NCBI RefSeq assembly: GCF_900095265.1
Contig: NZ_LT607652.1
Location: forward strand, 495,762 to 559,761
DNA length: 64,000 nucleotides
Origin: Janthinobacterium sp. UMAB-56
GTDB lineage: Bacteria > Pseudomonadota > Gammaproteobacteria > Burkholderiales > Burkholderiaceae_D
Direction: 5' to 3'
Positions within the stretch are counted from its first letter, which is position 1, and every line of letters begins with the position of its first letter. The position numbers and the translations under genes are program-made. Under the pieces are notes generated by a model. The model saw only the letters and a program-made list of their open reading frames with translations, was not told the origin of the DNA and searched no databases. Below are positions 1 through 64,000 of the stretch, one piece after another.

Positions 1-624
1 TACCTGCACCGCTTGAACCTCGATACGCCTCTGGAAGAGTCGATGGGGGCGCTGGCGCAACTGCTGCAAGAAGGCAAGATCCGCGCCGTGGGCCTGTGCG
101 AAGTGAGCGCCGCCACCTTGCGGCGCGCGGCGGCGCTCTGCCCCGTGGCCGCCGTGCAGAGCGAATACTCGCTGTGGACACGCGAACCGGAGCAGGGCGT
201 GCTGGCAGCCTGCCGCGACGTGGGTGCCAGTTTCTTTGCCTACAGTCCGCTGGGTCGCGGATTCCTGACGGGCGCCATTGCCGGTGCGGACAGCCTTGAA
301 GCGGGAGATTTCCGCCAGTTCAATCCCCGCTTTGCCGCCGAGAACCTGGCGCGCAACCAGGCCATCGTCGCGCAGGTCAGGGACCTCGCGTACGCAAAAG
401 GCTGCACGCCAGCCCAGCTGGCGCTGGCCTGGCTGCTGGCGCAAGGGGACGATATCATCCCCATTCCCGGCACCAAGCGCATCGCCTACCTGCACGACAA
501 CCTCGGCGCGCTGGCCGTGCGGCTGGACGGGGCCGAACTGGCGGCGATGAATGCCGCGTTTCCCTTGGGCATGGCGGCGGGTGCGCGCTATACACAGGAG
601 GGCATGAAGGGCGTGGATGCCTGA
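1..624 (+). CDS. Aldo/keto reductase, C-terminal part (5' end outside window)
   Basis: The frame is open from the first base, so the gene begins upstream of the window; 207 residues are visible. They cover the second half of an aldo/keto reductase TIM barrel: a helix with GKIRAVGLCEVS, the strand AAVQSEYSLWTRE, the FAYSPLGRGFLTG segment and the cofactor-binding IPIPGTKR stretch that contacts the 2'-phosphate of NADPH in this family. The family is usually about 330 residues, so roughly 120 N-terminal residues with the catalytic Asp, Tyr and Lys are missing here. It probably reduces small aldehydes or ketones with NADPH; the substrate cannot be told. A TTG at 13 could be taken for a start but the barrel fold clearly extends upstream. 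Confidence 0.85.
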   Translation, partial: YLHRLNLDTPLEESMGALAQLLQEGKIRAVGLCEVSAATLRRAAALCPVAAVQSEYSLWTREPEQGVLAACRDVGASFFAYSPLGRGFLTGAIAGADSLEAGDFRQFNPRFAAENLARNQAIVAQVRDLAYAKGCTPAQLALAWLLAQGDDIIPIPGTKRIAYLHDNLGALAVRLDGAELAAMNAAFPLGMAAGARYTQEGMKGVDA

Positions 625-754
625 AAAAGATGCGCGAGTGTACGCCAGCGTACCTAACTGACACTTTCTCTGCGGGATAATCGCCAGCGATCTGCTAGCA
701 TTTGGCAGTGACTGCGCGGTGTGCCTTGCACCGTGTTCAACGGTCAGGTATCCG

Positions 755-1588
755 ATGAGGTGGATGTTGTTAGATGACGATATTTTCGATATAGAACTGA
801 AGTTATTGCTTGAGGGAATACTGCTGCGGTATCAGCACGATTTCCGCGATTATTCCGTGGCATCCTTGCGCCGGCGCATGCGCCAGGCCATGGAGCGCTT
901 CGGCTGCGCCAGCCTGTCGCAATTGCAGGACCGTATCTTGCACGAGCCGGCCATGTTCGCGCAGATGTTGCAGTTTTTTACGGTGCAAGTGAGCGAGATG
1001 TTCCGTGATCCCGCGTATTTCCGCGCCTTGCGCGAAAAAGTCGTGCCCATCCTGCACACCTATCCCTCCATCAAGATATGGGTGGCCGGCTGCAGCAGCG
1101 GCGAAGAGGTGTGGTCGCTGGCCATCTTGCTGGAAGAAGAAGGCTTGCTCGAACGCAGCATGATTTACGCGACCGATATTAACGTCGAAGCGCTGGCCGC
1201 CGCCGAAGCGGGCATCTATCCGATCGAGCGCATCGCCCAGTTCAGCGAGAATTACCAGCTGGCGGGCGGCAAGCGCTCCTTGTCCGACTATTACACGGCC
1301 GCCTACAAGGGCGCCATCTTTGAGCGCCGCCTGCGGCGCCAGTTCGTCTTCGCCGACCATAGCCTGGCGACGGACAGCGTGTTTTCGGAGGTGCACATGG
1401 TTTCCTGCCGTAACGTCATGATTTACTTCAATAAAGACTTGCAAGACCGCAGCCTGGGCCTGTTTCACGAAGCGCTGGTGAACCGGGGTTTCCTGGGATT
1501 GGGCATGAAGGAAAGCCTGCATTTCAGCCGCCACTGTGCCAGCTTCAACGAGCTGAGCCCTGCTGAACGCATCTTCCAGCGTGCCTGA
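755..1588 (+). CDS. cheR: CheR-type protein-glutamate O-methyltransferase
   Basis: S-adenosylmethionine-dependent methyltransferase of the CheR family, about 277 residues. The helical N-terminal domain (YSVASLRRRMRQAMERFG) is followed by the SAM-binding motif WVAGCSSGEEVWSLA and the C-terminal motif CRNVMIYFNKDLQ with GLGMKESLHFS. CheR proteins methylate glutamates on chemoreceptors. The start is uncertain: GTG at 719, ATG at 755 (AGG six bases upstream) and ATG at 764 all lie in frame; 755 or 764 fits the family best. It overlaps cheB by 8 bases. No receptor gene lies nearby, so in this operon with two hybrid kinases it may serve a kinase-linked adaptation role rather than flagellar chemotaxis. 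Confidence 0.88.
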   Translation: MRWMLLDDDIFDIELKLLLEGILLRYQHDFRDYSVASLRRRMRQAMERFGCASLSQLQDRILHEPAMFAQMLQFFTVQVSEMFRDPAYFRALREKVVPILHTYPSIKIWVAGCSSGEEVWSLAILLEEEGLLERSMIYATDINVEALAAAEAGIYPIERIAQFSENYQLAGGKRSLSDYYTAAYKGAIFERRLRRQFVFADHSLATDSVFSEVHMVSCRNVMIYFNKDLQDRSLGLFHEALVNRGFLGLGMKESLHFSRHCASFNELSPAERIFQRA

Positions 1589-2198
1589 CATGCTGCCGAC
1601 CTGCGTGGTGGCGCCACCCCCGGCCGGCCTGCGCCTGATCGCCATCGGCGCCTCGGCCGGCGGCGTGGAGGCGCTGGGCATAGTGCTGCGCGCCTTGCCC
1701 GCCAACTGCCGCGCAAGCGTGGTGGTGGTGCTGCACCTGGCGCCGGGCCGCTCGAGCCAGTTGCCGCAGCTGTATGCGCAGCGTTGCCAGCTACCCTTGC
1801 GTGAAGCACAGGACAAGGAACCGCTGCAAGCCGGCGTCGTGTATTTCGCGCCACCTGACTACCACCTGCAAGTCGAACCCGATGGCTGTTTTTCCCTGTC
1901 GCAGGAAGCGCCCGTGTATTTTTCGCGCCCGTCCATCGATGTCCTGCTGGAAACGGCAGCGTACGCTTACCGCCGCGCGATGCTGGCCATCATCCTGACA
2001 GGCGCCTCGGCCGACGGCGCGGCGGGGCTGGCGCGCGTGCGGCAGTTGGGCGGCAGTGCCTGGGTGCAAGACCCGCAGGGCGCCAGTTGTGGCATCATGC
2101 CGGCCGCCGCGCTCAAGCGGGCCGGTGCCGACCGCGTGCTCAACTTGCCGCAGATGGCCGCCAGCCTGGCCTTGCTCGGCGATGGCGAACACAACTGA
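1581..2198 (+). CDS. cheB: CheB-type methylesterase, catalytic domain only
   Basis: 205-residue stand-alone CheB catalytic domain. The Ser-His-Asp triad can be placed: Ser25 in IGASAGG, His52 in VVLHLAPG and Asp145 in TGASADGAAG. The usual N-terminal receiver domain is absent, so activity would not be controlled by phosphorylation within this chain. CheB removes the methyl groups added by CheR and can deamidate receptor glutamines. The gene starts inside the end of cheR (8-base overlap), which implies coupled translation. About 98 bases separate it from the kinase gene that follows. Confidence 0.88.
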   Translation: MPDMLPTCVVAPPPAGLRLIAIGASAGGVEALGIVLRALPANCRASVVVVLHLAPGRSSQLPQLYAQRCQLPLREAQDKEPLQAGVVYFAPPDYHLQVEPDGCFSLSQEAPVYFSRPSIDVLLETAAYAYRRAMLAIILTGASADGAAGLARVRQLGGSAWVQDPQGASCGIMPAAALKRAGADRVLNLPQMAASLALLGDGEHN

Positions 2199-2296
2199 GT
2201 ACAACTGAGTGAGAGTGCAGCAGTGCGTGTAATATATGTGAGAATTGAAACAATGTTTATATCAATATCGAAACACGATGGCGTCTTGCCGTTGCG

Positions 2297-3439
2297 ATGC
2301 CTGAAGATGATTCCGTGACCGCCCCTATCCATATCCTCGTCGTTGACGACATCGCGCAAAACCTGGTCGCCGCCGAAGCCGTGCTGGCACGGCCCGGTAT
2401 CGTCATCCTCAAGGCAAGCTCTGGCGCCCAGGCACTGGAATTGCTGTTGACGCATGAAGTGGCACTGGCCCTGATCGACGTGCAAATGCCGCAGATGGAC
2501 GGTTTTGAATTGGCCGAGCTGATACGCGGCAGCGAGCGCACGCGCAGCATTCCCCTGATTTTCCTCACGGCCGCGTCGCGCGAACCGAGCTACAGTTTCC
2601 GCGGCTACGAAGCGGGCGCCGTCGACTTCCTGTACAAGCCTATCGACGTGAAAGCCTTGCAAAGCAAGGTGGCGGTGCTGGTCCAGTTGTTCCAGCAGAA
2701 ACGCGAATTGTCGGCCCAGCTTGACGAACTCAAGCATGCGCTGCACCTCAATGAACTGTTCACTGCCGTGCTGGGCCACGACTTGCGCACGCCCTTGTCG
2801 GTGGTGATGAATGGCGCCATGCTGTTACCGATGATGAGCGAGCACCCGAAGGTGATCGTCACGGCGCAGCGCATCGAAAGCAGCGCCAAGCGCATGGCGC
2901 GCATGGTCGACCAGTTGCTTGACTTGGCGCGCATCCGTTCCGGCACGATGGAGTTGCGCAGCAGTACGCACGATTACCTGGCGCTGGCGCGCGCCATCGT
3001 CGAGGAATGCGAGACGGCCGGCCAGGCCGCGCATGTCGAGCTCAGCAGCGTCGGCGAGCTGCACGGGCAATGCGATGCGGGCTTGCTGTCGCAAGTCATC
3101 TCGAATCTGCTATGCAATGCCCTCACGCATGGCGAGGCGGGCACGCCGGTGCAGCTGGTCGTCGACGGACGCGACGCCGACAGCATTGAATTGCGCATCG
3201 CCAATCGTGGCGTCATCCCCGCCGCCGTGTTGCCGACCTTGTTCGAGCCGTTCCGGCAGGCCGGCGAGAAGCGCAGGATGGGGCAGGGCCTGGGGCTGGG
3301 CCTGTACACGGTGAATATGTTCGTCAAGGCCCATGGCGGCACGGTCGAGCTCAGTTCGACGGCCGCGCATGGCACGCTGGCGACCGTGCGTATCCCGCGC
3401 CAATGCCAGGTGCGCGTGCAAGCGGAGATGGCGACATGA
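2297..3439 (+). CDS. Response regulator-histidine kinase (REC-HisKA-HATPase)
   Basis: 380-residue protein with an N-terminal receiver domain (phospho-acceptor Asp61 in ALIDVQMPQMDG, conserved Lys in LYKPID), a short coiled linker, a dimerization domain with His161 in LGHDLRTPLS, and an ATP-binding domain (N-box in VISNLLCNALTHG, G-box in GQGLGLGLYTV). No transmembrane segment is seen, so it is cytoplasmic. Kinases with a leading receiver domain usually take phosphate from a partner kinase and pass it on. It lies between cheB and a large PAS hybrid kinase whose start overlaps its stop, so the two kinases probably work together. Signal and output are unknown. Confidence 0.88.
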   Translation: MPEDDSVTAPIHILVVDDIAQNLVAAEAVLARPGIVILKASSGAQALELLLTHEVALALIDVQMPQMDGFELAELIRGSERTRSIPLIFLTAASREPSYSFRGYEAGAVDFLYKPIDVKALQSKVAVLVQLFQQKRELSAQLDELKHALHLNELFTAVLGHDLRTPLSVVMNGAMLLPMMSEHPKVIVTAQRIESSAKRMARMVDQLLDLARIRSGTMELRSSTHDYLALARAIVEECETAGQAAHVELSSVGELHGQCDAGLLSQVISNLLCNALTHGEAGTPVQLVVDGRDADSIELRIANRGVIPAAVLPTLFEPFRQAGEKRRMGQGLGLGLYTVNMFVKAHGGTVELSSTAAHGTLATVRIPRQCQVRVQAEMAT

Positions 3440-6400
3440 GCGCGCCAGCCTGGCCGCGCGGCGGCGGCAGCATGGGCGAGCTGGTGCGCCAGCGCGACTG
3501 GTCCGCCACCAGCCTGGGCGCCCTCGATGGCTGGCCTGCCCATTTGCGCACCAGCGTCGACATCGTGCTCAATTCGCCGATGGCGATGGTGCTGATGTGG
3601 GGGCCGCAGCACGTGATGATTTACAACGACGACTACATTCCGATCGCCGGGGCGCGCCATCCGGCGGCGCTGGGCGGTACGGTGCCGGCCGTCTGGCCCG
3701 AAATATGGGACTGGAATGCGCGCATCCTCGAAGCGGGATTGCGCGGCGAGACGCAGGTGCACCGCGAGTGCAACCTGCCGCTGTTGCGCGACGGACAGCG
3801 CGCGGATGTCTGTTTTGACTTGTTTTACACGCCCGTGCGTGGCGCTGACGGCCAGGTGGACGGCGTGCTGTGCACGGCGCTCGAATTGACAGCGCGCATG
3901 GAAGAGGGGCGCCAGCTGAAGCTGGCCACGGCCGAGCTGGGCGAACTGAACACTACCTTGCAGGCCGAAAGCGAGGCCCTGCGCGCGGCCAACCGCCGCC
4001 TGGGCGAGGAGCGCGCGCTGCTGCGGGCCCTGTTCCAGCAGGCACCGAGCTTCATGGCCCTGCTGCGCGGGCCGCAGCACGTGTTTGAATTGGCGAATGA
4101 GCATTATCTGCGCCTGGTGGGCCACCGCGATTTACTGGGCAAGACAGTCGAAGTGGCCTTGCCCGAAGTCAAGGCGCAGGGTTTCATCGAACTGCTCGAC
4201 CAGGTCTACCGCACGGGCGAACCTTTCGAGGGGCGCCAGATGACCGTCGATTTGCAGACGGCGGACGGGCGGACGGGCCAGCGCCAGATCGACTTCGTCT
4301 ACCAGCCTATCAAGGATGACGATGGCGTGGTCACGGGTATACTCGTCGAGGGCGTCGATGTCACCGAACGCATGGAAGGCGAGGAGCGGCTGCGCCTGGC
4401 CCAGCAGGCGGGTGGCATCGGCACCTTCGAATGGTTCCCCGAGACGGGCGCGATGCTGGTGTCGCCCACCTTCCGCCACCTGTGGGGCATTGCCGACGAG
4501 GAAGAGGTCACGCAGCAGTTGCTGGTCAGCCTGGTCGATGAACGGGACTTGACGAAGGTGGGGCCCAGCAAGCTTGATCTGGCGCAAAATCCTCTCGAAT
4601 ATGTGGAATACCGCATCCGCCGGCCTGCCGATGGCGCGCTGCGCTGGATCGCGCGCCAGGGCGAGGTGGTGGCCGGCCGCGTACCTGGCCAGCGCCGCTA
4701 CGTGGGCGTGTCGTTCGACGTGACGGAGCGGCGCCAGATCAAGGATGAACTCAACGCCAGCCAGGAGCGCATGGCGGCCATTTTCGGCCAGGCTGCCGTG
4801 GGCTTGTCCGAGCTGGGCCTCGATGGCCGTTTCCAGCGCGTCAACGGCGCCCTGTGCGGCATGCTTGGCCGCTCGGCCGAAGAGCTGCTGAGCCTAAACA
4901 TGAATGACATCATGCACCCGGCGGACGTGCCTGGCAACAGCGTGCTGTTCCATCGCCTGGTGGAAACGGGCGAGTCGTTTTCGCTGGAAAAGCGCTACCT
5001 GAAGCCCGATGGCTCGCAAGTGTGGGTGTCGAGCAATGTCACTCGCCTGGTCGATGAAAAGGGGCATACGCGTTCCCTGATCGCCGTCAAGACGGACATC
5101 ACGGCTCGGCGCCGCGTGGAAAAGGCGCTGCATGAATTGAACGAAACGCTAGAACACCGGGTCGAACAGGAAGTGAGCGAGCGCACCAAGGCCGAAGACG
5201 CCTTGCGCCAGGCGCAAAAGATGGAAGCCGTGGGCCAGCTGACGGGCGGCATTGCGCACGACTTCAATAACGTGCTGCAAATCATCTCCGGCAATCTGCA
5301 TTTGCTGCAGCACCTGACGGGCACGGATGGCTTGATGCGCCAGCGCCTGGACACGGCGATTGCCGCCGTCGAACGGGGTGCCAAACTGTCGTCGCACCTG
5401 CTGGCGTTTGCGCGGCGCCAACCGTTGAAACCCGTGGTGGCCGACCTGGCGCGCGTGGTGCGCAACATGGATGCGCTGCTGCGGCGCGCCCTGGGCGAAG
5501 CGATCGACATCGTGCTGGTGGGCGGCGGCGGGCTGTGGAATACCCTGGTTGACCGCAGCCAGATCGAGAACGTCATCCTCAACCTGGCCATCAATGCGCG
5601 CGACGCCATGGATGGCGTGGGCAAGCTGACCATCGAGCTGGGCAATGTCGTGCTCGACGAGCAGTATGTGCATAAGTTGGTCGACGTGCCGGCGGGCCAG
5701 TACGTGATGCTGTCGGTGACCGATACGGGGCGTGGCATGAGCGGCCCCGTGCTGCAGCGCGCCTTCGAGCCGTTCTTTACCACCAAGCCGGAAGGCGCGG
5801 GCACGGGCCTGGGCTTGTCGATGGCGTATGGCTTTGTCACGCAAAGCCGTGGCCATATCCGCATTTACAGTGAACCTGGCGTGGGCACGGGAGTCAAAAT
5901 CTATTTACCCCGTTCCCTGATGGCCGAAGCGGACGATGAACTGGAATTGAGCGGCGTCGTCACGGGCGGCACGGAAACGGTGCTGGTGGTGGAAGACGAC
6001 GTGGGCGTGCGCACCACCGTGGTCGACATGCTCGGCGCGCTCGGTTACACGGTGCTCAAGGCCGAAGATGGCGAAAGCGCGCTGGCCGTGCTGCACAGCG
6101 GCGCGCAGATCGACTTGCTGTTTACGGACGTGATCATGCCCGGTCCCGTCAGCAGCACGGAGATGGCGCGCCAGGCGCGCGAGTTGCAGCCCGATATAGC
6201 CGTCTTGTTTACGTCGGGCTATGCGCAGGATGTCATCGTGCACGAGGGCAGGCTCGACGCGGGGGTGGAATTGCTCAGCAAGCCGTATCGGCGCGAGGAG
6301 CTGGCACGCAAGCTGCGCCATGTGCTGGCCAACCGCCAGCAGCAAATGCGTGCGCGCCAGTTTGAACGGTCCGGCGCGCCGGTGGCCGGCAGCACGGCGG

Positions 6401-6819
6401 CCAGCGTGCAGGGCGGCGGCACGCCGGGGCTGGACTTGACGGGCCATGCTTTGCTACCGCAAGGGGACATGCCGACATCCATGAAGATACTCGTGGTGGA
6501 AGACAATCTCGATTCGCAGCTGATGGTGTGCGAACTGGTGGGCATGCTGGGCCATACGGTTAGCGGCGTGTCCGATGGCGAGGCGGCGTGGGAATTGCTC
6601 AACGAGCAAGACTTCGATCTCTTGTTTACGGACGTCAGTCTGCCCGGCATGTCTGGCATCGCGCTGGCGCGCATGGTGCTGCGAGAGAAACCGGACATGC
6701 GCATTATCTTTTCCACCGGTTATGGCAAGGAATCGATGGATGAACTGGGCTTCTCCGCCAGCGTCTTGCGCAAGCCCTATGATTTGATGGAGTTACAAGC
6801 CGCACTAGACCAACCCTGA
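3436..6819 (+). CDS. Multi-PAS hybrid histidine kinase with two C-terminal receivers
   Basis: About 1,127 residues. The start at 3436 forms an ATGA overlap with the preceding stop and has GGAG upstream; an upstream ATG at 3403 would give a larger overlap. Order: a PAS-like domain (DYIPIAGARHP), a coiled segment, then three more PAS domains ending in the typical DVTER or DITAR motifs, a HisKA domain with His608 in GGIAHDFNN, an ATPase domain (NLAINARDAM, GTGLGLSMAYG), a first receiver with Asp898 (LLFTDVIMPG) and a second with Asp1066 (LLFTDVSLPG). No membrane segment is apparent, so it senses a cytoplasmic signal such as redox state or a ligand. It is the last gene of the cheR-cheB-kinase operon. 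Confidence 0.9.
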   Translation: MSAPAWPRGGGSMGELVRQRDWSATSLGALDGWPAHLRTSVDIVLNSPMAMVLMWGPQHVMIYNDDYIPIAGARHPAALGGTVPAVWPEIWDWNARILEAGLRGETQVHRECNLPLLRDGQRADVCFDLFYTPVRGADGQVDGVLCTALELTARMEEGRQLKLATAELGELNTTLQAESEALRAANRRLGEERALLRALFQQAPSFMALLRGPQHVFELANEHYLRLVGHRDLLGKTVEVALPEVKAQGFIELLDQVYRTGEPFEGRQMTVDLQTADGRTGQRQIDFVYQPIKDDDGVVTGILVEGVDVTERMEGEERLRLAQQAGGIGTFEWFPETGAMLVSPTFRHLWGIADEEEVTQQLLVSLVDERDLTKVGPSKLDLAQNPLEYVEYRIRRPADGALRWIARQGEVVAGRVPGQRRYVGVSFDVTERRQIKDELNASQERMAAIFGQAAVGLSELGLDGRFQRVNGALCGMLGRSAEELLSLNMNDIMHPADVPGNSVLFHRLVETGESFSLEKRYLKPDGSQVWVSSNVTRLVDEKGHTRSLIAVKTDITARRRVEKALHELNETLEHRVEQEVSERTKAEDALRQAQKMEAVGQLTGGIAHDFNNVLQIISGNLHLLQHLTGTDGLMRQRLDTAIAAVERGAKLSSHLLAFARRQPLKPVVADLARVVRNMDALLRRALGEAIDIVLVGGGGLWNTLVDRSQIENVILNLAINARDAMDGVGKLTIELGNVVLDEQYVHKLVDVPAGQYVMLSVTDTGRGMSGPVLQRAFEPFFTTKPEGAGTGLGLSMAYGFVTQSRGHIRIYSEPGVGTGVKIYLPRSLMAEADDELELSGVVTGGTETVLVVEDDVGVRTTVVDMLGALGYTVLKAEDGESALAVLHSGAQIDLLFTDVIMPGPVSSTEMARQARELQPDIAVLFTSGYAQDVIVHEGRLDAGVELLSKPYRREELARKLRHVLANRQQQMRARQFERSGAPVAGSTAASVQGGGTPGLDLTGHALLPQGDMPTSMKILVVEDNLDSQLMVCELVGMLGHTVSGVSDGEAAWELLNEQDFDLLFTDVSLPGMSGIALARMVLREKPDMRIIFSTGYGKESMDELGFSASVLRKPYDLMELQAALDQP

Positions 6820-6869
6820 CGGGCAAGCGCCGGCACGGCTTGCCTGTCTCACCCTGAAGAGGCGAATGA

Positions 6870-7268
6870 ATGACTCCTGAATTGACGATGCTGGCCTGTA
6901 CTTTGGTGCTGGCGCTGCTGCAAATTCTGCTGCCAGCGCTGTTTCGCACGCGCGAGACAGGCACGGCCTATAACGTGAGTGCGCGCGACGGTGAAGGCCC
7001 GCCCGTGGGCAAGATCACGGGCCGCTTGCAGCGGGCTCAGGCGAACCTGTTCGAAACCCTGCCACTGTTCGCCGCTGCCGTGCTGATCGCCCACGTGACG
7101 GCGCAGGAAAGCGCGCTGACCCTGTATGGCGCCGCCCTGTATCTGGCCGCGCGCGTGCTCTACCTGCCCCTGTACGCGTTTGGCGTACCCGTCGTGCGCA
7201 CGCTCGTCTGGTGCGTGTCGATTGCCGGCTTGCTCATGCTGTACTGGGCCATCCTGTTTGCTTCCTGA
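6870..7268 (+). CDS. MAPEG-family membrane protein
   Basis: 132-residue membrane protein with about four hydrophobic helices and the MAPEG-family pattern: an N-terminal helix (ACTLVLALLQILLPALF), the RAQANLFETLPLFAAAVL motif, and YLAARVLYLPLYAFGVPVVRT. Eukaryotic members conjugate glutathione or handle eicosanoids; the role of bacterial members is mostly unknown. The ATG has GAAGAGGCGAATGA upstream, giving an AGAGG ribosome site. The gene stands about 50 bases downstream of the hybrid kinase but belongs to no clear operon. Confidence 0.88.
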   Translation: MTPELTMLACTLVLALLQILLPALFRTRETGTAYNVSARDGEGPPVGKITGRLQRAQANLFETLPLFAAAVLIAHVTAQESALTLYGAALYLAARVLYLPLYAFGVPVVRTLVWCVSIAGLLMLYWAILFAS

Positions 7269-7381
7269 ATTCCTACGCCAGCTGTGGCGCCCGTCCTATG
7301 GCGGAGCGTCAGGCCCGACCGTAAAGTAGCTGCATCGAGGCGCATGGGCGCCGGCAGCGCAGTGTTACTTTTGGGACGGCA

Positions 7382-9064
7382 ATGATGAGCAGTGCAGCGA
7401 AGCAATCCGGCAAGTCCGGCAAGCCTATCCAGCGCCTGCTGCGCACGGTCTTTGGCGTGGCGCGGTTGCGCATGGGCCAGCAGGAAGTCATCGACAGCGT
7501 GCTGTCCGGGCGCGACACCCTGGCCATCATGCCCACCGGCAGCGGCAAGTCGCTGTGTTACCAGCTGCCCGCCGCCCTGTTCGCGGGCGCGACCCTGGTG
7601 GTGTCGCCGCTGATCTCGCTGATGCAGGACCAGCTGGAAAAGCTGCACGAACTGGGCATCACGGCCGTGCAGCTCAACAGCAGCCTGTCGCGCGCGGAAG
7701 AGGAGGAGGCCGTCGCCCGCATCAGCCAGGGAGGCAGGCTCATCATCTTTTGTACGCCGGAACGCCTTGCCAGCGCCGCCTTCCTGTCGCTGCTGGCCAG
7801 CGCGCCGCCCAGCCTGGTCGTTATCGATGAAGCCCATTGCATTTCCCACTGGGGCCACGACTTCCGTCCTGCCTACCTGGAAATAGCGGCCGCCCTGCGC
7901 GCGCTGGGCCGTCCGCCCGTGCTGGCGCTGACGGCCACGGCCACCGAGGAAGTGATTGCCGATATCGCCACGCAGCTCGAAGCGCGCAAACTGCAGGTCA
8001 TCAATACCGGCATCTACCGGGCCAATTTGCGCTACCGTGTGATCCAGGTCACGAATGCCGGAGAAAAACAGGATACCGTCTTGCGCCTGCTGCGCGAGAC
8101 ATCCGGCGTGGGCATCGTGTATGCGGCCACCGTCAAGGCCGTCGAGGACCTGGCGGCGCGGCTGGCAGAATTGGGCGAGAGCGTCACGTGTTACCACGGC
8201 AAGCTGGCGGCGCGTGAACGCAAGCACAAGCAGGAATTGTTCATGAACGGCGAACGCCGCATCATGGTCGCCACCAATGCCTTCGGCATGGGCATCGACA
8301 AGCCCGACACGCGCTTCGTGATCCACTTGCAGGTGCCGGCCAACCTGGAAGCGTACTACCAGGAATCGGGCCGGGCGGGGCGCGACGGCTTGCCCGCCGA
8401 TTGCACCTTGCTGTATTTTCAGCAAGACAAGCGGGTGCAGCAATTCTTTCTGGCGAAGCACTATCCCACGGCCGACGATTTGGCTGCCATCGTCGTTGCG
8501 GCACAAGGCTTGCCAGCCAAGTTTGCGTTCGCTGCGCTGGCGTCCAGCCTGCCCGAATTTTCCGAAGGTCACTTGAAGGTAGGTGTGAAACTGTTGAAAG
8601 ACGGCAAGCTGCTGCGCCAGAACCGCCGGCTGGGCTACAGCCTGAAAGCGCCCTTGGCCAGCTCGCCCTCTTATGTGCAACTGGCGCAAATCTATGTCGA
8701 CAAGCAGGAGCGCGACAAACAGGCGCTCGAGCAGATGGTGGCCTATGCGCAAAGTGGCCTGTGCCGCTGGAAGTTGCTGCTCGATTATTTTGGCGATGCC
8801 GGTGATTTCGAACGCTGTTGCACTTGCGACAATTGCCAGTCGCCGCCCGCGCTGGCCGCGCCCATCTCCCTGGACGAGTTGCCGCCCGCATCCGCCCAAG
8901 CACAAACCCCAGCCCCAGCGTCCCGGATCGCCGTCGGCAGCCGCGTGCGCGTGCCCCGATTCCAGATCGGCACCGTGCTGTCGGTGGCCGGCGAGCAGGT
9001 CACCATAGCCTTTCCGGAAGACACCACGCGTACCTTCATGGCGGAATTTGTCGTCCCCGCGTGA
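7382..9064 (+). CDS. recQ: ATP-dependent DNA helicase RecQ
   Basis: 560-residue superfamily 2 helicase. Visible motifs are Walker A MPTGSGKSLCYQ, motif II VIDEAHCISHWGHDFRP, motif III LTATAT, motif VI ESGRAGRDG, and the RecQ zinc-binding cysteines in GLCRWK and CCTCDNC. RecQ unwinds branched DNA during recombination repair and fork restart. The HRDC domain usual at the C-terminus of the E. coli enzyme is absent; a short beta-rich tail (SRVRVPRFQIGTVLSVAGEQVTIAF) takes its place, resembling small SH3-like folds. Two adjacent ATGs (7382, 7385) could start it. It is transcribed alone. Confidence 0.9.
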   Translation: MMSSAAKQSGKSGKPIQRLLRTVFGVARLRMGQQEVIDSVLSGRDTLAIMPTGSGKSLCYQLPAALFAGATLVVSPLISLMQDQLEKLHELGITAVQLNSSLSRAEEEEAVARISQGGRLIIFCTPERLASAAFLSLLASAPPSLVVIDEAHCISHWGHDFRPAYLEIAAALRALGRPPVLALTATATEEVIADIATQLEARKLQVINTGIYRANLRYRVIQVTNAGEKQDTVLRLLRETSGVGIVYAATVKAVEDLAARLAELGESVTCYHGKLAARERKHKQELFMNGERRIMVATNAFGMGIDKPDTRFVIHLQVPANLEAYYQESGRAGRDGLPADCTLLYFQQDKRVQQFFLAKHYPTADDLAAIVVAAQGLPAKFAFAALASSLPEFSEGHLKVGVKLLKDGKLLRQNRRLGYSLKAPLASSPSYVQLAQIYVDKQERDKQALEQMVAYAQSGLCRWKLLLDYFGDAGDFERCCTCDNCQSPPALAAPISLDELPPASAQAQTPAPASRIAVGSRVRVPRFQIGTVLSVAGEQVTIAFPEDTTRTFMAEFVVPA

Positions 9065-9362
9065 GCCGCAGCAGGCAGGCAATTTGTCGTTCTGCCATCA
9101 TCCGGGCAGCTCCGCACCCGGCCAGGTGCCGGCGGACGCGGCGCGTTCCCCGTTTCCGCCTAACTGCTGAGTATTTGGTACTTTTGGTGTGAAACTAAAA
9201 GTAACTGCGCCACCGTAGGCGGGACTCATCCTACATGCGCTCTTGCCATCCTCCTATTTCTTGTATCCCATGCGCGCACTAAGATGACTGTTCCCCTGCC
9301 ATGCGAGGGGGAGGGATTGCATGGTTTGCATTGTTTCGATTTTATTGATCAAGGAGATCATC
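9065..9362. other. Intergenic region with a GTAGG/CCTAC inverted repeat
   Basis: About 300 bases between recQ and the KGG stress-protein gene. No coding frame with a ribosome site was found. It holds an inverted repeat GTAGG-N10-CCTAC at about 9215-9234. The ribosome binding site AAGGAG of the next gene is at 9351-9356. Confidence 0.5.
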
Positions 9363-9734
9363 ATGGCCACATCGAGCGACAATAAACAGCAAGGTAGTAA
9401 AACCAGTGGCGCCAGCAGTGGTGCCGGCAGCGGTAACAAGCAAAGCGATACCCGAAAGCGCGGCTTCGCTTCCATGGACCCTGCCCAGCAGCGCGAAATC
9501 GCCAGCGAAGGCGGACGCGCCGCGCATGAAAAGGGTACGGCCCATGAATTCACGTCGGAAGAGGCGCGCCGTGCAGGCAGCCAAAGCCACAAGAATGATG
9601 GCAACCGTCAAAGTGCCGCTGGCGCCAGTGGTTCGCGTGACAATGCCAGCACCAAGCAGGAGAGCAACCGCGATAGTGGCAACAAGCAAAGCGGCGGTTC
9701 GGGTTCCAGCTCCGGTTCGCGCAACAAGCCGTAG
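9363..9734 (+). CDS. KGG-repeat general stress protein
   Basis: 123-residue, very hydrophilic protein rich in Gly, Ser, Asn, Gln and Lys. It carries two copies of the KGG-type motif seen in plant Em-like and B. subtilis GsiB-like stress proteins: RGFASMDPAQQREIASEGGRA and EFTSEEARRAGSQSHKN. Such proteins are disordered and linked to desiccation or general stress; the mechanism is not settled. The start at 9363 is chosen because AAGGAG lies six bases upstream; an in-frame ATG at 9321 has no such site. The tail from residue 85 on is low complexity. Confidence 0.82.
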   Translation: MATSSDNKQQGSKTSGASSGAGSGNKQSDTRKRGFASMDPAQQREIASEGGRAAHEKGTAHEFTSEEARRAGSQSHKNDGNRQSAAGASGSRDNASTKQESNRDSGNKQSGGSGSSSGSRNKP

Positions 9735-9920
9735 CGGGCAGTAGCAAGTGATCATGGCCAGCGGCAGGCAGGCACGTCGCTGGTTCAGACCACCTTATTT
9801 GGGCTATCGCAAAATTTTGATGCAATGCAGCAGGCATGGACTATGATGAAATAGCTGCGCTGGTCACGGCCAACGCGCAGTCAACGCACTCAAATCGCAC
9901 TCACGAGCAGGGAGAAGATG

Positions 9921-10184
9921 ATGGGCAACTCCACCACGCCGCAGAGCGGCAATCGCCAGGGCGGCACGGCATCCACGGCAGGTAGCAAGCAAAGTACGGC
10001 CAATTCGGCCGAGAACTTTGTGCTGGTCGATAGCGAGCAGGGTCTCGATATCGGCGATGATCTGTTTTCCATCGGCGAAGTGCGTCGGGCCGACCGCTTG
10101 CCCCATCACCAGTCCGGCTCTGCCGGGCAGAGCCGGCAGAGTGCCGACGATGCGCCAGACACCACAGGCAGTACGGGCGTCTGA
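9921..10184 (+). CDS. Small hypothetical protein, Gln/Ser/Gly-rich start
   Basis: 87 residues, not recognised. The first 30 residues are Ser/Thr/Gly/Gln-rich like the neighbouring KGG protein (GSKQSTANSAE); the middle is acidic (LVDSEQGLDIGDDLFSIGEVRRADRLP) and the end again low complexity. GGAGAAG at 9911-9917 suits the ATG at 9921 better than that at 9918. No signal peptide or membrane segment. It may be a lineage-specific stress protein because it lies between two stress-type genes; this is only a guess from context. Confidence 0.55.
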   Translation: MGNSTTPQSGNRQGGTASTAGSKQSTANSAENFVLVDSEQGLDIGDDLFSIGEVRRADRLPHHQSGSAGQSRQSADDAPDTTGSTGV

Positions 10185-10284
10185 ACTTTCCTTCCTGTCT
10201 GATGATCGCCGCAGTAGCAGCCGCAAGGCGTGTGCGCGCACGCCGGCTGCTTGCCGGCGCACTCCTGGGTAATTTGCGACTCTG

Positions 10285-10782
10285 CTACAGGTCGACTCGC
10301 CCGTGTTCGCCCAGATCCTTGGGCGCGTCCCCCGTGATGGCGGCCTTGGCCATTGCATAGAATTGCATCATCTTGCTGGCGCTGCTATCCCAATACTCGG
10401 CTGACTGGATCGTCACTTTGATCAGCGACAGCTTCGGATCGTCGAGTCCGCCCGGGAACCAGGCTTTCATCAGCGGATTCCACAATTGCTCCGCCTTGGC
10501 GCGGTCCTTCAGTAATTGCGCGTGGCCGCAAACGGACACATACAGGCTGTCGCCCGTATCAGCAAAACTGACGTTGACTTGCGGATTGTTCAGCAAGTCG
10601 CGCGTGTAGGCCGCCTCGTCCGAGACAAAGAACCAGATCTGCCCATCGCTATCGACCTGCTGCTGTGTCAACGGCCGGCTGGTGAGGGTGCGCATGTCGT
10701 CGCTCGTGGTCAGCATGCCGAATTTGATGTCCTTGATCCTGGCCGCGATGTCGGCCAGTTGTTCGCTGGAATACGCTTGCAT
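10285..10782 (-). CDS. Pyridoxamine 5'-phosphate oxidase-family (general stress protein 26-like) flavin-binding protein
   Basis: 165 residues of the split-barrel FMN-binding fold: IKFGMLTTSDDMRTLTSRPL at the start, then GQIWFFVSDEAAYTRDLLNNPQVNVSFAD and YVSVCGHAQLLKDRAKAEQLWNP, a layout typical of general stress protein 26 homologues. These bind FMN or a related flavin; their reaction is mostly unknown. The start at 10782 is chosen over the longer frame because GGGAG lies just upstream of this ATG and the family begins here. It is divergent from the Fur-controlled cluster, separated by about 270 bases. Confidence 0.85.
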   Translation of the reverse strand: MQAYSSEQLADIAARIKDIKFGMLTTSDDMRTLTSRPLTQQQVDSDGQIWFFVSDEAAYTRDLLNNPQVNVSFADTGDSLYVSVCGHAQLLKDRAKAEQLWNPLMKAWFPGGLDDPKLSLIKVTIQSAEYWDSSASKMMQFYAMAKAAITGDAPKDLGEHGRVDL

Positions 10783-10924
10783 GGGGTGCTCCCTTGTTGG
10801 TTGTCCTGAACAACAGCATAGGCGCAGCTCGCCTGCGGCTCTGTACGGCAGCTTACGTAGCGGCCGGCCTTGTGCATGTTTCAAAGCTGTTACAAAACGC
10901 CCGCCAGACGGGGTGCCCCATGTA

Positions 10925-10955
10925 TTGACTTAATAAATGATAATCATTATCATTT
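10925..10955 (+). promoter_or_regulatory. Promoter with overlapping Fur box
   Basis: A Fur box occupies 10935-10955: 10-base arms AAATGATAAT and ATTATCATTT flank a single central C and are perfect inverted repeats. A candidate sigma-70 promoter TTGACT (10925-10930), 17 bases, TATCAT (10948-10953) has its -10 element inside the box, so iron-loaded Fur would block RNA polymerase. It points at the PepSY gene about 95 bases downstream. Confidence 0.88.
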
Positions 10956-11050
10956 GTTTGCATTGATGGGCATGAACTTTGATTGAAGGATGGGAATGAA
11001 GCACACTGACTTGTTGCGCCACCGGGCCCGCTCCTTGCCGGGAGTCCTTG

Positions 11051-11704
11051 ATGGCTAAGGTGGGCACCGCAGACCAGGCCAGGAACAATGCCAGCCGCGC
11101 CGTCTGGCTGAAGAACTTGCATCAATGGCACTGGATCAGCTCGGCGCTTTGCCTGCTGGGCATGTTTTTGTTTGCCATCACCGGCATCACCCTGAACCAC
11201 GCCAGCCAGATCGAAGCCAAGCCGTCAATCACGCGGCAAAAGGCACAACTGCCGGCCCCTTTGCTCACAGAACTGGCCGCGTATGCCGCCGGACATGATG
11301 GCGCCAACGCGCCCATGCCAGCCGCCGCCGAGACCTGGCTCAGGCAGAAATGGTCGCTCAATGCGGGCGGGCGTCCCGCCGAATGGAGCGTCGACGAAGT
11401 GTATTTGCCACTGCCCAAGGCGGGCGGCGACGCCTGGGTGCGTATCGGCCTGGAAGACGGCGCCGCCGAATACGAGTTGACGGACCGGGGCTGGGTATCC
11501 TGGCTCAACGATGTGCACAAGGGCCGCAACACGGGCGTGGCCTGGAACTGGTTCATCGATATTTTTGCTGGCGCCTGCATCGTGTTTTGCCTGACGGGTT
11601 TATTGATTTTGAAGTTCCACGCGGCCAACCGGCCGTTCACCTGGCCGATGGTTGGCCTCGGTATCTTGATACCGTGCGCGATCGCCTTGCTGTTTATCCA
11701 CTGA
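11051..11704 (+). CDS. PepSY-associated transmembrane protein
   Basis: 217 residues. An N-terminal helix with LHQWHWISSALCLLGMFLFAITGITLNH is typical of PepSY-associated membrane proteins; a soluble periplasmic part (about residues 55-160) follows, then WFIDIFAGACIVFCLTGLLIL and a last helix. His residues near the membrane (HQWHW, LNH, NDVHKG) resemble those that bind heme in PepSY and ferric reductase-like proteins, but this is inference. GGAG lies six bases before the ATG at 11051; a TTG at 11048 is ignored. First gene behind the Fur box; it could carry electrons across the inner membrane from the reductase encoded at 14182-15546. Confidence 0.85.
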   Translation: MAKVGTADQARNNASRAVWLKNLHQWHWISSALCLLGMFLFAITGITLNHASQIEAKPSITRQKAQLPAPLLTELAAYAAGHDGANAPMPAAAETWLRQKWSLNAGGRPAEWSVDEVYLPLPKAGGDAWVRIGLEDGAAEYELTDRGWVSWLNDVHKGRNTGVAWNWFIDIFAGACIVFCLTGLLILKFHAANRPFTWPMVGLGILIPCAIALLFIH

Positions 11705-11736
11705 TCGTTTTTATTTTTCCTTTTTACAGGCACACC

Positions 11737-12252
11737 ATGAAATTACGCTACTCCCTGGCGCTTGGCCTTCCCCTGATCGGCACCTCGGCAATGGCGGCCG
11801 ACCTGGCCCTCAAGCTTGAAATTCCGCAACTGAACGTGGCGGAATACCACCGTCCCTACGTGGCGGCGTGGCTGGAAACGGCCGATCAAAAGGTCGTCGG
11901 CAACCTGACGGTGTTGTATGACGTGAAAAAGAAGGACAAGGCAGGCGAGAAGTGGCTGAAGGATATGCGTCAATGGTGGCGCAAGAGCGGCCGCGACCTG
12001 ACCATGCCCGTTGACGGCGTCAGTGGCGCCACGCGTGCGCCTGGCGAACATACCCTGACTTTCCCCGGCGCCAAGGCCTTGCTCGACAAGCTGCCGGCCG
12101 GCGAATACCAGGTAGTGGTGGAAGCGGCGCGCGAAGCGGGCGGACGCGAACTGGTGCGCGTGCCGTTCCAGTGGCCGCTGAAATCGGCCCAGTCCGTGTC
12201 TGCCAAAGGCAAGGAAGAACTCGGTAACGTCGTCGTCCAACTCAAACCATAA
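11737..12252 (+). CDS. DUF2271 periplasmic protein with flavinylation-like motif
   Basis: 171 residues with a Sec signal peptide (LALGLPLIGTSAMAA, cut near residue 21). The mature part matches DUF2271: LALKLEIPQLN, YHRPYVAAWLE, LTVLYDVKKKDKAGEKWLKDMRQWWRKSG. Residues 93-99 read DGVSGAT, which looks like the D-x-x-(S/T)-G-A-T motif where ApbE attaches FMN to a Thr in NqrC/RnfG-type domains; here Thr99 would be the acceptor. An apbE gene follows two genes later. Reading: a covalently flavinylated periplasmic electron carrier. The family call is firm; the flavin is inferred. Confidence 0.82.
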   Translation: MKLRYSLALGLPLIGTSAMAADLALKLEIPQLNVAEYHRPYVAAWLETADQKVVGNLTVLYDVKKKDKAGEKWLKDMRQWWRKSGRDLTMPVDGVSGATRAPGEHTLTFPGAKALLDKLPAGEYQVVVEAAREAGGRELVRVPFQWPLKSAQSVSAKGKEELGNVVVQLKP

Positions 12253-12262
12253 GGCGCACATC

Positions 12263-13087
12263 ATGTTCAAGCAACTCAATAAGCCTTTGATCGCGCTGGC
12301 CCTGGCCGGCCTGGCCATGAATGCCCACGCCCACCGCGGCTGGATGGTGCCATCGAGCACGATGGTGGAAAGCAAGGACGCCTGGGTGACGGTGGACGCG
12401 GCCGTCTCCGATGGCCTGTTCGAGATCGACCACCAGCCGCTGCGCCTGGACGCGCTGCAAGTGATCGGTCCGGATGGCGCGAAAGTCACGCCGGCGAACA
12501 CGGTCACGGGCCGTCTGCGCAGCGTCTTCGACGTCAAGATGGAAAAACCGGGCACCTACAAGGCGGCCATCGTGTCGCAAAACGTGATGGGCAGCTACAA
12601 GCTCAATGGCGAGCAGAAGCGTTTTCGCGGCAACGAGGAAACCTTCAAGAAGGACGTGCCGGCCGATGCACAAGAGCTGAAAATCACGCGCACGGCAGCG
12701 CGACTGGAAACCTTCTTCAGCAATGGCGAAACCAGCATGGAAGTGTTCAAGCCGACAGGCGTGGGCCTGGAATTCGTGCCGGTGACGCATCCGAACGACT
12801 TGCGTGCTGGCGAGAAAGCCACGTGGCGTTTCTTGATCGACGGCAAGCCGGCAGCGAACCAGGCGTTCAGCCTGGTGCCAGGCGGCGTGCGCTACCGTGG
12901 CGTGCTCGGTGAAATTCGCCAGAGCACCGATGCCAAGGGCGAAATTACATTCACCATCCCGGCGGCCGGCATGTATTACCTGAGCAGCACCTGGCCAGCG
13001 GCCGCACCGGCCGTGCCCGGCCAGCCGCCGGTCATGCCGGAGCGCCGCATGACGTACGCTGCCACCGTGGAAGTACTGCCGCAGTAA
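12263..13087 (+). CDS. DUF4198 periplasmic protein
   Basis: 274 residues. A signal peptide (LIALALAGLAMNAHA) would leave a mature protein beginning His-Arg-Gly-Trp. Beta-rich DUF4198 features follow: HRGWMVPSSTMVES, AVSDGLFEIDH, GEKATWRFLIDGKPAANQ and the C-terminal AGMYYLSSTWPA. Some DUF4198 proteins accompany nickel or cobalt transport and bind metal through their N-terminal His; whether this one does so is inference. It sits 10 bases after the DUF2271 gene in the Fur-controlled cluster. Confidence 0.85.
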   Translation: MFKQLNKPLIALALAGLAMNAHAHRGWMVPSSTMVESKDAWVTVDAAVSDGLFEIDHQPLRLDALQVIGPDGAKVTPANTVTGRLRSVFDVKMEKPGTYKAAIVSQNVMGSYKLNGEQKRFRGNEETFKKDVPADAQELKITRTAARLETFFSNGETSMEVFKPTGVGLEFVPVTHPNDLRAGEKATWRFLIDGKPAANQAFSLVPGGVRYRGVLGEIRQSTDAKGEITFTIPAAGMYYLSSTWPAAAPAVPGQPPVMPERRMTYAATVEVLPQ

Positions 13088-13113
13088 GCGGCGGCATTTT
13101 CGCCAGAGCACCG

Positions 13114-14169
13114 ATGCGCCGGGTCCTGCTGCCGCAGCATATTTCCGATCAGCTCGCGCCGTCCGGCGCCGCGATCCGGGATCTGCGCGGCCTGACGATG
13201 GGTAGCAGCTGGTCGGTGCGCTTGCTCGAGTCCGCCATGCCGGGACGCGCGGGCAGCGCCGACTTGCAGCAGGGCTTGCAGCAGCAACTGGACCTGGTCG
13301 TGGCGCAGATGAGCCACTGGGACGACGAGTCTGACCTGGGCCGCTACAACCGGGCCGAGCCCGGCAGCTGGCACAGTCTGCCTGCCGCCTTTTGCGAGGT
13401 GCTGGGTTTTGCCATGCACGTATCGCAAGCGTCCGGCGGCGCGTACGACCCGTGCGCCGGCGCCCTCGTCAATCTGTGGGGCTTCGGCCCCCGCCACCGT
13501 TACGATGAGCCGGGCTTCCTGCCGCCGAAAGACGATACCGTGGCCTTGCTGCTGGCGCAGCGCCAGCGCCGCCGCCTGGAACTGGACTTGCCGGCCCGCC
13601 GCATGCGCCAGCCGGGTGGCTTGCAGCTCGATTTGTCTGCCGTGGCCAAGGGCTATGGCGTGGACCGCCTGGCCCGCTACCTGGATAGCCAGGGCATCCA
13701 TCATTACCTGGTCGAAGTGGGCGGCGAGCTGCGCGGCGCTGGCAGCAAGCCCGACGGCCAGCCGTGGTGGGTGCTGCTGGAACAGGTCGATGGCGCCGAT
13801 AATGCCGATAATGCCGATAATGCCGATAATGCACAGCATCCGCCGGAAATGCTGCTGGCGCTGCACGGCCTGTCCGTGGCGACCTCTGGCGACTATCGGC
13901 GCTTCTTCCAGGACGGCACAGTTCGTTTTTCACACACCATTGATCCGCGCAGCGGCATGCCGATCGCCAATCAACTCGCTTCCGTCACCGTCGTGCATGA
14001 GCAATGCATGGCGGCCGATGCCTGGTCGACGGCCCTGACCGTACTGGGCTTGGATGCCGGCATGGCGCTGGCCGAAGAGCAGGGCCTGGCCGCGCGCTTT
14101 CTGCAGCGTGACGGCGATGGCTACCACGAAACGCTGAGCAGCCACATGCTGGCCATGCTCGACGAATGA
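13114..14169 (+). CDS. apbE: ApbE-family FAD:protein FMN transferase
   Basis: 351 residues. ApbE features: GLTMGSSWSVRL near the start, VSQASGGAYDPCAGALVNLWGFGP, LDLSAVAKGYGVDRLARYL, GGELRGAGSKPDG, LSVATSGDYRRFF, HTIDPRSGMPI and CMAADAWSTAL with the Mg-binding Asp. ApbE transfers FMN from FAD to a Thr of a target protein. Unlike periplasmic lipoprotein ApbEs, no signal peptide or lipobox is visible at this start. A run of four 9-base repeats lies in the middle. Its likely target is the DUF2271 protein of the same cluster; the reductase gene follows 12 bases later. Confidence 0.88.
   Translation: MRRVLLPQHISDQLAPSGAAIRDLRGLTMGSSWSVRLLESAMPGRAGSADLQQGLQQQLDLVVAQMSHWDDESDLGRYNRAEPGSWHSLPAAFCEVLGFAMHVSQASGGAYDPCAGALVNLWGFGPRHRYDEPGFLPPKDDTVALLLAQRQRRRLELDLPARRMRQPGGLQLDLSAVAKGYGVDRLARYLDSQGIHHYLVEVGGELRGAGSKPDGQPWWVLLEQVDGADNADNADNADNAQHPPEMLLALHGLSVATSGDYRRFFQDGTVRFSHTIDPRSGMPIANQLASVTVVHEQCMAADAWSTALTVLGLDAGMALAEEQGLAARFLQRDGDGYHETLSSHMLAMLDE
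13795..13830 (+). repeat. In-frame microsatellite, 4 x GCCGATAAT
   Basis: Four perfect tandem copies of the 9-mer GCCGATAAT inside apbE, coding for (Ala-Asp-Asn)4. Copy changes by slippage would keep the frame and only change a loop between LLEQVDG and the core strand MLLALHGL. Confidence 0.95.
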
Positions 14170-14181
14170 ACGATTAACGCC

Positions 14182-15546
14182 ATGATTTTTACGCACGATA
14201 CGACGCGGCTGGCCTTGCTGGCCGTCCTGTCCCTCAGTTATGCCGGCGTATGCATGGCGCCCTGGCTGCGCGCGCGCGCCAGGCGCCGCGCGTCCGACGC
14301 CGCCAGGGCGGCGCTGGCCGACAGCCCCGCCTGGCTGGTGGCGTATGCGAGCCAGACGGGCAATGCAGAGGAACTGGCCACGCAAACGGCGCGCAGCCTG
14401 CAACTGGCCGGCATTCCTGTGCGCCTGTGCGCGCTGGCCGAACTCACGGCCAATGATCTGCAACAAGCCGAACGGGCCTTGTTGTTGGTCAGCACCTATG
14501 GCGAAGGCGATGCACCCGACAACGCGGCTGCTTTCATGGGGCGCCTGATGACGGGCGGGCTGGCGCTGCCACAATTGCATTACGCCGTGCTGGCCCTGGG
14601 CGACCGCAGCTATGGTCAGTTTTGTGGCTTCGGCCGCGCGCTGGATGCCTGGCTGGCCGCGCAGGGCGCTTCGCGTCTGTTTGAGCGCATCGAAGTCGAC
14701 CGTAGCGCCAGCGCCGCCATCGAGCAATGGTTCCAGCACTTGAGCCATTTGGCCGGTACCAGCGACGCGCCCGACTGGAGCGCGCCCGCTTTTGGCGACT
14801 GGCGCCTGACGCACCGGCAGTTGCTCAATCCGGGCAGCGCCGGCGGCGCCATCTATCACGTGGAACTGGCGCCCGTGGCGGGTACCTTGCCGGATTGGCA
14901 GTCGGGCGACCTGGTGCAGGTGGCCGCACCGCTTGACCCTGCGCAGCCGCGCGAATATTCGATCGCCTCGATCCCGCACGACGGTGGCGTGCACTTGCTG
15001 GTGCGCCAGCAGATGCATCCCGATGGCAGTCTGGGACTGGCCTCTGGCTGGCTGACGGCGCAGGCGGCCGTGGGCGAGGTGGTGCAGCTGCGCTTGCGCC
15101 AGCACCGGCGATTCCGCCTGGAAGACAATGCCCGGCGTCCTTTGATTCTGATCGGCAACGGCAGCGGCATCGCCGGCCTGCGCGGCCACCTGAAGAGCCG
15201 CGTGCTGGCAGGGCAGCGGCGCAACTGGCTGATCTTTGGCGAGCGCAATGCGGCCCACGATTTCCTTTATCGCGAAGAAATTGAACAGTGGCACGCCAGC
15301 GGCGACTTGCCTCGCCTGGACCTGGCATTTTCGCGCGACCAGGCTGAGCGGATGTACGTGCAGGACCGCCTGCGCGGCAATGCCGACGAAGTCAGGCTGT
15401 GGCTGGAGCAGGGTGCGGCCATCTACATCTGCGGCAGCCTGGCCGGCATGGCGGGCGGGGTCGACCAGGCCCTGCAAGACATGCTGGGCCGTTCCGCGCT
15501 CGACGCGCTGGCGGCTGCAGGGCGCTACCGGCGCGACGTCTACTGA
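14182..15546 (+). CDS. Membrane-anchored flavodoxin-FAD/NAD(P)H reductase (CysJ-like)
   Basis: 454 residues. One N-terminal hydrophobic helix (LALLAVLSLSYAGVCMAPWL) is followed by a flavodoxin domain (AYASQTGNAEELA, VSTYGEGDAPDNAAAFM, LALGDRSYGQFCGFG), an FAD-binding domain (PREYSIASIPHDGG) and an NADPH-binding domain (LIGNGSGIAGLRGHL, YICGSLAGMAGGVDQALQDM). This matches the diflavin part of sulfite reductase alpha subunits and of PiuB-type iron-uptake reductases, where a PepSY membrane part is fused; here PepSY is a separate gene. It would move electrons from NADPH through FAD and FMN to the membrane partner. Last gene of the Fur-controlled cluster. Confidence 0.87.
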   Translation: MIFTHDTTRLALLAVLSLSYAGVCMAPWLRARARRRASDAARAALADSPAWLVAYASQTGNAEELATQTARSLQLAGIPVRLCALAELTANDLQQAERALLLVSTYGEGDAPDNAAAFMGRLMTGGLALPQLHYAVLALGDRSYGQFCGFGRALDAWLAAQGASRLFERIEVDRSASAAIEQWFQHLSHLAGTSDAPDWSAPAFGDWRLTHRQLLNPGSAGGAIYHVELAPVAGTLPDWQSGDLVQVAAPLDPAQPREYSIASIPHDGGVHLLVRQQMHPDGSLGLASGWLTAQAAVGEVVQLRLRQHRRFRLEDNARRPLILIGNGSGIAGLRGHLKSRVLAGQRRNWLIFGERNAAHDFLYREEIEQWHASGDLPRLDLAFSRDQAERMYVQDRLRGNADEVRLWLEQGAAIYICGSLAGMAGGVDQALQDMLGRSALDALAAAGRYRRDVY

Positions 15547-15615
15547 GTTTTTCCCATCGCCAGCGCCCTTGCGCGCGGGCGGCTATCATGATAGGTTCAG
15601 CCGAGGAGAGACAGC

Positions 15616-16167
15616 ATGAGCGACAGCATTTACGACATTCCCCTGCGCCGCATCAATGGCGAGCCCAGTAGCCTGGACGCCTATCGCGGCAAGGTCGTGC
15701 TGGTGGTCAATGTCGCCTCCGCCTGCGGCTTGACTCCGCAGTACGAGGGTCTGGAAAAACTCTACGCCGACAAGCAGGCCGAGGGCCTGGTGGTGGCCGG
15801 CTTTCCCGCGAATGAATTCGGTGCGCAGGAGCCGGGCAGCAATGCCGAGATCGCGGACTTTTGCCGCGGTACTTTCGGCGTGCAGTTTCCCCTGTTTGAA
15901 AAAATCGTCGTCAAGGGCCCGGGCCAGCATCCGCTGTACCAGCGCCTGGTGCAAGCGCAGCCGCGTGCGCAGGAAAAGCCTGGCAGCGATTTCCGCGCCA
16001 AGCTGGCCGGCTACGGCATCACGCAGGAGCAGCCTTCCGACGTGCTGTGGAATTTCGAGAAGTTTTTGATCAGCAAGGAGGGCAAGGTGGTGGGGCGGTT
16101 CGCGCCCGATACCACGGTCGATGATGCCATCCTGCGCGAGGCCATCGCGCGCGAGTTGCAGGCCTAG
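15616..16167 (+). CDS. Glutathione peroxidase family protein
   Basis: 183 residues, thioredoxin fold. The peroxidatic Cys37 lies in VNVASACGLTPQYEGLEKLY, followed by FPANEFGAQEPGSNAEI with the conserved Gln and by LWNFEKFLI with the catalytic Trp-Asn. It reduces hydrogen peroxide or lipid peroxides with thioredoxin or glutathione. The sequence is cysteine-type, not selenocysteine. GAGGAG lies before the ATG. Its 3' end faces the DUF2325 gene only 6 bases away. Confidence 0.92.
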   Translation: MSDSIYDIPLRRINGEPSSLDAYRGKVVLVVNVASACGLTPQYEGLEKLYADKQAEGLVVAGFPANEFGAQEPGSNAEIADFCRGTFGVQFPLFEKIVVKGPGQHPLYQRLVQAQPRAQEKPGSDFRAKLAGYGITQEQPSDVLWNFEKFLISKEGKVVGRFAPDTTVDDAILREAIARELQA

Positions 16168-16173
16168 GCGGTC

Positions 16174-17400
16174 TTACTGGGAGGCGTCCAGCGCGGCCGG
16201 TTCCATATCGCCGCTCACTTCCTGCAAGCCGCGCGCCAGGCTGGAGATGCTGGGGTTGTCGATGAAGACGCAGCGCTTGCCCGTGCGCTTGCAGTAATCC
16301 TTGACGCGCCAATAGGCGCTGTGGCTGATGCAGCCCGTCTGGCAAATGACCAGGTCGGCCGCCGCCAGGCTCGAATCGAGCAGGTTGGCATTGTCTTCCA
16401 GGCCGCCGTCGTGGTGGGCGAACTGTGCGCCGACCCGCTCGATCAGGGCGCGGTAGGTGGCGACATTGCCGCTGCGTCCTCCCACGCACAGCACGCTTTG
16501 ATCGACCAGGCGGATCGGCATTTTCAGCTTGCCGCCGGTCGGTACTTCCAGCTTGGGCGCCGGTGGCGGTGCGACGGCGGTTGGGCGCGGCTGGGCCTGT
16601 TTCAATTCTGCGATTTGCTGGCGCAATTCTTTTTCGCGCTCATCCATTTGCGCCAGGCGCTCGACCAGGCGCGTGCGCGAGTCCAGCGCCGGGATGGCCG
16701 CCTGCAATTGCGCCAGTTCCGCGCGCAAGCCGTCGATCACGCTATTTTTGCCGATGGCCTCGGCACGCGCGCGCAGCAGCACGGCTTCCTGGCGTTCCAG
16801 TTCCCCCGTTTTTTCCATCAATGCAGCCTGGCTGCGCTGTTGCAGCTTGGTCAGTTCGTGCGCCAGGCGCGCATTTTCTTCCTGCAAGGCTGTAAATTTC
16901 CCCATGTCGGCGCGCACGCAGGCGCCGGCCTGGTGCTGGATCATGTGCAAGTCGCGGCACATTTGCTCTTCCAGTTCGGCGTCGCAGCGCGGGTGCGTCA
17001 GGCCGGCCCAGAAGGCGCCCGACACGTCGCCGTTGGCGACGGCCGTGCGCCACAGTTGCGCTACCTGCTCGGTGCTCTTGGCGCCGCGAAAGCGCAGGAT
17101 CACGGGGGCGTAGCGGCGTTCGAGTTCCTTTTGCAGCGCTTCGGACAGGCGGTTGCGCGCACCGCATTCCGTCACGGCGCCCACGTGCACTTCGTAGTCG
17201 TCGGCCAGCACGCGCCCGCCCGTCATCTTGCCCACCAGCTTGCGCAGGTATCCCAGTGGCAAACCGACGCCGACCAGGGGGCAATGGCAGGTATGCGACA
17301 GTTCCCACAGGCGCCGGCGGCGCGAAGCGAGCGCGGCCGTTTCGGCCTCGCCGCTGGAACAGTTGCTGATGACGGGCAGGGACTGGTCTTTGTCACACAT
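16174..17400 (-). CDS. DUF2325 domain protein with coiled-coil centre
   Basis: 408 residues. The first part (about 1-170) has conserved-looking Cys and His (HTCHCPLVGVGLPLGYLRKL, HPRCDAELEEQMCRDLHMIQHQ). A coiled coil follows (about 185-290), then the C-terminal DUF2325 domain: SVLCVGGRSGNVATYRALIE, HHDGGLEDNANLLDSSLAAADLVICQTGCISH and AYWRVKDYCKRTGKRCVFID. Function is unknown; the paired Cys and His could bind iron or another metal. It is the third gene of a unit that starts with hemP behind a Fur box, which suggests a role in iron or heme response. Confidence 0.8.
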   Translation of the reverse strand: MCDKDQSLPVISNCSSGEAETAALASRRRRLWELSHTCHCPLVGVGLPLGYLRKLVGKMTGGRVLADDYEVHVGAVTECGARNRLSEALQKELERRYAPVILRFRGAKSTEQVAQLWRTAVANGDVSGAFWAGLTHPRCDAELEEQMCRDLHMIQHQAGACVRADMGKFTALQEENARLAHELTKLQQRSQAALMEKTGELERQEAVLLRARAEAIGKNSVIDGLRAELAQLQAAIPALDSRTRLVERLAQMDEREKELRQQIAELKQAQPRPTAVAPPPAPKLEVPTGGKLKMPIRLVDQSVLCVGGRSGNVATYRALIERVGAQFAHHDGGLEDNANLLDSSLAAADLVICQTGCISHSAYWRVKDYCKRTGKRCVFIDNPSISSLARGLQEVSGDMEPAALDASQ

Positions 17401-17435
17401 GGCGATATCCTGTTGGGGGCGGTGTTGAAGAGAAA

Positions 17436-17762
17436 TTATTGCGGCAGGGGTGAGGCAGGGCGCTTGGCGCTCAGCATGCCTGACAGGCGCTCAAACACGG
17501 TAGTCCTGGGCGGCGCGGGCCGGTGCAGCGCTACCAGGGCGGCCCATTGCTGCGACAGTTGCTGGCAGGTCGCCTGCAGCACGGGGCCCAGGCCGGGCGA
17601 GTTCGATAGCACTTGCAGATGGCGTTCGATGACACCCGCCAGTTTCTCGCAGGGACTGCCAGCATGGTAGTGCGACATCAGGTGCAGCACGGCTGACAGC
17701 AGCAATTCTGGCTGTTGGCCTTGCGGGGAAGGAAACATCGGGGAAGGTCGGTCGTTCGCCAT
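17436..17762 (-). CDS. Small helical protein of the hemP-DUF2325 operon
   Basis: 108 residues, not recognised as a named family. AGGAG seven bases upstream supports ATG at 17762 rather than the longer frame. It is predicted helical (LLLSAVLHLMSHYHAG, CEKLAGVIERHLQVLSNS, LQATCQQLSQQWAALVALH) with two His and two Cys and no signal peptide. It lies between hemP (85 bases) and the DUF2325 gene (35 bases) on the same strand. Context suggests an accessory role in iron or heme handling; no function can be stated. Confidence 0.65.
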   Translation of the reverse strand: MANDRPSPMFPSPQGQQPELLLSAVLHLMSHYHAGSPCEKLAGVIERHLQVLSNSPGLGPVLQATCQQLSQQWAALVALHRPAPPRTTVFERLSGMLSAKRPASPLPQ

Positions 17763-17847
17763 CAAACACTCCTGAGCCGTGGTTTGGCTGGCTGCGCGCA
17801 CGGAGCGCGACTGGCTGGCGAGTGTGGTGTCTGGCTGCCGTGCTGCT

Positions 17848-18045
17848 TCAGGCAGTCAGGATCAGCTTGTTCAATTGGGTGACGCGCAGGCGATAGATCT
17901 TGCCGCTGTGCTCAATCTCCACTTCGCGTCCCTGCTGCAGCAGCGCTTCGCTGGTGATGCGGCGCGCCGGCTGGGCCATGCTGACGGGAGGGCGGACGTG
18001 GGCGCTGGCGGCATCCTGGATCAAGGCTGGTTTTGAGCTTTGCAT
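17848..18045 (-). CDS. hemP: Hemin uptake protein HemP
   Basis: 65 residues. The C-terminal half REVEIEHSGKIYRLRVTQLN and final KLILT match the HemP family, a small cytoplasmic protein in Fur-controlled heme uptake operons of betaproteobacteria, where it has been reported to help activate the heme receptor gene. A Fur box and a candidate promoter lie directly upstream. No heme receptor or ABC genes follow; instead the operon goes on to a small protein and a DUF2325 protein. Confidence 0.85.
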   Translation of the reverse strand: MQSSKPALIQDAASAHVRPPVSMAQPARRITSEALLQQGREVEIEHSGKIYRLRVTQLNKLILTA

Positions 18046-18066
18046 GTTGGGCTTTCTTTGTCTCAG

Positions 18067-18087
18067 TTGAGAATGATTCGTATTTGC
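18067..18087 (-). promoter_or_regulatory. Fur box of the hemP operon
   Basis: Read on the minus strand, the box AATACGAATCATTCTCAA matches the common Fur pattern with GAATCATTCTC at its core. It lies 22 bases upstream of hemP, just downstream of a candidate promoter TTGCTT-17-AATAAT on the same strand. Less symmetrical than the box at 10935-10955. Confidence 0.75.
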
Positions 18088-18220
18088 ATTATTGTTGAAG
18101 GTGGCCCGAAAAGCAAGACTTATTTGTGCGCAATCGGCGCTTTTTTACGCTGGGATGGCAACGCGGAAGAGCTTGCTGCGCAAATGCGGCCACTGGCGCG
18201 GCGTGTAAGGGGACGGCAGC

Positions 18221-18260
18221 AAAAAAGACCCGGCAAGGCGGTGTGCGCCTTGGCCGGGTC
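18221..18260 (-). terminator. Rho-independent terminator of the Crp/Fnr gene
   Basis: On the minus strand, a stem of GACCCGGCCAAGGCG paired with CGCCTTGCCGGGTC (one bulge) is followed by six T. It lies 36 bases beyond the stop of the regulator gene. Confidence 0.85.
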
Positions 18261-18295
18261 AAGCCTGTGCCAAGCTTGAAGAAATCGGGATGGCG

Positions 18296-19165
18296 TTATA
18301 GGGTGGCCAGCAATTGCGCCGAGGCGTTGGCGGCCGCAGTGGTATCTGCCTTGAGCTTGGCGGCGGCCAGCTGCTTGGCGCGCGAGCGCGAGGGCGGCAG
18401 GCGGCGCAGGGTTTTCAGGGCGTCCGCATCCTTGATGCCGATGGTGCGCTGGTCGACCGTGATCAGACCGATTTCATTGAAGGCGGACAGGGTGCGGCTG
18501 ACCGTTTCCAGGGTCAGGCCCAGGTAGCTGCCGATTTCATGGCGTGTCATGCGCAGGTTGAACAGCTTGCTCGAGTAACCCATCTGCGCGAAGCGGTCGG
18601 CCAGCGAGACGAGGAAGCGCGCCACGCGGGCTTCGGCGCTGAGGGCGCCCAGCATGCCGATCATGGCTTGCTCGCGCACCAGTTCGCGGCTCATCACGCC
18701 ATACATGACATTTTCCAGTTCCAGGTGGACTCTGCCCAGCGCCGTGAGTTTCTTGAATGGCAGCAGGATCAGGTCGCAGTCGGACAGGGCCACCGCTTCC
18801 GAAGAATAGTGGCGCGAGTGGATGCCATCGACGCCCAGCATGTCGCCTTTCATGGGAAAGCTGAGCACCTGCTCATTGCCGAATTCGTCGATGAGTACGG
18901 TTTTCAGGAAGCCCGAATTGACGATGTACAGGGTGTCGAAGGCTTGGCCGATGGTGTGCACGCGCTGGCCCGTCTTGAATTGCACGTGCTGGAACAGCAA
19001 TTCGTCGGCGGCAATGGTGCAGGCGCTGGAGATATGCAGCAGATCGCACACCTCTTTCAGGTTCGACCATAGCCGCCCCTGGCGCTGGCGCCCCGCTTCC
19101 ATCGGAGAGGAGGGGGCCAGCGCTGGTGAGGCTGCGCGGGTTTCAGGCGTTTGCGTGGACAGCAT
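18296..19165 (-). CDS. Crp/Fnr-family transcription regulator
   Basis: 289 residues from ATG 19165 (AGGAG six bases upstream; the ATG at 19171 directly abuts it). A cyclic-nucleotide-binding-type beta roll (FKTGQRVHTIGQAFDTLYIVN, VLSFPMKGDMLGVDG), a long dimer helix and a winged HTH (MTRHEIGSYLGLTLETVSRTL) are visible. The recognition helix has the Glu-x-x-Ser-Arg pattern of FNR, so it should read TTGAT-N4-ATCAA sites. The N-terminal cysteines (Cys40, Cys49) do not form the FNR iron-sulfur spacing, so oxygen sensing by a 4Fe-4S cluster is doubtful. An Ala/Lys-rich tail extends the C-terminus. Confidence 0.88.
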   Translation of the reverse strand: MLSTQTPETRAASPALAPSSPMEAGRQRQGRLWSNLKEVCDLLHISSACTIAADELLFQHVQFKTGQRVHTIGQAFDTLYIVNSGFLKTVLIDEFGNEQVLSFPMKGDMLGVDGIHSRHYSSEAVALSDCDLILLPFKKLTALGRVHLELENVMYGVMSRELVREQAMIGMLGALSAEARVARFLVSLADRFAQMGYSSKLFNLRMTRHEIGSYLGLTLETVSRTLSAFNEIGLITVDQRTIGIKDADALKTLRRLPPSRSRAKQLAAAKLKADTTAAANASAQLLATL

Positions 19166-19393
19166 GTTCATCTCCTGGTGACAGGTAGTTCAGAGTTGAC
19201 AGACGGGGTGCACAGGGCGCGGGCACGTAAGAATCGGCACGCGTCCCGGCAAGCAATGCTCAATTCGCTGAAGACTTGCTGTGTGATGAAATAACTTCCC
19301 AGCAACTTGATGACTGGTTTCAGTATGCCAACAATCGTGTGCAATTAATATCAGCAGTGGCTGAATATGGGAGTAGGAGCTGTGGTAGGCGAA

Positions 19394-19409
19394 GTAGGAT
19401 TGTTCCTAC
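19394..19409. repeat. Small perfect hairpin GTAGGA-TTGT-TCCTAC
   Basis: Six-base arms around TTGT, inside a GTAGG-rich stretch (19373-19409) between the two regulator genes, close to the end of the response regulator. No T-run follows, so it is not a standard terminator. Confidence 0.6.
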
Positions 19410-19438
19410 AGCTGGCGTGCGGGCGCGCGTCGCTGGAA

Positions 19439-20083
19439 TCAGGTCTTGAAGGGGGATAGCAGGCGGTGCGCTACGGCATACTGGACCATTTCCGACAGCG
19501 AACTCATGCCCATCTTTTGCATGATGCGCGTCTTGTGCGTACTCACGGTTTTCACGCTCAGGTGCAAATTGTTGGCAATTTCCGTGATCGACTTGCCTGC
19601 CACGAGCAGGGAAAAGACTTCGAATTCGCGGTCCGACAACTGTTTGTGCAGCAAGCTTTCATTCGGCATCATGATGTTGAGCACGAGCTGCTCTGCCACC
19701 TCGGCACTGATGTAGGGACGTCCCGACGCCACCTTGTGGATGGCGCCCACGAGCTGGGTGCCCGCGCTTTCCTTGGTCAGATAGCCTTGCGCGCCGGCGC
19801 GGATGGCGCGCACCGCATATTGCTCTTCCTCGTGCATGGTGAGGATCAGGATGGACAGCTTGGGCGCCTCGCTGCGGATTTGCCGGATCAGGTCGACGCC
19901 GCTGCGGCCCGGCATAGACAGGTCGAGCAGCAGCAGGTCGAAGCCGCCCTGGCGCACGCGGTTGAGTACTTCAAAGCCGTCGATGGCTTCCCCCACGATG
20001 TCGATATCCGGCGCGCCGTCAAGGATGCGCTTCAATCCTTCACGCATGATGGTGTGGTCGTCGGCAATCACAATACGTATCAT
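19439..20083 (-). CDS. NarL/FixJ-family response regulator
   Basis: About 214 residues. Receiver domain: IVIADDHTIMREGLKRIL with the acidic pair, phospho-acceptor in LLLLDLSMPGRSG, conserved Thr in ILTMHE and Lys in GYLTKE. C-terminal LuxR-type HTH: LSDREFEVFSLLVAGKSITE then NNLHLSVKTVSTHKTRIMQK. It activates or represses genes when phosphorylated. A GTG at 20125 would add 14 residues; ATG 20083 is preferred because the receiver fold begins there, though neither has a strong ribosome site. No sensor kinase is adjacent. Confidence 0.88.
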   Translation of the reverse strand: MIRIVIADDHTIMREGLKRILDGAPDIDIVGEAIDGFEVLNRVRQGGFDLLLLDLSMPGRSGVDLIRQIRSEAPKLSILILTMHEEEQYAVRAIRAGAQGYLTKESAGTQLVGAIHKVASGRPYISAEVAEQLVLNIMMPNESLLHKQLSDREFEVFSLLVAGKSITEIANNLHLSVKTVSTHKTRIMQKMGMSSLSEMVQYAVAHRLLSPFKT

Positions 20084-20235
20084 AGGCGGGCAATCTGGCG
20101 GCGTGTAATCTGCGGTGTCCGTCACCGGACACTCAAATGTTAAAAAACGAGAAACGTTGCCATATTAACTGAAGCGGCCGCAAAGTGGCTTTTTTTGGCG
20201 TGCCGGCCACGGCGGCCCCGTGGCCATGCGAGCCC

Positions 20236-20703
20236 TTATTTCGATGGGGGTTCCTTGATCAGCCTATGCACGAGCACGGGCAATGTCGAGTGCGAGAGTA
20301 CCTTGTTGGTCACGCTGCCCAGCAGCAACTGTCCCCAGCCGCTGCGGCCATGCGAGCCCATGAAAATCAGGTCGCATTGCTGTAATTGCGCCACCTCCAC
20401 GATTTTCAGGGCCGGGCTGTCGGAAAAGGCCGTCAGGCCCGTCGCTTGCAAGCCTCGCTTGGCCGCCGCGTCGAGGATGGGTTGCCAGTGGTCGGCGCCC
20501 GCCTTGCGCATGGCGATGCGGTATTCCTCTTCGCTGGGATAGCTTGGTGGAATGATTTCGATATACACCGGGTACTGGTACTCGGGTGCCACGTACACGG
20601 CAAGGATGTCGGCGTGCATCTGTTCGGCAAAGGCAACGCCGGCGCAGGCCGTCAGGTTGGAGACGGTGGAGCCGTCCGTGGCGATCAGAATTTTCTTATA
20701 CAT
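20236..20703 (-). CDS. Universal stress protein (UspA family)
   Basis: 155 residues with the UspA fold: KILIATDGSTVSNLTACAGV at the start and the ATP-binding motif GSHGRSGWGQLLLGSVTNKV with STLPVLVHR at the end. ATP-binding members help survival under oxygen limitation and other stress. An FNR-type box lies 82 bases upstream, pointing to induction under low oxygen by an FNR/ANR-type regulator. AGGACC precedes the ATG. Confidence 0.93.
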   Translation of the reverse strand: MYKKILIATDGSTVSNLTACAGVAFAEQMHADILAVYVAPEYQYPVYIEIIPPSYPSEEEYRIAMRKAGADHWQPILDAAAKRGLQATGLTAFSDSPALKIVEVAQLQQCDLIFMGSHGRSGWGQLLLGSVTNKVLSHSTLPVLVHRLIKEPPSK

Positions 20704-20784
20704 GGCAGGTCCTTTGGCGGTGACTCAGCGCGCCTAACGCCTCATATTGTAGACGTGGCGGCAGTATTGTATTCATGTAAAGAC

Positions 20785-20798
20785 TTGATAATTATCAA
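20785..20798 (-). promoter_or_regulatory. FNR/ANR-type box upstream of usp
   Basis: TTGATAATTATCAA, a perfect palindrome with exactly the TTGAT-N4-ATCAA pattern. It lies 82-95 bases upstream of the usp start codon, a position compatible with a class II or class I site. The Crp/Fnr regulator at 18296-19165 is a candidate binder. Confidence 0.85.
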
Positions 20799-21170
20799 TA
20801 CTATTGCACCTTCAGTATAGACAACATTGGCAGAAAGATCGTGTTTTAGTTGCAACGATATCCGTGGAGCGCTGTTGCACAGGCGCCCGCGAGCAGTATT
20901 TCTTGTGCGTTGCGTCGTCTTGCACCCACGCCAATGGTAGTATTTCAAAATACAACGGCAGGAACACTTATTTCCTGGGGGAAAAGCTCTTGTGGGCCTG
21001 CTTTGCACCAGGAAGCGCGTTTTGAGATTTACCAACAGGGCGGCGCCCTGCTACACTCGCACCATCGCAGCGGTATTGCCTCAAATCATCTTAATCGAGA
21101 AATTGTGGGTATCAGTCTGTAAAACGCACAGTTCAGGCGGAATTTTGACAAATTATGGAGAAGCAGGGAT
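20799..21170. other. Intergenic region before cheZ
   Basis: About 370 bases between the FNR-type box and cheZ. No supportable gene; frames there lack ribosome sites and family features. It holds a small palindrome GTATTTCAAAATAC at about 20939 and the cheZ ribosome site (AGGGAT at 21164-21169). No clear flagellar sigma-28 promoter was recognised. Confidence 0.4.
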
Positions 21171-22034
21171 ATGACCAACGCCGCTGATGATTTCGATGCA
21201 TTATTCGATGAAGTATCTGCGCAAAGTGCGGCCGCTCCCAAGCCCGCACCTGCAGCAGAGCCCGCAGCCGTGATCGCGGATGACGATTTTGACGCGCTGT
21301 TCGACTCCGTGTCGGCTAGCGCCGCCGTGCCGGCCGCTGTTGCGCCGCCAGTGGCCGACGCGCCAGCCGCGCCGGAAGCGTTACCGACGGCAAGCGCAGG
21401 CGCGCCGGGTGAGGCGGCCGATCCGGTCGACCAGTCCGACAAGCCGATGTTCGAGCGCCTGGGCGGCATCGTGCGCCTGCTGCATGATTCGCTGCGCGAA
21501 CTGGGCTACGACAAGGCGCTGACGGAAGCGTCGTCGCAGATCGTCGATGCCCAGGACCGCCTGGAATATGTCGCCACCTTGACGGAGCAGGCCGCCAACA
21601 AGGTCTTGAACACGCTCGACGAAGGCATGCCGGCGCAAGATGTGTTGTCGAAGAAAGCCAAGGACATGGACAGCCGCTGGACGGCCCTGTTCGACGGCAA
21701 GCTGAGCCTGGAAGAATTCAAGGCCCTGGCCGGCGACTCGCGCCAGTTCGCGCAAGCCGTTGCCGAGGCAACGGAAGCGGAAAAAGCGCGCTTGCTGGAA
21801 ATCATGATGGCGCAGGACTTCCAGGACATCACGGGTCAGCTGATCAAGAAAGTGGTCAATATCACCAAGACGGTGGAGCATGAGCTGGCGCAGCTGCTGC
21901 GCGACAACGCGCCGGCTGAAGTGCGCGAGAAACTGGCGCAAAAACCGGTGCCGCTGATGCAGGGCCCGTCCGTGCCGTCGGTGGCGCTGGACCAGGATAA
22001 TGTAGACGACCTTCTTGCGGATTTGGGATTCTAA
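21171..22034 (+). CDS. cheZ: CheZ-type chemotaxis protein phosphatase
   Basis: 287 residues. The helical core includes MFERLGGIVRLLHDSLRELG and the catalytic helix MMAQDFQDITGQLIKKVVN with the Asp and Gln that dephosphorylate CheY-P. The C-terminal peptide VDDLLADLGF matches the CheY-binding tail. The N-terminus is unusual: about 95 residues of Ala/Pro-rich linker with the motif DDFDALFD-x-VSA twice (residues about 6-18 and 41-53). The stop overlaps the cheA start by one base (TAATG). Confidence 0.88.
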   Translation: MTNAADDFDALFDEVSAQSAAAPKPAPAAEPAAVIADDDFDALFDSVSASAAVPAAVAPPVADAPAAPEALPTASAGAPGEAADPVDQSDKPMFERLGGIVRLLHDSLRELGYDKALTEASSQIVDAQDRLEYVATLTEQAANKVLNTLDEGMPAQDVLSKKAKDMDSRWTALFDGKLSLEEFKALAGDSRQFAQAVAEATEAEKARLLEIMMAQDFQDITGQLIKKVVNITKTVEHELAQLLRDNAPAEVREKLAQKPVPLMQGPSVPSVALDQDNVDDLLADLGF

Positions 22035-23902
22035 TGGACGATATGCTCAAGGATTTCGTCGTTGAGGCGATGGATCTTGCGGTTAATGTTGAAGAGCACT
22101 TATTGCGCCTCGAGCGTGATCCTGACAACAAGGAAACACTGAATGCCGTGTTTCGTTCCTTCCACACCATCAAGGGTGGCGCCGGCTTCATGGGCCTGCC
22201 TGCGCTGGTGGCGGCCTGCCATCTGACGGAAAACCTGTTCGATGCCTTGCGCACGGGCGCCGCGCCCGTGACCCCGATCGCCATCGAGGCGGCGCTGCAA
22301 GCGTCCGGATTCGTGGCCGACCAGCTGACGGAACTGGCCAATGGCGCCGCGCCGGAAAGCTTGCCGGCCATGCCGGAGGAGCTGGAACACATCCTGACGA
22401 ACGCCATCGAAGGCAAGGGCATGGACGCGCCTGCGCCAGCCGCCGCCGTGGTGGTTGCCGAAGTCGTTGTGGCGGCGCCAGCCGCTGCCGTTTCCACTTC
22501 CAGTGCCGATGGCCTGGATTGGGAAGCCATGTATAACGCCGTCGTGCCGGCCGGCAGCCAGCTCGCTGCTGCTCCGGTGGTCGCCGCTGCCCCTGCCGCC
22601 GTGGCCGCAGCGCCTGCCGCTGCCGCTACTGCCGCTACTGCCGCCAAACCGGCCGCCAAGGCATGGGATGGCGCCGAACGGCGCGAAGAGCGTCCGGAAG
22701 TGCGTCATGCCGCGCCCGTCAAGGAAGACAGCATCCGCGTCGACGCCGTCAAGCTCGACGCGCTGCTGGAAGTGGCCGGCGAATCCGTGCAGGCCGCCAA
22801 CCAGGCTGCCGTGCTGCTCGAGCGCTTGCTGCAATTCAAATTCGAAGGCCAGGCCGCCACCTTGATGGCGACCCTGGCGGAAACCCTGGAACGCGCTTCG
22901 CGCTACTCGACGGAACTGCAGCGGGCTACTCTGGCCACGCGCATGCAGCCCGTGGGTCGTTTGTTCCAGAAATTCCCGCGCCTGGTGCGCGAACTGGCGA
23001 AAGACCTGGGCAAGGATGTCGAGCTGACCATCGAAGGCGCGGAGACGGAAGTCGACCGCGTCGTGGTCGACAGTCTGTACGATCCGCTCGTGCACATGCT
23101 GCGCAACTCGCTCGACCATGGCGTCGAATCGCCGGAAGCGCGCCTGGCAGCCGGCAAGCCCGCCAAATCGTTTATTTCGCTGAAAGCCTGGCAGGAAGCC
23201 AACAGTGTCATGATCGTGCTGCAAGATGACGGCAAGGGCATGGACCCGGCCTTCCTGCGCAGCAAGGCCCAGCAAAAGGGCTTGATCAGCGAAAACGCGC
23301 AGTTGAGCAACGACGAATGCTTCCAGCTGGTGTTCCTACCGGGCTTCTCGACCAAGGAAGTGGCCTCCAGCGTCTCCGGGCGCGGCGTGGGCATGGACGT
23401 GGTGAAAACGGCCGTGGAGAAAAACCGCGGCGCCATCCACATCGAATCCATGCTGGGCAAGGGCACCAAGTTCGCCATCCGCCTGCCGATCGAACTGTCC
23501 ATCGTGCCGACCATGCTGGTATCGACCTCGGGCGCCGCGCTGGCGCTGCCGATGGCGGTGGTGCAGCGCGTCGTCGAATTGCCGGAAACCTTCATGGAAG
23601 TGGGCGGCGCGCCCGTGCTGAAAGACCAGGGCCGTCCATTGCCCGTGCGTTCGCTGGCCGGCGCCCTGGGCTACGAATCGTGCAGCGAGCGCGTGGGCAT
23701 TGTTGTCGCTGCGCCACAGCCGTACATTCTCGCCGTGGAAGCCGTCGATGGCACGGCCGACCTGGTGATCAAGCCGATGACGGCCATCACCGTGGAAGGC
23801 ATTACCGGTACCGCCCGCTCGGCCGAAGGCGAGCTGGTGCTAGTTGTGGGCCTATCTTTCCTGATGGATGGTTGCAGGGGAAGCGTGCGCATGGCTGCCT
23901 AG
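22034..23902 (+). CDS. cheA: CheA-type histidine kinase lacking the P2 domain
   Basis: 622 residues. P1 phosphotransfer domain with His44 in SFHTIKGGAGFMGL; an Ala/Pro-rich linker (about 135-215) where the CheY-binding P2 domain would be; P3 dimerization (VDAVKLDALLEVAGESVQAAN); P4 kinase domain (HMLRNSLDHGVESP, DDGKGMDP, GRGVGMDVVKT); and P5 CheW-like domain (LALPMAVVQRVVELPE). It autophosphorylates and passes phosphate to a response regulator, but without P2 transfer would be slow or directed to another partner. Only cheZ is in the operon; no cheW, cheY or receptor gene is present. A strong terminator follows. Confidence 0.9.
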   Translation: MDDMLKDFVVEAMDLAVNVEEHLLRLERDPDNKETLNAVFRSFHTIKGGAGFMGLPALVAACHLTENLFDALRTGAAPVTPIAIEAALQASGFVADQLTELANGAAPESLPAMPEELEHILTNAIEGKGMDAPAPAAAVVVAEVVVAAPAAAVSTSSADGLDWEAMYNAVVPAGSQLAAAPVVAAAPAAVAAAPAAAATAATAAKPAAKAWDGAERREERPEVRHAAPVKEDSIRVDAVKLDALLEVAGESVQAANQAAVLLERLLQFKFEGQAATLMATLAETLERASRYSTELQRATLATRMQPVGRLFQKFPRLVRELAKDLGKDVELTIEGAETEVDRVVVDSLYDPLVHMLRNSLDHGVESPEARLAAGKPAKSFISLKAWQEANSVMIVLQDDGKGMDPAFLRSKAQQKGLISENAQLSNDECFQLVFLPGFSTKEVASSVSGRGVGMDVVKTAVEKNRGAIHIESMLGKGTKFAIRLPIELSIVPTMLVSTSGAALALPMAVVQRVVELPETFMEVGGAPVLKDQGRPLPVRSLAGALGYESCSERVGIVVAAPQPYILAVEAVDGTADLVIKPMTAITVEGITGTARSAEGELVLVVGLSFLMDGCRGSVRMAA

Positions 23903-23921
23903 AAACACCGGCACCCACACC

Positions 23922-23958
23922 AAGCCCGCTGCAGACCTTGCGCAGCGGGCTTTTTTTT
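23922..23958 (+). terminator. Rho-independent terminator after cheA
   Basis: Stem AAGCCCGCTGC / GCAGCGGGCTT with a nine-base loop, followed by eight T. Confidence 0.92.
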
Positions 23959-24179
23959 CGGCTTTTTTCGATTTTTATTCGCCCCGCCGGCATTTTGGCG
24001 GATTTTCGTATCAGCAATTTTTTATCCATATCCGCAAGGTGGGCCGAATTTTGTATCGCCCATCCCACGCTGGGGCGGCTTTTGCTTCTGCATTGCACAA
24101 TATATGGCATAATCATTGCCGATCCCTTCGATCAGTACGACAGATCACTTAAACAGGCTGTGGCAACGCCGCATAAATC

Positions 24180-25583
24180 ATGATGAAGACGCTTTACGAC
24201 AAACTCTGGGAATCCCACGTTGTTCGGGCCGAAGATGATGGCACGACAATTCTGTATATCGACCGGCACTTGCTGCACGAAGTCACCAGCCCGCAAGCCT
24301 TCGACGGTCTCAGCGTGGCTGGCCGCCAGCCGTGGCGCATTTCCGCCAACCTGGCCGTGGCCGACCATAACGTGCCCACCACCAGCCGCGTCGACGGCAT
24401 AGCCGACCCGGTTTCGCGCCTGCAGGTGGAAACCCTGGACAAGAACGCCAAGCACTACGGCTTGACCTACTTCAACATGAACGACAAGCGCCAGGGTATC
24501 GTGCATGTGATCGGCCCTGAACAGGGCGCGACCCTGCCCGGCATGACGGTCGTCTGCGGCGATTCGCACACGTCCACGCACGGCGCCTTCGGCGCGCTGG
24601 CGCACGGCATCGGCACGTCCGAAGTGGAACACGTGCTGGCCACGCAGACCTTGCTGCAAAAGAAATCCAAATCCATGCTGGTGCAAGTCGACGGCGCCTT
24701 GCCGGCCGGCGTGACGGCGAAGGATATCGTGCTGGCCATCATCGGCAAGATCGGCACGGCTGGCGGCACCGGCTACTGTATCGAGTTCGGTGGCGCGGCC
24801 ATCCGCGCCCTGTCGATGGAAGGGCGCATGACGGTGTGCAACATGGCCATCGAGGCGGGCGCGCGCGCCGGCATCATCGGCGTGGACGACACCACCATCA
24901 ATTACGTCAAGGGCCGTCCGTTTTCGCCAGCCGGTCCGCACTGGGAGCGCGCCGTGGCGTATTGGCGCACCCTGCATTCGGACCCGGGCGCCCGCTTCGA
25001 CCTGGTGGTCACTCTCAACGCGCAAGAGATTGTGCCGCAAGTGACCTGGGGCACCTCGCCCGAGATGGTGACCGGCGTCGATGGCCGCGTGCCTGACCCT
25101 GACCAGGAAAAAGACAGCGTCAAGCGCGACGCGATGGAAAAGGCGCTGGTCTACATGAACCTCAAGCCCAATACCGCCATCGAAGACATCCGCATCGACA
25201 AAGTCTTCATCGGTTCCTGCACCAATTCGCGCATCGAAGACTTGCGCGCGGCCGCCGCCGTGGTGCGCGGCAAGTACCGTGCCTCCAACGTCACCCTGGC
25301 GCTGGTAGTGCCCGGCTCCGGCCTCGTCAAGGACCAGGCCGAACGCGAGGGTCTGGACCGCATCTTCAAGGACGCGGGCTTTGAATGGCGCGAGCCGGGC
25401 TGCTCCATGTGCCTGGCCATGAATGCTGACCGCCTGGAACCGGGAGAACGCTGCGCCTCGACCTCGAACCGCAACTTCGAAGGTCGGCAGGGGCAGGGCG
25501 GACGTACCCACCTGGTGTCGCCTGCGATGGCGGCGGCGGCGGGCATCGCCGGCCACTTTGTCGACGTGCGGGGATTGCGATGA
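24180..25583 (+). CDS. leuC: 3-isopropylmalate dehydratase, large subunit
   Basis: 467 residues. Leucine synthesis: with LeuD it isomerizes 2-isopropylmalate to 3-isopropylmalate. Aconitase features: [36 protein letters not shown], and cluster cysteines in [15 protein letters not shown] and GCSMCLAMN that hold the 4Fe-4S centre. Length is normal. ATGs at 24180 and 24183 are both possible. It is followed by a tiny lipoprotein gene, then leuD and leuB. Confidence 0.97.
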
Positions 25584-25651
25584 AGGCGGGCACTGGCGCC
25601 GCTGGCGTACACTAGCGCTTCCAGTCCCAAATTTCTTATCGAGAACGCATC

Positions 25652-25774
25652 ATGAAAAAACTCTTCGCCCTCCTCATCGCCTCCGTCATCCTGTCCGGCT
25701 GCAACACCGTCTCCGGCATTGGCCGCGATGTGCAGAAAGTCGGCCAGGTCGTCACTGGCGCCGGCGGAAAATAA
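25652..25774 (+). CDS. Entericidin-like small lipoprotein
   Basis: 40 residues. The lipoprotein signal ALLIASVILSGC gives a lipobox LSGC, so Cys17 would be lipidated; the mature peptide is CNTVSGIGRDVQKVGQVVTG, close to entericidin A/B (NTxxGxGxDVxxxGxxI). GAGAACGCATC precedes the ATG. Entericidins are small envelope lipoproteins linked to stress or toxin-antitoxin action in E. coli. It lies between leuC and leuD on the same strand, an arrangement I recall from other betaproteobacteria, so it is likely co-transcribed with leucine genes. Confidence 0.85.
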   Translation: MKKLFALLIASVILSGCNTVSGIGRDVQKVGQVVTGAGGK

Positions 25775-25825
25775 ACCGTGACGTGGCGGCGCCCTGCGCC
25801 GCGCGTCCTACCGAGTAGAAACAGC

Positions 25826-26473
25826 ATGGATAAATTTACGATTTATGAAGGCCTGGTGGCACCGCTGGACCGCGCCAACGTCGACACCGACGCGATTATC
25901 CCGAAGCAATTCCTGAAATCGATCCACCGCAGCGGTTTCGGCCCCAACCTGTTCGACGAATGGCGTTACCTCGACCATGGCGAACCGGGCCAGGACAATA
26001 GCCGCCGCCCGCTGAACCCCGATTTCGTGCTCAACGAGCAGCGCTACCAGGGCGCCTCAATCTTGCTGACGCGCAAGAACTTCGGCTGCGGTTCCTCGCG
26101 CGAGCACGCGCCATGGGCACTCGATCAATATGGCTTCCGTGCCATCATCGCGCCATCGTTTGCCGACATCTTCTTCAACAATTGCTACAAGAACGGCTTG
26201 CTGCCCATCGTGCTGTCGGAGGCCCAGGTCGAGCACCTGTTCAATGAAGTCAAGGCCTTCCCCGGCTACAAGCTGGTGGTGGACCTGGAACAGCAATGCG
26301 TGCGCACCAGCAATGGCAGCGTCTCGTACCCGTTCGAGATCGACGCCTTCCGCAAATATTGCCTGATGAATGGCCTCGACGATATCGGCCTGACCCTGCG
26401 CCATGCCGACGATATCCGCGCCTTCGAAGAACGGCATTTGACTAATCAGCCATGGTTGGCGAACGTAATTTAA
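25826..26473 (+). CDS. leuD: 3-isopropylmalate dehydratase, small subunit
   Basis: 215 residues from ATG 25826; a GTG at 25778 would add 16 residues unlike the family. Swivel-domain features: [40 protein letters not shown] and [19 protein letters not shown]. It pairs with LeuC. The stop lies 11 bases before the leuB start. Confidence 0.96.
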
Positions 26474-26484
26474 AGATTAAATCC

Positions 26485-27555
26485 ATGAAAATTGCAATCT
26501 TACCCGGTGACGGCATCGGTCCTGAAATCGTCGCGCAAGCCGTCAAGGTCTTGCAAGTGCTGGGCGAATCGTTCGAACTGGAAACGGCACCCGTGGGCGG
26601 CGCCGGCTATGCGGCCCACGGCCACCCTTTGCCGGAAGGCACTTTGGCGCTGGCCAAGGCGGCCGATGCCGTGCTGTTCGGCGCCGTCGGCGACTACCAG
26701 TACGACAACTTGGAGCGCCAGTTCCGCCCGGAACAGGCGATTTTGGGCTTGCGCAAGAACCTGGGCCTGTTCGCCAACCTGCGTCCGGCCATTCTGTACC
26801 CGGAACTGGCGGGCGCCTCGACCCTGAAGCCGGAAGTGGTGGCCGGCCTGGATATTCTGATCATCCGCGAATTGACGGGTGACATTTATTTCGGCCAGCC
26901 GCGCGGCGTGCGCGAGTGCCCGGACGGTCCGTTCAAGGGCCAGCGCGAAGGTTTTGACACCATGCGTTATGCGGAAGGCGAAATCCGCCGCATCGCCCAC
27001 GTGGCTTTCCAGGCCGCGCAAAAGCGCGACAAGCGCCTGACCAGCGTGGACAAGGCGAACGTGCTGGAAACCTTCCAGTTCTGGAAAGACATCGTCATCG
27101 ACGTGCACAAGGAATACCCGGACGTGGCGCTCGACCATATGTATGTCGACAACGCGGCCATGCAACTGGTGCGGGCGCCGAAGAAATTCGACGTCATGGT
27201 GACCGGCAACATGTTTGGCGACATCTTGTCGGACGCGGCCGCGATGCTGACGGGTTCGATCGGCATGTTGCCGTCCGCCTCGCTTGATGCCAACAACAAG
27301 GGCTTGTACGAGCCATCGCACGGTTCGGCGCCCGATATCGCCGGCAAGGGTATCGCCAATCCGCTGGCGACGATTTTGTCGGCCGCCATGATGTTGCGTT
27401 ATTCGCTCAACCGCGAAGAGCAGGCAAACCGCATCGAGGCAGCCGTGAAGAAAGTGCTGGCGCAGGGCTTGCGCACGGCCGACATCCACGAAGCGGGCAC
27501 GACTTTGGTCGGTACCGAGGCCATGGGTGATGCAGTTGTAAAAGCACTGGGATAA
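26485..27555 (+). CDS. leuB: 3-isopropylmalate dehydrogenase
   Basis: 356 residues from ATG 26485. NAD-dependent oxidative decarboxylation of 3-isopropylmalate in leucine synthesis. Motifs: [50 protein letters not shown], and the Mg/NAD site [20 protein letters not shown] with [16 protein letters not shown]. Standard length. Confidence 0.97.
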
Positions 27556-27600
27556 AATAGTCTAATGACGGCAGTCGCCGTCTCATTTTGAGGAATGGTA

Positions 27601-28728
27601 ATGAAATTAGTTGGCTTGGTAGGTTGGCGCGGTATGGTCGGTTCGGTCTTGATGCAACGCATGCAGGAAGAGGGCGATTTCGCCCACATCGAACCGGTAT
27701 TTTTCACGACCTCGAACACGGGCGGCGCGGCGCCGGCCATGGCGAAGAATGAAACCATCCTCAAGGATGCCAACAATATCGCCGAACTGTCCAAGTGCGA
27801 CATCATCATTTCCTGCCAGGGCGGCGACTACACGAGCGCTGTCTTCCCGCCATTGCGCGCGGCGGGCTGGAACGGCTACTGGATCGATGCGGCTTCGACC
27901 TTGCGCATGGAAAAAGACGCCGTCATCGTGCTCGACCCGGTCAACCTGCACGTCATCAAGGATGCGCTGGGCAAAGGCGTCAAGAATTACATCGGCGGCA
28001 ATTGCACCGTATCGTGCATGATGATGGGCCTGGGCGGCCTGTTCCAGCACGACCTGATCGACTGGATGACGTCGATGACCTACCAGGCGGCATCGGGCGG
28101 CGGCGCGCAGCACATGCGCGAACTGCTGACGCAATTTGGCACCATCAACGGCTCCGTCAAGGCGCTGCTGGACAACCCCGCTTCCGCCATCCTGGAAATC
28201 GACCGTCAGGTGCTGGCCACCCAGCACGGCTATTCCCCCGATGAAATCAAGCAATTCGGCGCGCCGCTGGCCGGCAACCTGATCCCGTGGATCGACAAGG
28301 ACCTGGGTAACGGCCAGTCGAAGGAAGAGTGGAAGGCGGGCGCGGAAACGAACAAGATCCTGGGCCGCGGCATCGACTTTGGCACCCAGGAAATTCCTGT
28401 CGACGGCCTGTGCGTGCGCATCGGCGCCATGCGCTGCCATTCGCAAGCCCTGACCATCAAGCTGAAAAAAGACGTGCCGCTCGATGAAATCAACGACATC
28501 ATCGCCAGCAATAATCAGTGGGTCAAGCTGGTCCCGAACACGCGCGAAGCGTCCGTGCGTGACCTGTCGCCGGCAGCCGTGACGGGCAGCCTGACGATCC
28601 CTGTCGGCCGCGTGCGCAAGATGAGCATGGGGGGCGAATACCTGTCCGCGTTCACCGTGGGCGACCAGTTGCTGTGGGGCGCGGCCGAGCCGCTGCGCCG
28701 CATGCTGCGCATCCTGCTGGACGCGTAA
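27601..28728 (+). CDS. asd: Aspartate-semialdehyde dehydrogenase
   Basis: 375 residues. It reduces aspartyl phosphate to aspartate semialdehyde, the branch point to lysine, threonine and methionine. NADP motif [15 protein letters not shown]; catalytic Cys in [28 protein letters not shown] and catalytic His in [14 protein letters not shown]. The ATG at 27601 is chosen because AGGA sits six bases upstream; an ATG at 27595 abuts it. This is the gram-negative type of the enzyme. A terminator follows. Confidence 0.96.
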
Positions 28729-28753
28729 TGGCAATAAATTGCTGAGCAAGACC

Positions 28754-28783
28754 AAGCCGGGGCTGTTTCCCCGGCTTTTTTTT
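28754..28783 (+). terminator. Rho-independent terminator after asd
   Basis: Stem AAGCCGGGG / CCCCGGCTT with loop CTGTTT, followed by a run of T; ends the leu-asd unit before fimV. Confidence 0.93.
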
Positions 28784-28876
28784 CGTCCTGAGCCCGTCAA
28801 GGCGCAACCATGCGGAGCTTGCATAGCTCTGGGCATGATGATATGTTGATACCTCTGGAAAAGTAACTGTTTTCCC

Positions 28877-31429
28877 ATGTCAACTAAGATGCCGCCAACT
28901 ATGCCTGTACACACTCGTCCCCGGGTCGCCTCCCTTGCCATTAAAACACTCAGCAGCGCTGTCGCCTGCGCGGTGTTATTGTCACCGGCGGCATCCGCAG
29001 CCGAGCTGGGCAAGATCACGGTGCTGTCCGCCGCCGGCCAGCCGCTGCGCGCCGAGGTCGAATTATCGGCCGTCAAGCCAGGCGAGGCAGCCAGCCTGCT
29101 GGCCAAGCTGGCGCCGCCTGACGCCTACCGCCAGGCCAACGTGGAATTCAATCCCGCCCTGAACGCGCTGACGTTTGCCGTGGAAAACCGCAACGGCAAG
29201 CCCTTCATCCGCATCAGCTCGGCGCAAGCGGTGGCCGAACCCATGGTCGACCTGCTGCTGGAACTGAGCAGCAAGAGCGGTCGCCAGGTGCGCGAATATG
29301 CGTTCGTGCTCGACACGCCGGAAGCGCGCCAGACGCGCGGCGCGCAAGTGACGGCGCCAGTCGAGCCGGGCAAGGCCAAGCCGGCCGCCGCCGCTGCCGA
29401 TACGCCGCCCGCGCCGAAAAAGGTGGCGGGCGAATACAAGGTCAGGACAGGCGATACCCTGAGCCGCATCGCCAGCGAACTGAAACCATCGGGCGTCTCG
29501 CTCGACATGATGCTTGTGGCCCTGTATCGCGCCAATCCCGATGCCTTCATGGGCGAGAACATGAACCGCATGCAGGCCGGGCGCATCCTGGCCGTGCCGG
29601 GTGCCGACACCGTGCGCGCTATCGGCGCGGCTGAAGCGAAGGGCATCGTGACGGCGCACGCCATCGATTTTGAAGCCTACCGCAACAAGCTGGCAGGCCA
29701 GGTGTCGCAAAGCAAGCCGACCAAGGCCGCGCAAGCGACGCAAAGCACGGCCGGCAAGATCGGGCCTACCCGCGTGCAGGAAAAGCCGACGGCCGTGAGT
29801 GAGTCGCAAGACAAGCTGAAACTGTCGAAGGCGGAGCCGACGGCCAAGTCGGCCGGCAAGAGCACTGTCGCCAGCGAGGAAGACAAGATCGCCAAGGCAA
29901 AACAGGTCGATGAAGCGGCTGCCCGCGTGAAAGAGCTGGAAAAGAACGTCAGCGACCTGGAAAAGTTGATGGCGGTGAAGAACAAGGCCATGGCCGACAA
30001 GAGTGCTCCTGCGCCCGCCAAAACGGCCGAGTCCGCTGCCAGCGCACCGGCCGACGCCCAGCCGCCCGTACTTCAGCCGGCGGCACCGAAAGCGAAACCG
30101 GTGCCGCTGGTGAGAAAGCCATCGCCGCTGGAACCGACCATTACCGACAAGATCAACGACCACCTGGGAGCCATCGGCATCGGCCTGGCCGCGCTGCTGG
30201 CAGCCGTGGCTGCACTGGTGATCGCGCGCCGGCGCAAGGAAACGCCGCCGCCCGCAGCAGACATCGCCCCCGTGTTCGAGCCGGAAGCGCCGCTGGCGCC
30301 GCCGGCCGGCCTGGCACCGGAAGACCAGCAATCCGAAGCGAGCAACCACCTGTTCGGCACGGGCGCCGCTGCTGCCGGCGTGGCCGCTGCTGGCGCCAGC
30401 ATGCTCGATGCGAATGAAACGGACCCGGTCGCCGAAGCCGACGTGTATATCGCCTACGGCCGCGATGGCCAGGCCGAAGATATTCTCAAGGAAGCCTTGC
30501 GCATCCATCCTGAACGCCATGCGGCGCGCCTGAAGCTGCTGGAAATCTATTCGGCCCGCAACGACGCGCGCGCGTTTGAAGATCAGGCCAGCGAGCTGTA
30601 CAGCCTGACGCGGGGCCAGGGCGAAGAGTGGCCGCAGGCCGCTGCGCTGGGCCTGGCGCTCGATCCCACCAATCCCCTGTATGGCGATACGGAAGATGAT
30701 GCCGTTGTCAGCCTGAGCAAGGCTGCCGGCGACGACTTGCAGGGCCAGAGCATGGATTTGCCTGACGAACCGGCGACGCCGCTGGCCGACCTGGCGCCGG
30801 CCGAGCCGGCCACTGTTCCCGTCCGCGATGCGCGCGATCCCCTCGATTTTGACCTCGACAGCCTCGATTTCGAGCCCGTATCCACCAGCGATCCCATCGT
30901 CATGCCGGGGCCGGACAGCAAGCCGCAGGCCACCACGCAGGATGCGCACTACGACGCCAGCATGGATTTCGGCCTGGACCTGGAGCCGCCAGCCGGTCCC
31001 GTGAATGGTGTGGGCGCAGGTTTAACGCCCTTGCCTGACCCCTTGAAAGACGTGGACTTGGCCCATTTCGACCTCGACGAGCCCGTGGCGCCAGCTGCCG
31101 CACCCGTCGCGGCGGCCGAGCCATCCCTCGACAGCCTGTTTGACGACGCGCAAACGCCAGCCGCCTTGCCGGAAGCCACTCCGCCGGCGCAAGAATTCGA
31201 CCTGTCCGGCATCGATCTGGACCTCAACGACGGCAAGACGGCCAGCGTGGGCGTGGACGACCCGTTGTCGGCCATCCATATGGAAATGGATACCAAGCTG
31301 GACTTGGCGATCGCTTACCAGGAAATCGGAGACAAAGAAGGCGCGCGCGAGCTGATCGATGAGGTCATCAAGGGCGGTAGTGCCGAACAGGTCGCCAAGG
31401 CGAATACCATGCGTGCGCTGCTGAGCTAA
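28877..31429 (+). CDS. fimV: FimV/HubP-type polar hub protein
   Basis: 850 residues. Signal peptide ending in PAASA-AELG; N-terminal FimV domain (LGKITVLSAAGQPLRAEVEL, LLLELSSKSGRQVREYAF); LysM domain at about 185-245 (YKVRTGDTLSRIA); a coiled coil near 350; one membrane helix at about 430-452 (GLAALLAAVAALVIARRR); then a long acidic cytoplasmic part with TPR-like repeats (VYIAYGRDGQAEDILKEALR) and the C-terminal FimV motif KLDLAIAYQEIGDKEGARELIDEV. FimV binds peptidoglycan at the pole and supports type IV pili and cAMP signalling. The position before truA is usual in betaproteobacteria. Confidence 0.94.
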   Translation: MSTKMPPTMPVHTRPRVASLAIKTLSSAVACAVLLSPAASAAELGKITVLSAAGQPLRAEVELSAVKPGEAASLLAKLAPPDAYRQANVEFNPALNALTFAVENRNGKPFIRISSAQAVAEPMVDLLLELSSKSGRQVREYAFVLDTPEARQTRGAQVTAPVEPGKAKPAAAAADTPPAPKKVAGEYKVRTGDTLSRIASELKPSGVSLDMMLVALYRANPDAFMGENMNRMQAGRILAVPGADTVRAIGAAEAKGIVTAHAIDFEAYRNKLAGQVSQSKPTKAAQATQSTAGKIGPTRVQEKPTAVSESQDKLKLSKAEPTAKSAGKSTVASEEDKIAKAKQVDEAAARVKELEKNVSDLEKLMAVKNKAMADKSAPAPAKTAESAASAPADAQPPVLQPAAPKAKPVPLVRKPSPLEPTITDKINDHLGAIGIGLAALLAAVAALVIARRRKETPPPAADIAPVFEPEAPLAPPAGLAPEDQQSEASNHLFGTGAAAAGVAAAGASMLDANETDPVAEADVYIAYGRDGQAEDILKEALRIHPERHAARLKLLEIYSARNDARAFEDQASELYSLTRGQGEEWPQAAALGLALDPTNPLYGDTEDDAVVSLSKAAGDDLQGQSMDLPDEPATPLADLAPAEPATVPVRDARDPLDFDLDSLDFEPVSTSDPIVMPGPDSKPQATTQDAHYDASMDFGLDLEPPAGPVNGVGAGLTPLPDPLKDVDLAHFDLDEPVAPAAAPVAAAEPSLDSLFDDAQTPAALPEATPPAQEFDLSGIDLDLNDGKTASVGVDDPLSAIHMEMDTKLDLAIAYQEIGDKEGARELIDEVIKGGSAEQVAKANTMRALLS

Positions 31430-31430
31430 G

Positions 31431-31526
31431 CACCTGATACGACGTCCATGGCTGCGTTGCACGGTCTCGCCGTACTATTCGTACTGTCTTCGACCGCGCG
31501 CCTTGCCCTGAACGCCGTCTCAGGCG
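31431..31526. repeat. 96-bp imperfect palindromic intergenic element
   Basis: Ends are imperfect inverted repeats: CCTGATACGACGT at the left pairs with the complement of ACGCCGTCTCAGG at the right (11 of 13 positions). The tip is GTAC-TATTC-GTAC at 31472-31484, exactly at the centre. It fills the gap between fimV and the truA promoter. I recall similar elements between genes of related bacteria, so it may be a REP-like or MITE-like repeat; only one copy was noticed in this window. Confidence 0.65.
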
Positions 31527-31575
31527 CTTGTGTGGCCGGAAGGCGAGGCCGCCTTTGCGCCGGTATAATGCTTCG

Positions 31576-32406
31576 ATGCAAAATATTACGACAGCAACGC
31601 CATTGAAGCGTATCGTCCTCGGCCTGCAGTACGACGGCACGGCCTGGCATGGATACCAGAAACAGGAAGATGGGCAGACGGTGCAGGACCAGCTGGAAAA
31701 CGCGCTGGAGCAGTTTGCCCGCGTGCGCCTGGCCACGACCTGCGCCGGCCGCACGGATACGGGTGTGCATGCGCTCGAGCAAGTCGTGCACTTCGATACG
31801 GCATTGAACCGCGACGTGCACGCGTGGGTGCGCGGCGTCAACGCCTTCCTGCCGAAATCCATCGCCGTGCGCTGGGCCAAAGAGCTGGCCGGCGACCCCA
31901 CCGTCAACGATTTTTTCCACGCCCGCTTCAGCGCCCGCGCGCGCACCTATCATTATGTGTTGTACAACAACGCCACCCGTTCGCCGCTGGTGGAAGGGCG
32001 CGCCGGTTTCTTTTTCCGTCCGCTGGACGTGGAGCTGATGCGCCAGGCCGTGCAGCCCTTGCTGGGCTGGCATGACTTCACGGCCTTCCGCGCGGCGCAG
32101 TGCCAGGCCAAGTCGCCCGTCAAACTCATGCACGACATCCGCATCGAACGGCGCGGCGATTGCGTCATCTTCACCATTACGGCGAATGCTTTTCTGCACC
32201 ACATGGTGCGCAACCTGGTCGGCTCGCTAGTGTATATCGGCACGGGGCGTGAAAAGCCGGACTGGCTGGGGCACTTGCTTGAAAGTAAAGATCGCCACGC
32301 GGCGGCGCCCACCTTCATGCCGGATGGCCTGTATCTGGCGCAGATCGATTACGATCCGAAATGGGCGTTACCGCAAGACAGCAGCAGCGCCTTGCCCTGG
32401 TTCTGA
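31576..32406 (+). CDS. truA: tRNA pseudouridine(38-40) synthase TruA
   Basis: 276 residues from ATG 31576, which follows a -10-like TATAAT at 31564-31569 within seven bases, so the mRNA leader must be very short if that promoter is used. Catalytic Asp in TCAGRTDTGVHALEQVV; FHARFSARARTYHYVLYN; FLHHMVRNLVGSLVYIG. It modifies U38-U40 in the tRNA anticodon arm. Confidence 0.96.
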   Translation: MQNITTATPLKRIVLGLQYDGTAWHGYQKQEDGQTVQDQLENALEQFARVRLATTCAGRTDTGVHALEQVVHFDTALNRDVHAWVRGVNAFLPKSIAVRWAKELAGDPTVNDFFHARFSARARTYHYVLYNNATRSPLVEGRAGFFFRPLDVELMRQAVQPLLGWHDFTAFRAAQCQAKSPVKLMHDIRIERRGDCVIFTITANAFLHHMVRNLVGSLVYIGTGREKPDWLGHLLESKDRHAAAPTFMPDGLYLAQIDYDPKWALPQDSSSALPWF

Positions 32407-32440
32407 CGTTTCGCATCAAGCAATAACCTCAAGGAATAAC

Positions 32441-33124
32441 ATGCCACGCACACGCATCAAGATCTGCGGCCTGACCCGCGCCGAAGACATCCAGGCCGTC
32501 GTGGCGGCGGGCGCCGACGCCATCGGCTTCGTGTTTTATCCGAAAAGTCCCCGCTACGTGACGCCCGAGCAGGCAGCTGCCCTGATCGCCACCATGCCGC
32601 CCTACGTGACAACGGTGGGCCTGTTCGTCAATGCCACGCTGGACGAGGTGCGGGCGACCCGGGCCGTGGCGCCCTTGTCGCTGCTGCAATTTCATGGTGA
32701 CGAGACGCCCGAACACAGCGCCGCGCTGGCCGGTGCCGTGCATACGCCGTTTACGCAAGTGTTCCGCGTCAAACCCGACACCACCTCGGAAGATTTGCTA
32801 GAATACGAACAGCGCTATCGCGCCGCCAGTCCCTTGTTCTCCAGCCTCTTGTTGGACACCTATGTGGATGCTTACGGCGGTGCAGGAAAGGTATTCGATT
32901 GGTCCCTCATTCCAGAAGAACTCGCGCCTCGGGTCGTTTTAAGTGGTGGCTTGAGCGTACAAAACGCGACTGACGCAGTGGTGCGCGTGCGCCCTTACGC
33001 CGTCGACATCAGCAGTGGTGTCGAAGCGTCCAAGGGTATCAAGGACGCATCCCGAGTCCGCGCGTTTATCGCCGCGGTGCAGGATGCCGATGCCATCATT
33101 GCCAGAGGAAACCACCATGAATGA
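32441..33124 (+). CDS. trpF: Phosphoribosylanthranilate isomerase
   Basis: 227 residues from ATG 32441 with AAGGA upstream. Third step of tryptophan synthesis. Motifs: [20 protein letters not shown] with the catalytic Cys, [47 protein letters not shown] and the phosphate site [12 protein letters not shown] with [15 protein letters not shown]. The end overlaps trpB by 8 bases. trpF stands apart from trpC, as usual outside the enteric bacteria. Confidence 0.96.
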
Positions 33125-34367
33125 CCACACTACCACGCCCGGCGCAGCCGCCGCATTATTTCACGCCACCGATTACCCATTCCCTGACCCGCGCGGCCAC
33201 TTCGGCCCGTATGGCGGCGCGTTTGTTGCCGAAACGCTCACGCATGCGCTGGCCGAACTGAAGGAAGCCTACGCCCGCTACAGCGTTGATCCGGAGTTCC
33301 TGGAAGAATTCCGCTACGAGTTGAAACACTTCGTCGGCCGTCCATCGCCCATCTACCACGCCAAGCGCTGGTCCGAAATGGCCGGCGGCGCGCAAATCTA
33401 TTTCAAGCGCGAAGACTTGAACCACACGGGCGCGCACAAGATCAATAACGTGATCGGCCAGGCCTTGCTGGCCAAGCGCATGGGCAAGCCGCGCATCATC
33501 GCCGAGACGGGTGCCGGCCAGCACGGCGTGGCCACCGCCACGATCTGCGCCCGCTTCGGCCTCGAATGCGTGGTCTACATGGGCAGCGAAGACGTCAAGC
33601 GCCAGGCGCAGAACGTGTACCGCATGAAATTGCTGGGCGCCACCGTCGTGCCCGTGGAATCGGGCTCCAAGACCTTGAAAGATGCGCTGAACGAAGCCAT
33701 GCGCGACTGGGTCACCAACATCGAAAACACCTTTTATATCATCGGCACCGTGGCCGGCCCCCATCCTTACCCCATGATGGTGCGCGACTTCCAGTCCGTC
33801 ATCGGCGAGGAATGCCTGGTGCAGATGCCGGAAATGACGGGCCGCCAGCCGGACTACGTGCTGGCTTGCATCGGCGGCGGCTCGAACGCTATGGGCATTT
33901 TTTACCCGTATATCGACCAGAAGGATGTCAAACTGATCGGCGTGGAAGCGGCCGGCGAAGGATTGGATACGGGCAAGCACTCGGCTTCGCTGGCGGCGGG
34001 CTTCCCGGGCGTGCTGCATGGCAACCGCACCTATCTGCTGCAGGATGAGAATGGCCAGATCATCGAGACGCATTCCGTCTCGGCCGGCCTCGACTATCCG
34101 GGCGTGGGACCGGAACATGCGTGGCTGAAAGACTTGGGCCGCGCGCAATACGTCTCCATCACGGATGACGAGGCCTTGCAAGCCTTCCACGACTGTTGCC
34201 ATATCGAAGGCATCATTCCGGCCCTGGAATCGTCGCACGCGCTGGCCTACGCGGCCAAGCTGGCGGCCACCTTGCCGAAAGACCAGATCGTGCTGGCCAA
34301 CCTGTCGGGCCGTGGCGACAAGGACATGCATACGGTGGCGGAGCGTATGGGATTGAATTTCAGTTAA
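33117..34367 (+). CDS. trpB: Tryptophan synthase beta chain
   Basis: 416 residues from ATG 33117 (AGAGGAAACC upstream). PLP enzyme that joins indole and serine. PLP lysine in [20 protein letters not shown], catalytic Glu in [10 protein letters not shown], phosphate loop [11 protein letters not shown] and ESSHALAY near the end. Start codon lies within the end of trpF. It works as the alpha2-beta2 complex with TrpA. Confidence 0.97.
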
Positions 34368-34452
34368 GTCACTGACCATCCCCATGTTGCGCAGGTCGGG
34401 TTGGCGCGAACGCGTAACCCGACATTTTTCACCGATAACACGAAAGCATGCC

Positions 34453-35250
34453 ATGTCCCGTATCGCCACTACCTTTGCCAATTTAAAATCCAACAACAAG
34501 ACCGGCCTGGTCACCTTTATCACCGCTGGCGACCCCGGCCCCGACGCTACCGTGCCCCTGATGCACGCGCTCGTCGAAGGCGGTGCCGACGTGCTGGAAC
34601 TGGGCGTGCCGTTTTCCGACCCCATGGCCGAAGGCCCCGTCATCCAGCGCGCTTGCGAGCGGGCCTTGAAATTCAATGTCGGCATCCACGATGTGTTTGG
34701 CTATGTGCACCAGTTCCGTGCCAGGAACCAGACGACACCCGTCGTGCTGATGGGCTATGCGAATCCCATCGAGCGCATCGGCAGCGCCGCGTTTATTGAG
34801 GCAGCGCAAGCGGCCGGCGTCGATGGCGCCATCGTCGTCGATTATCCGCCCGAAGAATGCGAGGAATTCGCCGCCGCCATGCGCGCCGCAGGCCTCGACC
34901 TGATTTTCCTGCTGTCGCCCACCTCGACCAAAGAGCGCATCGCGCAAGTGGCCAAGGTCGGCGGCGGCTTCAGCTACTATGTGTCGCTGAAGGGCGTCAC
35001 GGGCGCGGGCAACATTGATACGCAACAGGTGGCGGAGCGCCTCGCGGCCATCCGTCAGCATGTAAAATTACCCATCGGCGTGGGCTTCGGCATCCGCGAT
35101 GGCGCCACGGCCAAGGCCGTTGCCGAGGTGGCCGATGCCGTCGTGATCGGCAGCCGTATCATCCAGGAGATAGAAAATGCCCCCGAAGGTGGTGCCGTCG
35201 ATGCCGTGCGCAGCTTTACGGCAGGTATCCGCGCCGCACTGGATGCCTGA
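34453..35250 (+). CDS. trpA: Tryptophan synthase alpha chain
   Basis: 265 residues from ATG 34453. Cleaves indole-3-glycerol phosphate. Motifs: [20 protein letters not shown], catalytic Glu and Asp in [44 protein letters not shown] and the phosphate-binding [14 protein letters not shown]. The gap to trpB is 85 bases. Confidence 0.97.
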
Positions 35251-35447
35251 GCAAGCTTATTGTTTACGCAAGCTCGGCTGGCAGCAAAGTTCGACAGTCC
35301 GGCGATAAACGGCTACACTTCGGCCACTGATTTTCCTGTTATTGTGCAATAGATAAAATTTTTGATGGCGCCCTGCGGGGCGTCGCCGTTTACCGTCTGC
35401 CGGGGGCGTCCACCGACGTTACCCCTACAAGGGCCCAAGGAGAAAAT
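35251..35447. other. trpA-accD intergenic leader
   Basis: About 200 bases without a gene. It holds an AT-rich stretch (35330-35363, possible promoter around AGATAAAAT) and then GC-rich inverted sequence near 35367-35385 (GGCGCCCTGCGGGGCGTC). AAGGAG precedes accD. It could separate a second transcription start for accD-folC. Confidence 0.4.
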
Positions 35448-36320
35448 ATGAGTTGGTTGGAAAAACTGCTGCCACCGCGCATCCAGCGTTCTGATGCTGC
35501 CGCGCGCAAGACCATGCCGGAAGGCCTGTGGGTCAAGTGTCCGTCGTGCGAAGCCGTGCTGTACCGTACGGACCTGGAATCGAATCTGCACGTGTGCCCG
35601 AAATGCGATCACCACATGCGCATCCGCGCGCGTGAACGTCTCGACAGCCTGCTCGACGCGGGTGGTCGCTATGAAATCGGCCAGGAAATCCTGCCTGTCG
35701 ATACCTTGAGATTCAAGGATAGCAAGAAATACCCGGACCGCCTGAAGTCCGCCATGGAAGCGACTGGCGAGACGGATGCGATGGTCGTCATGGGCGGCGC
35801 CATCATGAGCCTGCCAGTGGTCGTGGCGTGCTTCGAATTCGAATTCATGGGCGGCTCCATGGGCTCCGTCGTGGGCGAGCGCTTCGTGCGCGGCGCGCAG
35901 ATCGCGCTGGAACAGAAAGTGCCGTTCATTTGCATCACCGCCACCGGTGGCGCGCGCATGCAGGAAGGCTTGCTGTCGCTGATGCAGATGGCCAAGACCA
36001 CTGCCATGCTGACCAAGCTGTCGGAAAAGAAACTGCCCTTCATCAGCGTGCTGACCGACCCGACCATGGGCGGCGTGTCCGCCTCGTTCGCCTTCATGGG
36101 CGATGTGGTGATCGCTGAGCCGAAAGCGCTGATCGGTTTTGCCGGCCCGCGCGTGATTGAAAACACCGTGCGCGAAAAACTGCCGGAAGGCTTCCAGCGC
36201 GCCGAGTTCCTCGTTACCAAGGGCGCCGTCGACATGATCGTCGACCGCCGCAAGATGCGCGAAGAAATCGCCCGTTTGCTGGCCTTGTTGCAAAACCAGG
36301 CCGTCGAAGTCTTGGCGTAA
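35448..36320 (+). CDS. accD: Acetyl-CoA carboxylase carboxyltransferase beta subunit
   Basis: 290 residues. First committed step of fatty acid synthesis, with AccA. Zinc ribbon at the N-terminus: two Cys in [11 protein letters not shown] and two in HVCPKCDHH. Carboxyltransferase motifs: [54 protein letters not shown] and [20 protein letters not shown]. Normal length; AAGGAG seven bases upstream of the ATG. Confidence 0.97.
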
Positions 36321-36421
36321 TGCCAAAGTAACAGGCCGGGCGGTGTCCAGCGGACCCGCCCGGTTGCCACGCCACACCGTTTGCGCGCCTCGCGCACTGT
36401 CTCCTCATCAAGAAGTCTCCC

Positions 36422-37720
36422 ATGCACAAGCTCCCCACCACATTGCCGGAATGGCTCGCCATGCTGGAAACCCGCCATTCGGAAACCCAGATCAACATGG
36501 GCCTGGACCGCGTGCAAGCCGTCAAGGCGCGCATGCAACTGGCTTTTACTTGCCCCGTGATCATGGTGGCGGGCACGAATGGCAAGGGTTCCACCTGCGC
36601 CATGCTGGAATCCGTGTTGTTGCGTGCCGGCTACAAAGTAGGGCTGTACATCAAGCCGCACTTTCTCGACTTCAATGAGCGCGCCCGCGTGCTGGGCGAG
36701 ATGGCCAGCGACGCGCAAATCGTCGCCAGCTTCCATGCCGTCGAAGCCGTGCGTGGCGACACGCCGCTGACGTATTTCGAATTCACCACCCTGGCGATCC
36801 TGCATTTGCTGTCGCAAGCCAAGCTGGACGTGGCCATCCTGGAAGTGGGCCTGGGGGGGCGTCTGGACGCCGTCAACGTGATCGATGCCGACGTGGCCAT
36901 CGTCACCAGCGTCGACATCGACCACACGGATTACCTGGGCGACACGCGCGAAGCGATCGGCTTTGAAAAGGCGGGCATCTTCCGTCCGGGCAAGGCCGCC
37001 ATCTGCAGCGACCCGGTGCCGCCACAGTCCTTGATCGAGCATGCTGAAGCCATCGGCGCCGATCTGTGGCTGATGGGCCGCGACTTCAATTATTCGGGCG
37101 ACAAGCAGCAGTGGAACTATGGCGGGCGCGAGCAGCGCCGCAATTCGCTCGCGTATCCAAGCTTGCGCGGCGCCAACCAGATCCTCAATGCGACGGCCGT
37201 GCTGGCGGCGCTGGAAGTACTGAAATTGACACTGCCCGTGGGCGCGCAGGAAGTGCGCACGGGGCTGGTGACGGTAGAGCTGCCGGGCCGCTTCCAGGTC
37301 TTGCCTGGGCGCCCCAGCGTGATTCTCGACGTGGCGCACAATCCCCATGCAGCTTCGGCGCTGAACCAGAATCTGGGCAATATGGGCTACCACCCTTACA
37401 CCTATGCCGTGTTCGGTTCCATGCAGGACAAGGATATCGATGGCGTGCTGGCCGCGATGGGCGAACATGTCGACCACTGGTGCCTGACGGGCCTGCCTTC
37501 GCCGCGCGCGGCCACGGCTTCCGAGCTGGCAGCCAAGGTGCAGATCATGCTGGAAGATAAGCCCGACAGCAGCGAGCATACTGTGTCTATTTTCGATGAT
37601 CCGGCACAAGCTTTTGCAAATGCAATGAGCCGGGCCGGTGAGAATGATAGAATTGTGGTCTTTGGTTCTTTCCTCACCGTTGCCGGCGTGATGAAGGCCA
37701 AAAAATCCTCACTTCACTGA
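36422..37720 (+). CDS. folC: Bifunctional folylpolyglutamate / dihydrofolate synthase
   Basis: 432 residues. Adds glutamate to dihydropteroate and folates. P-loop in IMVAGTNGKGSTCAMLESVL; FEFTTLAILHLL; EVGLGGRLDAVNVIDAD; VTSVDIDHTDYLGDTREAIG; LDVAHNPHAASALNQNL. Located between accD and a SPOR gene, as in many betaproteobacteria. Confidence 0.95.
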   Translation: MHKLPTTLPEWLAMLETRHSETQINMGLDRVQAVKARMQLAFTCPVIMVAGTNGKGSTCAMLESVLLRAGYKVGLYIKPHFLDFNERARVLGEMASDAQIVASFHAVEAVRGDTPLTYFEFTTLAILHLLSQAKLDVAILEVGLGGRLDAVNVIDADVAIVTSVDIDHTDYLGDTREAIGFEKAGIFRPGKAAICSDPVPPQSLIEHAEAIGADLWLMGRDFNYSGDKQQWNYGGREQRRNSLAYPSLRGANQILNATAVLAALEVLKLTLPVGAQEVRTGLVTVELPGRFQVLPGRPSVILDVAHNPHAASALNQNLGNMGYHPYTYAVFGSMQDKDIDGVLAAMGEHVDHWCLTGLPSPRAATASELAAKVQIMLEDKPDSSEHTVSIFDDPAQAFANAMSRAGENDRIVVFGSFLTVAGVMKAKKSSLH

Positions 37721-37744
37721 AACGCACTCGACTGAAAATCACGC

Positions 37745-38728
37745 ATGGGCTTGTTCTCGAAACTGTTTAAAAACAAGCAAGAAACCTCTGGCGAAGACAG
37801 CGGCTTTTATGTCCCTGGCGAAGCACAGTCGCCGACCCGCAAGCGCGCCGCCAATACCGCCGGCGGCGGCGGATCGCGCCGTGGCGGCAAGGAAGCGCCG
37901 GATCCGGTCTTGCCTGAAAAAAAGCGCGCACGCCGTCGCCTGGTCGGGGCCATCGCCCTGGCCCTGGGCGTCGCTGTCGGCTTGCCGATGCTGCTCGATT
38001 CCGAGCCGAAAGCACCGTTCAACGATATCGCCATCGACATTCCGTCGAAGGAAAAGGCCGCCGTGCCTGCGCCCGTGCCGGCCGTCCCGACCCAGGCTGC
38101 ATCGAATGGCCTGGACCAGTCCGAGGAAATCGTCGACGCTCCGCTGCCGCCCGCGGCCAAGCCCACGCCGGCACCGGTGCTGGCTGCGGCTCAGCCTGCA
38201 CCGCTCAAGCCGAGTTATGTGGAACCGAAGCCCGAGCCCAAGCCCGAACCCAAGCCGCTCAAGGTCGAGACCAAGCCGGAGCCGAAGCACGAAACCAGGC
38301 CCGAGCCCAAGGTCGAGCCGAAACACGAGCCCAAGTCCGAGTCTAAGCCTGAGTCCAAGCATGAAGTCAAAGTGGAAACCAAGCCTGAGGCCAAGCCTGC
38401 CAAACCGGCGCAAGCGGCCGACGATGCCGCGCGCGCGCTGGCTATCCTGGAAGGCAAGCCGATGGTGAAGCCGCAAGAGAAAGCGCACGATGCCGGCAGC
38501 GGCAAGTTCGTGGTGCAGGTGGCGGCGCTGGCGACGCAGGACAAGGTCGATGAATTGCAGGACAAGTTGCGCGAAGCGGGCATCAAGTCGTACACGCAGA
38601 AAGTCGCCAGCCCTGCGGGCGAGCGCATCCGTGTACGGGTTGGCCCGTTTGGCAGCCGCGAAGACGCCGAAAAGACCCGCGCCAAGCTGCAAAAGCTGGG
38701 TCTGGGCGGCAGCCTGGTGCCGGCGTGA
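37745..38728 (+). CDS. SPOR-domain membrane protein (DedD-like)
   Basis: 327 residues. A short cytoplasmic start, one membrane helix at about 62-80 (LVGAIALALGVAVGLPMLL), a long Pro/Lys/Glu linker (about 155-225) built of EPKPEPK-like and ESKPESK-like repeats, and a C-terminal SPOR domain (KFVVQVAALATQDKVDELQD, KLREAGIKSYTQKV, RIRVRVGPFGSREDAEKTRA). SPOR domains bind denuded glycan strands at the division septum. Equivalent to DedD in the enteric folC-dedD-cvpA-purF order. The Lys/Pro linker likely spans the periplasm. Confidence 0.9.
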   Translation: MGLFSKLFKNKQETSGEDSGFYVPGEAQSPTRKRAANTAGGGGSRRGGKEAPDPVLPEKKRARRRLVGAIALALGVAVGLPMLLDSEPKAPFNDIAIDIPSKEKAAVPAPVPAVPTQAASNGLDQSEEIVDAPLPPAAKPTPAPVLAAAQPAPLKPSYVEPKPEPKPEPKPLKVETKPEPKHETRPEPKVEPKHEPKSESKPESKHEVKVETKPEAKPAKPAQAADDAARALAILEGKPMVKPQEKAHDAGSGKFVVQVAALATQDKVDELQDKLREAGIKSYTQKVASPAGERIRVRVGPFGSREDAEKTRAKLQKLGLGGSLVPA

Positions 38729-38748
38729 TGTTGCAAGGCTGAACGCGC

Positions 38749-39237
38749 GTGACAATCTTCGATTACCTGGTGTTGTTCGTGCTGGTGACTTCCGTGCTGA
38801 TCAGTATGATGCGCGGCCTGGTCAAGGAAATACTGTCCCTGGTCAGCTGGATCGTGGCTTTCGTCATTGCCAACGCTTATGGCGCCACCGTGGCGAAATT
38901 CCTGCCGGAAGTCGTGCCGGGCGAAGCCGTCCGTTTGTTGCTGGCCTTCGTGGTGGTGTTCATCGGCGTGCGCATCTTGATGGGATTGCTCTCCATGACG
39001 GTCGACGCCCTGGTCAAGGTGACGGGCTTGAGCCTGGCCGATCGCACGCTGGGCAGCCTGTTCGGCGTGGCGCGCGGCCTTGTCATCGTGCTGACCGCCG
39101 TCATCTTGTGCGGCATGACTTCCATACCGCAGCAGCCGTTCTGGAAAAACGCGCTGCTCAGCCCGCTCGCGGAGCAAGGCGCGCGCGCCATCAAGCCTTA
39201 TCTGCCTGCCGCTTACGCGCAGCATGTGAAATTTTGA
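38749..39237 (+). CDS. cvpA: CvpA-family membrane protein
   Basis: 162 residues starting with GTG (AAGG ten bases upstream). Four hydrophobic helices: YLVLFVLVTSVLISMMRGLV, EILSLVSWIVAFVIANAY, LLLAFVVVFIGVRILMGLL and LFGVARGLVIVLTAVILCG. Named for colicin V production in E. coli; its true role is unclear, with links to envelope stress. Lies directly before purF. Confidence 0.92.
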   Translation: MTIFDYLVLFVLVTSVLISMMRGLVKEILSLVSWIVAFVIANAYGATVAKFLPEVVPGEAVRLLLAFVVVFIGVRILMGLLSMTVDALVKVTGLSLADRTLGSLFGVARGLVIVLTAVILCGMTSIPQQPFWKNALLSPLAEQGARAIKPYLPAAYAQHVKF

Positions 39238-39275
39238 ATTTTTTTAAAATCAGTAGCACAGTTTAGGAGCACACC

Positions 39276-40799
39276 ATGTGTGGCATCGTCGGCGTCGTTT
39301 CCCATCAACCTGTCAATCAATTGCTCTATGATGCATTGTTGCTCCTGCAACATCGCGGTCAGGACGCGGCAGGGATTGCGACCAATCACAGCAGTATGTT
39401 TTCCATGCACAAGGCCAATGGTCTCGTGCGTGACGTCTTCCGTACGCGCAACATGCGTTCGCTGCAAGGCACGACGGGCATCGGCCATTGCCGTTACCCT
39501 ACGGCCGGTTCGTCGAGCGAAGAGGAAGCACAACCGTTCTATGTGAATGCGCCGTTCGGCATTACCCTGGCGCACAATGGCAACCTGACCAACTGGGAAC
39601 AGTTGAAACAGGAAATGTTCAAGAACGACCGCCGCCATATCAATACCGATTCCGATTCGGAAGTGCTGCTCAACGTGCTGGCGCATGAAATCCAGGAAGC
39701 GACGACGGGCCTGAACCTCGACCCGGAAGCCATCTTCAAGGCCGTTACCGTGCTGAACCGCCGCGTCAAGGGCGGGTATGCCGCCGTGGCGCAAATCGCC
39801 GGCGTGGGTCTGCTGGCTTTCCGCGACCCGCACGGCATCCGTCCGCTGTGCCTGGGCATCAATGAAACGGAGCAGGGGCCTGAATACCTGATCGCCTCCG
39901 AATCCGTGGCACTGGAAGGCATGGGCTTCCGCTTCGTGCGCGACATCGGTCCCGGCGAAGCCGTCTTCATCGATGCAGACAAGCAATTGCACAGCGCCCA
40001 GTGCGCCGACAATGCCAGCCTGAACCCGTGCGTGTTCGAGTTCGTCTACCTGGCCCGACCCGACTCCGTCATCGACGGCGCCTCCGTGTATGCCACGCGC
40101 CTGAAAATGGGCGAGTATCTGGCCGAGAAGATCCGCGCCGAGTTGCCAGGCGTACATATCGACGTGGTCATGCCGATTCCCGATTCCTCGCGTCCTGCCG
40201 CCATCCAGCTGGCCATGGCGCTGAACATCGAATACCGCGAAGGCTTCATCAAGAACCGCTACATCGGCCGCACCTTCATCATGCCGGGCCAGGCGGCGCG
40301 CAAGAAGTCCGTGCGCCAGAAGCTCAACGCGATTCCCTCCGAATTCAAGGACAAGGTCGTCTTGCTGGTCGACGATTCCATCGTGCGCGGCACCACCAGC
40401 CGTGAAATCGTGCAGATGGCGCGCGAAGCGGGCGCGACGAAAGTCATCTTCGCCTCGGCCGCGCCGCCGGTCATCTACCCGAACGTGTATGGCATCGACA
40501 TGCCGACGCGCGACGAGCTGATCGCCTACGGCCGCACGACGGAAGAAGTGTGCCGCGAAATCACGGCCGACTACCTGGTGTACCAGGATATCGGCGCGCT
40601 GAAGCAGGCGATCGCCGACGTCAACCCGGCCCTGACGAACTTCGAGGCCTCGTGCTTCGATGGCGTGTACGTGACGGGCGACGTGTCGCAGGAATACCTG
40701 GACCGCCTGGAATATGCGCGCCACCATCCGAAGGCGGCAGCGCCCGAAGATACGCCGCGTTCCCAGCTGAACCTGAACCTGGCGACAACGGAAGCATAA
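39276..40799 (+). CDS. purF: Amidophosphoribosyltransferase
   Basis: 507 residues. First committed step of purine synthesis. The N-terminal nucleophile Cys2 is in MCGIVGVV, followed by glutaminase motifs (GIGHCRYPTAGSS, LAHNGNLTNW), and the PRPP-binding loop VVLLVDDSIVRGTTSREIV. GVRIP-type and IDMPTRDELIAYG segments are also present. TTTAGGAGCACACC supplies the ribosome site. A terminator follows. Confidence 0.97.
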   Translation: MCGIVGVVSHQPVNQLLYDALLLLQHRGQDAAGIATNHSSMFSMHKANGLVRDVFRTRNMRSLQGTTGIGHCRYPTAGSSSEEEAQPFYVNAPFGITLAHNGNLTNWEQLKQEMFKNDRRHINTDSDSEVLLNVLAHEIQEATTGLNLDPEAIFKAVTVLNRRVKGGYAAVAQIAGVGLLAFRDPHGIRPLCLGINETEQGPEYLIASESVALEGMGFRFVRDIGPGEAVFIDADKQLHSAQCADNASLNPCVFEFVYLARPDSVIDGASVYATRLKMGEYLAEKIRAELPGVHIDVVMPIPDSSRPAAIQLAMALNIEYREGFIKNRYIGRTFIMPGQAARKKSVRQKLNAIPSEFKDKVVLLVDDSIVRGTTSREIVQMAREAGATKVIFASAAPPVIYPNVYGIDMPTRDELIAYGRTTEEVCREITADYLVYQDIGALKQAIADVNPALTNFEASCFDGVYVTGDVSQEYLDRLEYARHHPKAAAPEDTPRSQLNLNLATTEA

Positions 40800-40806
40800 G
40801 TAACCT

Positions 40807-40832
40807 GCCCGGCCTGCGCCGGGCTTTTTTTT
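40807..40832 (+). terminator. Rho-independent terminator after purF
   Basis: Stem GCCCGGC / GCCGGGC, loop CTGC, then eight T. The next gene starts only 10 bases later, so it may have its own promoter or depend on read-through. Confidence 0.9.
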
Positions 40833-40842
40833 CTCCGCGATC

Positions 40843-42084
40843 ATGAACGATAAAAAAAACTACGGCTTTACCACCACCATCCTGCATAACGACCGCCGCA
40901 AGGGCATCGAGCATGGCTCGCTGCACAAGCCCGTGCACACCTCCGTTGCCTTTGGCTATGCTGACGCGCGCCAGCTCGCTTCCGTATTCCAGGGCAAGGA
41001 AGCGGGTTTCCGCTATGGCCGCCAGGGCAATCCGACCGTGTCCGCGCTGGAAGACAAGGTCAACAAGATGGAAGACGGCGTGGCAACCCTGTGTTTCGCC
41101 ACCGGCATGGGCGCCATCGGCGCCGTCGTGCAATCCTTGCTGCGCGCGGGCGATCATGTGGTTTCGTCGGCCTTTTTGTTTGGCAACACCAACAGCCTGT
41201 GGCAAACGGTGACGGGGCAGGGCATCGCCGTGTCGTTTGTCGACGCCACGCTTGTCGCCAACGTGGCGGCCGCCATCACGCCGGCCACGCGCATCGTCTT
41301 CGTGGAAACCATCGCCAATCCGCGCACGCAGATCGCCGACCTGAAAAAAATTGGTGACTTGTGCCGCGAGAAGGGCATCCTGTACATCGTCGACAACACG
41401 ATGACGACGCCCTACCTGTTCCGCCCGAAAGCCGTGGGCGCGGGCCTGGTGGTCAATGCACTGACGAAATCCATTGGCGGCCACGGCAATGCCCTGGGCG
41501 GCAGCCTGACGGATACGGGCGTGTTCGACTGGACGCAGTACCCGAACATTTTCGATAATTATAAAAAGGCGGCGCCGGCGCAGTGGGGCATCGCGCAAAT
41601 CCGCGCCAAGGCCTTGCGCGACTTTGGCGCCTCGCTGGGCCCGGAAGCGGCGCACCATATCGCCGTCGGCGCGGAAACCATGGCCTTGCGCATGGACCGC
41701 ACCTGCTCGAATGCCCTGGCGCTGGCCACCATGCTTGCCGCCGACCCGCGCGTCGCTGCCGTGCATTATCCGGGCCTGGCGTCGCACCCGCAGCACGCGC
41801 TGGCGACGGAGCTGTTCCGCAGCTATGGCTCGCTGTTCAGCTTTGAGTTGAAGGACGGCATCGACTGCTTCGATTTCCTGAATCGTCTCGACCTTGCCAT
41901 TCCGGCGAGCAACCTCGGCGACACGCGCACCCTGGTCATTCCCGTCGCCCACACAATCTTTTACGAGATGGGTGCCGAACGCCGCGCCAGCATGGGCATC
42001 GCCGAGTCCCTGATTCGCGTGTCGGTCGGCATCGAGGATGAGCTTGATCTGCTTGATGATTTCCGCCAGGCACTCGATGCGTAG
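40843..42084 (+). CDS. Cys/Met metabolism PLP enzyme (cystathionine gamma-synthase / O-acylhomoserine sulfhydrylase family)
   Basis: 413 residues. PLP lysine in VNALTKSIGGHGNALGGSL; family motifs GFRYGRQGNPTVSALEDKV, CFATGMGAIGAVVQSLL, VETIANPRTQIADLKKIG and SVGIEDELDLLDDFRQAL. Genes at this place after purF are often metZ (O-succinylhomoserine sulfhydrylase), but some motifs here differ from those I remember for MetZ, so the exact substrate is left open: cystathionine gamma-synthase, sulfhydrylase or a lyase such as methionine gamma-lyase are all possible. Confidence 0.85.
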   Translation: MNDKKNYGFTTTILHNDRRKGIEHGSLHKPVHTSVAFGYADARQLASVFQGKEAGFRYGRQGNPTVSALEDKVNKMEDGVATLCFATGMGAIGAVVQSLLRAGDHVVSSAFLFGNTNSLWQTVTGQGIAVSFVDATLVANVAAAITPATRIVFVETIANPRTQIADLKKIGDLCREKGILYIVDNTMTTPYLFRPKAVGAGLVVNALTKSIGGHGNALGGSLTDTGVFDWTQYPNIFDNYKKAAPAQWGIAQIRAKALRDFGASLGPEAAHHIAVGAETMALRMDRTCSNALALATMLAADPRVAAVHYPGLASHPQHALATELFRSYGSLFSFELKDGIDCFDFLNRLDLAIPASNLGDTRTLVIPVAHTIFYEMGAERRASMGIAESLIRVSVGIEDELDLLDDFRQALDA

Positions 42085-42099
42085 GTAGCCGGATAAATG

Positions 42100-42137
42100 A
42101 AAAGGGCCGCAACAGTCATGCTGTTGCGGCCCTTTTT
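42100..42137. terminator. Bidirectional terminator between the PLP enzyme gene and lexA
   Basis: Perfect stem GGGCCGCAACAG / CTGTTGCGGCCC, loop TCATG, flanked by AAAA on the left and TTTTTT on the right, so it can stop transcription from both convergent genes. Confidence 0.95.
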
Positions 42138-42150
42138 TACGGACAGTGGT

Positions 42151-42798
42151 TTAATGCCAGCTGCGCATCAGTCCGACTGCCAGGCCTTCCAGTGCGAACT
42201 CATCTTCCGGCGACACGGTAATGACCTTGAAGTCGGGGTTTTCCGGCAGCAGTTCGATGACGGAGCCCGTTTTCTTGTAGCGCTTGACGGTGACTTCGTC
42301 GCCGATGCGGGCCACGACGATCTGGCCATTCTTGGCGCTGTCGACTTTCTTGACTGCCAATAAATCGCCATCCATGATGCCGGCGTCGCGCATGGACCAG
42401 CCGCGCACCTTCAGCAGGAAGTCCGGCTTGGCCGAAAACAGGGCCGGGTCGACGTTGTAGCTCGCTTCCAGGTTTTCCTGCGCCAGAATGGGCGAGCCGG
42501 CCGCCACTCTGCCGATCAGGGGCAGTGACATCAGCAGCGCTGCCGGTACCTTCGATGCGAGGGCTTCGGCTGCCGCACTCGCCGCCGCACCGATCAGGCG
42601 GATGCCGCGCGAGGTGCCAGGTGAAATCTCGATCGCGCCCTTGCGCGCCAGGGCCTGCAAGTGCTCTTCGGCCGCATTGGCCGATTTGAAACCCAGTTCA
42701 TTGGCGATTTCGGCACGGGTGGGAGGAAAGCCCGTGTTTTCAATCGCGTCCTTGATCAGGTTCAGAATTTGTTCTTGTCGTGCTGTCAGCTTGATCAT
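42151..42798 (-). CDS. lexA: LexA repressor
   Basis: 215 residues from ATG 42798 ([12 protein letters not shown] is the usual LexA start; an ATG at 42813 would add five residues). Winged HTH with [22 protein letters not shown]; self-cleavage site Ala-Gly in [10 protein letters not shown]; catalytic Ser in [17 protein letters not shown] and Lys in EVTVKRYKK. RecA filaments trigger its cleavage and turn on the SOS genes. Two LexA boxes lie just upstream, so it controls itself. Confidence 0.97.
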
Positions 42799-42822
42799 GA
42801 GCGGTGGGTGCATACTAAAATG

Positions 42823-42838
42823 CTGTCTATATGAACAG
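42823..42838 (-). promoter_or_regulatory. LexA (SOS) box 1
   Basis: CTGT-N8-ACAG with centre CTATATGA; 10 bases upstream of the ATG at 42813 and 25 upstream of 42798. Confidence 0.92.
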
Positions 42839-42839
42839 T

Positions 42840-42855
42840 CTGTATTTTTGTACAG
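42840..42855 (-). promoter_or_regulatory. LexA (SOS) box 2
   Basis: CTGT-N8-ACAG with centre ATTTTTGT, separated from box 1 by one base. Tandem operators suggest tight, cooperative self-control of lexA. Confidence 0.9.
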
Positions 42856-42972
42856 TATCGCCCACTATGCAAGGGGATTTCCATGTTTTAGGCGAATTTC
42901 CCGAGAAATAGTCGTCCATGGCCGGAAAGCCCGGTGGCGCACGGGCTTTTCGGCTGCTGGTGGAAGGAATGA

Positions 42973-43001
42973 TTGAAACCTTTGCAAAAGGCGGTTATAA
43001 T
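42973..43001 (+). promoter_or_regulatory. Sigma-70 promoter of the rpsF operon
   Basis: TTGAAA (42973-42978), 17-base spacer, TATAAT (42996-43001): an almost ideal housekeeping promoter about 70 bases upstream of rpsF. Confidence 0.88.
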
Positions 43002-43015
43002 CTTCGGCTGACCTT

Positions 43016-43043
43016 CCCACACCCGTCTTGACGCCGGGGTGGG
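43016..43043 (+). promoter_or_regulatory. Leader hairpin before rpsF, possible S6:S18 binding element
   Basis: CCCACACCCG and CCGGGGTGGG can pair with one bulge in the transcript leader, between the promoter and the rpsF ribosome site (GAAGGAG). Many bacteria have an S6:S18-binding structure here that shuts down translation of the operon. The match is by position and shape only. Confidence 0.4.
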
Positions 43044-43073
43044 CGATTATCAATCCGACCTGAAGGAGTTTGC

Positions 43074-43460
43074 ATGCGTCATTATGAAATAGTCTTTATC
43101 GTCCATCCGGACCAAAGCGAGCAAGTGCCCGCGATGATCGAACGCTACAAAGCCAGCGTAACCACCCGCGGCGGTTCGGTTCACCGCGTGGAAGATTGGG
43201 GCCGCCGTCAAATGGCTTACTCGATCCAAAAGCTGCCTAAAGCACACTACATCTGCCTGAACATCGAATGCGACAACGAGACCCTGGTCGAGTTGGAAAC
43301 AGCATTCAAATTCAATGATGCCGTGTTGCGTCACCTGACCGTTAAAATGAAGAAAGCTGAAACAGCTCCTTCGCCGATGATGAAATCGGTACAACGTGAA
43401 GACGCGGCCAAAAGCCACCGCACCGAAGCACCAGCAGCCGCTCCAGCCGCAGCAGCTTAA
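43074..43460 (+). CDS. rpsF: 30S ribosomal protein S6
   Basis: 128 residues. S6 motifs: [51 protein letters not shown] and [15 protein letters not shown] short Ala/Pro-rich tail ends the protein. It binds the central domain of 16S rRNA together with S18. First gene of rpsF-priB-rpsR-rplI. Confidence 0.98.
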
Positions 43461-43480
43461 TTCTTGACCAGGATCGTGCG

Positions 43481-43789
43481 CTGAACCAGTTACAAGTCAC
43501 CGCCATCATTGCCGAACGCGAAATATTGCGTTATACCCCGGCAGGGCTGCCGATTGTGAATGCAGTATTGCAACACAGTTCGCAGCAGATGGAAGCAGGG
43601 ATTGCCCGTTTGACCGAGTTTGATGTTGCCGCGCTAGCCGCTGGCGAAATCTCAGGCCGGTTCAGTCAGGCAAGCTTGGGCGGGGTCTATCAGTTCACGG
43701 GTTTCCTGGCAAGAAAGAGCCGCAACAGCAAGAGTTTGGTGTTTCACATCATTGATTTTAGTGCAGTCACTTTGACTAGCGCATTTTAG
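43481..43789 (+). CDS. priB: Primosomal replication protein PriB, probable CTG start
   Basis: 102 residues if started at CTG 43481. The OB-fold single-strand DNA-binding protein helps reload DnaB through PriA. Sequence NQLQVTAIIAEREILRYTPA then LPIVNAVLQHSSQQMEAG and KSLVFHIIDF matches PriB. The only ATG/GTG/TTG start in frame upstream of the core is TTG 43526, which would delete the first strand and lacks a ribosome site. AGGA at 43470-43473 is seven bases before CTG 43481, and known relatives begin Met-Asn-Gln-Leu-Gln, so CTG initiation is the best reading. Confidence 0.85.
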   Translation: MNQLQVTAIIAEREILRYTPAGLPIVNAVLQHSSQQMEAGIARLTEFDVAALAAGEISGRFSQASLGGVYQFTGFLARKSRNSKSLVFHIIDFSAVTLTSAF

Positions 43790-43804
43790 ATACAGGAGCC
43801 TGAC

Positions 43805-44095
43805 ATGGCATTCGGTAAAAAGTTCGACAAAAATAAGCTCAAGCTTAAAGAAAAACGCAAACAGCAAAATCCGTTGTTCAAACGCAAGAAGTTCTGCCGC
43901 TTCACCGCAGCTCACGTTGAGCAAGTCGACTACAAAGACGTCGACACGCTGAAAGACTTCGTCCAAGAAAACGGCAAGATCATGCCAGCACGCCTGACCG
44001 GTACCAAAGCGCACTACCAGCGCCAAGTCGACACCGCAATCAAGCGCGCTCGCTTCCTCGCGCTGCTGCCATACACCGATCTGCACCACGCTTAA
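43805..44095 (+). CDS. rpsR: 30S ribosomal protein S18
   Basis: 96 residues. S18 core: [39 protein letters not shown] and [20 protein letters not shown]. The basic N-terminal arm ([17 protein letters not shown]) is longer than in E. coli. CAGGAGCC supplies the ribosome site. Confidence 0.98.
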
Positions 44096-44122
44096 TCGGT
44101 CAGATATTCCTGGAGAAGAACT

Positions 44123-44578
44123 ATGCAAATCATTCTGTTAGAAAAAGTTGTTAACGTCGGTAACCTCGGCGAAGTCGTCAAAGTCAAAGACGGTTACGCA
44201 CGTAACTTCCTGATCCCGCAACGCCTGGCACGTCGTGCTACGGCAACCGCTGTGGCTGAATTCGAAGTCAAGCGCGCCGAACTGGAAAAAGCTGCTGCCG
44301 CCAAACTGGCCGCATCGCAAGCCCAGGGCGAAAAACTGAGCGGTCTGACCGTTCAAGTTGCTCAAAAAGCTGGTGTTGATGGCCGTCTGTTCGGTTCCGT
44401 CACCAACTTCGACATCGCTGAAGCGCTGACCAAGCAAGGTTTTGCTGTTGAAAAAGCACAAATCCGCATGCCTACCGGCCCGCTGAAGATCGTTGGCGAG
44501 CACAACGTTTCGGTTGCTCTGCACACCGACGTGGTCGTGGAAGTCGTTATCGCTGTCGTTCCAGACGCGAACGCGTAA
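44123..44578 (+). CDS. rplI: 50S ribosomal protein L9
   Basis: 151 residues. [20 protein letters not shown] and [17 protein letters not shown] form the N-terminal rRNA-binding domain; a long helix (residues about 40-75) links to the C-terminal domain ending [26 protein letters not shown] precedes the ATG. Codon use is that of a highly expressed gene. Confidence 0.98.
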
Positions 44579-44629
44579 TCGTCTGCGGGCCTGGCCCGCA
44601 AGCGCTACCGTGCTGTCAAGCACGATGAA

Positions 44630-44653
44630 AAGCCGGGTTCGCCCGGCTTTTTT
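44630..44653 (+). terminator. Rho-independent terminator after rplI
   Basis: Stem AAGCCGGG / CCCGGCTT closed by a TTCG tetraloop, followed by T's. A second GC hairpin (GCGGGC / GCCCGC) lies at 44585-44599. Confidence 0.93.
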
Positions 44654-44689
44654 GTGGCCTTTTTTTCGCTCAATTTCAGCCCTTTATTT

Positions 44690-44716
44690 TTGCCAGCACG
44701 CCGAAGCGGGTATAAT
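44690..44716 (+). promoter_or_regulatory. Candidate dnaB promoter
   Basis: TATAAT at 44711-44716, seven bases before the ATG, with TTGCCA at 44690-44695 (15-base spacing, shorter than ideal). If used, the leader is very short or absent. Confidence 0.5.
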
Positions 44717-44723
44717 TCGCGCC

Positions 44724-46109
44724 ATGAACGCCCCCTCTGATCCGCAACTGGATTCCCTCCGTATTCCGCCGCATTCGATCGAAGCAGAACAATCCGTCAT
44801 CGGTGGTCTGCTGCGCGACAATGCAGCGTATGACCGCATCGCCGACTTCATGCATGCGGAGGATTTCTATCGCTATGACCATCGCATCATCTTCGAGCAA
44901 ATCGTCAAGATGGTTAACGCTTCCAAGCCAGCCGATGTCATTACTGTTTTTGAAACCCTGACCCAGCTCGGCAAGGCCGATGATGTGGGCGGACTCGCTT
45001 ACCTGAACGCCATGGCGCAGAACACGCCATCGGCCGCGAACATCCGGCGCTACGCCGAGATCGTGCGCGACCGCGGCGTGCTGCGTAAACTCATCACCGT
45101 CGCCGACGATATCTCTGGCACGGCCTTCAGCCCGCAGGGCAAGGAAGTCAAGCAGATGCTTGACGAGGCCGAGTCGAAGATTTTCGCCATCGCGGAAGAA
45201 GGCGCACGCGGCGCCCAGGGCTGGACCGCCATCCAGCCCCTGCTGACGCAAGTAGTCGAGCGCATCGACGAACTGTACAGCCGCGACAACCAGAGTGAAA
45301 TCACGGGCGTGCCCACCGGTTTCATCGATCTCGACCGCATGACCTCCGGTCTGCAGCCGGGCGACCTGGTGATCGTGGCGGGACGTCCTTCGATGGGCAA
45401 GACGGCGTTTTCCGTCAACATCGGTGAAAACGTGGCCATCGACAGCGGCTTGCCCGTGGCCGTGTTCTCGATGGAGATGGGCGGCGCCCAGCTGGCCATG
45501 CGTATGCTCGGCTCCGTCGGGCAGCTCGACCAGCATCGCCTGCGCACAGGCCGCCTGAACGACGAAGACTGGCCGCGTCTGACGAATGCGATTCAAAAGA
45601 TGAACGACGCGCAGTTGTACATCGATGAAACGCCGGCCCTGAATTCCATCGAATTGCGCGCCCGCTCGCGCCGTTTGTCGCGTCAGTGCGGCAAGCTGGG
45701 CCTGATCATCGTCGATTACTTGCAGCTGATGTCGGCCAATACGCCGGGTGACAACCGCGCTACCGAGATTTCCGAGATTTCACGGGGCTTGAAAGGCCTG
45801 GCGAAAGAACTCGGTTGTCCCGTGATCGCCCTGTCCCAGCTGAACCGCTCGCTGGAACAACGTCCGAACAAGCGTCCAGTCATGTCGGACTTGCGCGAAT
45901 CGGGCGCTATCGAGCAGGATGCCGACGTGATCCTGTTCATTTACCGTGACGAAGTGTATAACCCCGACTCGCCCGACAAGGGCACGGCGGAAATCATCAT
46001 CGGCAAACAACGTAACGGTCCAATCGGCAGCATCCGCCTCACCTTCATGGGGCAGTACACCAAATTTGGCAATTACAGTGGTGGCCTGGCGCTTTACCAG
46101 GGCGACTAA
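44724..46109 (+). CDS. dnaB: Replicative DNA helicase DnaB
   Basis: 461 residues from ATG 44724. N-terminal domain LRIPPHSIEAEQSVIGGLLR; RecA-like ATPase with Walker A VAGRPSMGKTAFSVNI; GLIIVDYLQLMSA (Walker B); ISRGLKGLAKELGCPVIALS; and SDLRESGAIEQDADVILFIY with the arginine-finger region. Hexameric helicase at the replication fork. Normal length, no intein. Confidence 0.97.
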   Translation: MNAPSDPQLDSLRIPPHSIEAEQSVIGGLLRDNAAYDRIADFMHAEDFYRYDHRIIFEQIVKMVNASKPADVITVFETLTQLGKADDVGGLAYLNAMAQNTPSAANIRRYAEIVRDRGVLRKLITVADDISGTAFSPQGKEVKQMLDEAESKIFAIAEEGARGAQGWTAIQPLLTQVVERIDELYSRDNQSEITGVPTGFIDLDRMTSGLQPGDLVIVAGRPSMGKTAFSVNIGENVAIDSGLPVAVFSMEMGGAQLAMRMLGSVGQLDQHRLRTGRLNDEDWPRLTNAIQKMNDAQLYIDETPALNSIELRARSRRLSRQCGKLGLIIVDYLQLMSANTPGDNRATEISEISRGLKGLAKELGCPVIALSQLNRSLEQRPNKRPVMSDLRESGAIEQDADVILFIYRDEVYNPDSPDKGTAEIIIGKQRNGPIGSIRLTFMGQYTKFGNYSGGLALYQGD

Positions 46110-46135
46110 GACTCATCAGCACTGATATTCCAATG

Positions 46136-46163
46136 GCCGCCCCCTCATACGGGGCGGCTTTCT
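46136..46163 (+). terminator. Rho-independent terminator after dnaB
   Basis: Stem GCCGCCCC / GGGGCGGC with loop TCATAC, then TTTCT. Confidence 0.82.
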
Positions 46164-46202
46164 GTAGTAAATAACACGACTCAATGCTTAACGGAGAATG
46201 AC

Positions 46203-46829
46203 ATGTTTGGACGCTTGATGCCCACTGAGGGCAAGTTTTTTGAATTGTTTAACCAGCACGCGGAACTGTGCGTCAAGGGCGCTAAAGAGATGCTCGGCCT
46301 GATGACCAATTTCGACGACCTGGAAAACCGCGTGCATGCGATCGAAAGCATCGAGAAGCAGGCGGACAAAGTCACTTACGCCACCGTGGAAATGCTGCAC
46401 AAGACCTTCATCACGCCGATCGACCGTGACGACATCCATCAGCTGATCACGCGCCAGGACGACATCCTCGACCTGCTGGAAGATGCGGCGCAAACCGTCT
46501 CGCTGTATGACCTGAAAGCCGTCACGCCGGAAGCCAAGCGCCTGGCCGAACTGGTGCTGGCCTGTACCGAAAAAGTGCGCGACGCCGTCGCCATGCTGCA
46601 CAACATGGATAATTCGCGCAAGATCGTCGCCATCTGCGAAGAAATCGACCGCCTGGAATCGGATGCCGACCACGTGATGCGCGCCGCCATGTCCAAACTG
46701 TTCCGCGACGAACCGGATGTGCGCAACCTGATCAAGCTGAAAGCGATCTACGAAATTCTGGAAACCGTGACCGACCGTTGCGAAGATGTGTCCAATATTA
46801 TCGAAGGCATCATCGTCGAAAACGCGTAA
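46203..46829 (+). CDS. DUF47 (PhoU-like) protein
   Basis: 208 residues, all-helical PhoU-like fold: FFELFNQHAELCVKGAKEML, NRVHAIESIEKQADKVTY, FITPIDRDDIHQLITRQDDI and DRLESDADHVMRAAMSKLF. DUF47 proteins regulate the Pit phosphate transporter encoded next to them; here pit follows 42 bases later. ACGGAGAATGAC precedes the ATG. Confidence 0.92.
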   Translation: MFGRLMPTEGKFFELFNQHAELCVKGAKEMLGLMTNFDDLENRVHAIESIEKQADKVTYATVEMLHKTFITPIDRDDIHQLITRQDDILDLLEDAAQTVSLYDLKAVTPEAKRLAELVLACTEKVRDAVAMLHNMDNSRKIVAICEEIDRLESDADHVMRAAMSKLFRDEPDVRNLIKLKAIYEILETVTDRCEDVSNIIEGIIVENA

Positions 46830-46871
46830 GCGTTGGGCCTGTCCTGAACCAGAATCAGAAAAGAAACTACA

Positions 46872-47882
46872 ATGACCATACAAATCAGCATCTACGTGCT
46901 AGGCCTGTTGATCGTCCTCGCGCTGCTGTTTGACTTCATGAACGGCTTCCATGATGCCGCCAACGCGATCGCCACAGTGGTCTCGACGGGGGTATTGAAA
47001 CCGCAGACTGCGGTTGCCATGGCCGCCACGTTCAACTTCGTCGCCATCTTCGTGTTCCACCAACTGACCGTGGCCGCCACGGTGGGCAAGGGCACCATAG
47101 ACCCGACAGTGATCGACCAGTACGTGGTCTTCGGCGCACTGATGGGCGCCATCTTCTGGAATTTATTTACCTGGTATTACGGTATTCCTTCGTCCTCCTC
47201 GCACGCGCTGATCGGCGGCCTGGTGGGCGCCGCCGTGGCCAAGTCGGGCACGGGTGCGCTGGTCGCGGCCGGCCTGTGGAAAACCGTGGCCTTCATCGTG
47301 ATCGCACCCGTGCTGGGCTTTGTGTTCGGCTCGATCATGATGCTGCTCGTGTCGTGGATTTTTGTGCGTTCCACGCCGCGCAAGGTCGACAAGTGGTTCC
47401 GCCGTTTGCAACTGGCATCGGCTGCCGCCTACAGTCTGGGCCATGGCGGCAATGATGCGCAAAAGACCATCGGCATCATCTGGATGCTGCTCATCGCCGC
47501 CGGCTATTCGAGCGCGGCCGACGAGATGCCGCCGCTGTGGGTCATCATCTCGTGCTACACAGCCATCAGCTTCGGCACCTTGTTCGGCGGCTGGCGCATC
47601 GTCAAGACCATGGGGCAGAAGATCACCAAGCTCAAACCGGTCGGCGGCTTCTGCGCCGAAACGGGCGGCGCGATCACCCTGTTCGTCTCGACGGCGCTGG
47701 GTATCCCTGTGTCGACCACGCATACCATCACTGGCGCCATCGTCGGCGTCGGCTCGGCACAAAAAATGTCGGCCGTGCGCTGGGGTGTCGCGGGCAATAT
47801 CGTCTGGGCCTGGATCTTCACGATTCCGGCATCCGCTTTCGTGGCGGCAATCGCCTGGTGGATAGGCCACCATATAATGTGA
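46872..47882 (+). CDS. pit: Low-affinity inorganic phosphate transporter (Pit family)
   Basis: 336 residues, about ten membrane helices. The two inverted signature motifs are FDFMNGFHDAANAIATVVST and AYSLGHGGNDAQKTIGII, plus ALGIPVSTTHTITGAIVGVG. Proton-coupled uptake of metal phosphate complexes. Two-gene unit with the DUF47 regulator. A terminator follows. Confidence 0.93.
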   Translation: MTIQISIYVLGLLIVLALLFDFMNGFHDAANAIATVVSTGVLKPQTAVAMAATFNFVAIFVFHQLTVAATVGKGTIDPTVIDQYVVFGALMGAIFWNLFTWYYGIPSSSSHALIGGLVGAAVAKSGTGALVAAGLWKTVAFIVIAPVLGFVFGSIMMLLVSWIFVRSTPRKVDKWFRRLQLASAAAYSLGHGGNDAQKTIGIIWMLLIAAGYSSAADEMPPLWVIISCYTAISFGTLFGGWRIVKTMGQKITKLKPVGGFCAETGGAITLFVSTALGIPVSTTHTITGAIVGVGSAQKMSAVRWGVAGNIVWAWIFTIPASAFVAAIAWWIGHHIM

Positions 47883-47900
47883 TGGATAGTCAACGCCAGT

Positions 47901-47930
47901 AAAAAGGGAGCCTTGCGGCTCCCTTTTTTT
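47901..47930. terminator. Bidirectional terminator between pit and the MBL-fold gene
   Basis: Stem AAAAAGGGAGCC / GGCTCCCTTTTT with loop TTGC; serves both convergent genes and touches the stop codon of the minus-strand gene. Confidence 0.93.
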
Positions 47931-48825
47931 ATGCGCCGGCCAGTTCCACCGTGAGTCCCTCGTAGGCGAGGAACACCTGCAAGCCGTCCAGGCGGCTCGC
48001 ATAGCGGCCCATCACGTCGGCAAACACGGCTTCGAGCTGCGCGTCGCTGCGGGTCGGTTCGTGGTGGGTGCAGTACAGGCGCCGCGCGCCGCAGCGCAGT
48101 GCCAGGTCGAAGGCGGCGTCGAAGGTGCCGTGGCCCCAGCCTTGCTTGCCCGGGTATTCCTCGCGCGTGTACGAGCAATCCATGATCAGCGCATCGACGC
48201 CGGCGATCAATGCGTCGATGGTGGCCTGGCGCTGCGCATTGCGCGCCGCGCAAGCCGCATGCTCGGCATGGCCGGGCGGATGCAGGTTGTAGAACGGTTC
48301 ATGGTCGCCACTGAAAAACAGTGCGGCGCCGCCGCAGTCGATGCGGTAGCCGAGGTTGACGACAGGGTGGTTCATTTCTACACCGCGCACGTGTGCGCCA
48401 CCCGCCTCGACGGCTTCGCCGGGCGCCAGCGTGCGGTACTCGATGCAGGCCGCCATGGCCGCTTCGCTGACCGGGAAATAGCTGTTTTGCAGCTGCACCG
48501 CCATCACGTGCTCGATACCGCGTCCGGCGGCCGCATCGTGGGCGCCGTGCAGGCGCATGCGGTTGCCGGCCACGAACAGAGGCGAAAACATGGGCAGGCC
48601 GTGGATGTGGTCCCAGTGGCTGTGCGTGATGAAGACGTGCGCGTCGACAGGCTCTCCCGGTGGCAATTGCTGCGCCAGCGAGAAGATGCCGCTGCCCGCA
48701 TCGAGAATGATCAGGCTATCGTCGTCAGTGCGCACTTCGATGCACGTGGTGTTGCCGCCATAGCGCGCCGTGCGCGGGCCGGGAGAGGGGATGGAGCCGC
48801 GCACGCCCCTGAACGTGAATTTCAT
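47929..48825 (-). CDS. MBL-fold metal-dependent hydrolase
   Basis: 298 residues. Metallo-beta-lactamase fold with the metal motif HSHWDH in VFITHSHWDHIHGLPMF, further ligands in MNHPVVNLGYRID, FFSGDHEPFY and CTHHEP. The opening RGVRGSIPSPGPRTARYGGN resembles phosphodiesterases of the PhnP / cyclic-nucleotide type, so it may cut a cyclic phosphate, but the substrate is unknown. It is divergent from the HD-GYP gene and near the adenylate cyclase. Confidence 0.85.
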   Translation of the reverse strand: MKFTFRGVRGSIPSPGPRTARYGGNTTCIEVRTDDDSLIILDAGSGIFSLAQQLPPGEPVDAHVFITHSHWDHIHGLPMFSPLFVAGNRMRLHGAHDAAAGRGIEHVMAVQLQNSYFPVSEAAMAACIEYRTLAPGEAVEAGGAHVRGVEMNHPVVNLGYRIDCGGAALFFSGDHEPFYNLHPPGHAEHAACAARNAQRQATIDALIAGVDALIMDCSYTREEYPGKQGWGHGTFDAAFDLALRCGARRLYCTHHEPTRSDAQLEAVFADVMGRYASRLDGLQVFLAYEGLTVELAGA

Positions 48826-49012
48826 TCAGTACCTTGTTACGGTGTAATTATTGTTGATTCTATTCTAATTAATGAGGTTGGCGGCAACATTTATGGATGT
48901 TGCGATACGGCAAGTTATTTCATTTTGTTGTAACTAAGTAATGTACAGTGCGCAGGGTGACCGTTACACTGGCGCTTGCCGACTTCCTTTTCCTTACCTG
49001 ATTGCCACCAAC
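48826..49012. other. Divergent intergenic region with a perfect 7-bp hairpin
   Basis: AT-rich space between two divergent genes. GCAACAT (48884-48890) and ATGTTGC (48897-48903) form a hairpin or operator-like palindrome with a six-base centre. Promoters for both genes must lie here. Confidence 0.5.
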
Positions 49013-50635
49013 ATGCCTCAGTTGCACCCTGAGAAAATCGCCCACAGACTGGAGCAATTGACCGAACTCAGTGTCGCGCTCGGCCATGGTCTGGGGGGCG
49101 AAGGGCACGATATCGGCGCCTTGTTGCAGCGCATCGTGCTGCTGGCAAAAAGCATGAGCGGCGCCGATGGCGCTACCCTGTACCGGCCCGTGGCCGAGGG
49201 CCGCCAACTGGCGTTCGACATCAGCGTCAATGACAGCCTGGGCATTGCGCAGGGGGCGGACATGGGCTTGCCTGGCGTAAGCCTGTTCGATGGCGCGGGC
49301 CAGCCGAACCTGGCGTCGGTGGCGGCGTATGCGGCGAACATGCGGCGCAGCGTGAATATCGCCGACGTCTACCGCGACGAGGGCTTCAATTTTTCCGGCA
49401 TGCGCGAGTTTGACCGCCACCACGGCTACCATACGCAATCGATCCTGACAGTGCCCATGAGCGACCACGAGGGCGAGTTGATCGGCGTGCTGCAGCTGGT
49501 CAATGCCAAGGATGGCGAGACGGGCCAGGTACGCGCCTTTTCCTCCACCGACCAGCGTTTTATCGAGGCGCTGGCCGCGCAGGCGGGCGTGGCGCTGACG
49601 AATCAATTACTCATAGCGCAACTGGAAGAGCTGCTCGAATCGCTCGTTACCCTGATCAATATCGGCATCGATGAAAAGTCGCCCTACACGGGCCGGCATT
49701 GCCAGTTCGTGCCCGAGCTGACAATGCTGCTGGCCGACGCCGCGCATGCGACGGACAGTGGGCCGCTGGCCGATTTCCGGCTTAGCGACAACGAGCGCAA
49801 GCAGCTGTGGCTGGCCGGCCTGCTGCACGACTGCGGCAAGATCACCACGCCCGTGCATGTGGTCGACAAGGCCACCAAGCTGGAAACCATTTTTGATCGC
49901 ATCGCCCTGATCGACACGCGCTATGAAGTGCTGCTGCGCGACGCCGAGATCGCGGCCCTGCGCCAGCAGGCGGCGCAGCCGCAGCAAAAGCAGGCCATTG
50001 CCCGCGCGCTGGAACTGGAGCAGGCCGCCCTGCGCGAGGAGCGCGACTTCATCCGCAAGGTGAATATCGGCGGCGAAAGCATGGCGCAGGCCGACCAGCA
50101 GCGCGTGCAGCAGATTGCCGGGCGCCGCTGGCGCGCCGCTGATGGCGAATTACGCGATTTTCTCGACGCCGACGAGACGGAAAACCTGACCATCCGCGCC
50201 GGCACCCTGACGGTAGCCGAGCGGGCCATCGTCAACAACCATATCAGTGTCTCGATCCGCATGCTCGAAGCGCTGCCGTGGCCCAAGCACCTGCAGAAGG
50301 TGCCCGAATATGCGGGCGGACACCACGAGCGCATGGATGGCAAGGGCTATCCGCGCGGGCTGACGAAAGAGCAGATGTCGGTGCCGGCGCGGCTGATGGC
50401 CATCGCCGACATTTTCGAGGCACTGACGGCGCGCGACCGCCCCTACAAGAAGGGCAAATCGCTGTCCGAATCCTTGCGCATCCTCGGCAATTTCAGCTTG
50501 AACGGGCATATCGACCCCGAGCTGTTCGATGTTTTCATCCGCAGCAAAGTCTATATGACCTTTGCTGAAAAGCATTTGCATCCGAGCCAGATCGATGCCG
50601 TCGACGAGGCGGCCATTCCGGGCTATACCCCGTGA
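49013..50635 (+). CDS. GAF-HD-GYP cyclic di-GMP phosphodiesterase
   Basis: 540 residues from ATG 49013; an ATG at 48941 is less likely. An N-terminal GAF domain (about 30-190: SMSGADGATLYRPV, QSILTVPMSDHEGELIGVLQ) is followed by an HD-GYP domain: His272-Asp273 in GLLHDCGKI and His437-His438-Glu in GGHHERMDGKGYPRGL. HD-GYP proteins hydrolyse c-di-GMP. The two metal motifs are about 165 residues apart, more than usual, because of a Gln/Ala/Glu-rich helical insertion (about 305-400). The end overlaps the cyclase gene (GTGA). Confidence 0.9.
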   Translation: MPQLHPEKIAHRLEQLTELSVALGHGLGGEGHDIGALLQRIVLLAKSMSGADGATLYRPVAEGRQLAFDISVNDSLGIAQGADMGLPGVSLFDGAGQPNLASVAAYAANMRRSVNIADVYRDEGFNFSGMREFDRHHGYHTQSILTVPMSDHEGELIGVLQLVNAKDGETGQVRAFSSTDQRFIEALAAQAGVALTNQLLIAQLEELLESLVTLINIGIDEKSPYTGRHCQFVPELTMLLADAAHATDSGPLADFRLSDNERKQLWLAGLLHDCGKITTPVHVVDKATKLETIFDRIALIDTRYEVLLRDAEIAALRQQAAQPQQKQAIARALELEQAALREERDFIRKVNIGGESMAQADQQRVQQIAGRRWRAADGELRDFLDADETENLTIRAGTLTVAERAIVNNHISVSIRMLEALPWPKHLQKVPEYAGGHHERMDGKGYPRGLTKEQMSVPARLMAIADIFEALTARDRPYKKGKSLSESLRILGNFSLNGHIDPELFDVFIRSKVYMTFAEKHLHPSQIDAVDEAAIPGYTP

Positions 50636-52887
50636 AGCTGTCGCTGGCCTTGCGCAAGCATGGTGCGCGCTTTTTGCTGGGTGTACTCCTGAGCGTGGCA
50701 GCCGCCGTGCTGTGCCTGGCCGGCAGCGACACGATCGCGCGGTTTGATGCCATGCTGGGCGACTGGCGCATGCGCTTTGATGCGCCGCAGCTGGACCGTC
50801 GCATCGTCATCGTCGACATCGATGAGCAAAGCCTGGCCCGCGTGGGCCGCTTTCCCTGGAGCCGCGATGTCCAGGCGCGCCTGGTGCGCCAGCTCACCAG
50901 CCATTACGGCGTCGCCGCGCTGGGCTTCGATATCTCGTTTCCCGAAGCCGACACCAGTTCCGGCTACGCCGTGCTGCAAGGCCTGGCGCGCGGCGAACTG
51001 GCGGGCGTGGCCGGCTTGCCGGCACAGCTGGAAAAACTGCGCCCGGCCATGGACTACGACGGCCTGTTTGCCGACGCCATGCGCGGCCAGCCCGTGGTGC
51101 TGGGTTACAGCATCTCGGAGCGGCAAAAAAAGGGTGTGCTGCCCAAGCCCGCCTTCAGCGTCGCCGATTTGAACGGGCGCAGCGTTACGGCCTACGTGGC
51201 GCGCGGCTATGAAGCCAATATCGCGCCCCTGCAGGCGGCGGCGCAAGGCGCCGGCATCTTTACGGCGCTGACCGATGCCGATGGCGTCGTGCGTTCCGCG
51301 ACCCTGCTTGCGCGCATCGGCGACGGCTATTATCCGTCGCTGTCGCTGGCCACCGTTGCCGTCTACCTGCAGGCGCGCGCCATCGCCCCCCGTTTCACGG
51401 GCACAGCCGATACCCTGTCGGCGCGCGAACTGGCCAACGGCGGCCTCGAACACCTCATGCTGTTCACGCCGCGCGGCGCGATGGCGATACCTGTCGGCGA
51501 AGCCTTGAGCACCACGGTGCAGTACCGCGGCACGGGCGGCCCCGATGGCGGCGCCTTCCGCTACGTGTCGGCGTCCGACGTGCTGGCCGGCACGGTGCCG
51601 CCGGCACTGCTGAAGGGCGTCATCGTGCTGGTGGGTACCACGGCTCCCGGATTGAACGATATCCGCGCCACGCCCGTGAGCGCCGAGTATCCGGGGGTGG
51701 AGGTACATGCCAACCTGATCAAGTCCATGCTCGACGGGCGCTTCAAGGCACGCCCCGACTATGCGCTGGCGTTCGAACTGCTGCAGATCGTGCTGTCCGG
51801 CCTGCTGCTGGCGGGCGCCCTGGCCGTGCTGCCGCCGGCCGGCGCGATGCTGACCACCCTGGTGGTGCTGGCGGCCAGTATCGCCATCAATCTGTACCTG
51901 TACACCGTGCACGACCTGGTGCTGGGTGGCGCCGTGCTGCTGCTGTTGATCGCAGCGCTGTTCATCGTCAACCTGGCATGGGGTTATTTTTTCGAGGTGC
52001 GCAAGGGACGCGCGCTGGTGGCCCGCTTCGGCGAATACGTGGCGCCGGAGCTGGTGGCCGAGATGGCCGATGATCCGCAGCGCTACACCATGGAGGGCGA
52101 AAACCGCGAACTGACGGTGCTGTTTGCCGACGTGCGCGGTTTCACGGCGATTTCCGAGCAACTGGCGCCGGCCGCGCTGCGCGAATACATCAACGAATAC
52201 CTGACGGCCATGTCGGAAGATATCCGCGATAGCCATGGCGGCACCCTGGACAAATACATTGGCGACGCCGTCATGGCGTTCTGGGGCGCGCCCGTCGCCT
52301 TTGCCGACCACGCCAGGCGCGCCGTAGCCAGCGCCTTGCTGATGCAGCAAAGCGCGGCGCGGCTGAACCAGCAGTTTTGCGCGCGCGGCTGGCCGGCGCT
52401 GCGCATCGGCATTGGCATCAATACGGGCGCCATGCATGTGGGCGACATGGGCTCGCGCATTCGCCGCGCCTATACCGTGATGGGCGACAGCGTCAACCTG
52501 GCAGCGCGCCTGGAAGGGGCCAGCAAGCTATATGGCGTGGACATCGTGGTGGGCGAGGCCACGCGCGCCGCCGCGCCGGACTTTGTATACCGCGAACTCG
52601 ATCTGATCAGGGTAGTGGGCAAGCAGGAAGCGGTGGCGGTCTTCGAGCCGCGCTGCCTGCTGGCCGGTGCCCCTGCCGCCGAACTGGAGCAGCTGGAGCG
52701 CTGGCACGCGGTGCTGGCCCGGCTGCGCGCGCGCGACTGGGCGGCGGCTGGCGCGCAGCTGGCCCGCTTGCAGGCGGACTTTTCCGACGATGGGCTGTAC
52801 CGCCTGTACGCGGCACGCCTGGAACGCTATCGCAGCTTGCCGCCGCCCGACGACTGGGATGGCGTGACCGTATTGCAGAGTAAATGA
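50632..52887 (+). CDS. CHASE2-adenylate/guanylate cyclase
   Basis: 751 residues, GTG start overlapping the previous stop. One N-terminal helix (FLLGVLLSVAAAVLCLAG), an extracytoplasmic CHASE2 sensor (DRRIVIVDIDEQSLARVGRF onward), three further helices at about 380-440, then a class III cyclase domain: LTVLFADVRGFTAISEQL, YIGDAVMAFWGAPVAFADHA, RIGIGINTGAMHVGDMG and MGDSVNLAARLEGASK. It makes cAMP (or cGMP) in response to a periplasmic signal. Coupled to the HD-GYP gene and upstream of the adhesin locus. Confidence 0.92.
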   Translation: MKLSLALRKHGARFLLGVLLSVAAAVLCLAGSDTIARFDAMLGDWRMRFDAPQLDRRIVIVDIDEQSLARVGRFPWSRDVQARLVRQLTSHYGVAALGFDISFPEADTSSGYAVLQGLARGELAGVAGLPAQLEKLRPAMDYDGLFADAMRGQPVVLGYSISERQKKGVLPKPAFSVADLNGRSVTAYVARGYEANIAPLQAAAQGAGIFTALTDADGVVRSATLLARIGDGYYPSLSLATVAVYLQARAIAPRFTGTADTLSARELANGGLEHLMLFTPRGAMAIPVGEALSTTVQYRGTGGPDGGAFRYVSASDVLAGTVPPALLKGVIVLVGTTAPGLNDIRATPVSAEYPGVEVHANLIKSMLDGRFKARPDYALAFELLQIVLSGLLLAGALAVLPPAGAMLTTLVVLAASIAINLYLYTVHDLVLGGAVLLLLIAALFIVNLAWGYFFEVRKGRALVARFGEYVAPELVAEMADDPQRYTMEGENRELTVLFADVRGFTAISEQLAPAALREYINEYLTAMSEDIRDSHGGTLDKYIGDAVMAFWGAPVAFADHARRAVASALLMQQSAARLNQQFCARGWPALRIGIGINTGAMHVGDMGSRIRRAYTVMGDSVNLAARLEGASKLYGVDIVVGEATRAAAPDFVYRELDLIRVVGKQEAVAVFEPRCLLAGAPAAELEQLERWHAVLARLRARDWAAAGAQLARLQADFSDDGLYRLYAARLERYRSLPPPDDWDGVTVLQSK

Positions 52888-52991
52888 GTCTGCCATGCTG
52901 CCGGAAAATGCATGCAAGCGCCCATTTTCAGTATGCCAGGCACTCTGTTTGCTGCGCCGCGATGTAAATCAGGGAGAAATGTTAGATATTT

Positions 52992-53020
52992 CTGACTGGA
53001 AAGTAAAAGCCGTCTAAAAT
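52992..53020 (+). promoter_or_regulatory. Candidate promoter of the two-partner secretion operon
   Basis: CTGACT (52992-52997), 17 bases, TAAAAT (53015-53020). Just upstream and partly overlapping lies an inverted repeat AGAAAT-N7-ATTTCT (52975-52993), a possible operator. Weak -35, so only a candidate. Confidence 0.4.
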
Positions 53021-53096
53021 TTGTCTTCTATCCATTGCCGGATACGCTGGCGCCTGCGGGCCGCGTGCTTGTCCGGTTACATAAGAAATCCTTCAC

Positions 53097-54707
53097 ATGA
53101 CCTATCGTTTGGTGCACCTGCTTGCGGGTTCCGCGCTGCTGTTCGCTGTCGGCGCCGCCGGCGCCGCCGTTTCCATGGATGAAGCTGCTCCTGCCACACA
53201 GGAAGACGGCGTGCCGCGCTTCGAGATCCGCCGTTTCGACGTCCAGGGCAATAGCCTGCTCACGGATGCGCAGGTGCAAGCCTTGCTGGCGCCTTATACG
53301 GGAGCGCAGCGCGATTTTTCGGACATTGCCCGCGCCGTCGAGGCGCTGGAAGGGGCTTACCGGGCGCGCGGTTACGGCGCCGTGCAGGTGCAATTGCCCG
53401 AGCAGGAACTGGCGCATGGCGTGGTGCGCCTGAGCGTGCTGCAAACGCCACTGGGCAAGGTCGTCATCAGCGGCAATGCCTACTTTGACGATGCCAACGT
53501 GCGGCGCACACTGCCGTCGCTGCGCGAAGGCGAGACGCCGAACTTGCCGGCCCTGTCGCAAAGCCTGAAGCTGGCCAATGAGAACCCGGCGCGCAAGATC
53601 GAAGTACGCCTGCAAGCGGACGAACCGGGGGGCGCCATCGACGCCATCGTCACGGTGGCCGATGAACAGCCCTGGAAAGCCATGCTCAACGTGGACAATA
53701 CGGGCAATGCGCAAACGGGCAAGACGCATGTGGGCGTGGTGTTGCAGCATGCCAACCTGTTCGGCAGCGACCACGTGGCCAGCCTGCAATACACGAGCAG
53801 CCTGGAAAAGCCGGACAAGGTGGGCGTGTATGGCGCCGGCTACCACTTGCCGCTGTATGCGCTGGGCGACTCGATGGATTTTTTCGCCAGCTATTCGAAC
53901 GTCGATTCGGGCAGCGTCTCGGCCGGCATTTTTGCCCTGGCCGTGAGTGGACAGGGCAGCATGGCCGGCATCCGCTACAACCAGAACTTTGGCCGCCGCG
54001 GCGCTTTCGAACCCAAGCTCGTGTATGGCATCGACTACAAGGCTTACCGCAACAGCGTGCAATTGTTCGGCATGGAACTGGGCGCCGACGTCAGCGTGCA
54101 TCCGCTCAGCGTCAGCTACCTCGGCAACTGGACTGTGCCCACCGGCGAGACCAGCGTGGCGCTCACCTTTGCGCATAACATAGCCGGTGGCAAGCACGGC
54201 GCGCAAGTCGATTTCGACCGCGTGCGCGCGCACGCCAAGGCGGCCTACAACGTGTTGCGTCTGAGCGCCAGCACGGGGCGCGTGCTGGCCGGGGACTGGC
54301 AATGGCGCGCGCTGCTCAATGCGCAAGCCACACCGGATGCGCTGGTGCCGGGCGAGCAATTCGGCGCCGGTGGCGCAGCGTCCGTGCGCGGCTTTGCCGA
54401 GCGCGAGGTGGCCAATGATAGCGGCGTCAACCTGAACCTGGAACTGTACACGCCGAACGGGTGCGGCCAGGCGCTCGGCTACCAATGTCGCGCGCTGGCT
54501 TTCTATGACACGGCCTGGCTGCGCCGCAACCACGGGCTGCCCGGCGAGAGCGCGTCGCAAGGCATCAGCAGCGGCGGCCTCGGCCTGCGTTTGCTGCTGA
54601 GCCGCTACGCCAATCTGCAACTCGATTACGCCCATGTCGTCAATGGCGGCGACACGGGACAGCGGGGCGCCAAGCGCCTGCATTTCCGCCTCGCCTTGGC
54701 CTACTAG
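53097..54707 (+). CDS. Two-partner secretion outer-membrane transporter (TpsB, ShlB/FhaC family)
   Basis: 536 residues with a signal peptide (LLAGSALLFAVGAAGAAVS). Two POTRA domains (IRRFDVQGNSLLTDAQVQAL, GYGAVQVQLPEQELAHG, KVVISGNAYFDDANVRRTLP) lead to a 16-strand barrel with the conserved loop motif AASVRGFAEREVANDSG and a final strand HFRLALAY. It exports the adhesin encoded 16 bases downstream through the outer membrane. Confidence 0.93.
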   Translation: MTYRLVHLLAGSALLFAVGAAGAAVSMDEAAPATQEDGVPRFEIRRFDVQGNSLLTDAQVQALLAPYTGAQRDFSDIARAVEALEGAYRARGYGAVQVQLPEQELAHGVVRLSVLQTPLGKVVISGNAYFDDANVRRTLPSLREGETPNLPALSQSLKLANENPARKIEVRLQADEPGGAIDAIVTVADEQPWKAMLNVDNTGNAQTGKTHVGVVLQHANLFGSDHVASLQYTSSLEKPDKVGVYGAGYHLPLYALGDSMDFFASYSNVDSGSVSAGIFALAVSGQGSMAGIRYNQNFGRRGAFEPKLVYGIDYKAYRNSVQLFGMELGADVSVHPLSVSYLGNWTVPTGETSVALTFAHNIAGGKHGAQVDFDRVRAHAKAAYNVLRLSASTGRVLAGDWQWRALLNAQATPDALVPGEQFGAGGAASVRGFAEREVANDSGVNLNLELYTPNGCGQALGYQCRALAFYDTAWLRRNHGLPGESASQGISSGGLGLRLLLSRYANLQLDYAHVVNGGDTGQRGAKRLHFRLALAY

Positions 54708-54723
54708 TATCAGGATGAACACC

Positions 54724-57700
54724 ATGCACAAACACGTCCAGCACACCGCCGTTTTCCTCCTGACGCCAGCCTTTTCGTCCCCCCTTGCGCCGCCCCTGCG
54801 CCGCACGGCGCTGGCACTGCTGCTGGCAGGCTGCTTCGGCGCGGCGCAGGCCAACCCCGCCTTGCCGCAGGTGGTCCATGGACAGGCGACGTTCAATCAG
54901 CAGGGCAACATCTTCTCGATCACGAACACGCCCAACACCATCATCAACTGGCAGAGTTTTTCCATCCATGCGGGCGAAATCACGCGCTTCATCCAGCAAA
55001 ACGGCAGTAGCGCCGTGCTCAACCGCATCACGGGACAAGACCCCAGCAAGATACTCGGCGCGCTCGAATCAAACGGCAAGGTCTTCCTGATCAACCCGAA
55101 CGGCATCGTCTTCGGCCAGGGCGCAAAAGTGGACGTGAACGGGCTGGTGGCTTCCAGCCTGGGCATGTCGAATGCAGATTTCCTGGCCGGCAAGCGCCAG
55201 TTTGCGGCAGGCAGCGTGGCTGGCGGCGTCGCCAATGCGGGCACCATTCATGCTGGCAAGGGTGGGCAAGTGCTCTTGATCGCGCCGAACGTGGAAAACA
55301 CGGGCATCATCGCGGCGCCGAACGGTGAAGTGATCCTGGCGGCCGGGCGCAGCGTGCAGTTGGCCGACCCCGGCAATCCGCAGTTGCGCGTGCTGGTCTC
55401 GGCGCCAACGGACCAGGCCCTGAACCTGGGCCAGATCATCGCCCAGGGCGGCAGCATCGGCATGGCCGGCGCACTGGTCAGCCAGCGCGGCGTGCTCAAC
55501 GCGAACAGCGCCGTCGTTGGCGAGCATGGCAAGATCGTCCTCAAGGCCAGCGGCAAGGCGCTGCTCGAGGCGGGCAGCGTCACCAGCGCCACGGGCGGCG
55601 CGGGCAAGGGCGGCGAGATTCAAGTGCTGGGCCAGCAGGTGGGTTTGCTGGGCAATGCGAAGATCGACGCCAGCGGCGCGACCGGTGGCGGCACGCTCTT
55701 GCTGGGCGGCGACTACCAGGGCAAGAACGCGGCCGTGCAGAACGCGCGCCAGGTGCTGGTTGGCAAGGACGCCAGCGTCAATGCCGATGCCATCGACAGC
55801 GGCAATGGCGGCAAGATCATCGTTTGGGGCGATGCATCGGCTCAGGTGTACGGCAGCCTCTCCGCGCGCGGCGGCGCGCAGGGCGGTGATGGCGGTTTCG
55901 TGGAAACGTCCGGGCATACCCTGGCCGTCGACGGTATCCGCGTCAATACCAGCGCGGTGCATGGCAAGCGCGGCAACTGGCTGCTCGATCCCTATGATAT
56001 CGACGTGGTACAAGGGCCGAGTGGCAACCTGGCCAATGTCGATCAGTTCAGCGACATGCCGACGATGGGCAGCACCAGCATAGGCGCCGATACGATTTCC
56101 GGTGCCACCAGCGATGTCACCTTGCAGGCCCTGCATCGTATCAATTTCAGCAGTTCGGTGAATATGGTTACACCCGGCGTCAGCTTGACGGCGACGGCGG
56201 GAGAAACCATTAATGTGTACGCTGCCATCACCACCAAGGGCGGCAATGTGACCCTGTCGGCCAACGATGCCAGCAGCGGTAGCAACGTTGGCCCGGGATC
56301 TAACGTCAATCTGAACGCGCCCATTACCAGCAACGGCGGCAACATCTCGCTATCCGGTGCCGGCGTCGCGGGGGCCGCCGCCGTCAATGTCGGCAACGGC
56401 AATCTGACCCTGCGAGCAAATGAAACGCAGGGCGGCATCAACCTGTCGGGCGGCGCCAATCAGCTCACTGGCAGCGGCATCGCTGGCCAGACGGTGACCC
56501 TGCAGGCCGACAATATCACTCTTGCCGGCGGCATCGCTGTCGGTGGCACGGCGGGCGGCGCGAATGTGATCATCAAGCCGCTGAGCAGCGCGCGCAGCAT
56601 CGACCTGGGTACCAAACCGGGCACGGCCCTGGGTTTGAGTGCGATAGAACTGGCCGGCATCTCGGCATCGAAACTGACCATCGGTGATGGCAGCAATACG
56701 GGGGGCATCCATATCTCGGATGCGCTCAACACGGCGGGCGACCTGCACATTAACTCCGGTTCCAGCGTCACGGCCACGGGCGCCGTGACGGTCGATGGCA
56801 GCTTTGTGCTGGACGGCGGCAACTGGGTGCAAAACGCGGCGCTCCTGCCAGGATTTAGCGCCAGAAGCTTTTCCATCGGCGGCGGCGCCAGTTTCCTGCG
56901 CGTGGCAGGCGGCGACGGCGTCACTTCGCCGTATCTGCTTGCCGATATCTATGGCTTGCAAGGCATCGCCAGCCTCGGCCTTGGCAACAGCTATCGCCTG
57001 GCCGGCAATATCGACGCCAGCGGCACTGTGAACTGGAACGATGGTCAGGGTTTTGTACCGATTGCCAGCAGCGGCAGCGGTTTTTCCGGCGTCTTCGATG
57101 GCGCCGGCTTTGCGCTCAGCAATCTGAAAATCGACCGCAGCCTGGCGCCCGGTTCGGCGGCAGGCCTGTTTGGCACGGTGCAGGGCGGCACCGTGCGCAA
57201 GCTGACCCTGAGCGGCGGCAGCGTCACGGGCACGACCAATGTGGGCGCGCTGGCGGGCAATGTCGTCAGCGGCACGATCGATGGCGTGAACAGCGCCATG
57301 GCCGTCAGCGGCCAGCGCAATGTCGGCGGCCTGGTGGGCAGCAACGGCGGCGCCATCACGCTGTCCGCCAGCAGCGGCACCGTGACCGGCGTGAATGCGG
57401 ATGGCGGCGGCGCCATTGGCGGCCTGGCGGGATCGAATGCATCCGGCGCCAGCATCACGACTTCGTACGCCACCGGCGTGGTGACGGGCGCGCGCGAAAT
57501 GATCGGCGGCCTGGTCGGCCATAACCAGGGTACGCTGAGCCAGTCTTATGCCACCGGCAAAGTCAGTGGCGCGCGCAGCATCGGCGGCCTGGTCGGCCTG
57601 AACGGCGGCAGCATCGATAATGCCTATGCCACCGGCGCCGTGGGCCGTGCCGGCACTGCCGACGCTATCCTGGCCAGGGAAAACATGGGCGGACTGGTCG

Positions 57701-60700
57701 GTGAAAGCACGGGTAGCGTCAGCCATGTCTTCAGCAGCGGCGCCGTGACTGGCGACGGCTATACGGAGGTTGGGGCGGTGGCCGGCCGCGTGTCCGTCGG
57801 CGCCCCTTTCAGCTATGGTTTTTTCAATTTTGAAACATCGCTGGTGCAAATCGATGGCGGTGGCTCCAGCCGCCGCAGCACGGCGCAAATGCAGCAGCAG
57901 GGCATTTTCAACGACTACGATTTCAGCAGCGTGTGGCGCATCTACGAAGGCTACACGACGCCGATGCTGAAGGCTTTTCTGAAGCCGTTGCAAGTGAACC
58001 TCTCGGGCAATGCCACGGGCAAGGTCTACGATGGCCAGTTGGCCGCCTTCCTCGGTTCGATCGGCTATGTAGGATTGCTCGACGGCGATGCCGGCGTGAA
58101 TGGCAGCCTCGGCTACGGCAGCAACGCCCGCAATGTGGGCAACTATGAGGCGACGGGTTTGTGGTCGACCAAGTACGACATCACGATGGGTGGCACGACC
58201 ACCTTCGCCATCACGCCGCGCGCGCTGACGGTGAGCATGGGCGGCAATGGCAAGATTTATGATGGCACGCTGGGCTACGCTGGCGCCAGTTTCGTGCTGG
58301 GCAATGTGGTGACGGGCGACAATATCAGCATCAGCGGCAGCGCCGCCTTCCTCGACAAGAATGTGGGCGACAGCAAGGCCGTGCACGCCAGCGGTTTGGC
58401 CCTGGGCGGCAATGAACTGGGCAACTACAGCCTGGCCGCCACGACTGCCGACGGCACGGCGGCCATCACGGCGCGCGTTTTGAACTATGGCGTCACGGGT
58501 GCGCAAAGTCGCGTCTACGATGGCAGCTTGCAGGCGGCCCTGAATGGTTATTTCGAAGGATTGGTGGCGGGCGACCAGGTCGGCATGGCCGGCTTGCTGG
58601 GCAGCTTCCGCGACAAGAATTTTGGCACAGGCAAAGTGGTCGATTATCAGGTGGCGACGGGCCAGCTAACGGGCCAGGATGCCAGCAATTATGTGCTCAA
58701 TGGAAATTCGGGTACGACCACGGCCGACATCACGGCGCGCACCCTGAACGTGAATTTTACGGGCGTCAACAAGACGTATGACGGCACGACGGGCGCGCAA
58801 GTGATTTTTGGCGATGACCGCGTCCAGGGCGACGTCTTGAGCGTCAGCGGCAGTACCGCCTTTGGCGACAAGAGCGTGGGCGTGGGCAAGGTCGTCACGG
58901 TGACGAACGTGGGCGTGAGCGGCAGCGACGCCGGCAACTATGTGCTGGGCGCCAGCGCCGGCAATACGACGGCCGACATCGCGGCGCGCGTTTTGAACTA
59001 TGGCGTCACGGGTGCGCAAAGCCGCGTCTATGACGGCAGCTTGCAGGCGGCCCTGAACGGCGACTTCGAAGGCTTGGTGGCGGGCGACCAGGTCGGCATG
59101 GCCGGCTTGCTGGGCAGCTTCCGCGACAAGAATGTCGGCAGCGGCAAAGTGGTCGATTATCAGGTGGCGACGGGCCAGCTGACGGGTCAGGATGCCAGCA
59201 ACTATGTGCTCAATGGAAATTCGGGTACGACCACGGCCGACATCACGGCGCGCACTTTGCTCGTGAATTTTACGGGCGTCAACAAGACGTATGACGGCAC
59301 GACGGGCGCGCAAGTGATTTTTGGCGATGACCGCGTCCAGGGCGACGTCTTGGCAGTGGCGGGCAGCGCCGCCTTCGGCGACAAGAACGTGGGGGTTGGG
59401 AAAACCGTCACGGTGACGAACGTGGGCGTGAGCGGTGGTGATGCGGGCAACTATGTACTCAATGGACATACGGGCAGCATTACGGCGGATATCGGGGCGC
59501 GCGCGCTGAACCTGTCCGGCGTGGCGGGCAACAAGGTCTACGATGGCACGACGGGCGCGCAGCTGAGTTTTGGCGATGACCGTGTCGCCGGCGACAGCTT
59601 GACGGCCTCGGCAGTGGCCAACTTTTCGGACAAGAACGTGGGCGCGGCCAAGGCGGTGCAGCTGAGCAGCGTAGCGCTGACGGGCGCCGATGCGGGCAAT
59701 TACTTTATCGTCTTGCCGACGGGCTTGCTGGCCAGTATCACGCCCGCCAGCCTGACCCTGGCAGGGGTGAACGCCGCCGGCAAGGTGTATGACGGCACGA
59801 CGAATGCGGCCGTCAGCGCGTCGGCGCGCGGCGTGCTGGGCCAGGATGTCGTCAGCGTGGTGGGCGGCAGCGGCAGTTTTGCCGACAAGAACGCAGCGAC
59901 GGGCAAACTGGTGACTGCGAGCGGCTTCCGCCTGGCGGGCGCCGATGCTGGCAACTACACCTTGGAAACGACGGGCGGCACGGCGCAGGCCACGATTACG
60001 CAAAAACAATTGTCCATCTGGATCGGCAGCGGCAGCGGCTTGTGGAGCGATGCAGCCAACTGGGACGGCGGCGTGGTGCCGGAAGGCGCGAACGTGCTGG
60101 CCGTGGACTTTTCGCGCAGCAACGGCCTCGTCACCTATAGCGCGGCGGCCGGCAACACCCTCCTGAAAAACCTGACTTCCGCGACCGGCTTGCTGTTGAC
60201 GGGAGGCAACCTGACTCTCGGTGAAAGCGTGCTGGACCGTTCCGTGCTGGGCGGCCCGACCGGCCTGGAAATTCGCGGCGGCAGCTTGCTACTGAACGGC
60301 AGCCTGTCGGCGGACCGTTACGCGCAAGGCGGCGGTGTGCTGAGCGGCAACGGTAACTTGCTCGTCGCCAATAGCTTCAACCAGGCGGCAGGCGCCATCC
60401 GGCTGGATGGCCAGCTGGCCATCACGCAAGCACAGGGCGACTTGCGCTTCGCCAGCCTGGCAGCGAAGGAGGTGACGCTGAACGCCTTGAACGGCGCCAT
60501 CGGCCAGGACGGTGCGCTGCTCGCCAGCAGCCTGGCAGCGCAGGCGCAAAATGGCATCGTGCTGGGCCATGCGGGCAATCAGGTGGGCAGTTTTACTGCC
60601 AGCAATCGTGCAGGCGGCGGCATTGCGCTGAACAATACCTCGGCGCCGGGTAACTTGACCCTGGGAACGCTGGTCACGGGCGCGGGCGATATCGCCATCG

Positions 60701-61365
60701 ACAATACGGGTGGCGTCAATGCTGGCAATATCAATGCGAATGGCGGCAACGTGACGGTGACGGCGCATAGCCCCGTCACCGTCAACGGCAAGATCGCGGG
60801 CAAGGACCTTGCGTTCAATGCCAGCACGGACGTGCTGCTGGGCGAGGGTGCGCAACTGGCAGCGGCGCGCGACATCAGCCTGGTGGCTGGCGGCGACATC
60901 AGTGTGGGCGGCAATGCCAGTATTGTCGGCGGCGGCAATTTTTCCGCCAGTGCGGGCGCCAGCGTGCGCTTTGCCGACACGGCCAGCGTTACCGTGCCGG
61001 CACTGGCCAGCATGAGCGTGCTGGCGAAAATGGGCAGCATCACCGGTACGCCTGGCGTGCGCGTCAACCGCCAGCGCGCCAATGTCAGCTTGCTGGCACC
61101 GAACGGCGCGGTGGCCATGCCGGACGCCATTTTCCTGCCCGCCACGACCATCGACAAGCCCGTGATCGACGCCGCCACGAGCTTGGCCATCGACGATGCC
61201 TTGCGCGTCATCAAACAAGCCGACCGTGCCAACGCTCCGCTCGCTTACACGTCGTCCGCCAAAAATGATGACCAGAGGAAAGACAGCAAGGATGTTGCCG
61301 ATGCCAAAGATAAACCCACAGGATACAAAATCAATGATGCCGCTAAAAAAACCTACTGCAATTAA
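54724..61365 (+). CDS. Two-partner secretion exoprotein (TpsA), filamentous adhesin with GLUG and MBG repeats
   Basis: 2,213 residues from ATG 54724 (AGGA eight bases upstream). An extended signal peptide ends near AAQA-NPALPQ. The TPS secretion domain has INWQSFSIHAGE, the hallmark NPNGIVFGQGAKVDVNGLVA and a beta-helix up to about 430. A GLUG-motif zone lies at about 865-1012 (GGLVGSNGG, GGLVGHNQG, GGLVGLNGG). Eight MBG-type repeats of 78-88 residues (about 1089-1760) each carry K/RxYDGT/S and end DITAR-like. The tail has a further beta-helix. Secreted surface adhesin or matrix protein; no toxin domain is visible. Confidence 0.92.
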   Translation: MHKHVQHTAVFLLTPAFSSPLAPPLRRTALALLLAGCFGAAQANPALPQVVHGQATFNQQGNIFSITNTPNTIINWQSFSIHAGEITRFIQQNGSSAVLNRITGQDPSKILGALESNGKVFLINPNGIVFGQGAKVDVNGLVASSLGMSNADFLAGKRQFAAGSVAGGVANAGTIHAGKGGQVLLIAPNVENTGIIAAPNGEVILAAGRSVQLADPGNPQLRVLVSAPTDQALNLGQIIAQGGSIGMAGALVSQRGVLNANSAVVGEHGKIVLKASGKALLEAGSVTSATGGAGKGGEIQVLGQQVGLLGNAKIDASGATGGGTLLLGGDYQGKNAAVQNARQVLVGKDASVNADAIDSGNGGKIIVWGDASAQVYGSLSARGGAQGGDGGFVETSGHTLAVDGIRVNTSAVHGKRGNWLLDPYDIDVVQGPSGNLANVDQFSDMPTMGSTSIGADTISGATSDVTLQALHRINFSSSVNMVTPGVSLTATAGETINVYAAITTKGGNVTLSANDASSGSNVGPGSNVNLNAPITSNGGNISLSGAGVAGAAAVNVGNGNLTLRANETQGGINLSGGANQLTGSGIAGQTVTLQADNITLAGGIAVGGTAGGANVIIKPLSSARSIDLGTKPGTALGLSAIELAGISASKLTIGDGSNTGGIHISDALNTAGDLHINSGSSVTATGAVTVDGSFVLDGGNWVQNAALLPGFSARSFSIGGGASFLRVAGGDGVTSPYLLADIYGLQGIASLGLGNSYRLAGNIDASGTVNWNDGQGFVPIASSGSGFSGVFDGAGFALSNLKIDRSLAPGSAAGLFGTVQGGTVRKLTLSGGSVTGTTNVGALAGNVVSGTIDGVNSAMAVSGQRNVGGLVGSNGGAITLSASSGTVTGVNADGGGAIGGLAGSNASGASITTSYATGVVTGAREMIGGLVGHNQGTLSQSYATGKVSGARSIGGLVGLNGGSIDNAYATGAVGRAGTADAILARENMGGLVGESTGSVSHVFSSGAVTGDGYTEVGAVAGRVSVGAPFSYGFFNFETSLVQIDGGGSSRRSTAQMQQQGIFNDYDFSSVWRIYEGYTTPMLKAFLKPLQVNLSGNATGKVYDGQLAAFLGSIGYVGLLDGDAGVNGSLGYGSNARNVGNYEATGLWSTKYDITMGGTTTFAITPRALTVSMGGNGKIYDGTLGYAGASFVLGNVVTGDNISISGSAAFLDKNVGDSKAVHASGLALGGNELGNYSLAATTADGTAAITARVLNYGVTGAQSRVYDGSLQAALNGYFEGLVAGDQVGMAGLLGSFRDKNFGTGKVVDYQVATGQLTGQDASNYVLNGNSGTTTADITARTLNVNFTGVNKTYDGTTGAQVIFGDDRVQGDVLSVSGSTAFGDKSVGVGKVVTVTNVGVSGSDAGNYVLGASAGNTTADIAARVLNYGVTGAQSRVYDGSLQAALNGDFEGLVAGDQVGMAGLLGSFRDKNVGSGKVVDYQVATGQLTGQDASNYVLNGNSGTTTADITARTLLVNFTGVNKTYDGTTGAQVIFGDDRVQGDVLAVAGSAAFGDKNVGVGKTVTVTNVGVSGGDAGNYVLNGHTGSITADIGARALNLSGVAGNKVYDGTTGAQLSFGDDRVAGDSLTASAVANFSDKNVGAAKAVQLSSVALTGADAGNYFIVLPTGLLASITPASLTLAGVNAAGKVYDGTTNAAVSASARGVLGQDVVSVVGGSGSFADKNAATGKLVTASGFRLAGADAGNYTLETTGGTAQATITQKQLSIWIGSGSGLWSDAANWDGGVVPEGANVLAVDFSRSNGLVTYSAAAGNTLLKNLTSATGLLLTGGNLTLGESVLDRSVLGGPTGLEIRGGSLLLNGSLSADRYAQGGGVLSGNGNLLVANSFNQAAGAIRLDGQLAITQAQGDLRFASLAAKEVTLNALNGAIGQDGALLASSLAAQAQNGIVLGHAGNQVGSFTASNRAGGGIALNNTSAPGNLTLGTLVTGAGDIAIDNTGGVNAGNINANGGNVTVTAHSPVTVNGKIAGKDLAFNASTDVLLGEGAQLAAARDISLVAGGDISVGGNASIVGGGNFSASAGASVRFADTASVTVPALASMSVLAKMGSITGTPGVRVNRQRANVSLLAPNGAVAMPDAIFLPATTIDKPVIDAATSLAIDDALRVIKQADRANAPLAYTSSAKNDDQRKDSKDVADAKDKPTGYKINDAAKKTYCN
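57988..60003 (+). repeat. Array of eight MBG repeats in the adhesin
   Basis: Repeat starts at about 57988, 58222, 58477, 58741, 58990, 59254, 59503 and 59752. Each repeat has a YDG motif near its start, an FxDKN motif in the middle and a GNY or SNY motif near its end. MBG repeats form Ig-like beta sandwiches in bacterial surface proteins. Confidence 0.85.
58477..59502 (+). repeat. 513-bp tandem duplication (two MBG repeats)
   Basis: The block 58477-58989 is repeated at 58990-59502 with a period of exactly 513 bases (171 residues). The first repeat of each block differs at 3 of 88 residues; the second differs more (14 of 83), so the first half was probably copied or converted recently. Confidence 0.92.
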
Positions 61366-62071
61366 GGCCTTGTTGTGGCTGGCCCTGATGTGCCTGTGCG
61401 CGCACGCCTGGGCCGGACAGGTGGCCGGTACAGTCATGCAATTGAGTGGTCCGCTGATGGCCAAGAAGGCCGATGGCAAGGTGAAAATCCTGGCCATCAA
61501 ATCCGAGGTCGAGCAGGGTGACACCTTGCTGACGGAAAAGGAAACCTATGCCTTGATCAAGCTGATCGACAATAGCGAAATCACCTTGAAACCGAATAGC
61601 AGTTTCGTGATCGAGCAATTTAGCTACACTGCCGAGCAGCCTGAGGGCGATCACGCCATTTTCAGCTTGCTCAAAGGGGGCTTGCGTTCCGTCACGGGCC
61701 TGCTGGGCAAGCGCAACAAGGAGCGCTTCGAGATGAAGACGCCGGCCGCCACCATCGGCATTCGCGGCACGACGTTTGTTGCCAACTATGTTGCTCCCTC
61801 GGCAGCGCCGTCAGCAGGGCAAGGGCTGGCTCCAGGCCTGTATGTGCAGGTGCTTGATGGCATGATTCATGTGACGAATCCTTCCGGGGCACAAAATTTT
61901 GCCGCCGGTCAGTTCGGCTTTACACCCAGCATCATGCAGCCGCCCTTGATCGTGCCCGTCAATCCCGGCATGCAGTTTACGCCGCCGCCGGCCTTTTCGG
62001 CGCCGTCGTCGGCCTCTGGCGCCGCCGCAGGGGGCAGCAAGGCAGCAGCCGTCGACTGTATCGTGCGCTAG
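61334..62071 (+). CDS. FecR-domain secreted protein
   Basis: 245 residues from ATG 61334, overlapping the adhesin gene by 32 bases; an ATG at 61301 with a good AAGGA site is the alternative. The signal peptide is IKALLWLALMCLCAHAWA. The FecR domain shows AGTVMQLSGPLMAKKADGKV, EVEQGDTLLTEKETYALIKL and TPAATIGIRGTTFVANY. The end is Pro/Ala/Ser-rich. No sigma factor or TonB receptor is nearby, so it is not a classic anti-sigma factor. Such FecR proteins often go with TPS adhesins and CHASE2 cyclases; role unknown. Confidence 0.87.
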   Translation: MMPLKKPTAIKALLWLALMCLCAHAWAGQVAGTVMQLSGPLMAKKADGKVKILAIKSEVEQGDTLLTEKETYALIKLIDNSEITLKPNSSFVIEQFSYTAEQPEGDHAIFSLLKGGLRSVTGLLGKRNKERFEMKTPAATIGIRGTTFVANYVAPSAAPSAGQGLAPGLYVQVLDGMIHVTNPSGAQNFAAGQFGFTPSIMQPPLIVPVNPGMQFTPPPAFSAPSSASGAAAGGSKAAAVDCIVR

Positions 62072-62109
62072 GTGCTTCCAGAAATACCTGCGCACGCGAC
62101 AAATAGCGC

Positions 62110-62140
62110 TTGACCTTCCCATCATGGGATAGCAGATCCT
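62110..62140 (+). promoter_or_regulatory. CueR-type copA promoter/operator
   Basis: TTGACC (62110-62115), 19-base spacer, GATCCT (62135-62140). The palindrome TCCCAT-C-ATGGGA fills the spacer. The extra-long spacer with a dyad is the hallmark of MerR/CueR-activated promoters; the layout equals that remembered for E. coli copA. The cueR gene is not in the window. Confidence 0.7.
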
Positions 62141-62175
62141 GACTTGATTAGATAATCCTTCGTACAGGATCTGCC

Positions 62176-64000
62176 ATGAATCAAACCGCACTCGCTCCCC
62201 TTATTCCCCCTTCCGCTGCCGCACATGCGCAGGCGCTGGCCATCGAAGGCATGAGCTGCGCCTCATGCGTGGGCCGCGTGGAAAAAGCCCTGGCCGCCGT
62301 GCCCGGCGTGACCGAGGCCAGCGTCAACCTGGCTACCGAGATGGCCAGGGTTACGTCAAGCACGCCTGTCCCGCTGGCCACCTTGCAGGCGGCCGTGGAA
62401 AAAGCCGGCTACGCGGTGGCGCAGCGCGAGATCGACCTGACTATCGCCGGCATGACGTGCGCCTCGTGCGTGGGCCGGGTGGAAAAAGCCTTGCTGAAGG
62501 TGCCGGGCGTGCTCGCCGCCAGCGTCAACCTGGCCACGGAGAGCGCGCGCATCAAGGTGACGGGCGAGGCCGATGCGGCTACCCTGGTGGCCGCCATCGA
62601 CCAGGCCGGCTATGCCGCCAAGGTGCCCGACGCCAGCCAGGCCGGCGCGCCCGCTGCCGCACCCAAGCGCGATGGCATGAAAGTGGTGTTTGCGGCCGTG
62701 CTGGCTTTCCCCTTGATGCTGCCCATGTTGCTCGAGTGGGCCGGCATCCATCTGATGCTGCCAGGCTGGCTGCAATTTGCCCTGGCCACGCCGGTGCAAT
62801 TCTACTTTGGCGCGCGCTTCTACAAGGCGGGCTGGAAGGCGGTCCGCGCCGGCAGCGGCAATATGGATTTGCTGGTGGCGCTGGGCACGAGCGCCGCATA
62901 CGGCCTGTCCGTGTACCAGTGGCTGACGCAATTGTCCACCCCTGGCGCGATGCTGCCGCACCTGTATTTCGAAGCCTCGGCCGTCGTCATCACCCTGGTG
63001 TTGCTGGGCAAATGGCTGGAAACCAGGGCCAAGCGCCAGACGGCCTCGGCCATCCGTGCGCTGCAGGTGTTGCGTCCCGAGTCGGCCCGCGTGCGCCGCG
63101 ATGGCGTGGAGCTTGACTTGCCTGTGGAGCAGGTCAAAGTGGGCGACCTGGTGGTGATACGTCCCGGCGAGCGGGTGGCTGTCGATGGCGTGGTGGTGGA
63201 GGGCGCCAGCCAGGTCAACGAATCCCTGATCACGGGTGAAAGCTTGCCGGTCGACAAGCATGAGGGCGACAAGGTCACGGGCGGCGCCATCAACGCGGAC
63301 GGCTTGTTGCTGGTGCGCACACAGGCCGTCGGCGGTGAGACGACTTTGTCGCGCATCATCCGCCTGGTGGAGGATGCGCAGGCGGCCAAGGCGCCGATCC
63401 AGCACCTGGTTGACAAGGTCAGCGCCATTTTTGTTCCCGTGGTTTTGGGGTTGGCACTGCTGACTTTGCTGGGCTGGTGGTTCGCCACCGGCGATCTGCA
63501 AAACGCCATCATGAACGCCGTGGCCGTGCTGGTGATCGCCTGCCCTTGCGCGCTGGGCCTGGCCACGCCGACGGCCATCATGGCCGGCACGGGCGTGGCT
63601 GCCCATTACGGCATCCTGATCAAGGATGCGGAAGCGCTGGAAGTGGCGCACGCCGTCACCACCGTGGTCTTCGACAAGACGGGGACGCTCACTGTGGGCA
63701 AACCAGCCCTGGCTGACCTGCACGCGCACGGCATCGAGGAGGCACGGCTGCTGCAACTGGCGGCCAGCATCCAGCGCGGCAGCGAACACAGCCTGGCCAA
63801 GGCCGTGCTGGACGCAGCGGCCGCGCGCCACATCGATCCCTTGCCAGCCACGGCGTTGAGCGCCTTGCCAGGGCGCGGCCTGGCGGCGCAAGTCGACGGC
63901 CTGGACTTGAAGCTGGGCAGCACGCGCCTGATGCAGGAATTGCACGTGGACATGACGCCTTTGTCTGAACAGGCTACGTCTTTGGAGAAAACGGGCAACA
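62176..64000 (+). CDS. copA: Copper-exporting P1B-type ATPase (3' end outside window)
   Basis: 608 residues visible, open at the window end. Two N-terminal metal-binding domains with MSCASC (Cys28, Cys31) and MTCASC (Cys95, Cys98); membrane helices from about 160; actuator motif [13 protein letters not shown]; the transport motif Cys456-Pro-Cys458 in [17 protein letters not shown]; and phosphorylation site Asp500 in [13 protein letters not shown]. It pumps Cu(I) out of the cytoplasm. AGGA six bases upstream supports ATG 62176. The missing part should hold the rest of the ATP-binding domain and last two helices. Confidence 0.95.

Follow-up and report, generated by a model that had tools for sequence, protein, structure and literature searches.

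Organization of the Locus

The window, a 64,000-nucleotide stretch of Janthinobacterium sp. UMAB-56 DNA, contains five plus-strand genes separated by gaps of 10–32 bases that encode a PepSY_TM-like protein, a DUF2271 protein, a DUF4198 protein, an ApbE and a diflavin reductase (Table 1). Families were assigned by comparing Pfam profile scores with the Pfam cut-offs, and all five lie far above them. These scores, the reading frames spanning 11048–15546 and a Fur box matching 16/19 consensus positions bear out the original prediction of five same-strand genes behind a Fur box that overlaps a promoter.

Conservation of the gene order across genomes, proposed earlier as a check, was also found. 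Specifically, the order PepSY, DUF2271, DUF4198, ApbE, diflavin reductase is kept in all 40 same-family loci that were fetched (three have a further DUF2271–DUF4198 pair ahead of it) and in 14 of 29 loci from the wider phylum. It is likewise present in 75 of the 80 named loci, with one further locus having PepSY split over two frames; PepSY went undetected in four, one of which (L223) is on a contig not long enough to include it. At 13 of 81 DUF2271 loci the examined stretch contained no ApbE, one of these (L253) being a cut contig without an ApbE frame; L254 and L283 are scraps that were left unused.

Table 1. Features of the five-gene locus, in window coordinates
Feature	Position	Strand	Basis
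Sigma-70-like promoter, TTGACT-17-TATCAT	10925–10953	+	10/12 consensus positions; overlies Fur box
Two overlapping 19-bp Fur boxes	10933–10957	10933–10951 on +, 10939–10957 on −	Consensus match
PepSY_TM-like membrane protein, 218 aa	11048–11704	+	PF16357 262 bits, PF03929 41 bits
DUF2271 periplasmic protein, 171 aa, signal peptide	11737–12252	+	174 bits; hydrophobicity
SGAT flavinylation motif of DUF2271, residues 96–99	12022–12033	+	Motif scan
DUF4198 periplasmic protein, 274 aa	12263–13087	+	176 bits; fold match to Zcp and Ni-bound IsDUF4198
His24 codon of DUF4198, probable first mature residue	12332–12334	+	His conservation
ApbE FAD:protein FMN transferase, 351 aa, no clear export signal	13114–14169	+	256 bits
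Diflavin reductase, 454 aa	14182–15546	+	PF00258 102 bits, PF00175 44 bits

A Fur Box over the Promoter

The plus-strand Fur box was scored against the 19-bp consensus, and no match as good arose in 100 shuffles of the window. A second box overlaps it on the opposite strand, and a sigma-70-like site encloses the first; because 0.6 such sites are expected in shuffles against the one found, this site is weak evidence alone. Among 70 loci (the window counted in), a box of at least 15/19 lies upstream of PepSY in 27, and in 23 the box reaches at most 12/19; base shuffles gave at least 15/19 once in 1400, and none of the 70 in-gene controls did. Similar boxes in the same genome lie near fur, feoB, HemS, FecR, TonB-plug and Lys/Orn monooxygenase genes, with six of the seven other box sites near iron genes. 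The placement of the box over the promoter is that of a Fur-regulon member, and, as part of the overall explanation developed below, we consider it highly likely that the operon would be Fur-repressed and switched on under iron shortage.

Membrane Components

The PepSY protein exceeds the cut-offs of both families that mark PepSY-like flavinylation systems (27 for PepSY_TM_like_2, PF16357; 28.8 for PepSY_TM, PF03929). Its translation may begin at the TTG at 11048 or, alternatively, at the ATG at 11051. Residues His25, 28, 51, 157, 191 and 218 do not vary among 39 close relatives; across a broader set of 70, His28, 51, 157 and 218 are kept at ≥90% and the other two fall below this. The structural model (pLDDT 86.7) contains three long helices, and the protein is probably a haem-binding electron conduit. 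As the monomer model found no PDB match at E ≤ 0.001, with Pseudomonas FoxB not among the 50 matches listed, and a profile search of PDB sequences returned nothing, the proposed haem binding draws on the conserved histidines and the literature.

The reductase combines an N-terminal membrane anchor, read from the sequence, with a flavodoxin domain (Flavodoxin_1) and an NAD(P)-binding domain (NAD_binding_1). It is CysJ-like, scoring under the equivalog cut-off, and a Pfam search at E 0.1 gave no separate FAD-binding domain. The genome also has another DUF2271 cluster, in which PepSY_TM and a flavodoxin/NAD-binding reductase form one 739-aa protein, a fusion that points to electron transfer.

Periplasmic Components

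The frame holding the DUF2271 gene opens upstream at 11350; the signal peptide and the relatives suggest that the true start is the ATG at 11737. The protein has a signal peptide, as called by hydrophobicity, and the [ST]GA[ST] motif expected of the system, and it is probably the FMN carrier. Its SGAT is the sole [ST]GA[ST] among the five proteins, and a second flavinylation target within the operon was accordingly rejected. Tat export of DUF2271 was also rejected: the window's protein has no RR or KR pair among its first 12 residues, and 10 of 153 loci have one. The strict motif was found at 59 of 68 loci with ApbE versus 5 of 13 without (Fisher p 0.0005), an association that disappears in the wider-phylum loci (10/18 versus 5/12, p 0.71) and probably reflects shared descent.

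The secreted DUF4198 protein, a frequent but not required member of PepSY-like systems, is probably a metal-binding protein. In a fold search its model matched metal-bound Zcp (9mhi–9mho) and Ni-bound IsDUF4198 (9gcb); our literature search returned no paper on Zcp. A His stands at mature residue 1, with the cleavage site placed by the AxA rule. This His24 is present in 68 of 73 sequences, and a less strict pattern finds it in 125 of 158; one alignment was cut at this residue. His34 and His153 are also near-invariant. The residue equivalent to His24 is a metal ligand in DUF4198 relatives (IsDUF4198, PMC12537917).

ApbE Lacks a Clear Export Signal

The operon's ApbE is a clear family member (PDB match 5mgy, 190 bits). 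By a simple hydrophobicity rule, it carries no clear export signal, a feature that the published definition of PepSY-like systems asks of at least one target gene and not of ApbE (PMC8238504). Thus the flavin-attaching enzyme appears to stay inside the cell and its target to go outside. We found no published report of a signal-less operon ApbE in the literature searched. A 2025 review (PMC12052999) states that most ApbEs are secreted, and the portions of it used here name cytoplasmic ones only for cytoplasmic targets.

Several features of the wider set point in the same direction. In 72 of 80 named loci a start codon (62 times ATG) lies exactly 25 residues before the ApbE G-x-[TS]-MG motif, and an R-x-V-L-L-P-like stretch comes next in 74 of 80. 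With hydrophobicity cut-offs of 1.0, 1.5 and 1.9, 128 of 155 scored ApbE loci stay under the lowest and 18 score at least 1.5, a value attained by 148 of 153 DUF2271 and 146 of 146 DUF4198 proteins (the ApbE count leaves out L125, which has no anchor, and L134 and L135, which have no start). An 8-residue version of the rule at ≥1.5 flagged 16 of 68 ApbE, 67 of 67 DUF2271 and 66 of 70 DUF4198 proteins, the four remaining DUF4198 rows appearing mis-anchored. The operon ApbE is the sole one detected in 20 of 40 genomes; in all 20, DUF2271 keeps both [ST]GA[ST] and its signal peptide, and of the 20 sole ApbEs three score ≥1.5 and none ≥1.9. ApbEs adjoining PepSY–reductase fusions are without a signal in 16 of 17 cases (the 17th hit lies inside the domain), and all four ApbE–DUF2271 fusions have one; L269, with a long DUF2271 frame and no ApbE hit, was left out of the fusion count. 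Because the locus collections overlap, the 157 operon ApbE loci, nine of the fused-reductase type included, represent 143 distinct sequences.

These observations raise the possibility that ApbE is cytoplasmic and would draw on the FAD there to flavinylate pre-DUF2271 either ahead of Sec export or in the course of it, which would make FAD export unnecessary. This reading, to which we assign slightly less than even chances, refines the electron path proposed below and is no opponent of it. It is favoured by the fact that a seven-residue tag suffices for ApbE (PMC12052999). On the other hand, the absence of a signal is judged by hydrophobicity rules alone, and the 1.9 cut-off misses many DUF2271 signals, passing 59 of 153. 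When any upstream start was allowed, 9 of 50 family ApbEs were flagged (50 of 51 DUF2271, 51 of 51 DUF4198), including L065, L066, L067, L083 and L095, which belong to the 20 sole-ApbE genomes; among non-operon ApbE controls 16 of 21 were flagged (L242 doubtful) and 5 were not. The L118 ApbE has a clear lipoprotein signal, and L085 and L205 may start farther upstream, which would add a hydrophobic stretch. Moreover, the Amantichitinum ursilacus ApbE proven to act on DUF2271 was signal-peptide-truncated according to its authors (PMC8238504), a periplasmic location is essential for Salmonella ApbE, and the reading would require an FMN-bearing chain to pass through Sec.

We therefore advance only tentatively, and with a little less confidence than the cytoplasmic location itself, the proposal that the DUF2271 precursor would receive its FMN from the signal-less ApbE in the cytoplasm and pass through Sec with this cofactor covalently bound. 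Two flavinylation topologies would then exist, one periplasmic (a lipoprotein ApbE or an exported ApbE–DUF2271 fusion) and one pre-export, the latter needing no export of FAD to the periplasm. The site of DUF2271 flavinylation is thus a testable question, for which this lineage offers genomes whose only detected ApbE is signal-less.

Proposed Mechanism

With respect to mechanism, we consider it very probable, from the sequence and by analogy, that the locus is a Fur-repressed operon of a PepSY-like flavinylation system serving ferric iron reduction outside the cytoplasm. We infer that, at the cytoplasmic face, the anchored flavodoxin/FNR-type reductase would take electrons from NADPH, and that these electrons would cross the membrane via the PepSY_TM-like protein, probably through haems bound by the conserved histidines, to reach FMN attached by ApbE to Thr99 of periplasmic DUF2271. 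The FMN-bearing DUF2271 would in turn donate them to ferric iron or to a ferric chelate, releasing iron for import, for example by the genome's FeoB. DUF4198 may bind periplasmic metal, probably via its N-terminal His. The path from NADPH to extracytoplasmic iron put forward in the original prediction agrees with the sequence evidence and published work; lacking a clear export signal, ApbE cannot simply be counted as a periplasmic partner.

An unlikely alternative is that the operon handles a metal other than iron alone under iron control, through copper reduction or the handling of Ni, Co or Zn. IsDUF4198 prefers nickel, binding Ni2+ with a Kd of 18 nM, and DUF4198 adjoins nickel genes in other contexts (PMC12537917), so the operon's metal could differ; Zcp structures have been solved with Cu, Zn and Co, and the Bordetella PepSY_TM protein CrpH has been linked to copper (PMC13038864). 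Nonetheless, the Fur box is kept in many loci, the genome's other sites lie near feoB, haem and siderophore genes, and the matching Caulobacter operon shows iron induction (PMC3751524) and an EDTA phenotype (PMC11870441). More improbable still is a siderophore-specific module, acting as an inner-membrane permease or a ferrisiderophore reductase, in which PepSY would be the permease. This role was put forward in Alteromonas, where PepSY proteins adjoin iron-responsive TonB receptors (PMC7190382). Here, however, the conserved unit is the five genes, the PepSY protein is small, and the fused PepSY–reductase of the other DUF2271 cluster suggests electron transfer.

Comparison with Known Systems

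The original prediction could not name this gene set; the locus at 11048–15546 is the copy in Janthinobacterium of a five-gene set, described before and under iron control, that probably sends electrons out of the cell for iron reduction, its DUF2271 and DUF4198 appearing in PMC8238504 and its order and Fur control in PMC3751524. A known iron-starvation electron export system is thereby extended to Janthinobacterium and its relatives, with the gene order well kept.

The PepSY-like flavinylation-associated clusters of Meheust et al. (2021, eLife, PMC8238504) share the PepSY_TM-like protein, DUF2271 with [ST]GA[ST], secreted DUF4198 and ApbE, and an iron link was proposed for them. The reductase here differs in being a separate anchored diflavin protein, and, whereas that survey concentrated on components predicted to have a signal or lipid site, the present ApbE has no clear signal. 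The A. ursilacus DUF2271 carries the same motif and was shown to be flavinylated by its cognate ApbE (PMC8238504), although both proteins were truncated of their signal peptides for expression, in contrast to the ApbE here with no visible signal. The Klebsiella ApbE for fumarate reductase likewise lacks a signal peptide, but its target is cytoplasmic, whereas the operon's only target bears a signal peptide. IsDUF4198 and Zcp have the DUF4198 fold in common with our protein, and IsDUF4198 also has a His at the mature N-terminus; its second ligand is His18, and the residue numbered 18 here is Trp. Vibrio cholerae VciB and FoxB are, like the PepSY protein, PepSY-family membrane proteins, acting as iron reductases, with conserved His in FoxB; FoxB is larger, and VciB is not tied to flavinylation components (PMC8238504).

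A close counterpart is CC_3059–3063 (CCNA_03155–03159) of the alphaproteobacterium Caulobacter crescentus, whose five genes agree with those here in annotation and order. Insertions in this operon lower fitness in EDTA (PMC11870441). As with the box over the promoter described here, its Fur site covers the −35 and −10 elements, and lacZ fusions and EMSA established that it is iron- and Fur-regulated (PMC3751524).

Operon layout and conservation

Pfam scores, reading frames and the consensus match bear out where the original prediction placed all five genes and their Fur box. All five proteins score far above the family cut-offs, the intergenic gaps measure 10–32 bases, and the closest named matches to the operon ApbE are from Janthinobacterium. 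Within apbE, GCCGATAAT (Ala-Asp-Asn) occurs in four exact copies; this site has other lengths in several relatives and may constitute a variable in-frame repeat.

Positions of the operon genes and neighboring features
Feature	Position	Strand	Remark
Pyridoxamine-oxidase-like gene	10285-10884		divergent, upstream of operon
Fur box	10933-10951		
PepSY_TM-like	11048-11704	+	
DUF2271	11737-12252	+	start ATG 11737; open-frame listing gives a longer frame
DUF4198	12263-13087	+	
ApbE	13114-14169	+	
GCCGATAAT array	13795-13830		within apbE
Diflavin reductase	14182-15546	+	
Glutathione peroxidase	15616-16167		downstream of operon

Of the 145 genomes sampled in the family, 56 (the window's genome counted) encode DUF2271, as do 70 of 398 genomes of the phylum (65 above cut-off). 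The order PepSY, DUF2271, DUF4198, ApbE, diflavin reductase is kept in 40/40 fetched family loci (one locus per genome, highest scores first, covering 40 of the 55 family genomes besides the window's own). In three of the 40, all from one genus (loci L064-L066), an additional DUF2271–DUF4198 pair lies directly 5′ of the five genes. Main-type loci from the wider phylum (n = 29) keep all five genes within the stretch in 14 cases; 7 are without ApbE, 4 without the reductase and 4 without both. The full order also appears in 75 of 80 named loci, which are the best 80 of 264 relatives by similarity to the operon ApbE and hence biased against ApbE-less clusters; PepSY is split over two frames in one and undetected at threshold in four (Vogesella and relatives), one of these on a contig too short for it. 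The pyridoxamine-oxidase-like gene has a relative in at least 44 of these 80 loci and the glutathione peroxidase is present in at least 11 (some loci are short); both genes are outside the conserved set.

Fur box and promoter

Scored against a 19-position consensus, the Fur box matches at 16 positions, a level that none of 100 shuffled windows reached. Another box, offset by six bases, overlaps this one, and a sigma-70-like site spans the first. Upstream of the PepSY gene, a box of at least 15/19 is found in 27 of 70 loci, versus 1/1400 base-shuffled and 0/70 in-gene controls; conservation is patchy, with scores of 12 or less in 23 of the 70. Across the window's genome, sites with up to three mismatches occur at nine places, of which the overlapping pair in the operon accounts for two (reversed-pattern control, zero). 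With one or two frames checked around each of the other seven (8 proteins), six adjoin FUR, FeoB, HemS/ChuX, FecR, a TonB-receptor plug and a Lys/Orn monooxygenase, and the seventh (L258) lies at DUF2325 and thioredoxin-like frames without a clear iron gene.

Reductase, PepSY protein and DUF4198

In the reductase, a hydrophobic segment at the N-terminus precedes RARARRR, from which we infer that its flavodoxin and NAD(P) domains face the cytoplasm. In the PepSY protein, His 25, 28, 51, 157, 191 and 218 are invariant in 39 close relatives, and His 28, 51, 157 and 218 are kept at ≥90% in 70 wider sequences. Its predicted model is fair (pLDDT 86.7, pTM 0.68), and a fold search of the PDB with this model gave zero matches at E≤0.001. 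The putative reductase–PepSY link is supported by a 739-residue fusion of PepSY_TM, flavodoxin and NAD-binding domains, which is encoded beside DUF2271 and ApbE in a second DUF2271 cluster of the same genome (L124, contig stretch G000:C4:24000-40000, 6086-11195). This cluster also contains a PepSY_2 protein, a DUF2271 with SGAS, an ApbE without signal and a protein that, by eye, we take to be TauE/SafE-like; a quinone-oxidoreductase-like frame, likewise judged by eye, adjoins it.

A His occupies the predicted mature N-terminus of DUF4198 in 68/73 sequences (125/158 with a looser pattern). The model (pLDDT 91.1) matches the folds of Cu-, Zn- or Co-bound Zcp and of Ni-bound IsDUF4198, whose metal ligands are described in PMC12537917 as the N-terminal His and His18. 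Since residue 18 is Trp in the operon protein, its second metal ligand may differ. The Zcp entries, PDB 9mhi-9mho, bear the molecule name phosphoribosylglycinamide formyltransferase, yet are DUF4198 by sequence profile and fold; that name is probably wrong.

Location of ApbE

Within the operon proteins, [ST]GA[ST] occurs only at DUF2271 residues 96-99. Under one h-region index rule on a shared set of loci, the index reaches 1.5 in 148/153 DUF2271 and 146/146 DUF4198 proteins versus 18/155 ApbEs, 15 of these 18 segments containing proline. For ApbE the index is below 1.0 in 128/155, with two further loci lacking a start. The rule is blunt, as a cut of 1.9 passes just 59/153 DUF2271 versus 6/155 ApbE, and a looser rule admitting any upstream start flags 9/50 family ApbEs. 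A start codon lies exactly 25 residues ahead of the G-x-[TS]-MG motif in 72 of the 80 named loci (62 ATG), and an MRRVLLP-like stretch is present in 74. The family's other, non-operon ApbEs are mostly signal-bearing (16/21 flagged, one doubtful). The operon ApbE is the sole one detected in 20 of 40 fetched genomes; DUF2271 retains [ST]GA[ST] in all 20, and the ApbE index reaches 1.5 in three and 1.9 in none (five flagged by the looser rule). Beside long frames of the PepSY–reductase type, 16/17 ApbEs lack a signal and the remaining match is inside the domain; the fusion was confirmed by Pfam for L124, the others being judged by frame length. ApbE–DUF2271 fusion proteins carry N-terminal signal peptides in 4/4 cases (L265-L268), with a PepSY gene following in L267 and L268.

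According to a review (PMC12052999), most ApbEs are secreted lipoproteins, and periplasmic location was essential in Salmonella; cytoplasmic ApbEs known so far either have a soluble fumarate reductase as substrate or form a fusion protein with one, and a tag of seven residues is enough. It is therefore possible that FMN is loaded onto precursor DUF2271 ahead of Sec-dependent export. Against this stand the clear lipoprotein signal of one ApbE (L118), the description of A. ursilacus ApbE as signal-peptide-truncated by its authors (PMC8238504), and the basis of our signal calls in a hydrophobicity rule instead of a trained predictor. Open-access literature, searched mostly at listing level, yielded no mention of signal-less ApbE or pre-export loading in DUF2271 systems; "cytosolic flavinylation" is indexed once for PMC8238504, yet searching its main text did not turn up the phrase.

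Comparison with known systems

The original prediction could not name this gene set, but its kind is already published. The five genes match the PepSY-like flavinylation system of PMC8238504, which comprises a PepSY-like protein, ApbE, DUF2271 (2833 clusters) and a secreted DUF4198 (1500 clusters); its authors propose iron reduction and showed flavinylation of A. ursilacus DUF2271 at [ST]GA[ST]. Caulobacter CC_3059-3063 has matching annotations in the same order; its expression increases 12- to 51-fold when iron is limiting or fur is lost, and Fur binding is seen over −35/−10 (PMC3751524). Transposon insertions there lower EDTA fitness (PMC11870441). The operon is real, conserved and Fur-linked, and one more case of a known kind; the interest lies in where ApbE sits rather than in the genes themselves.
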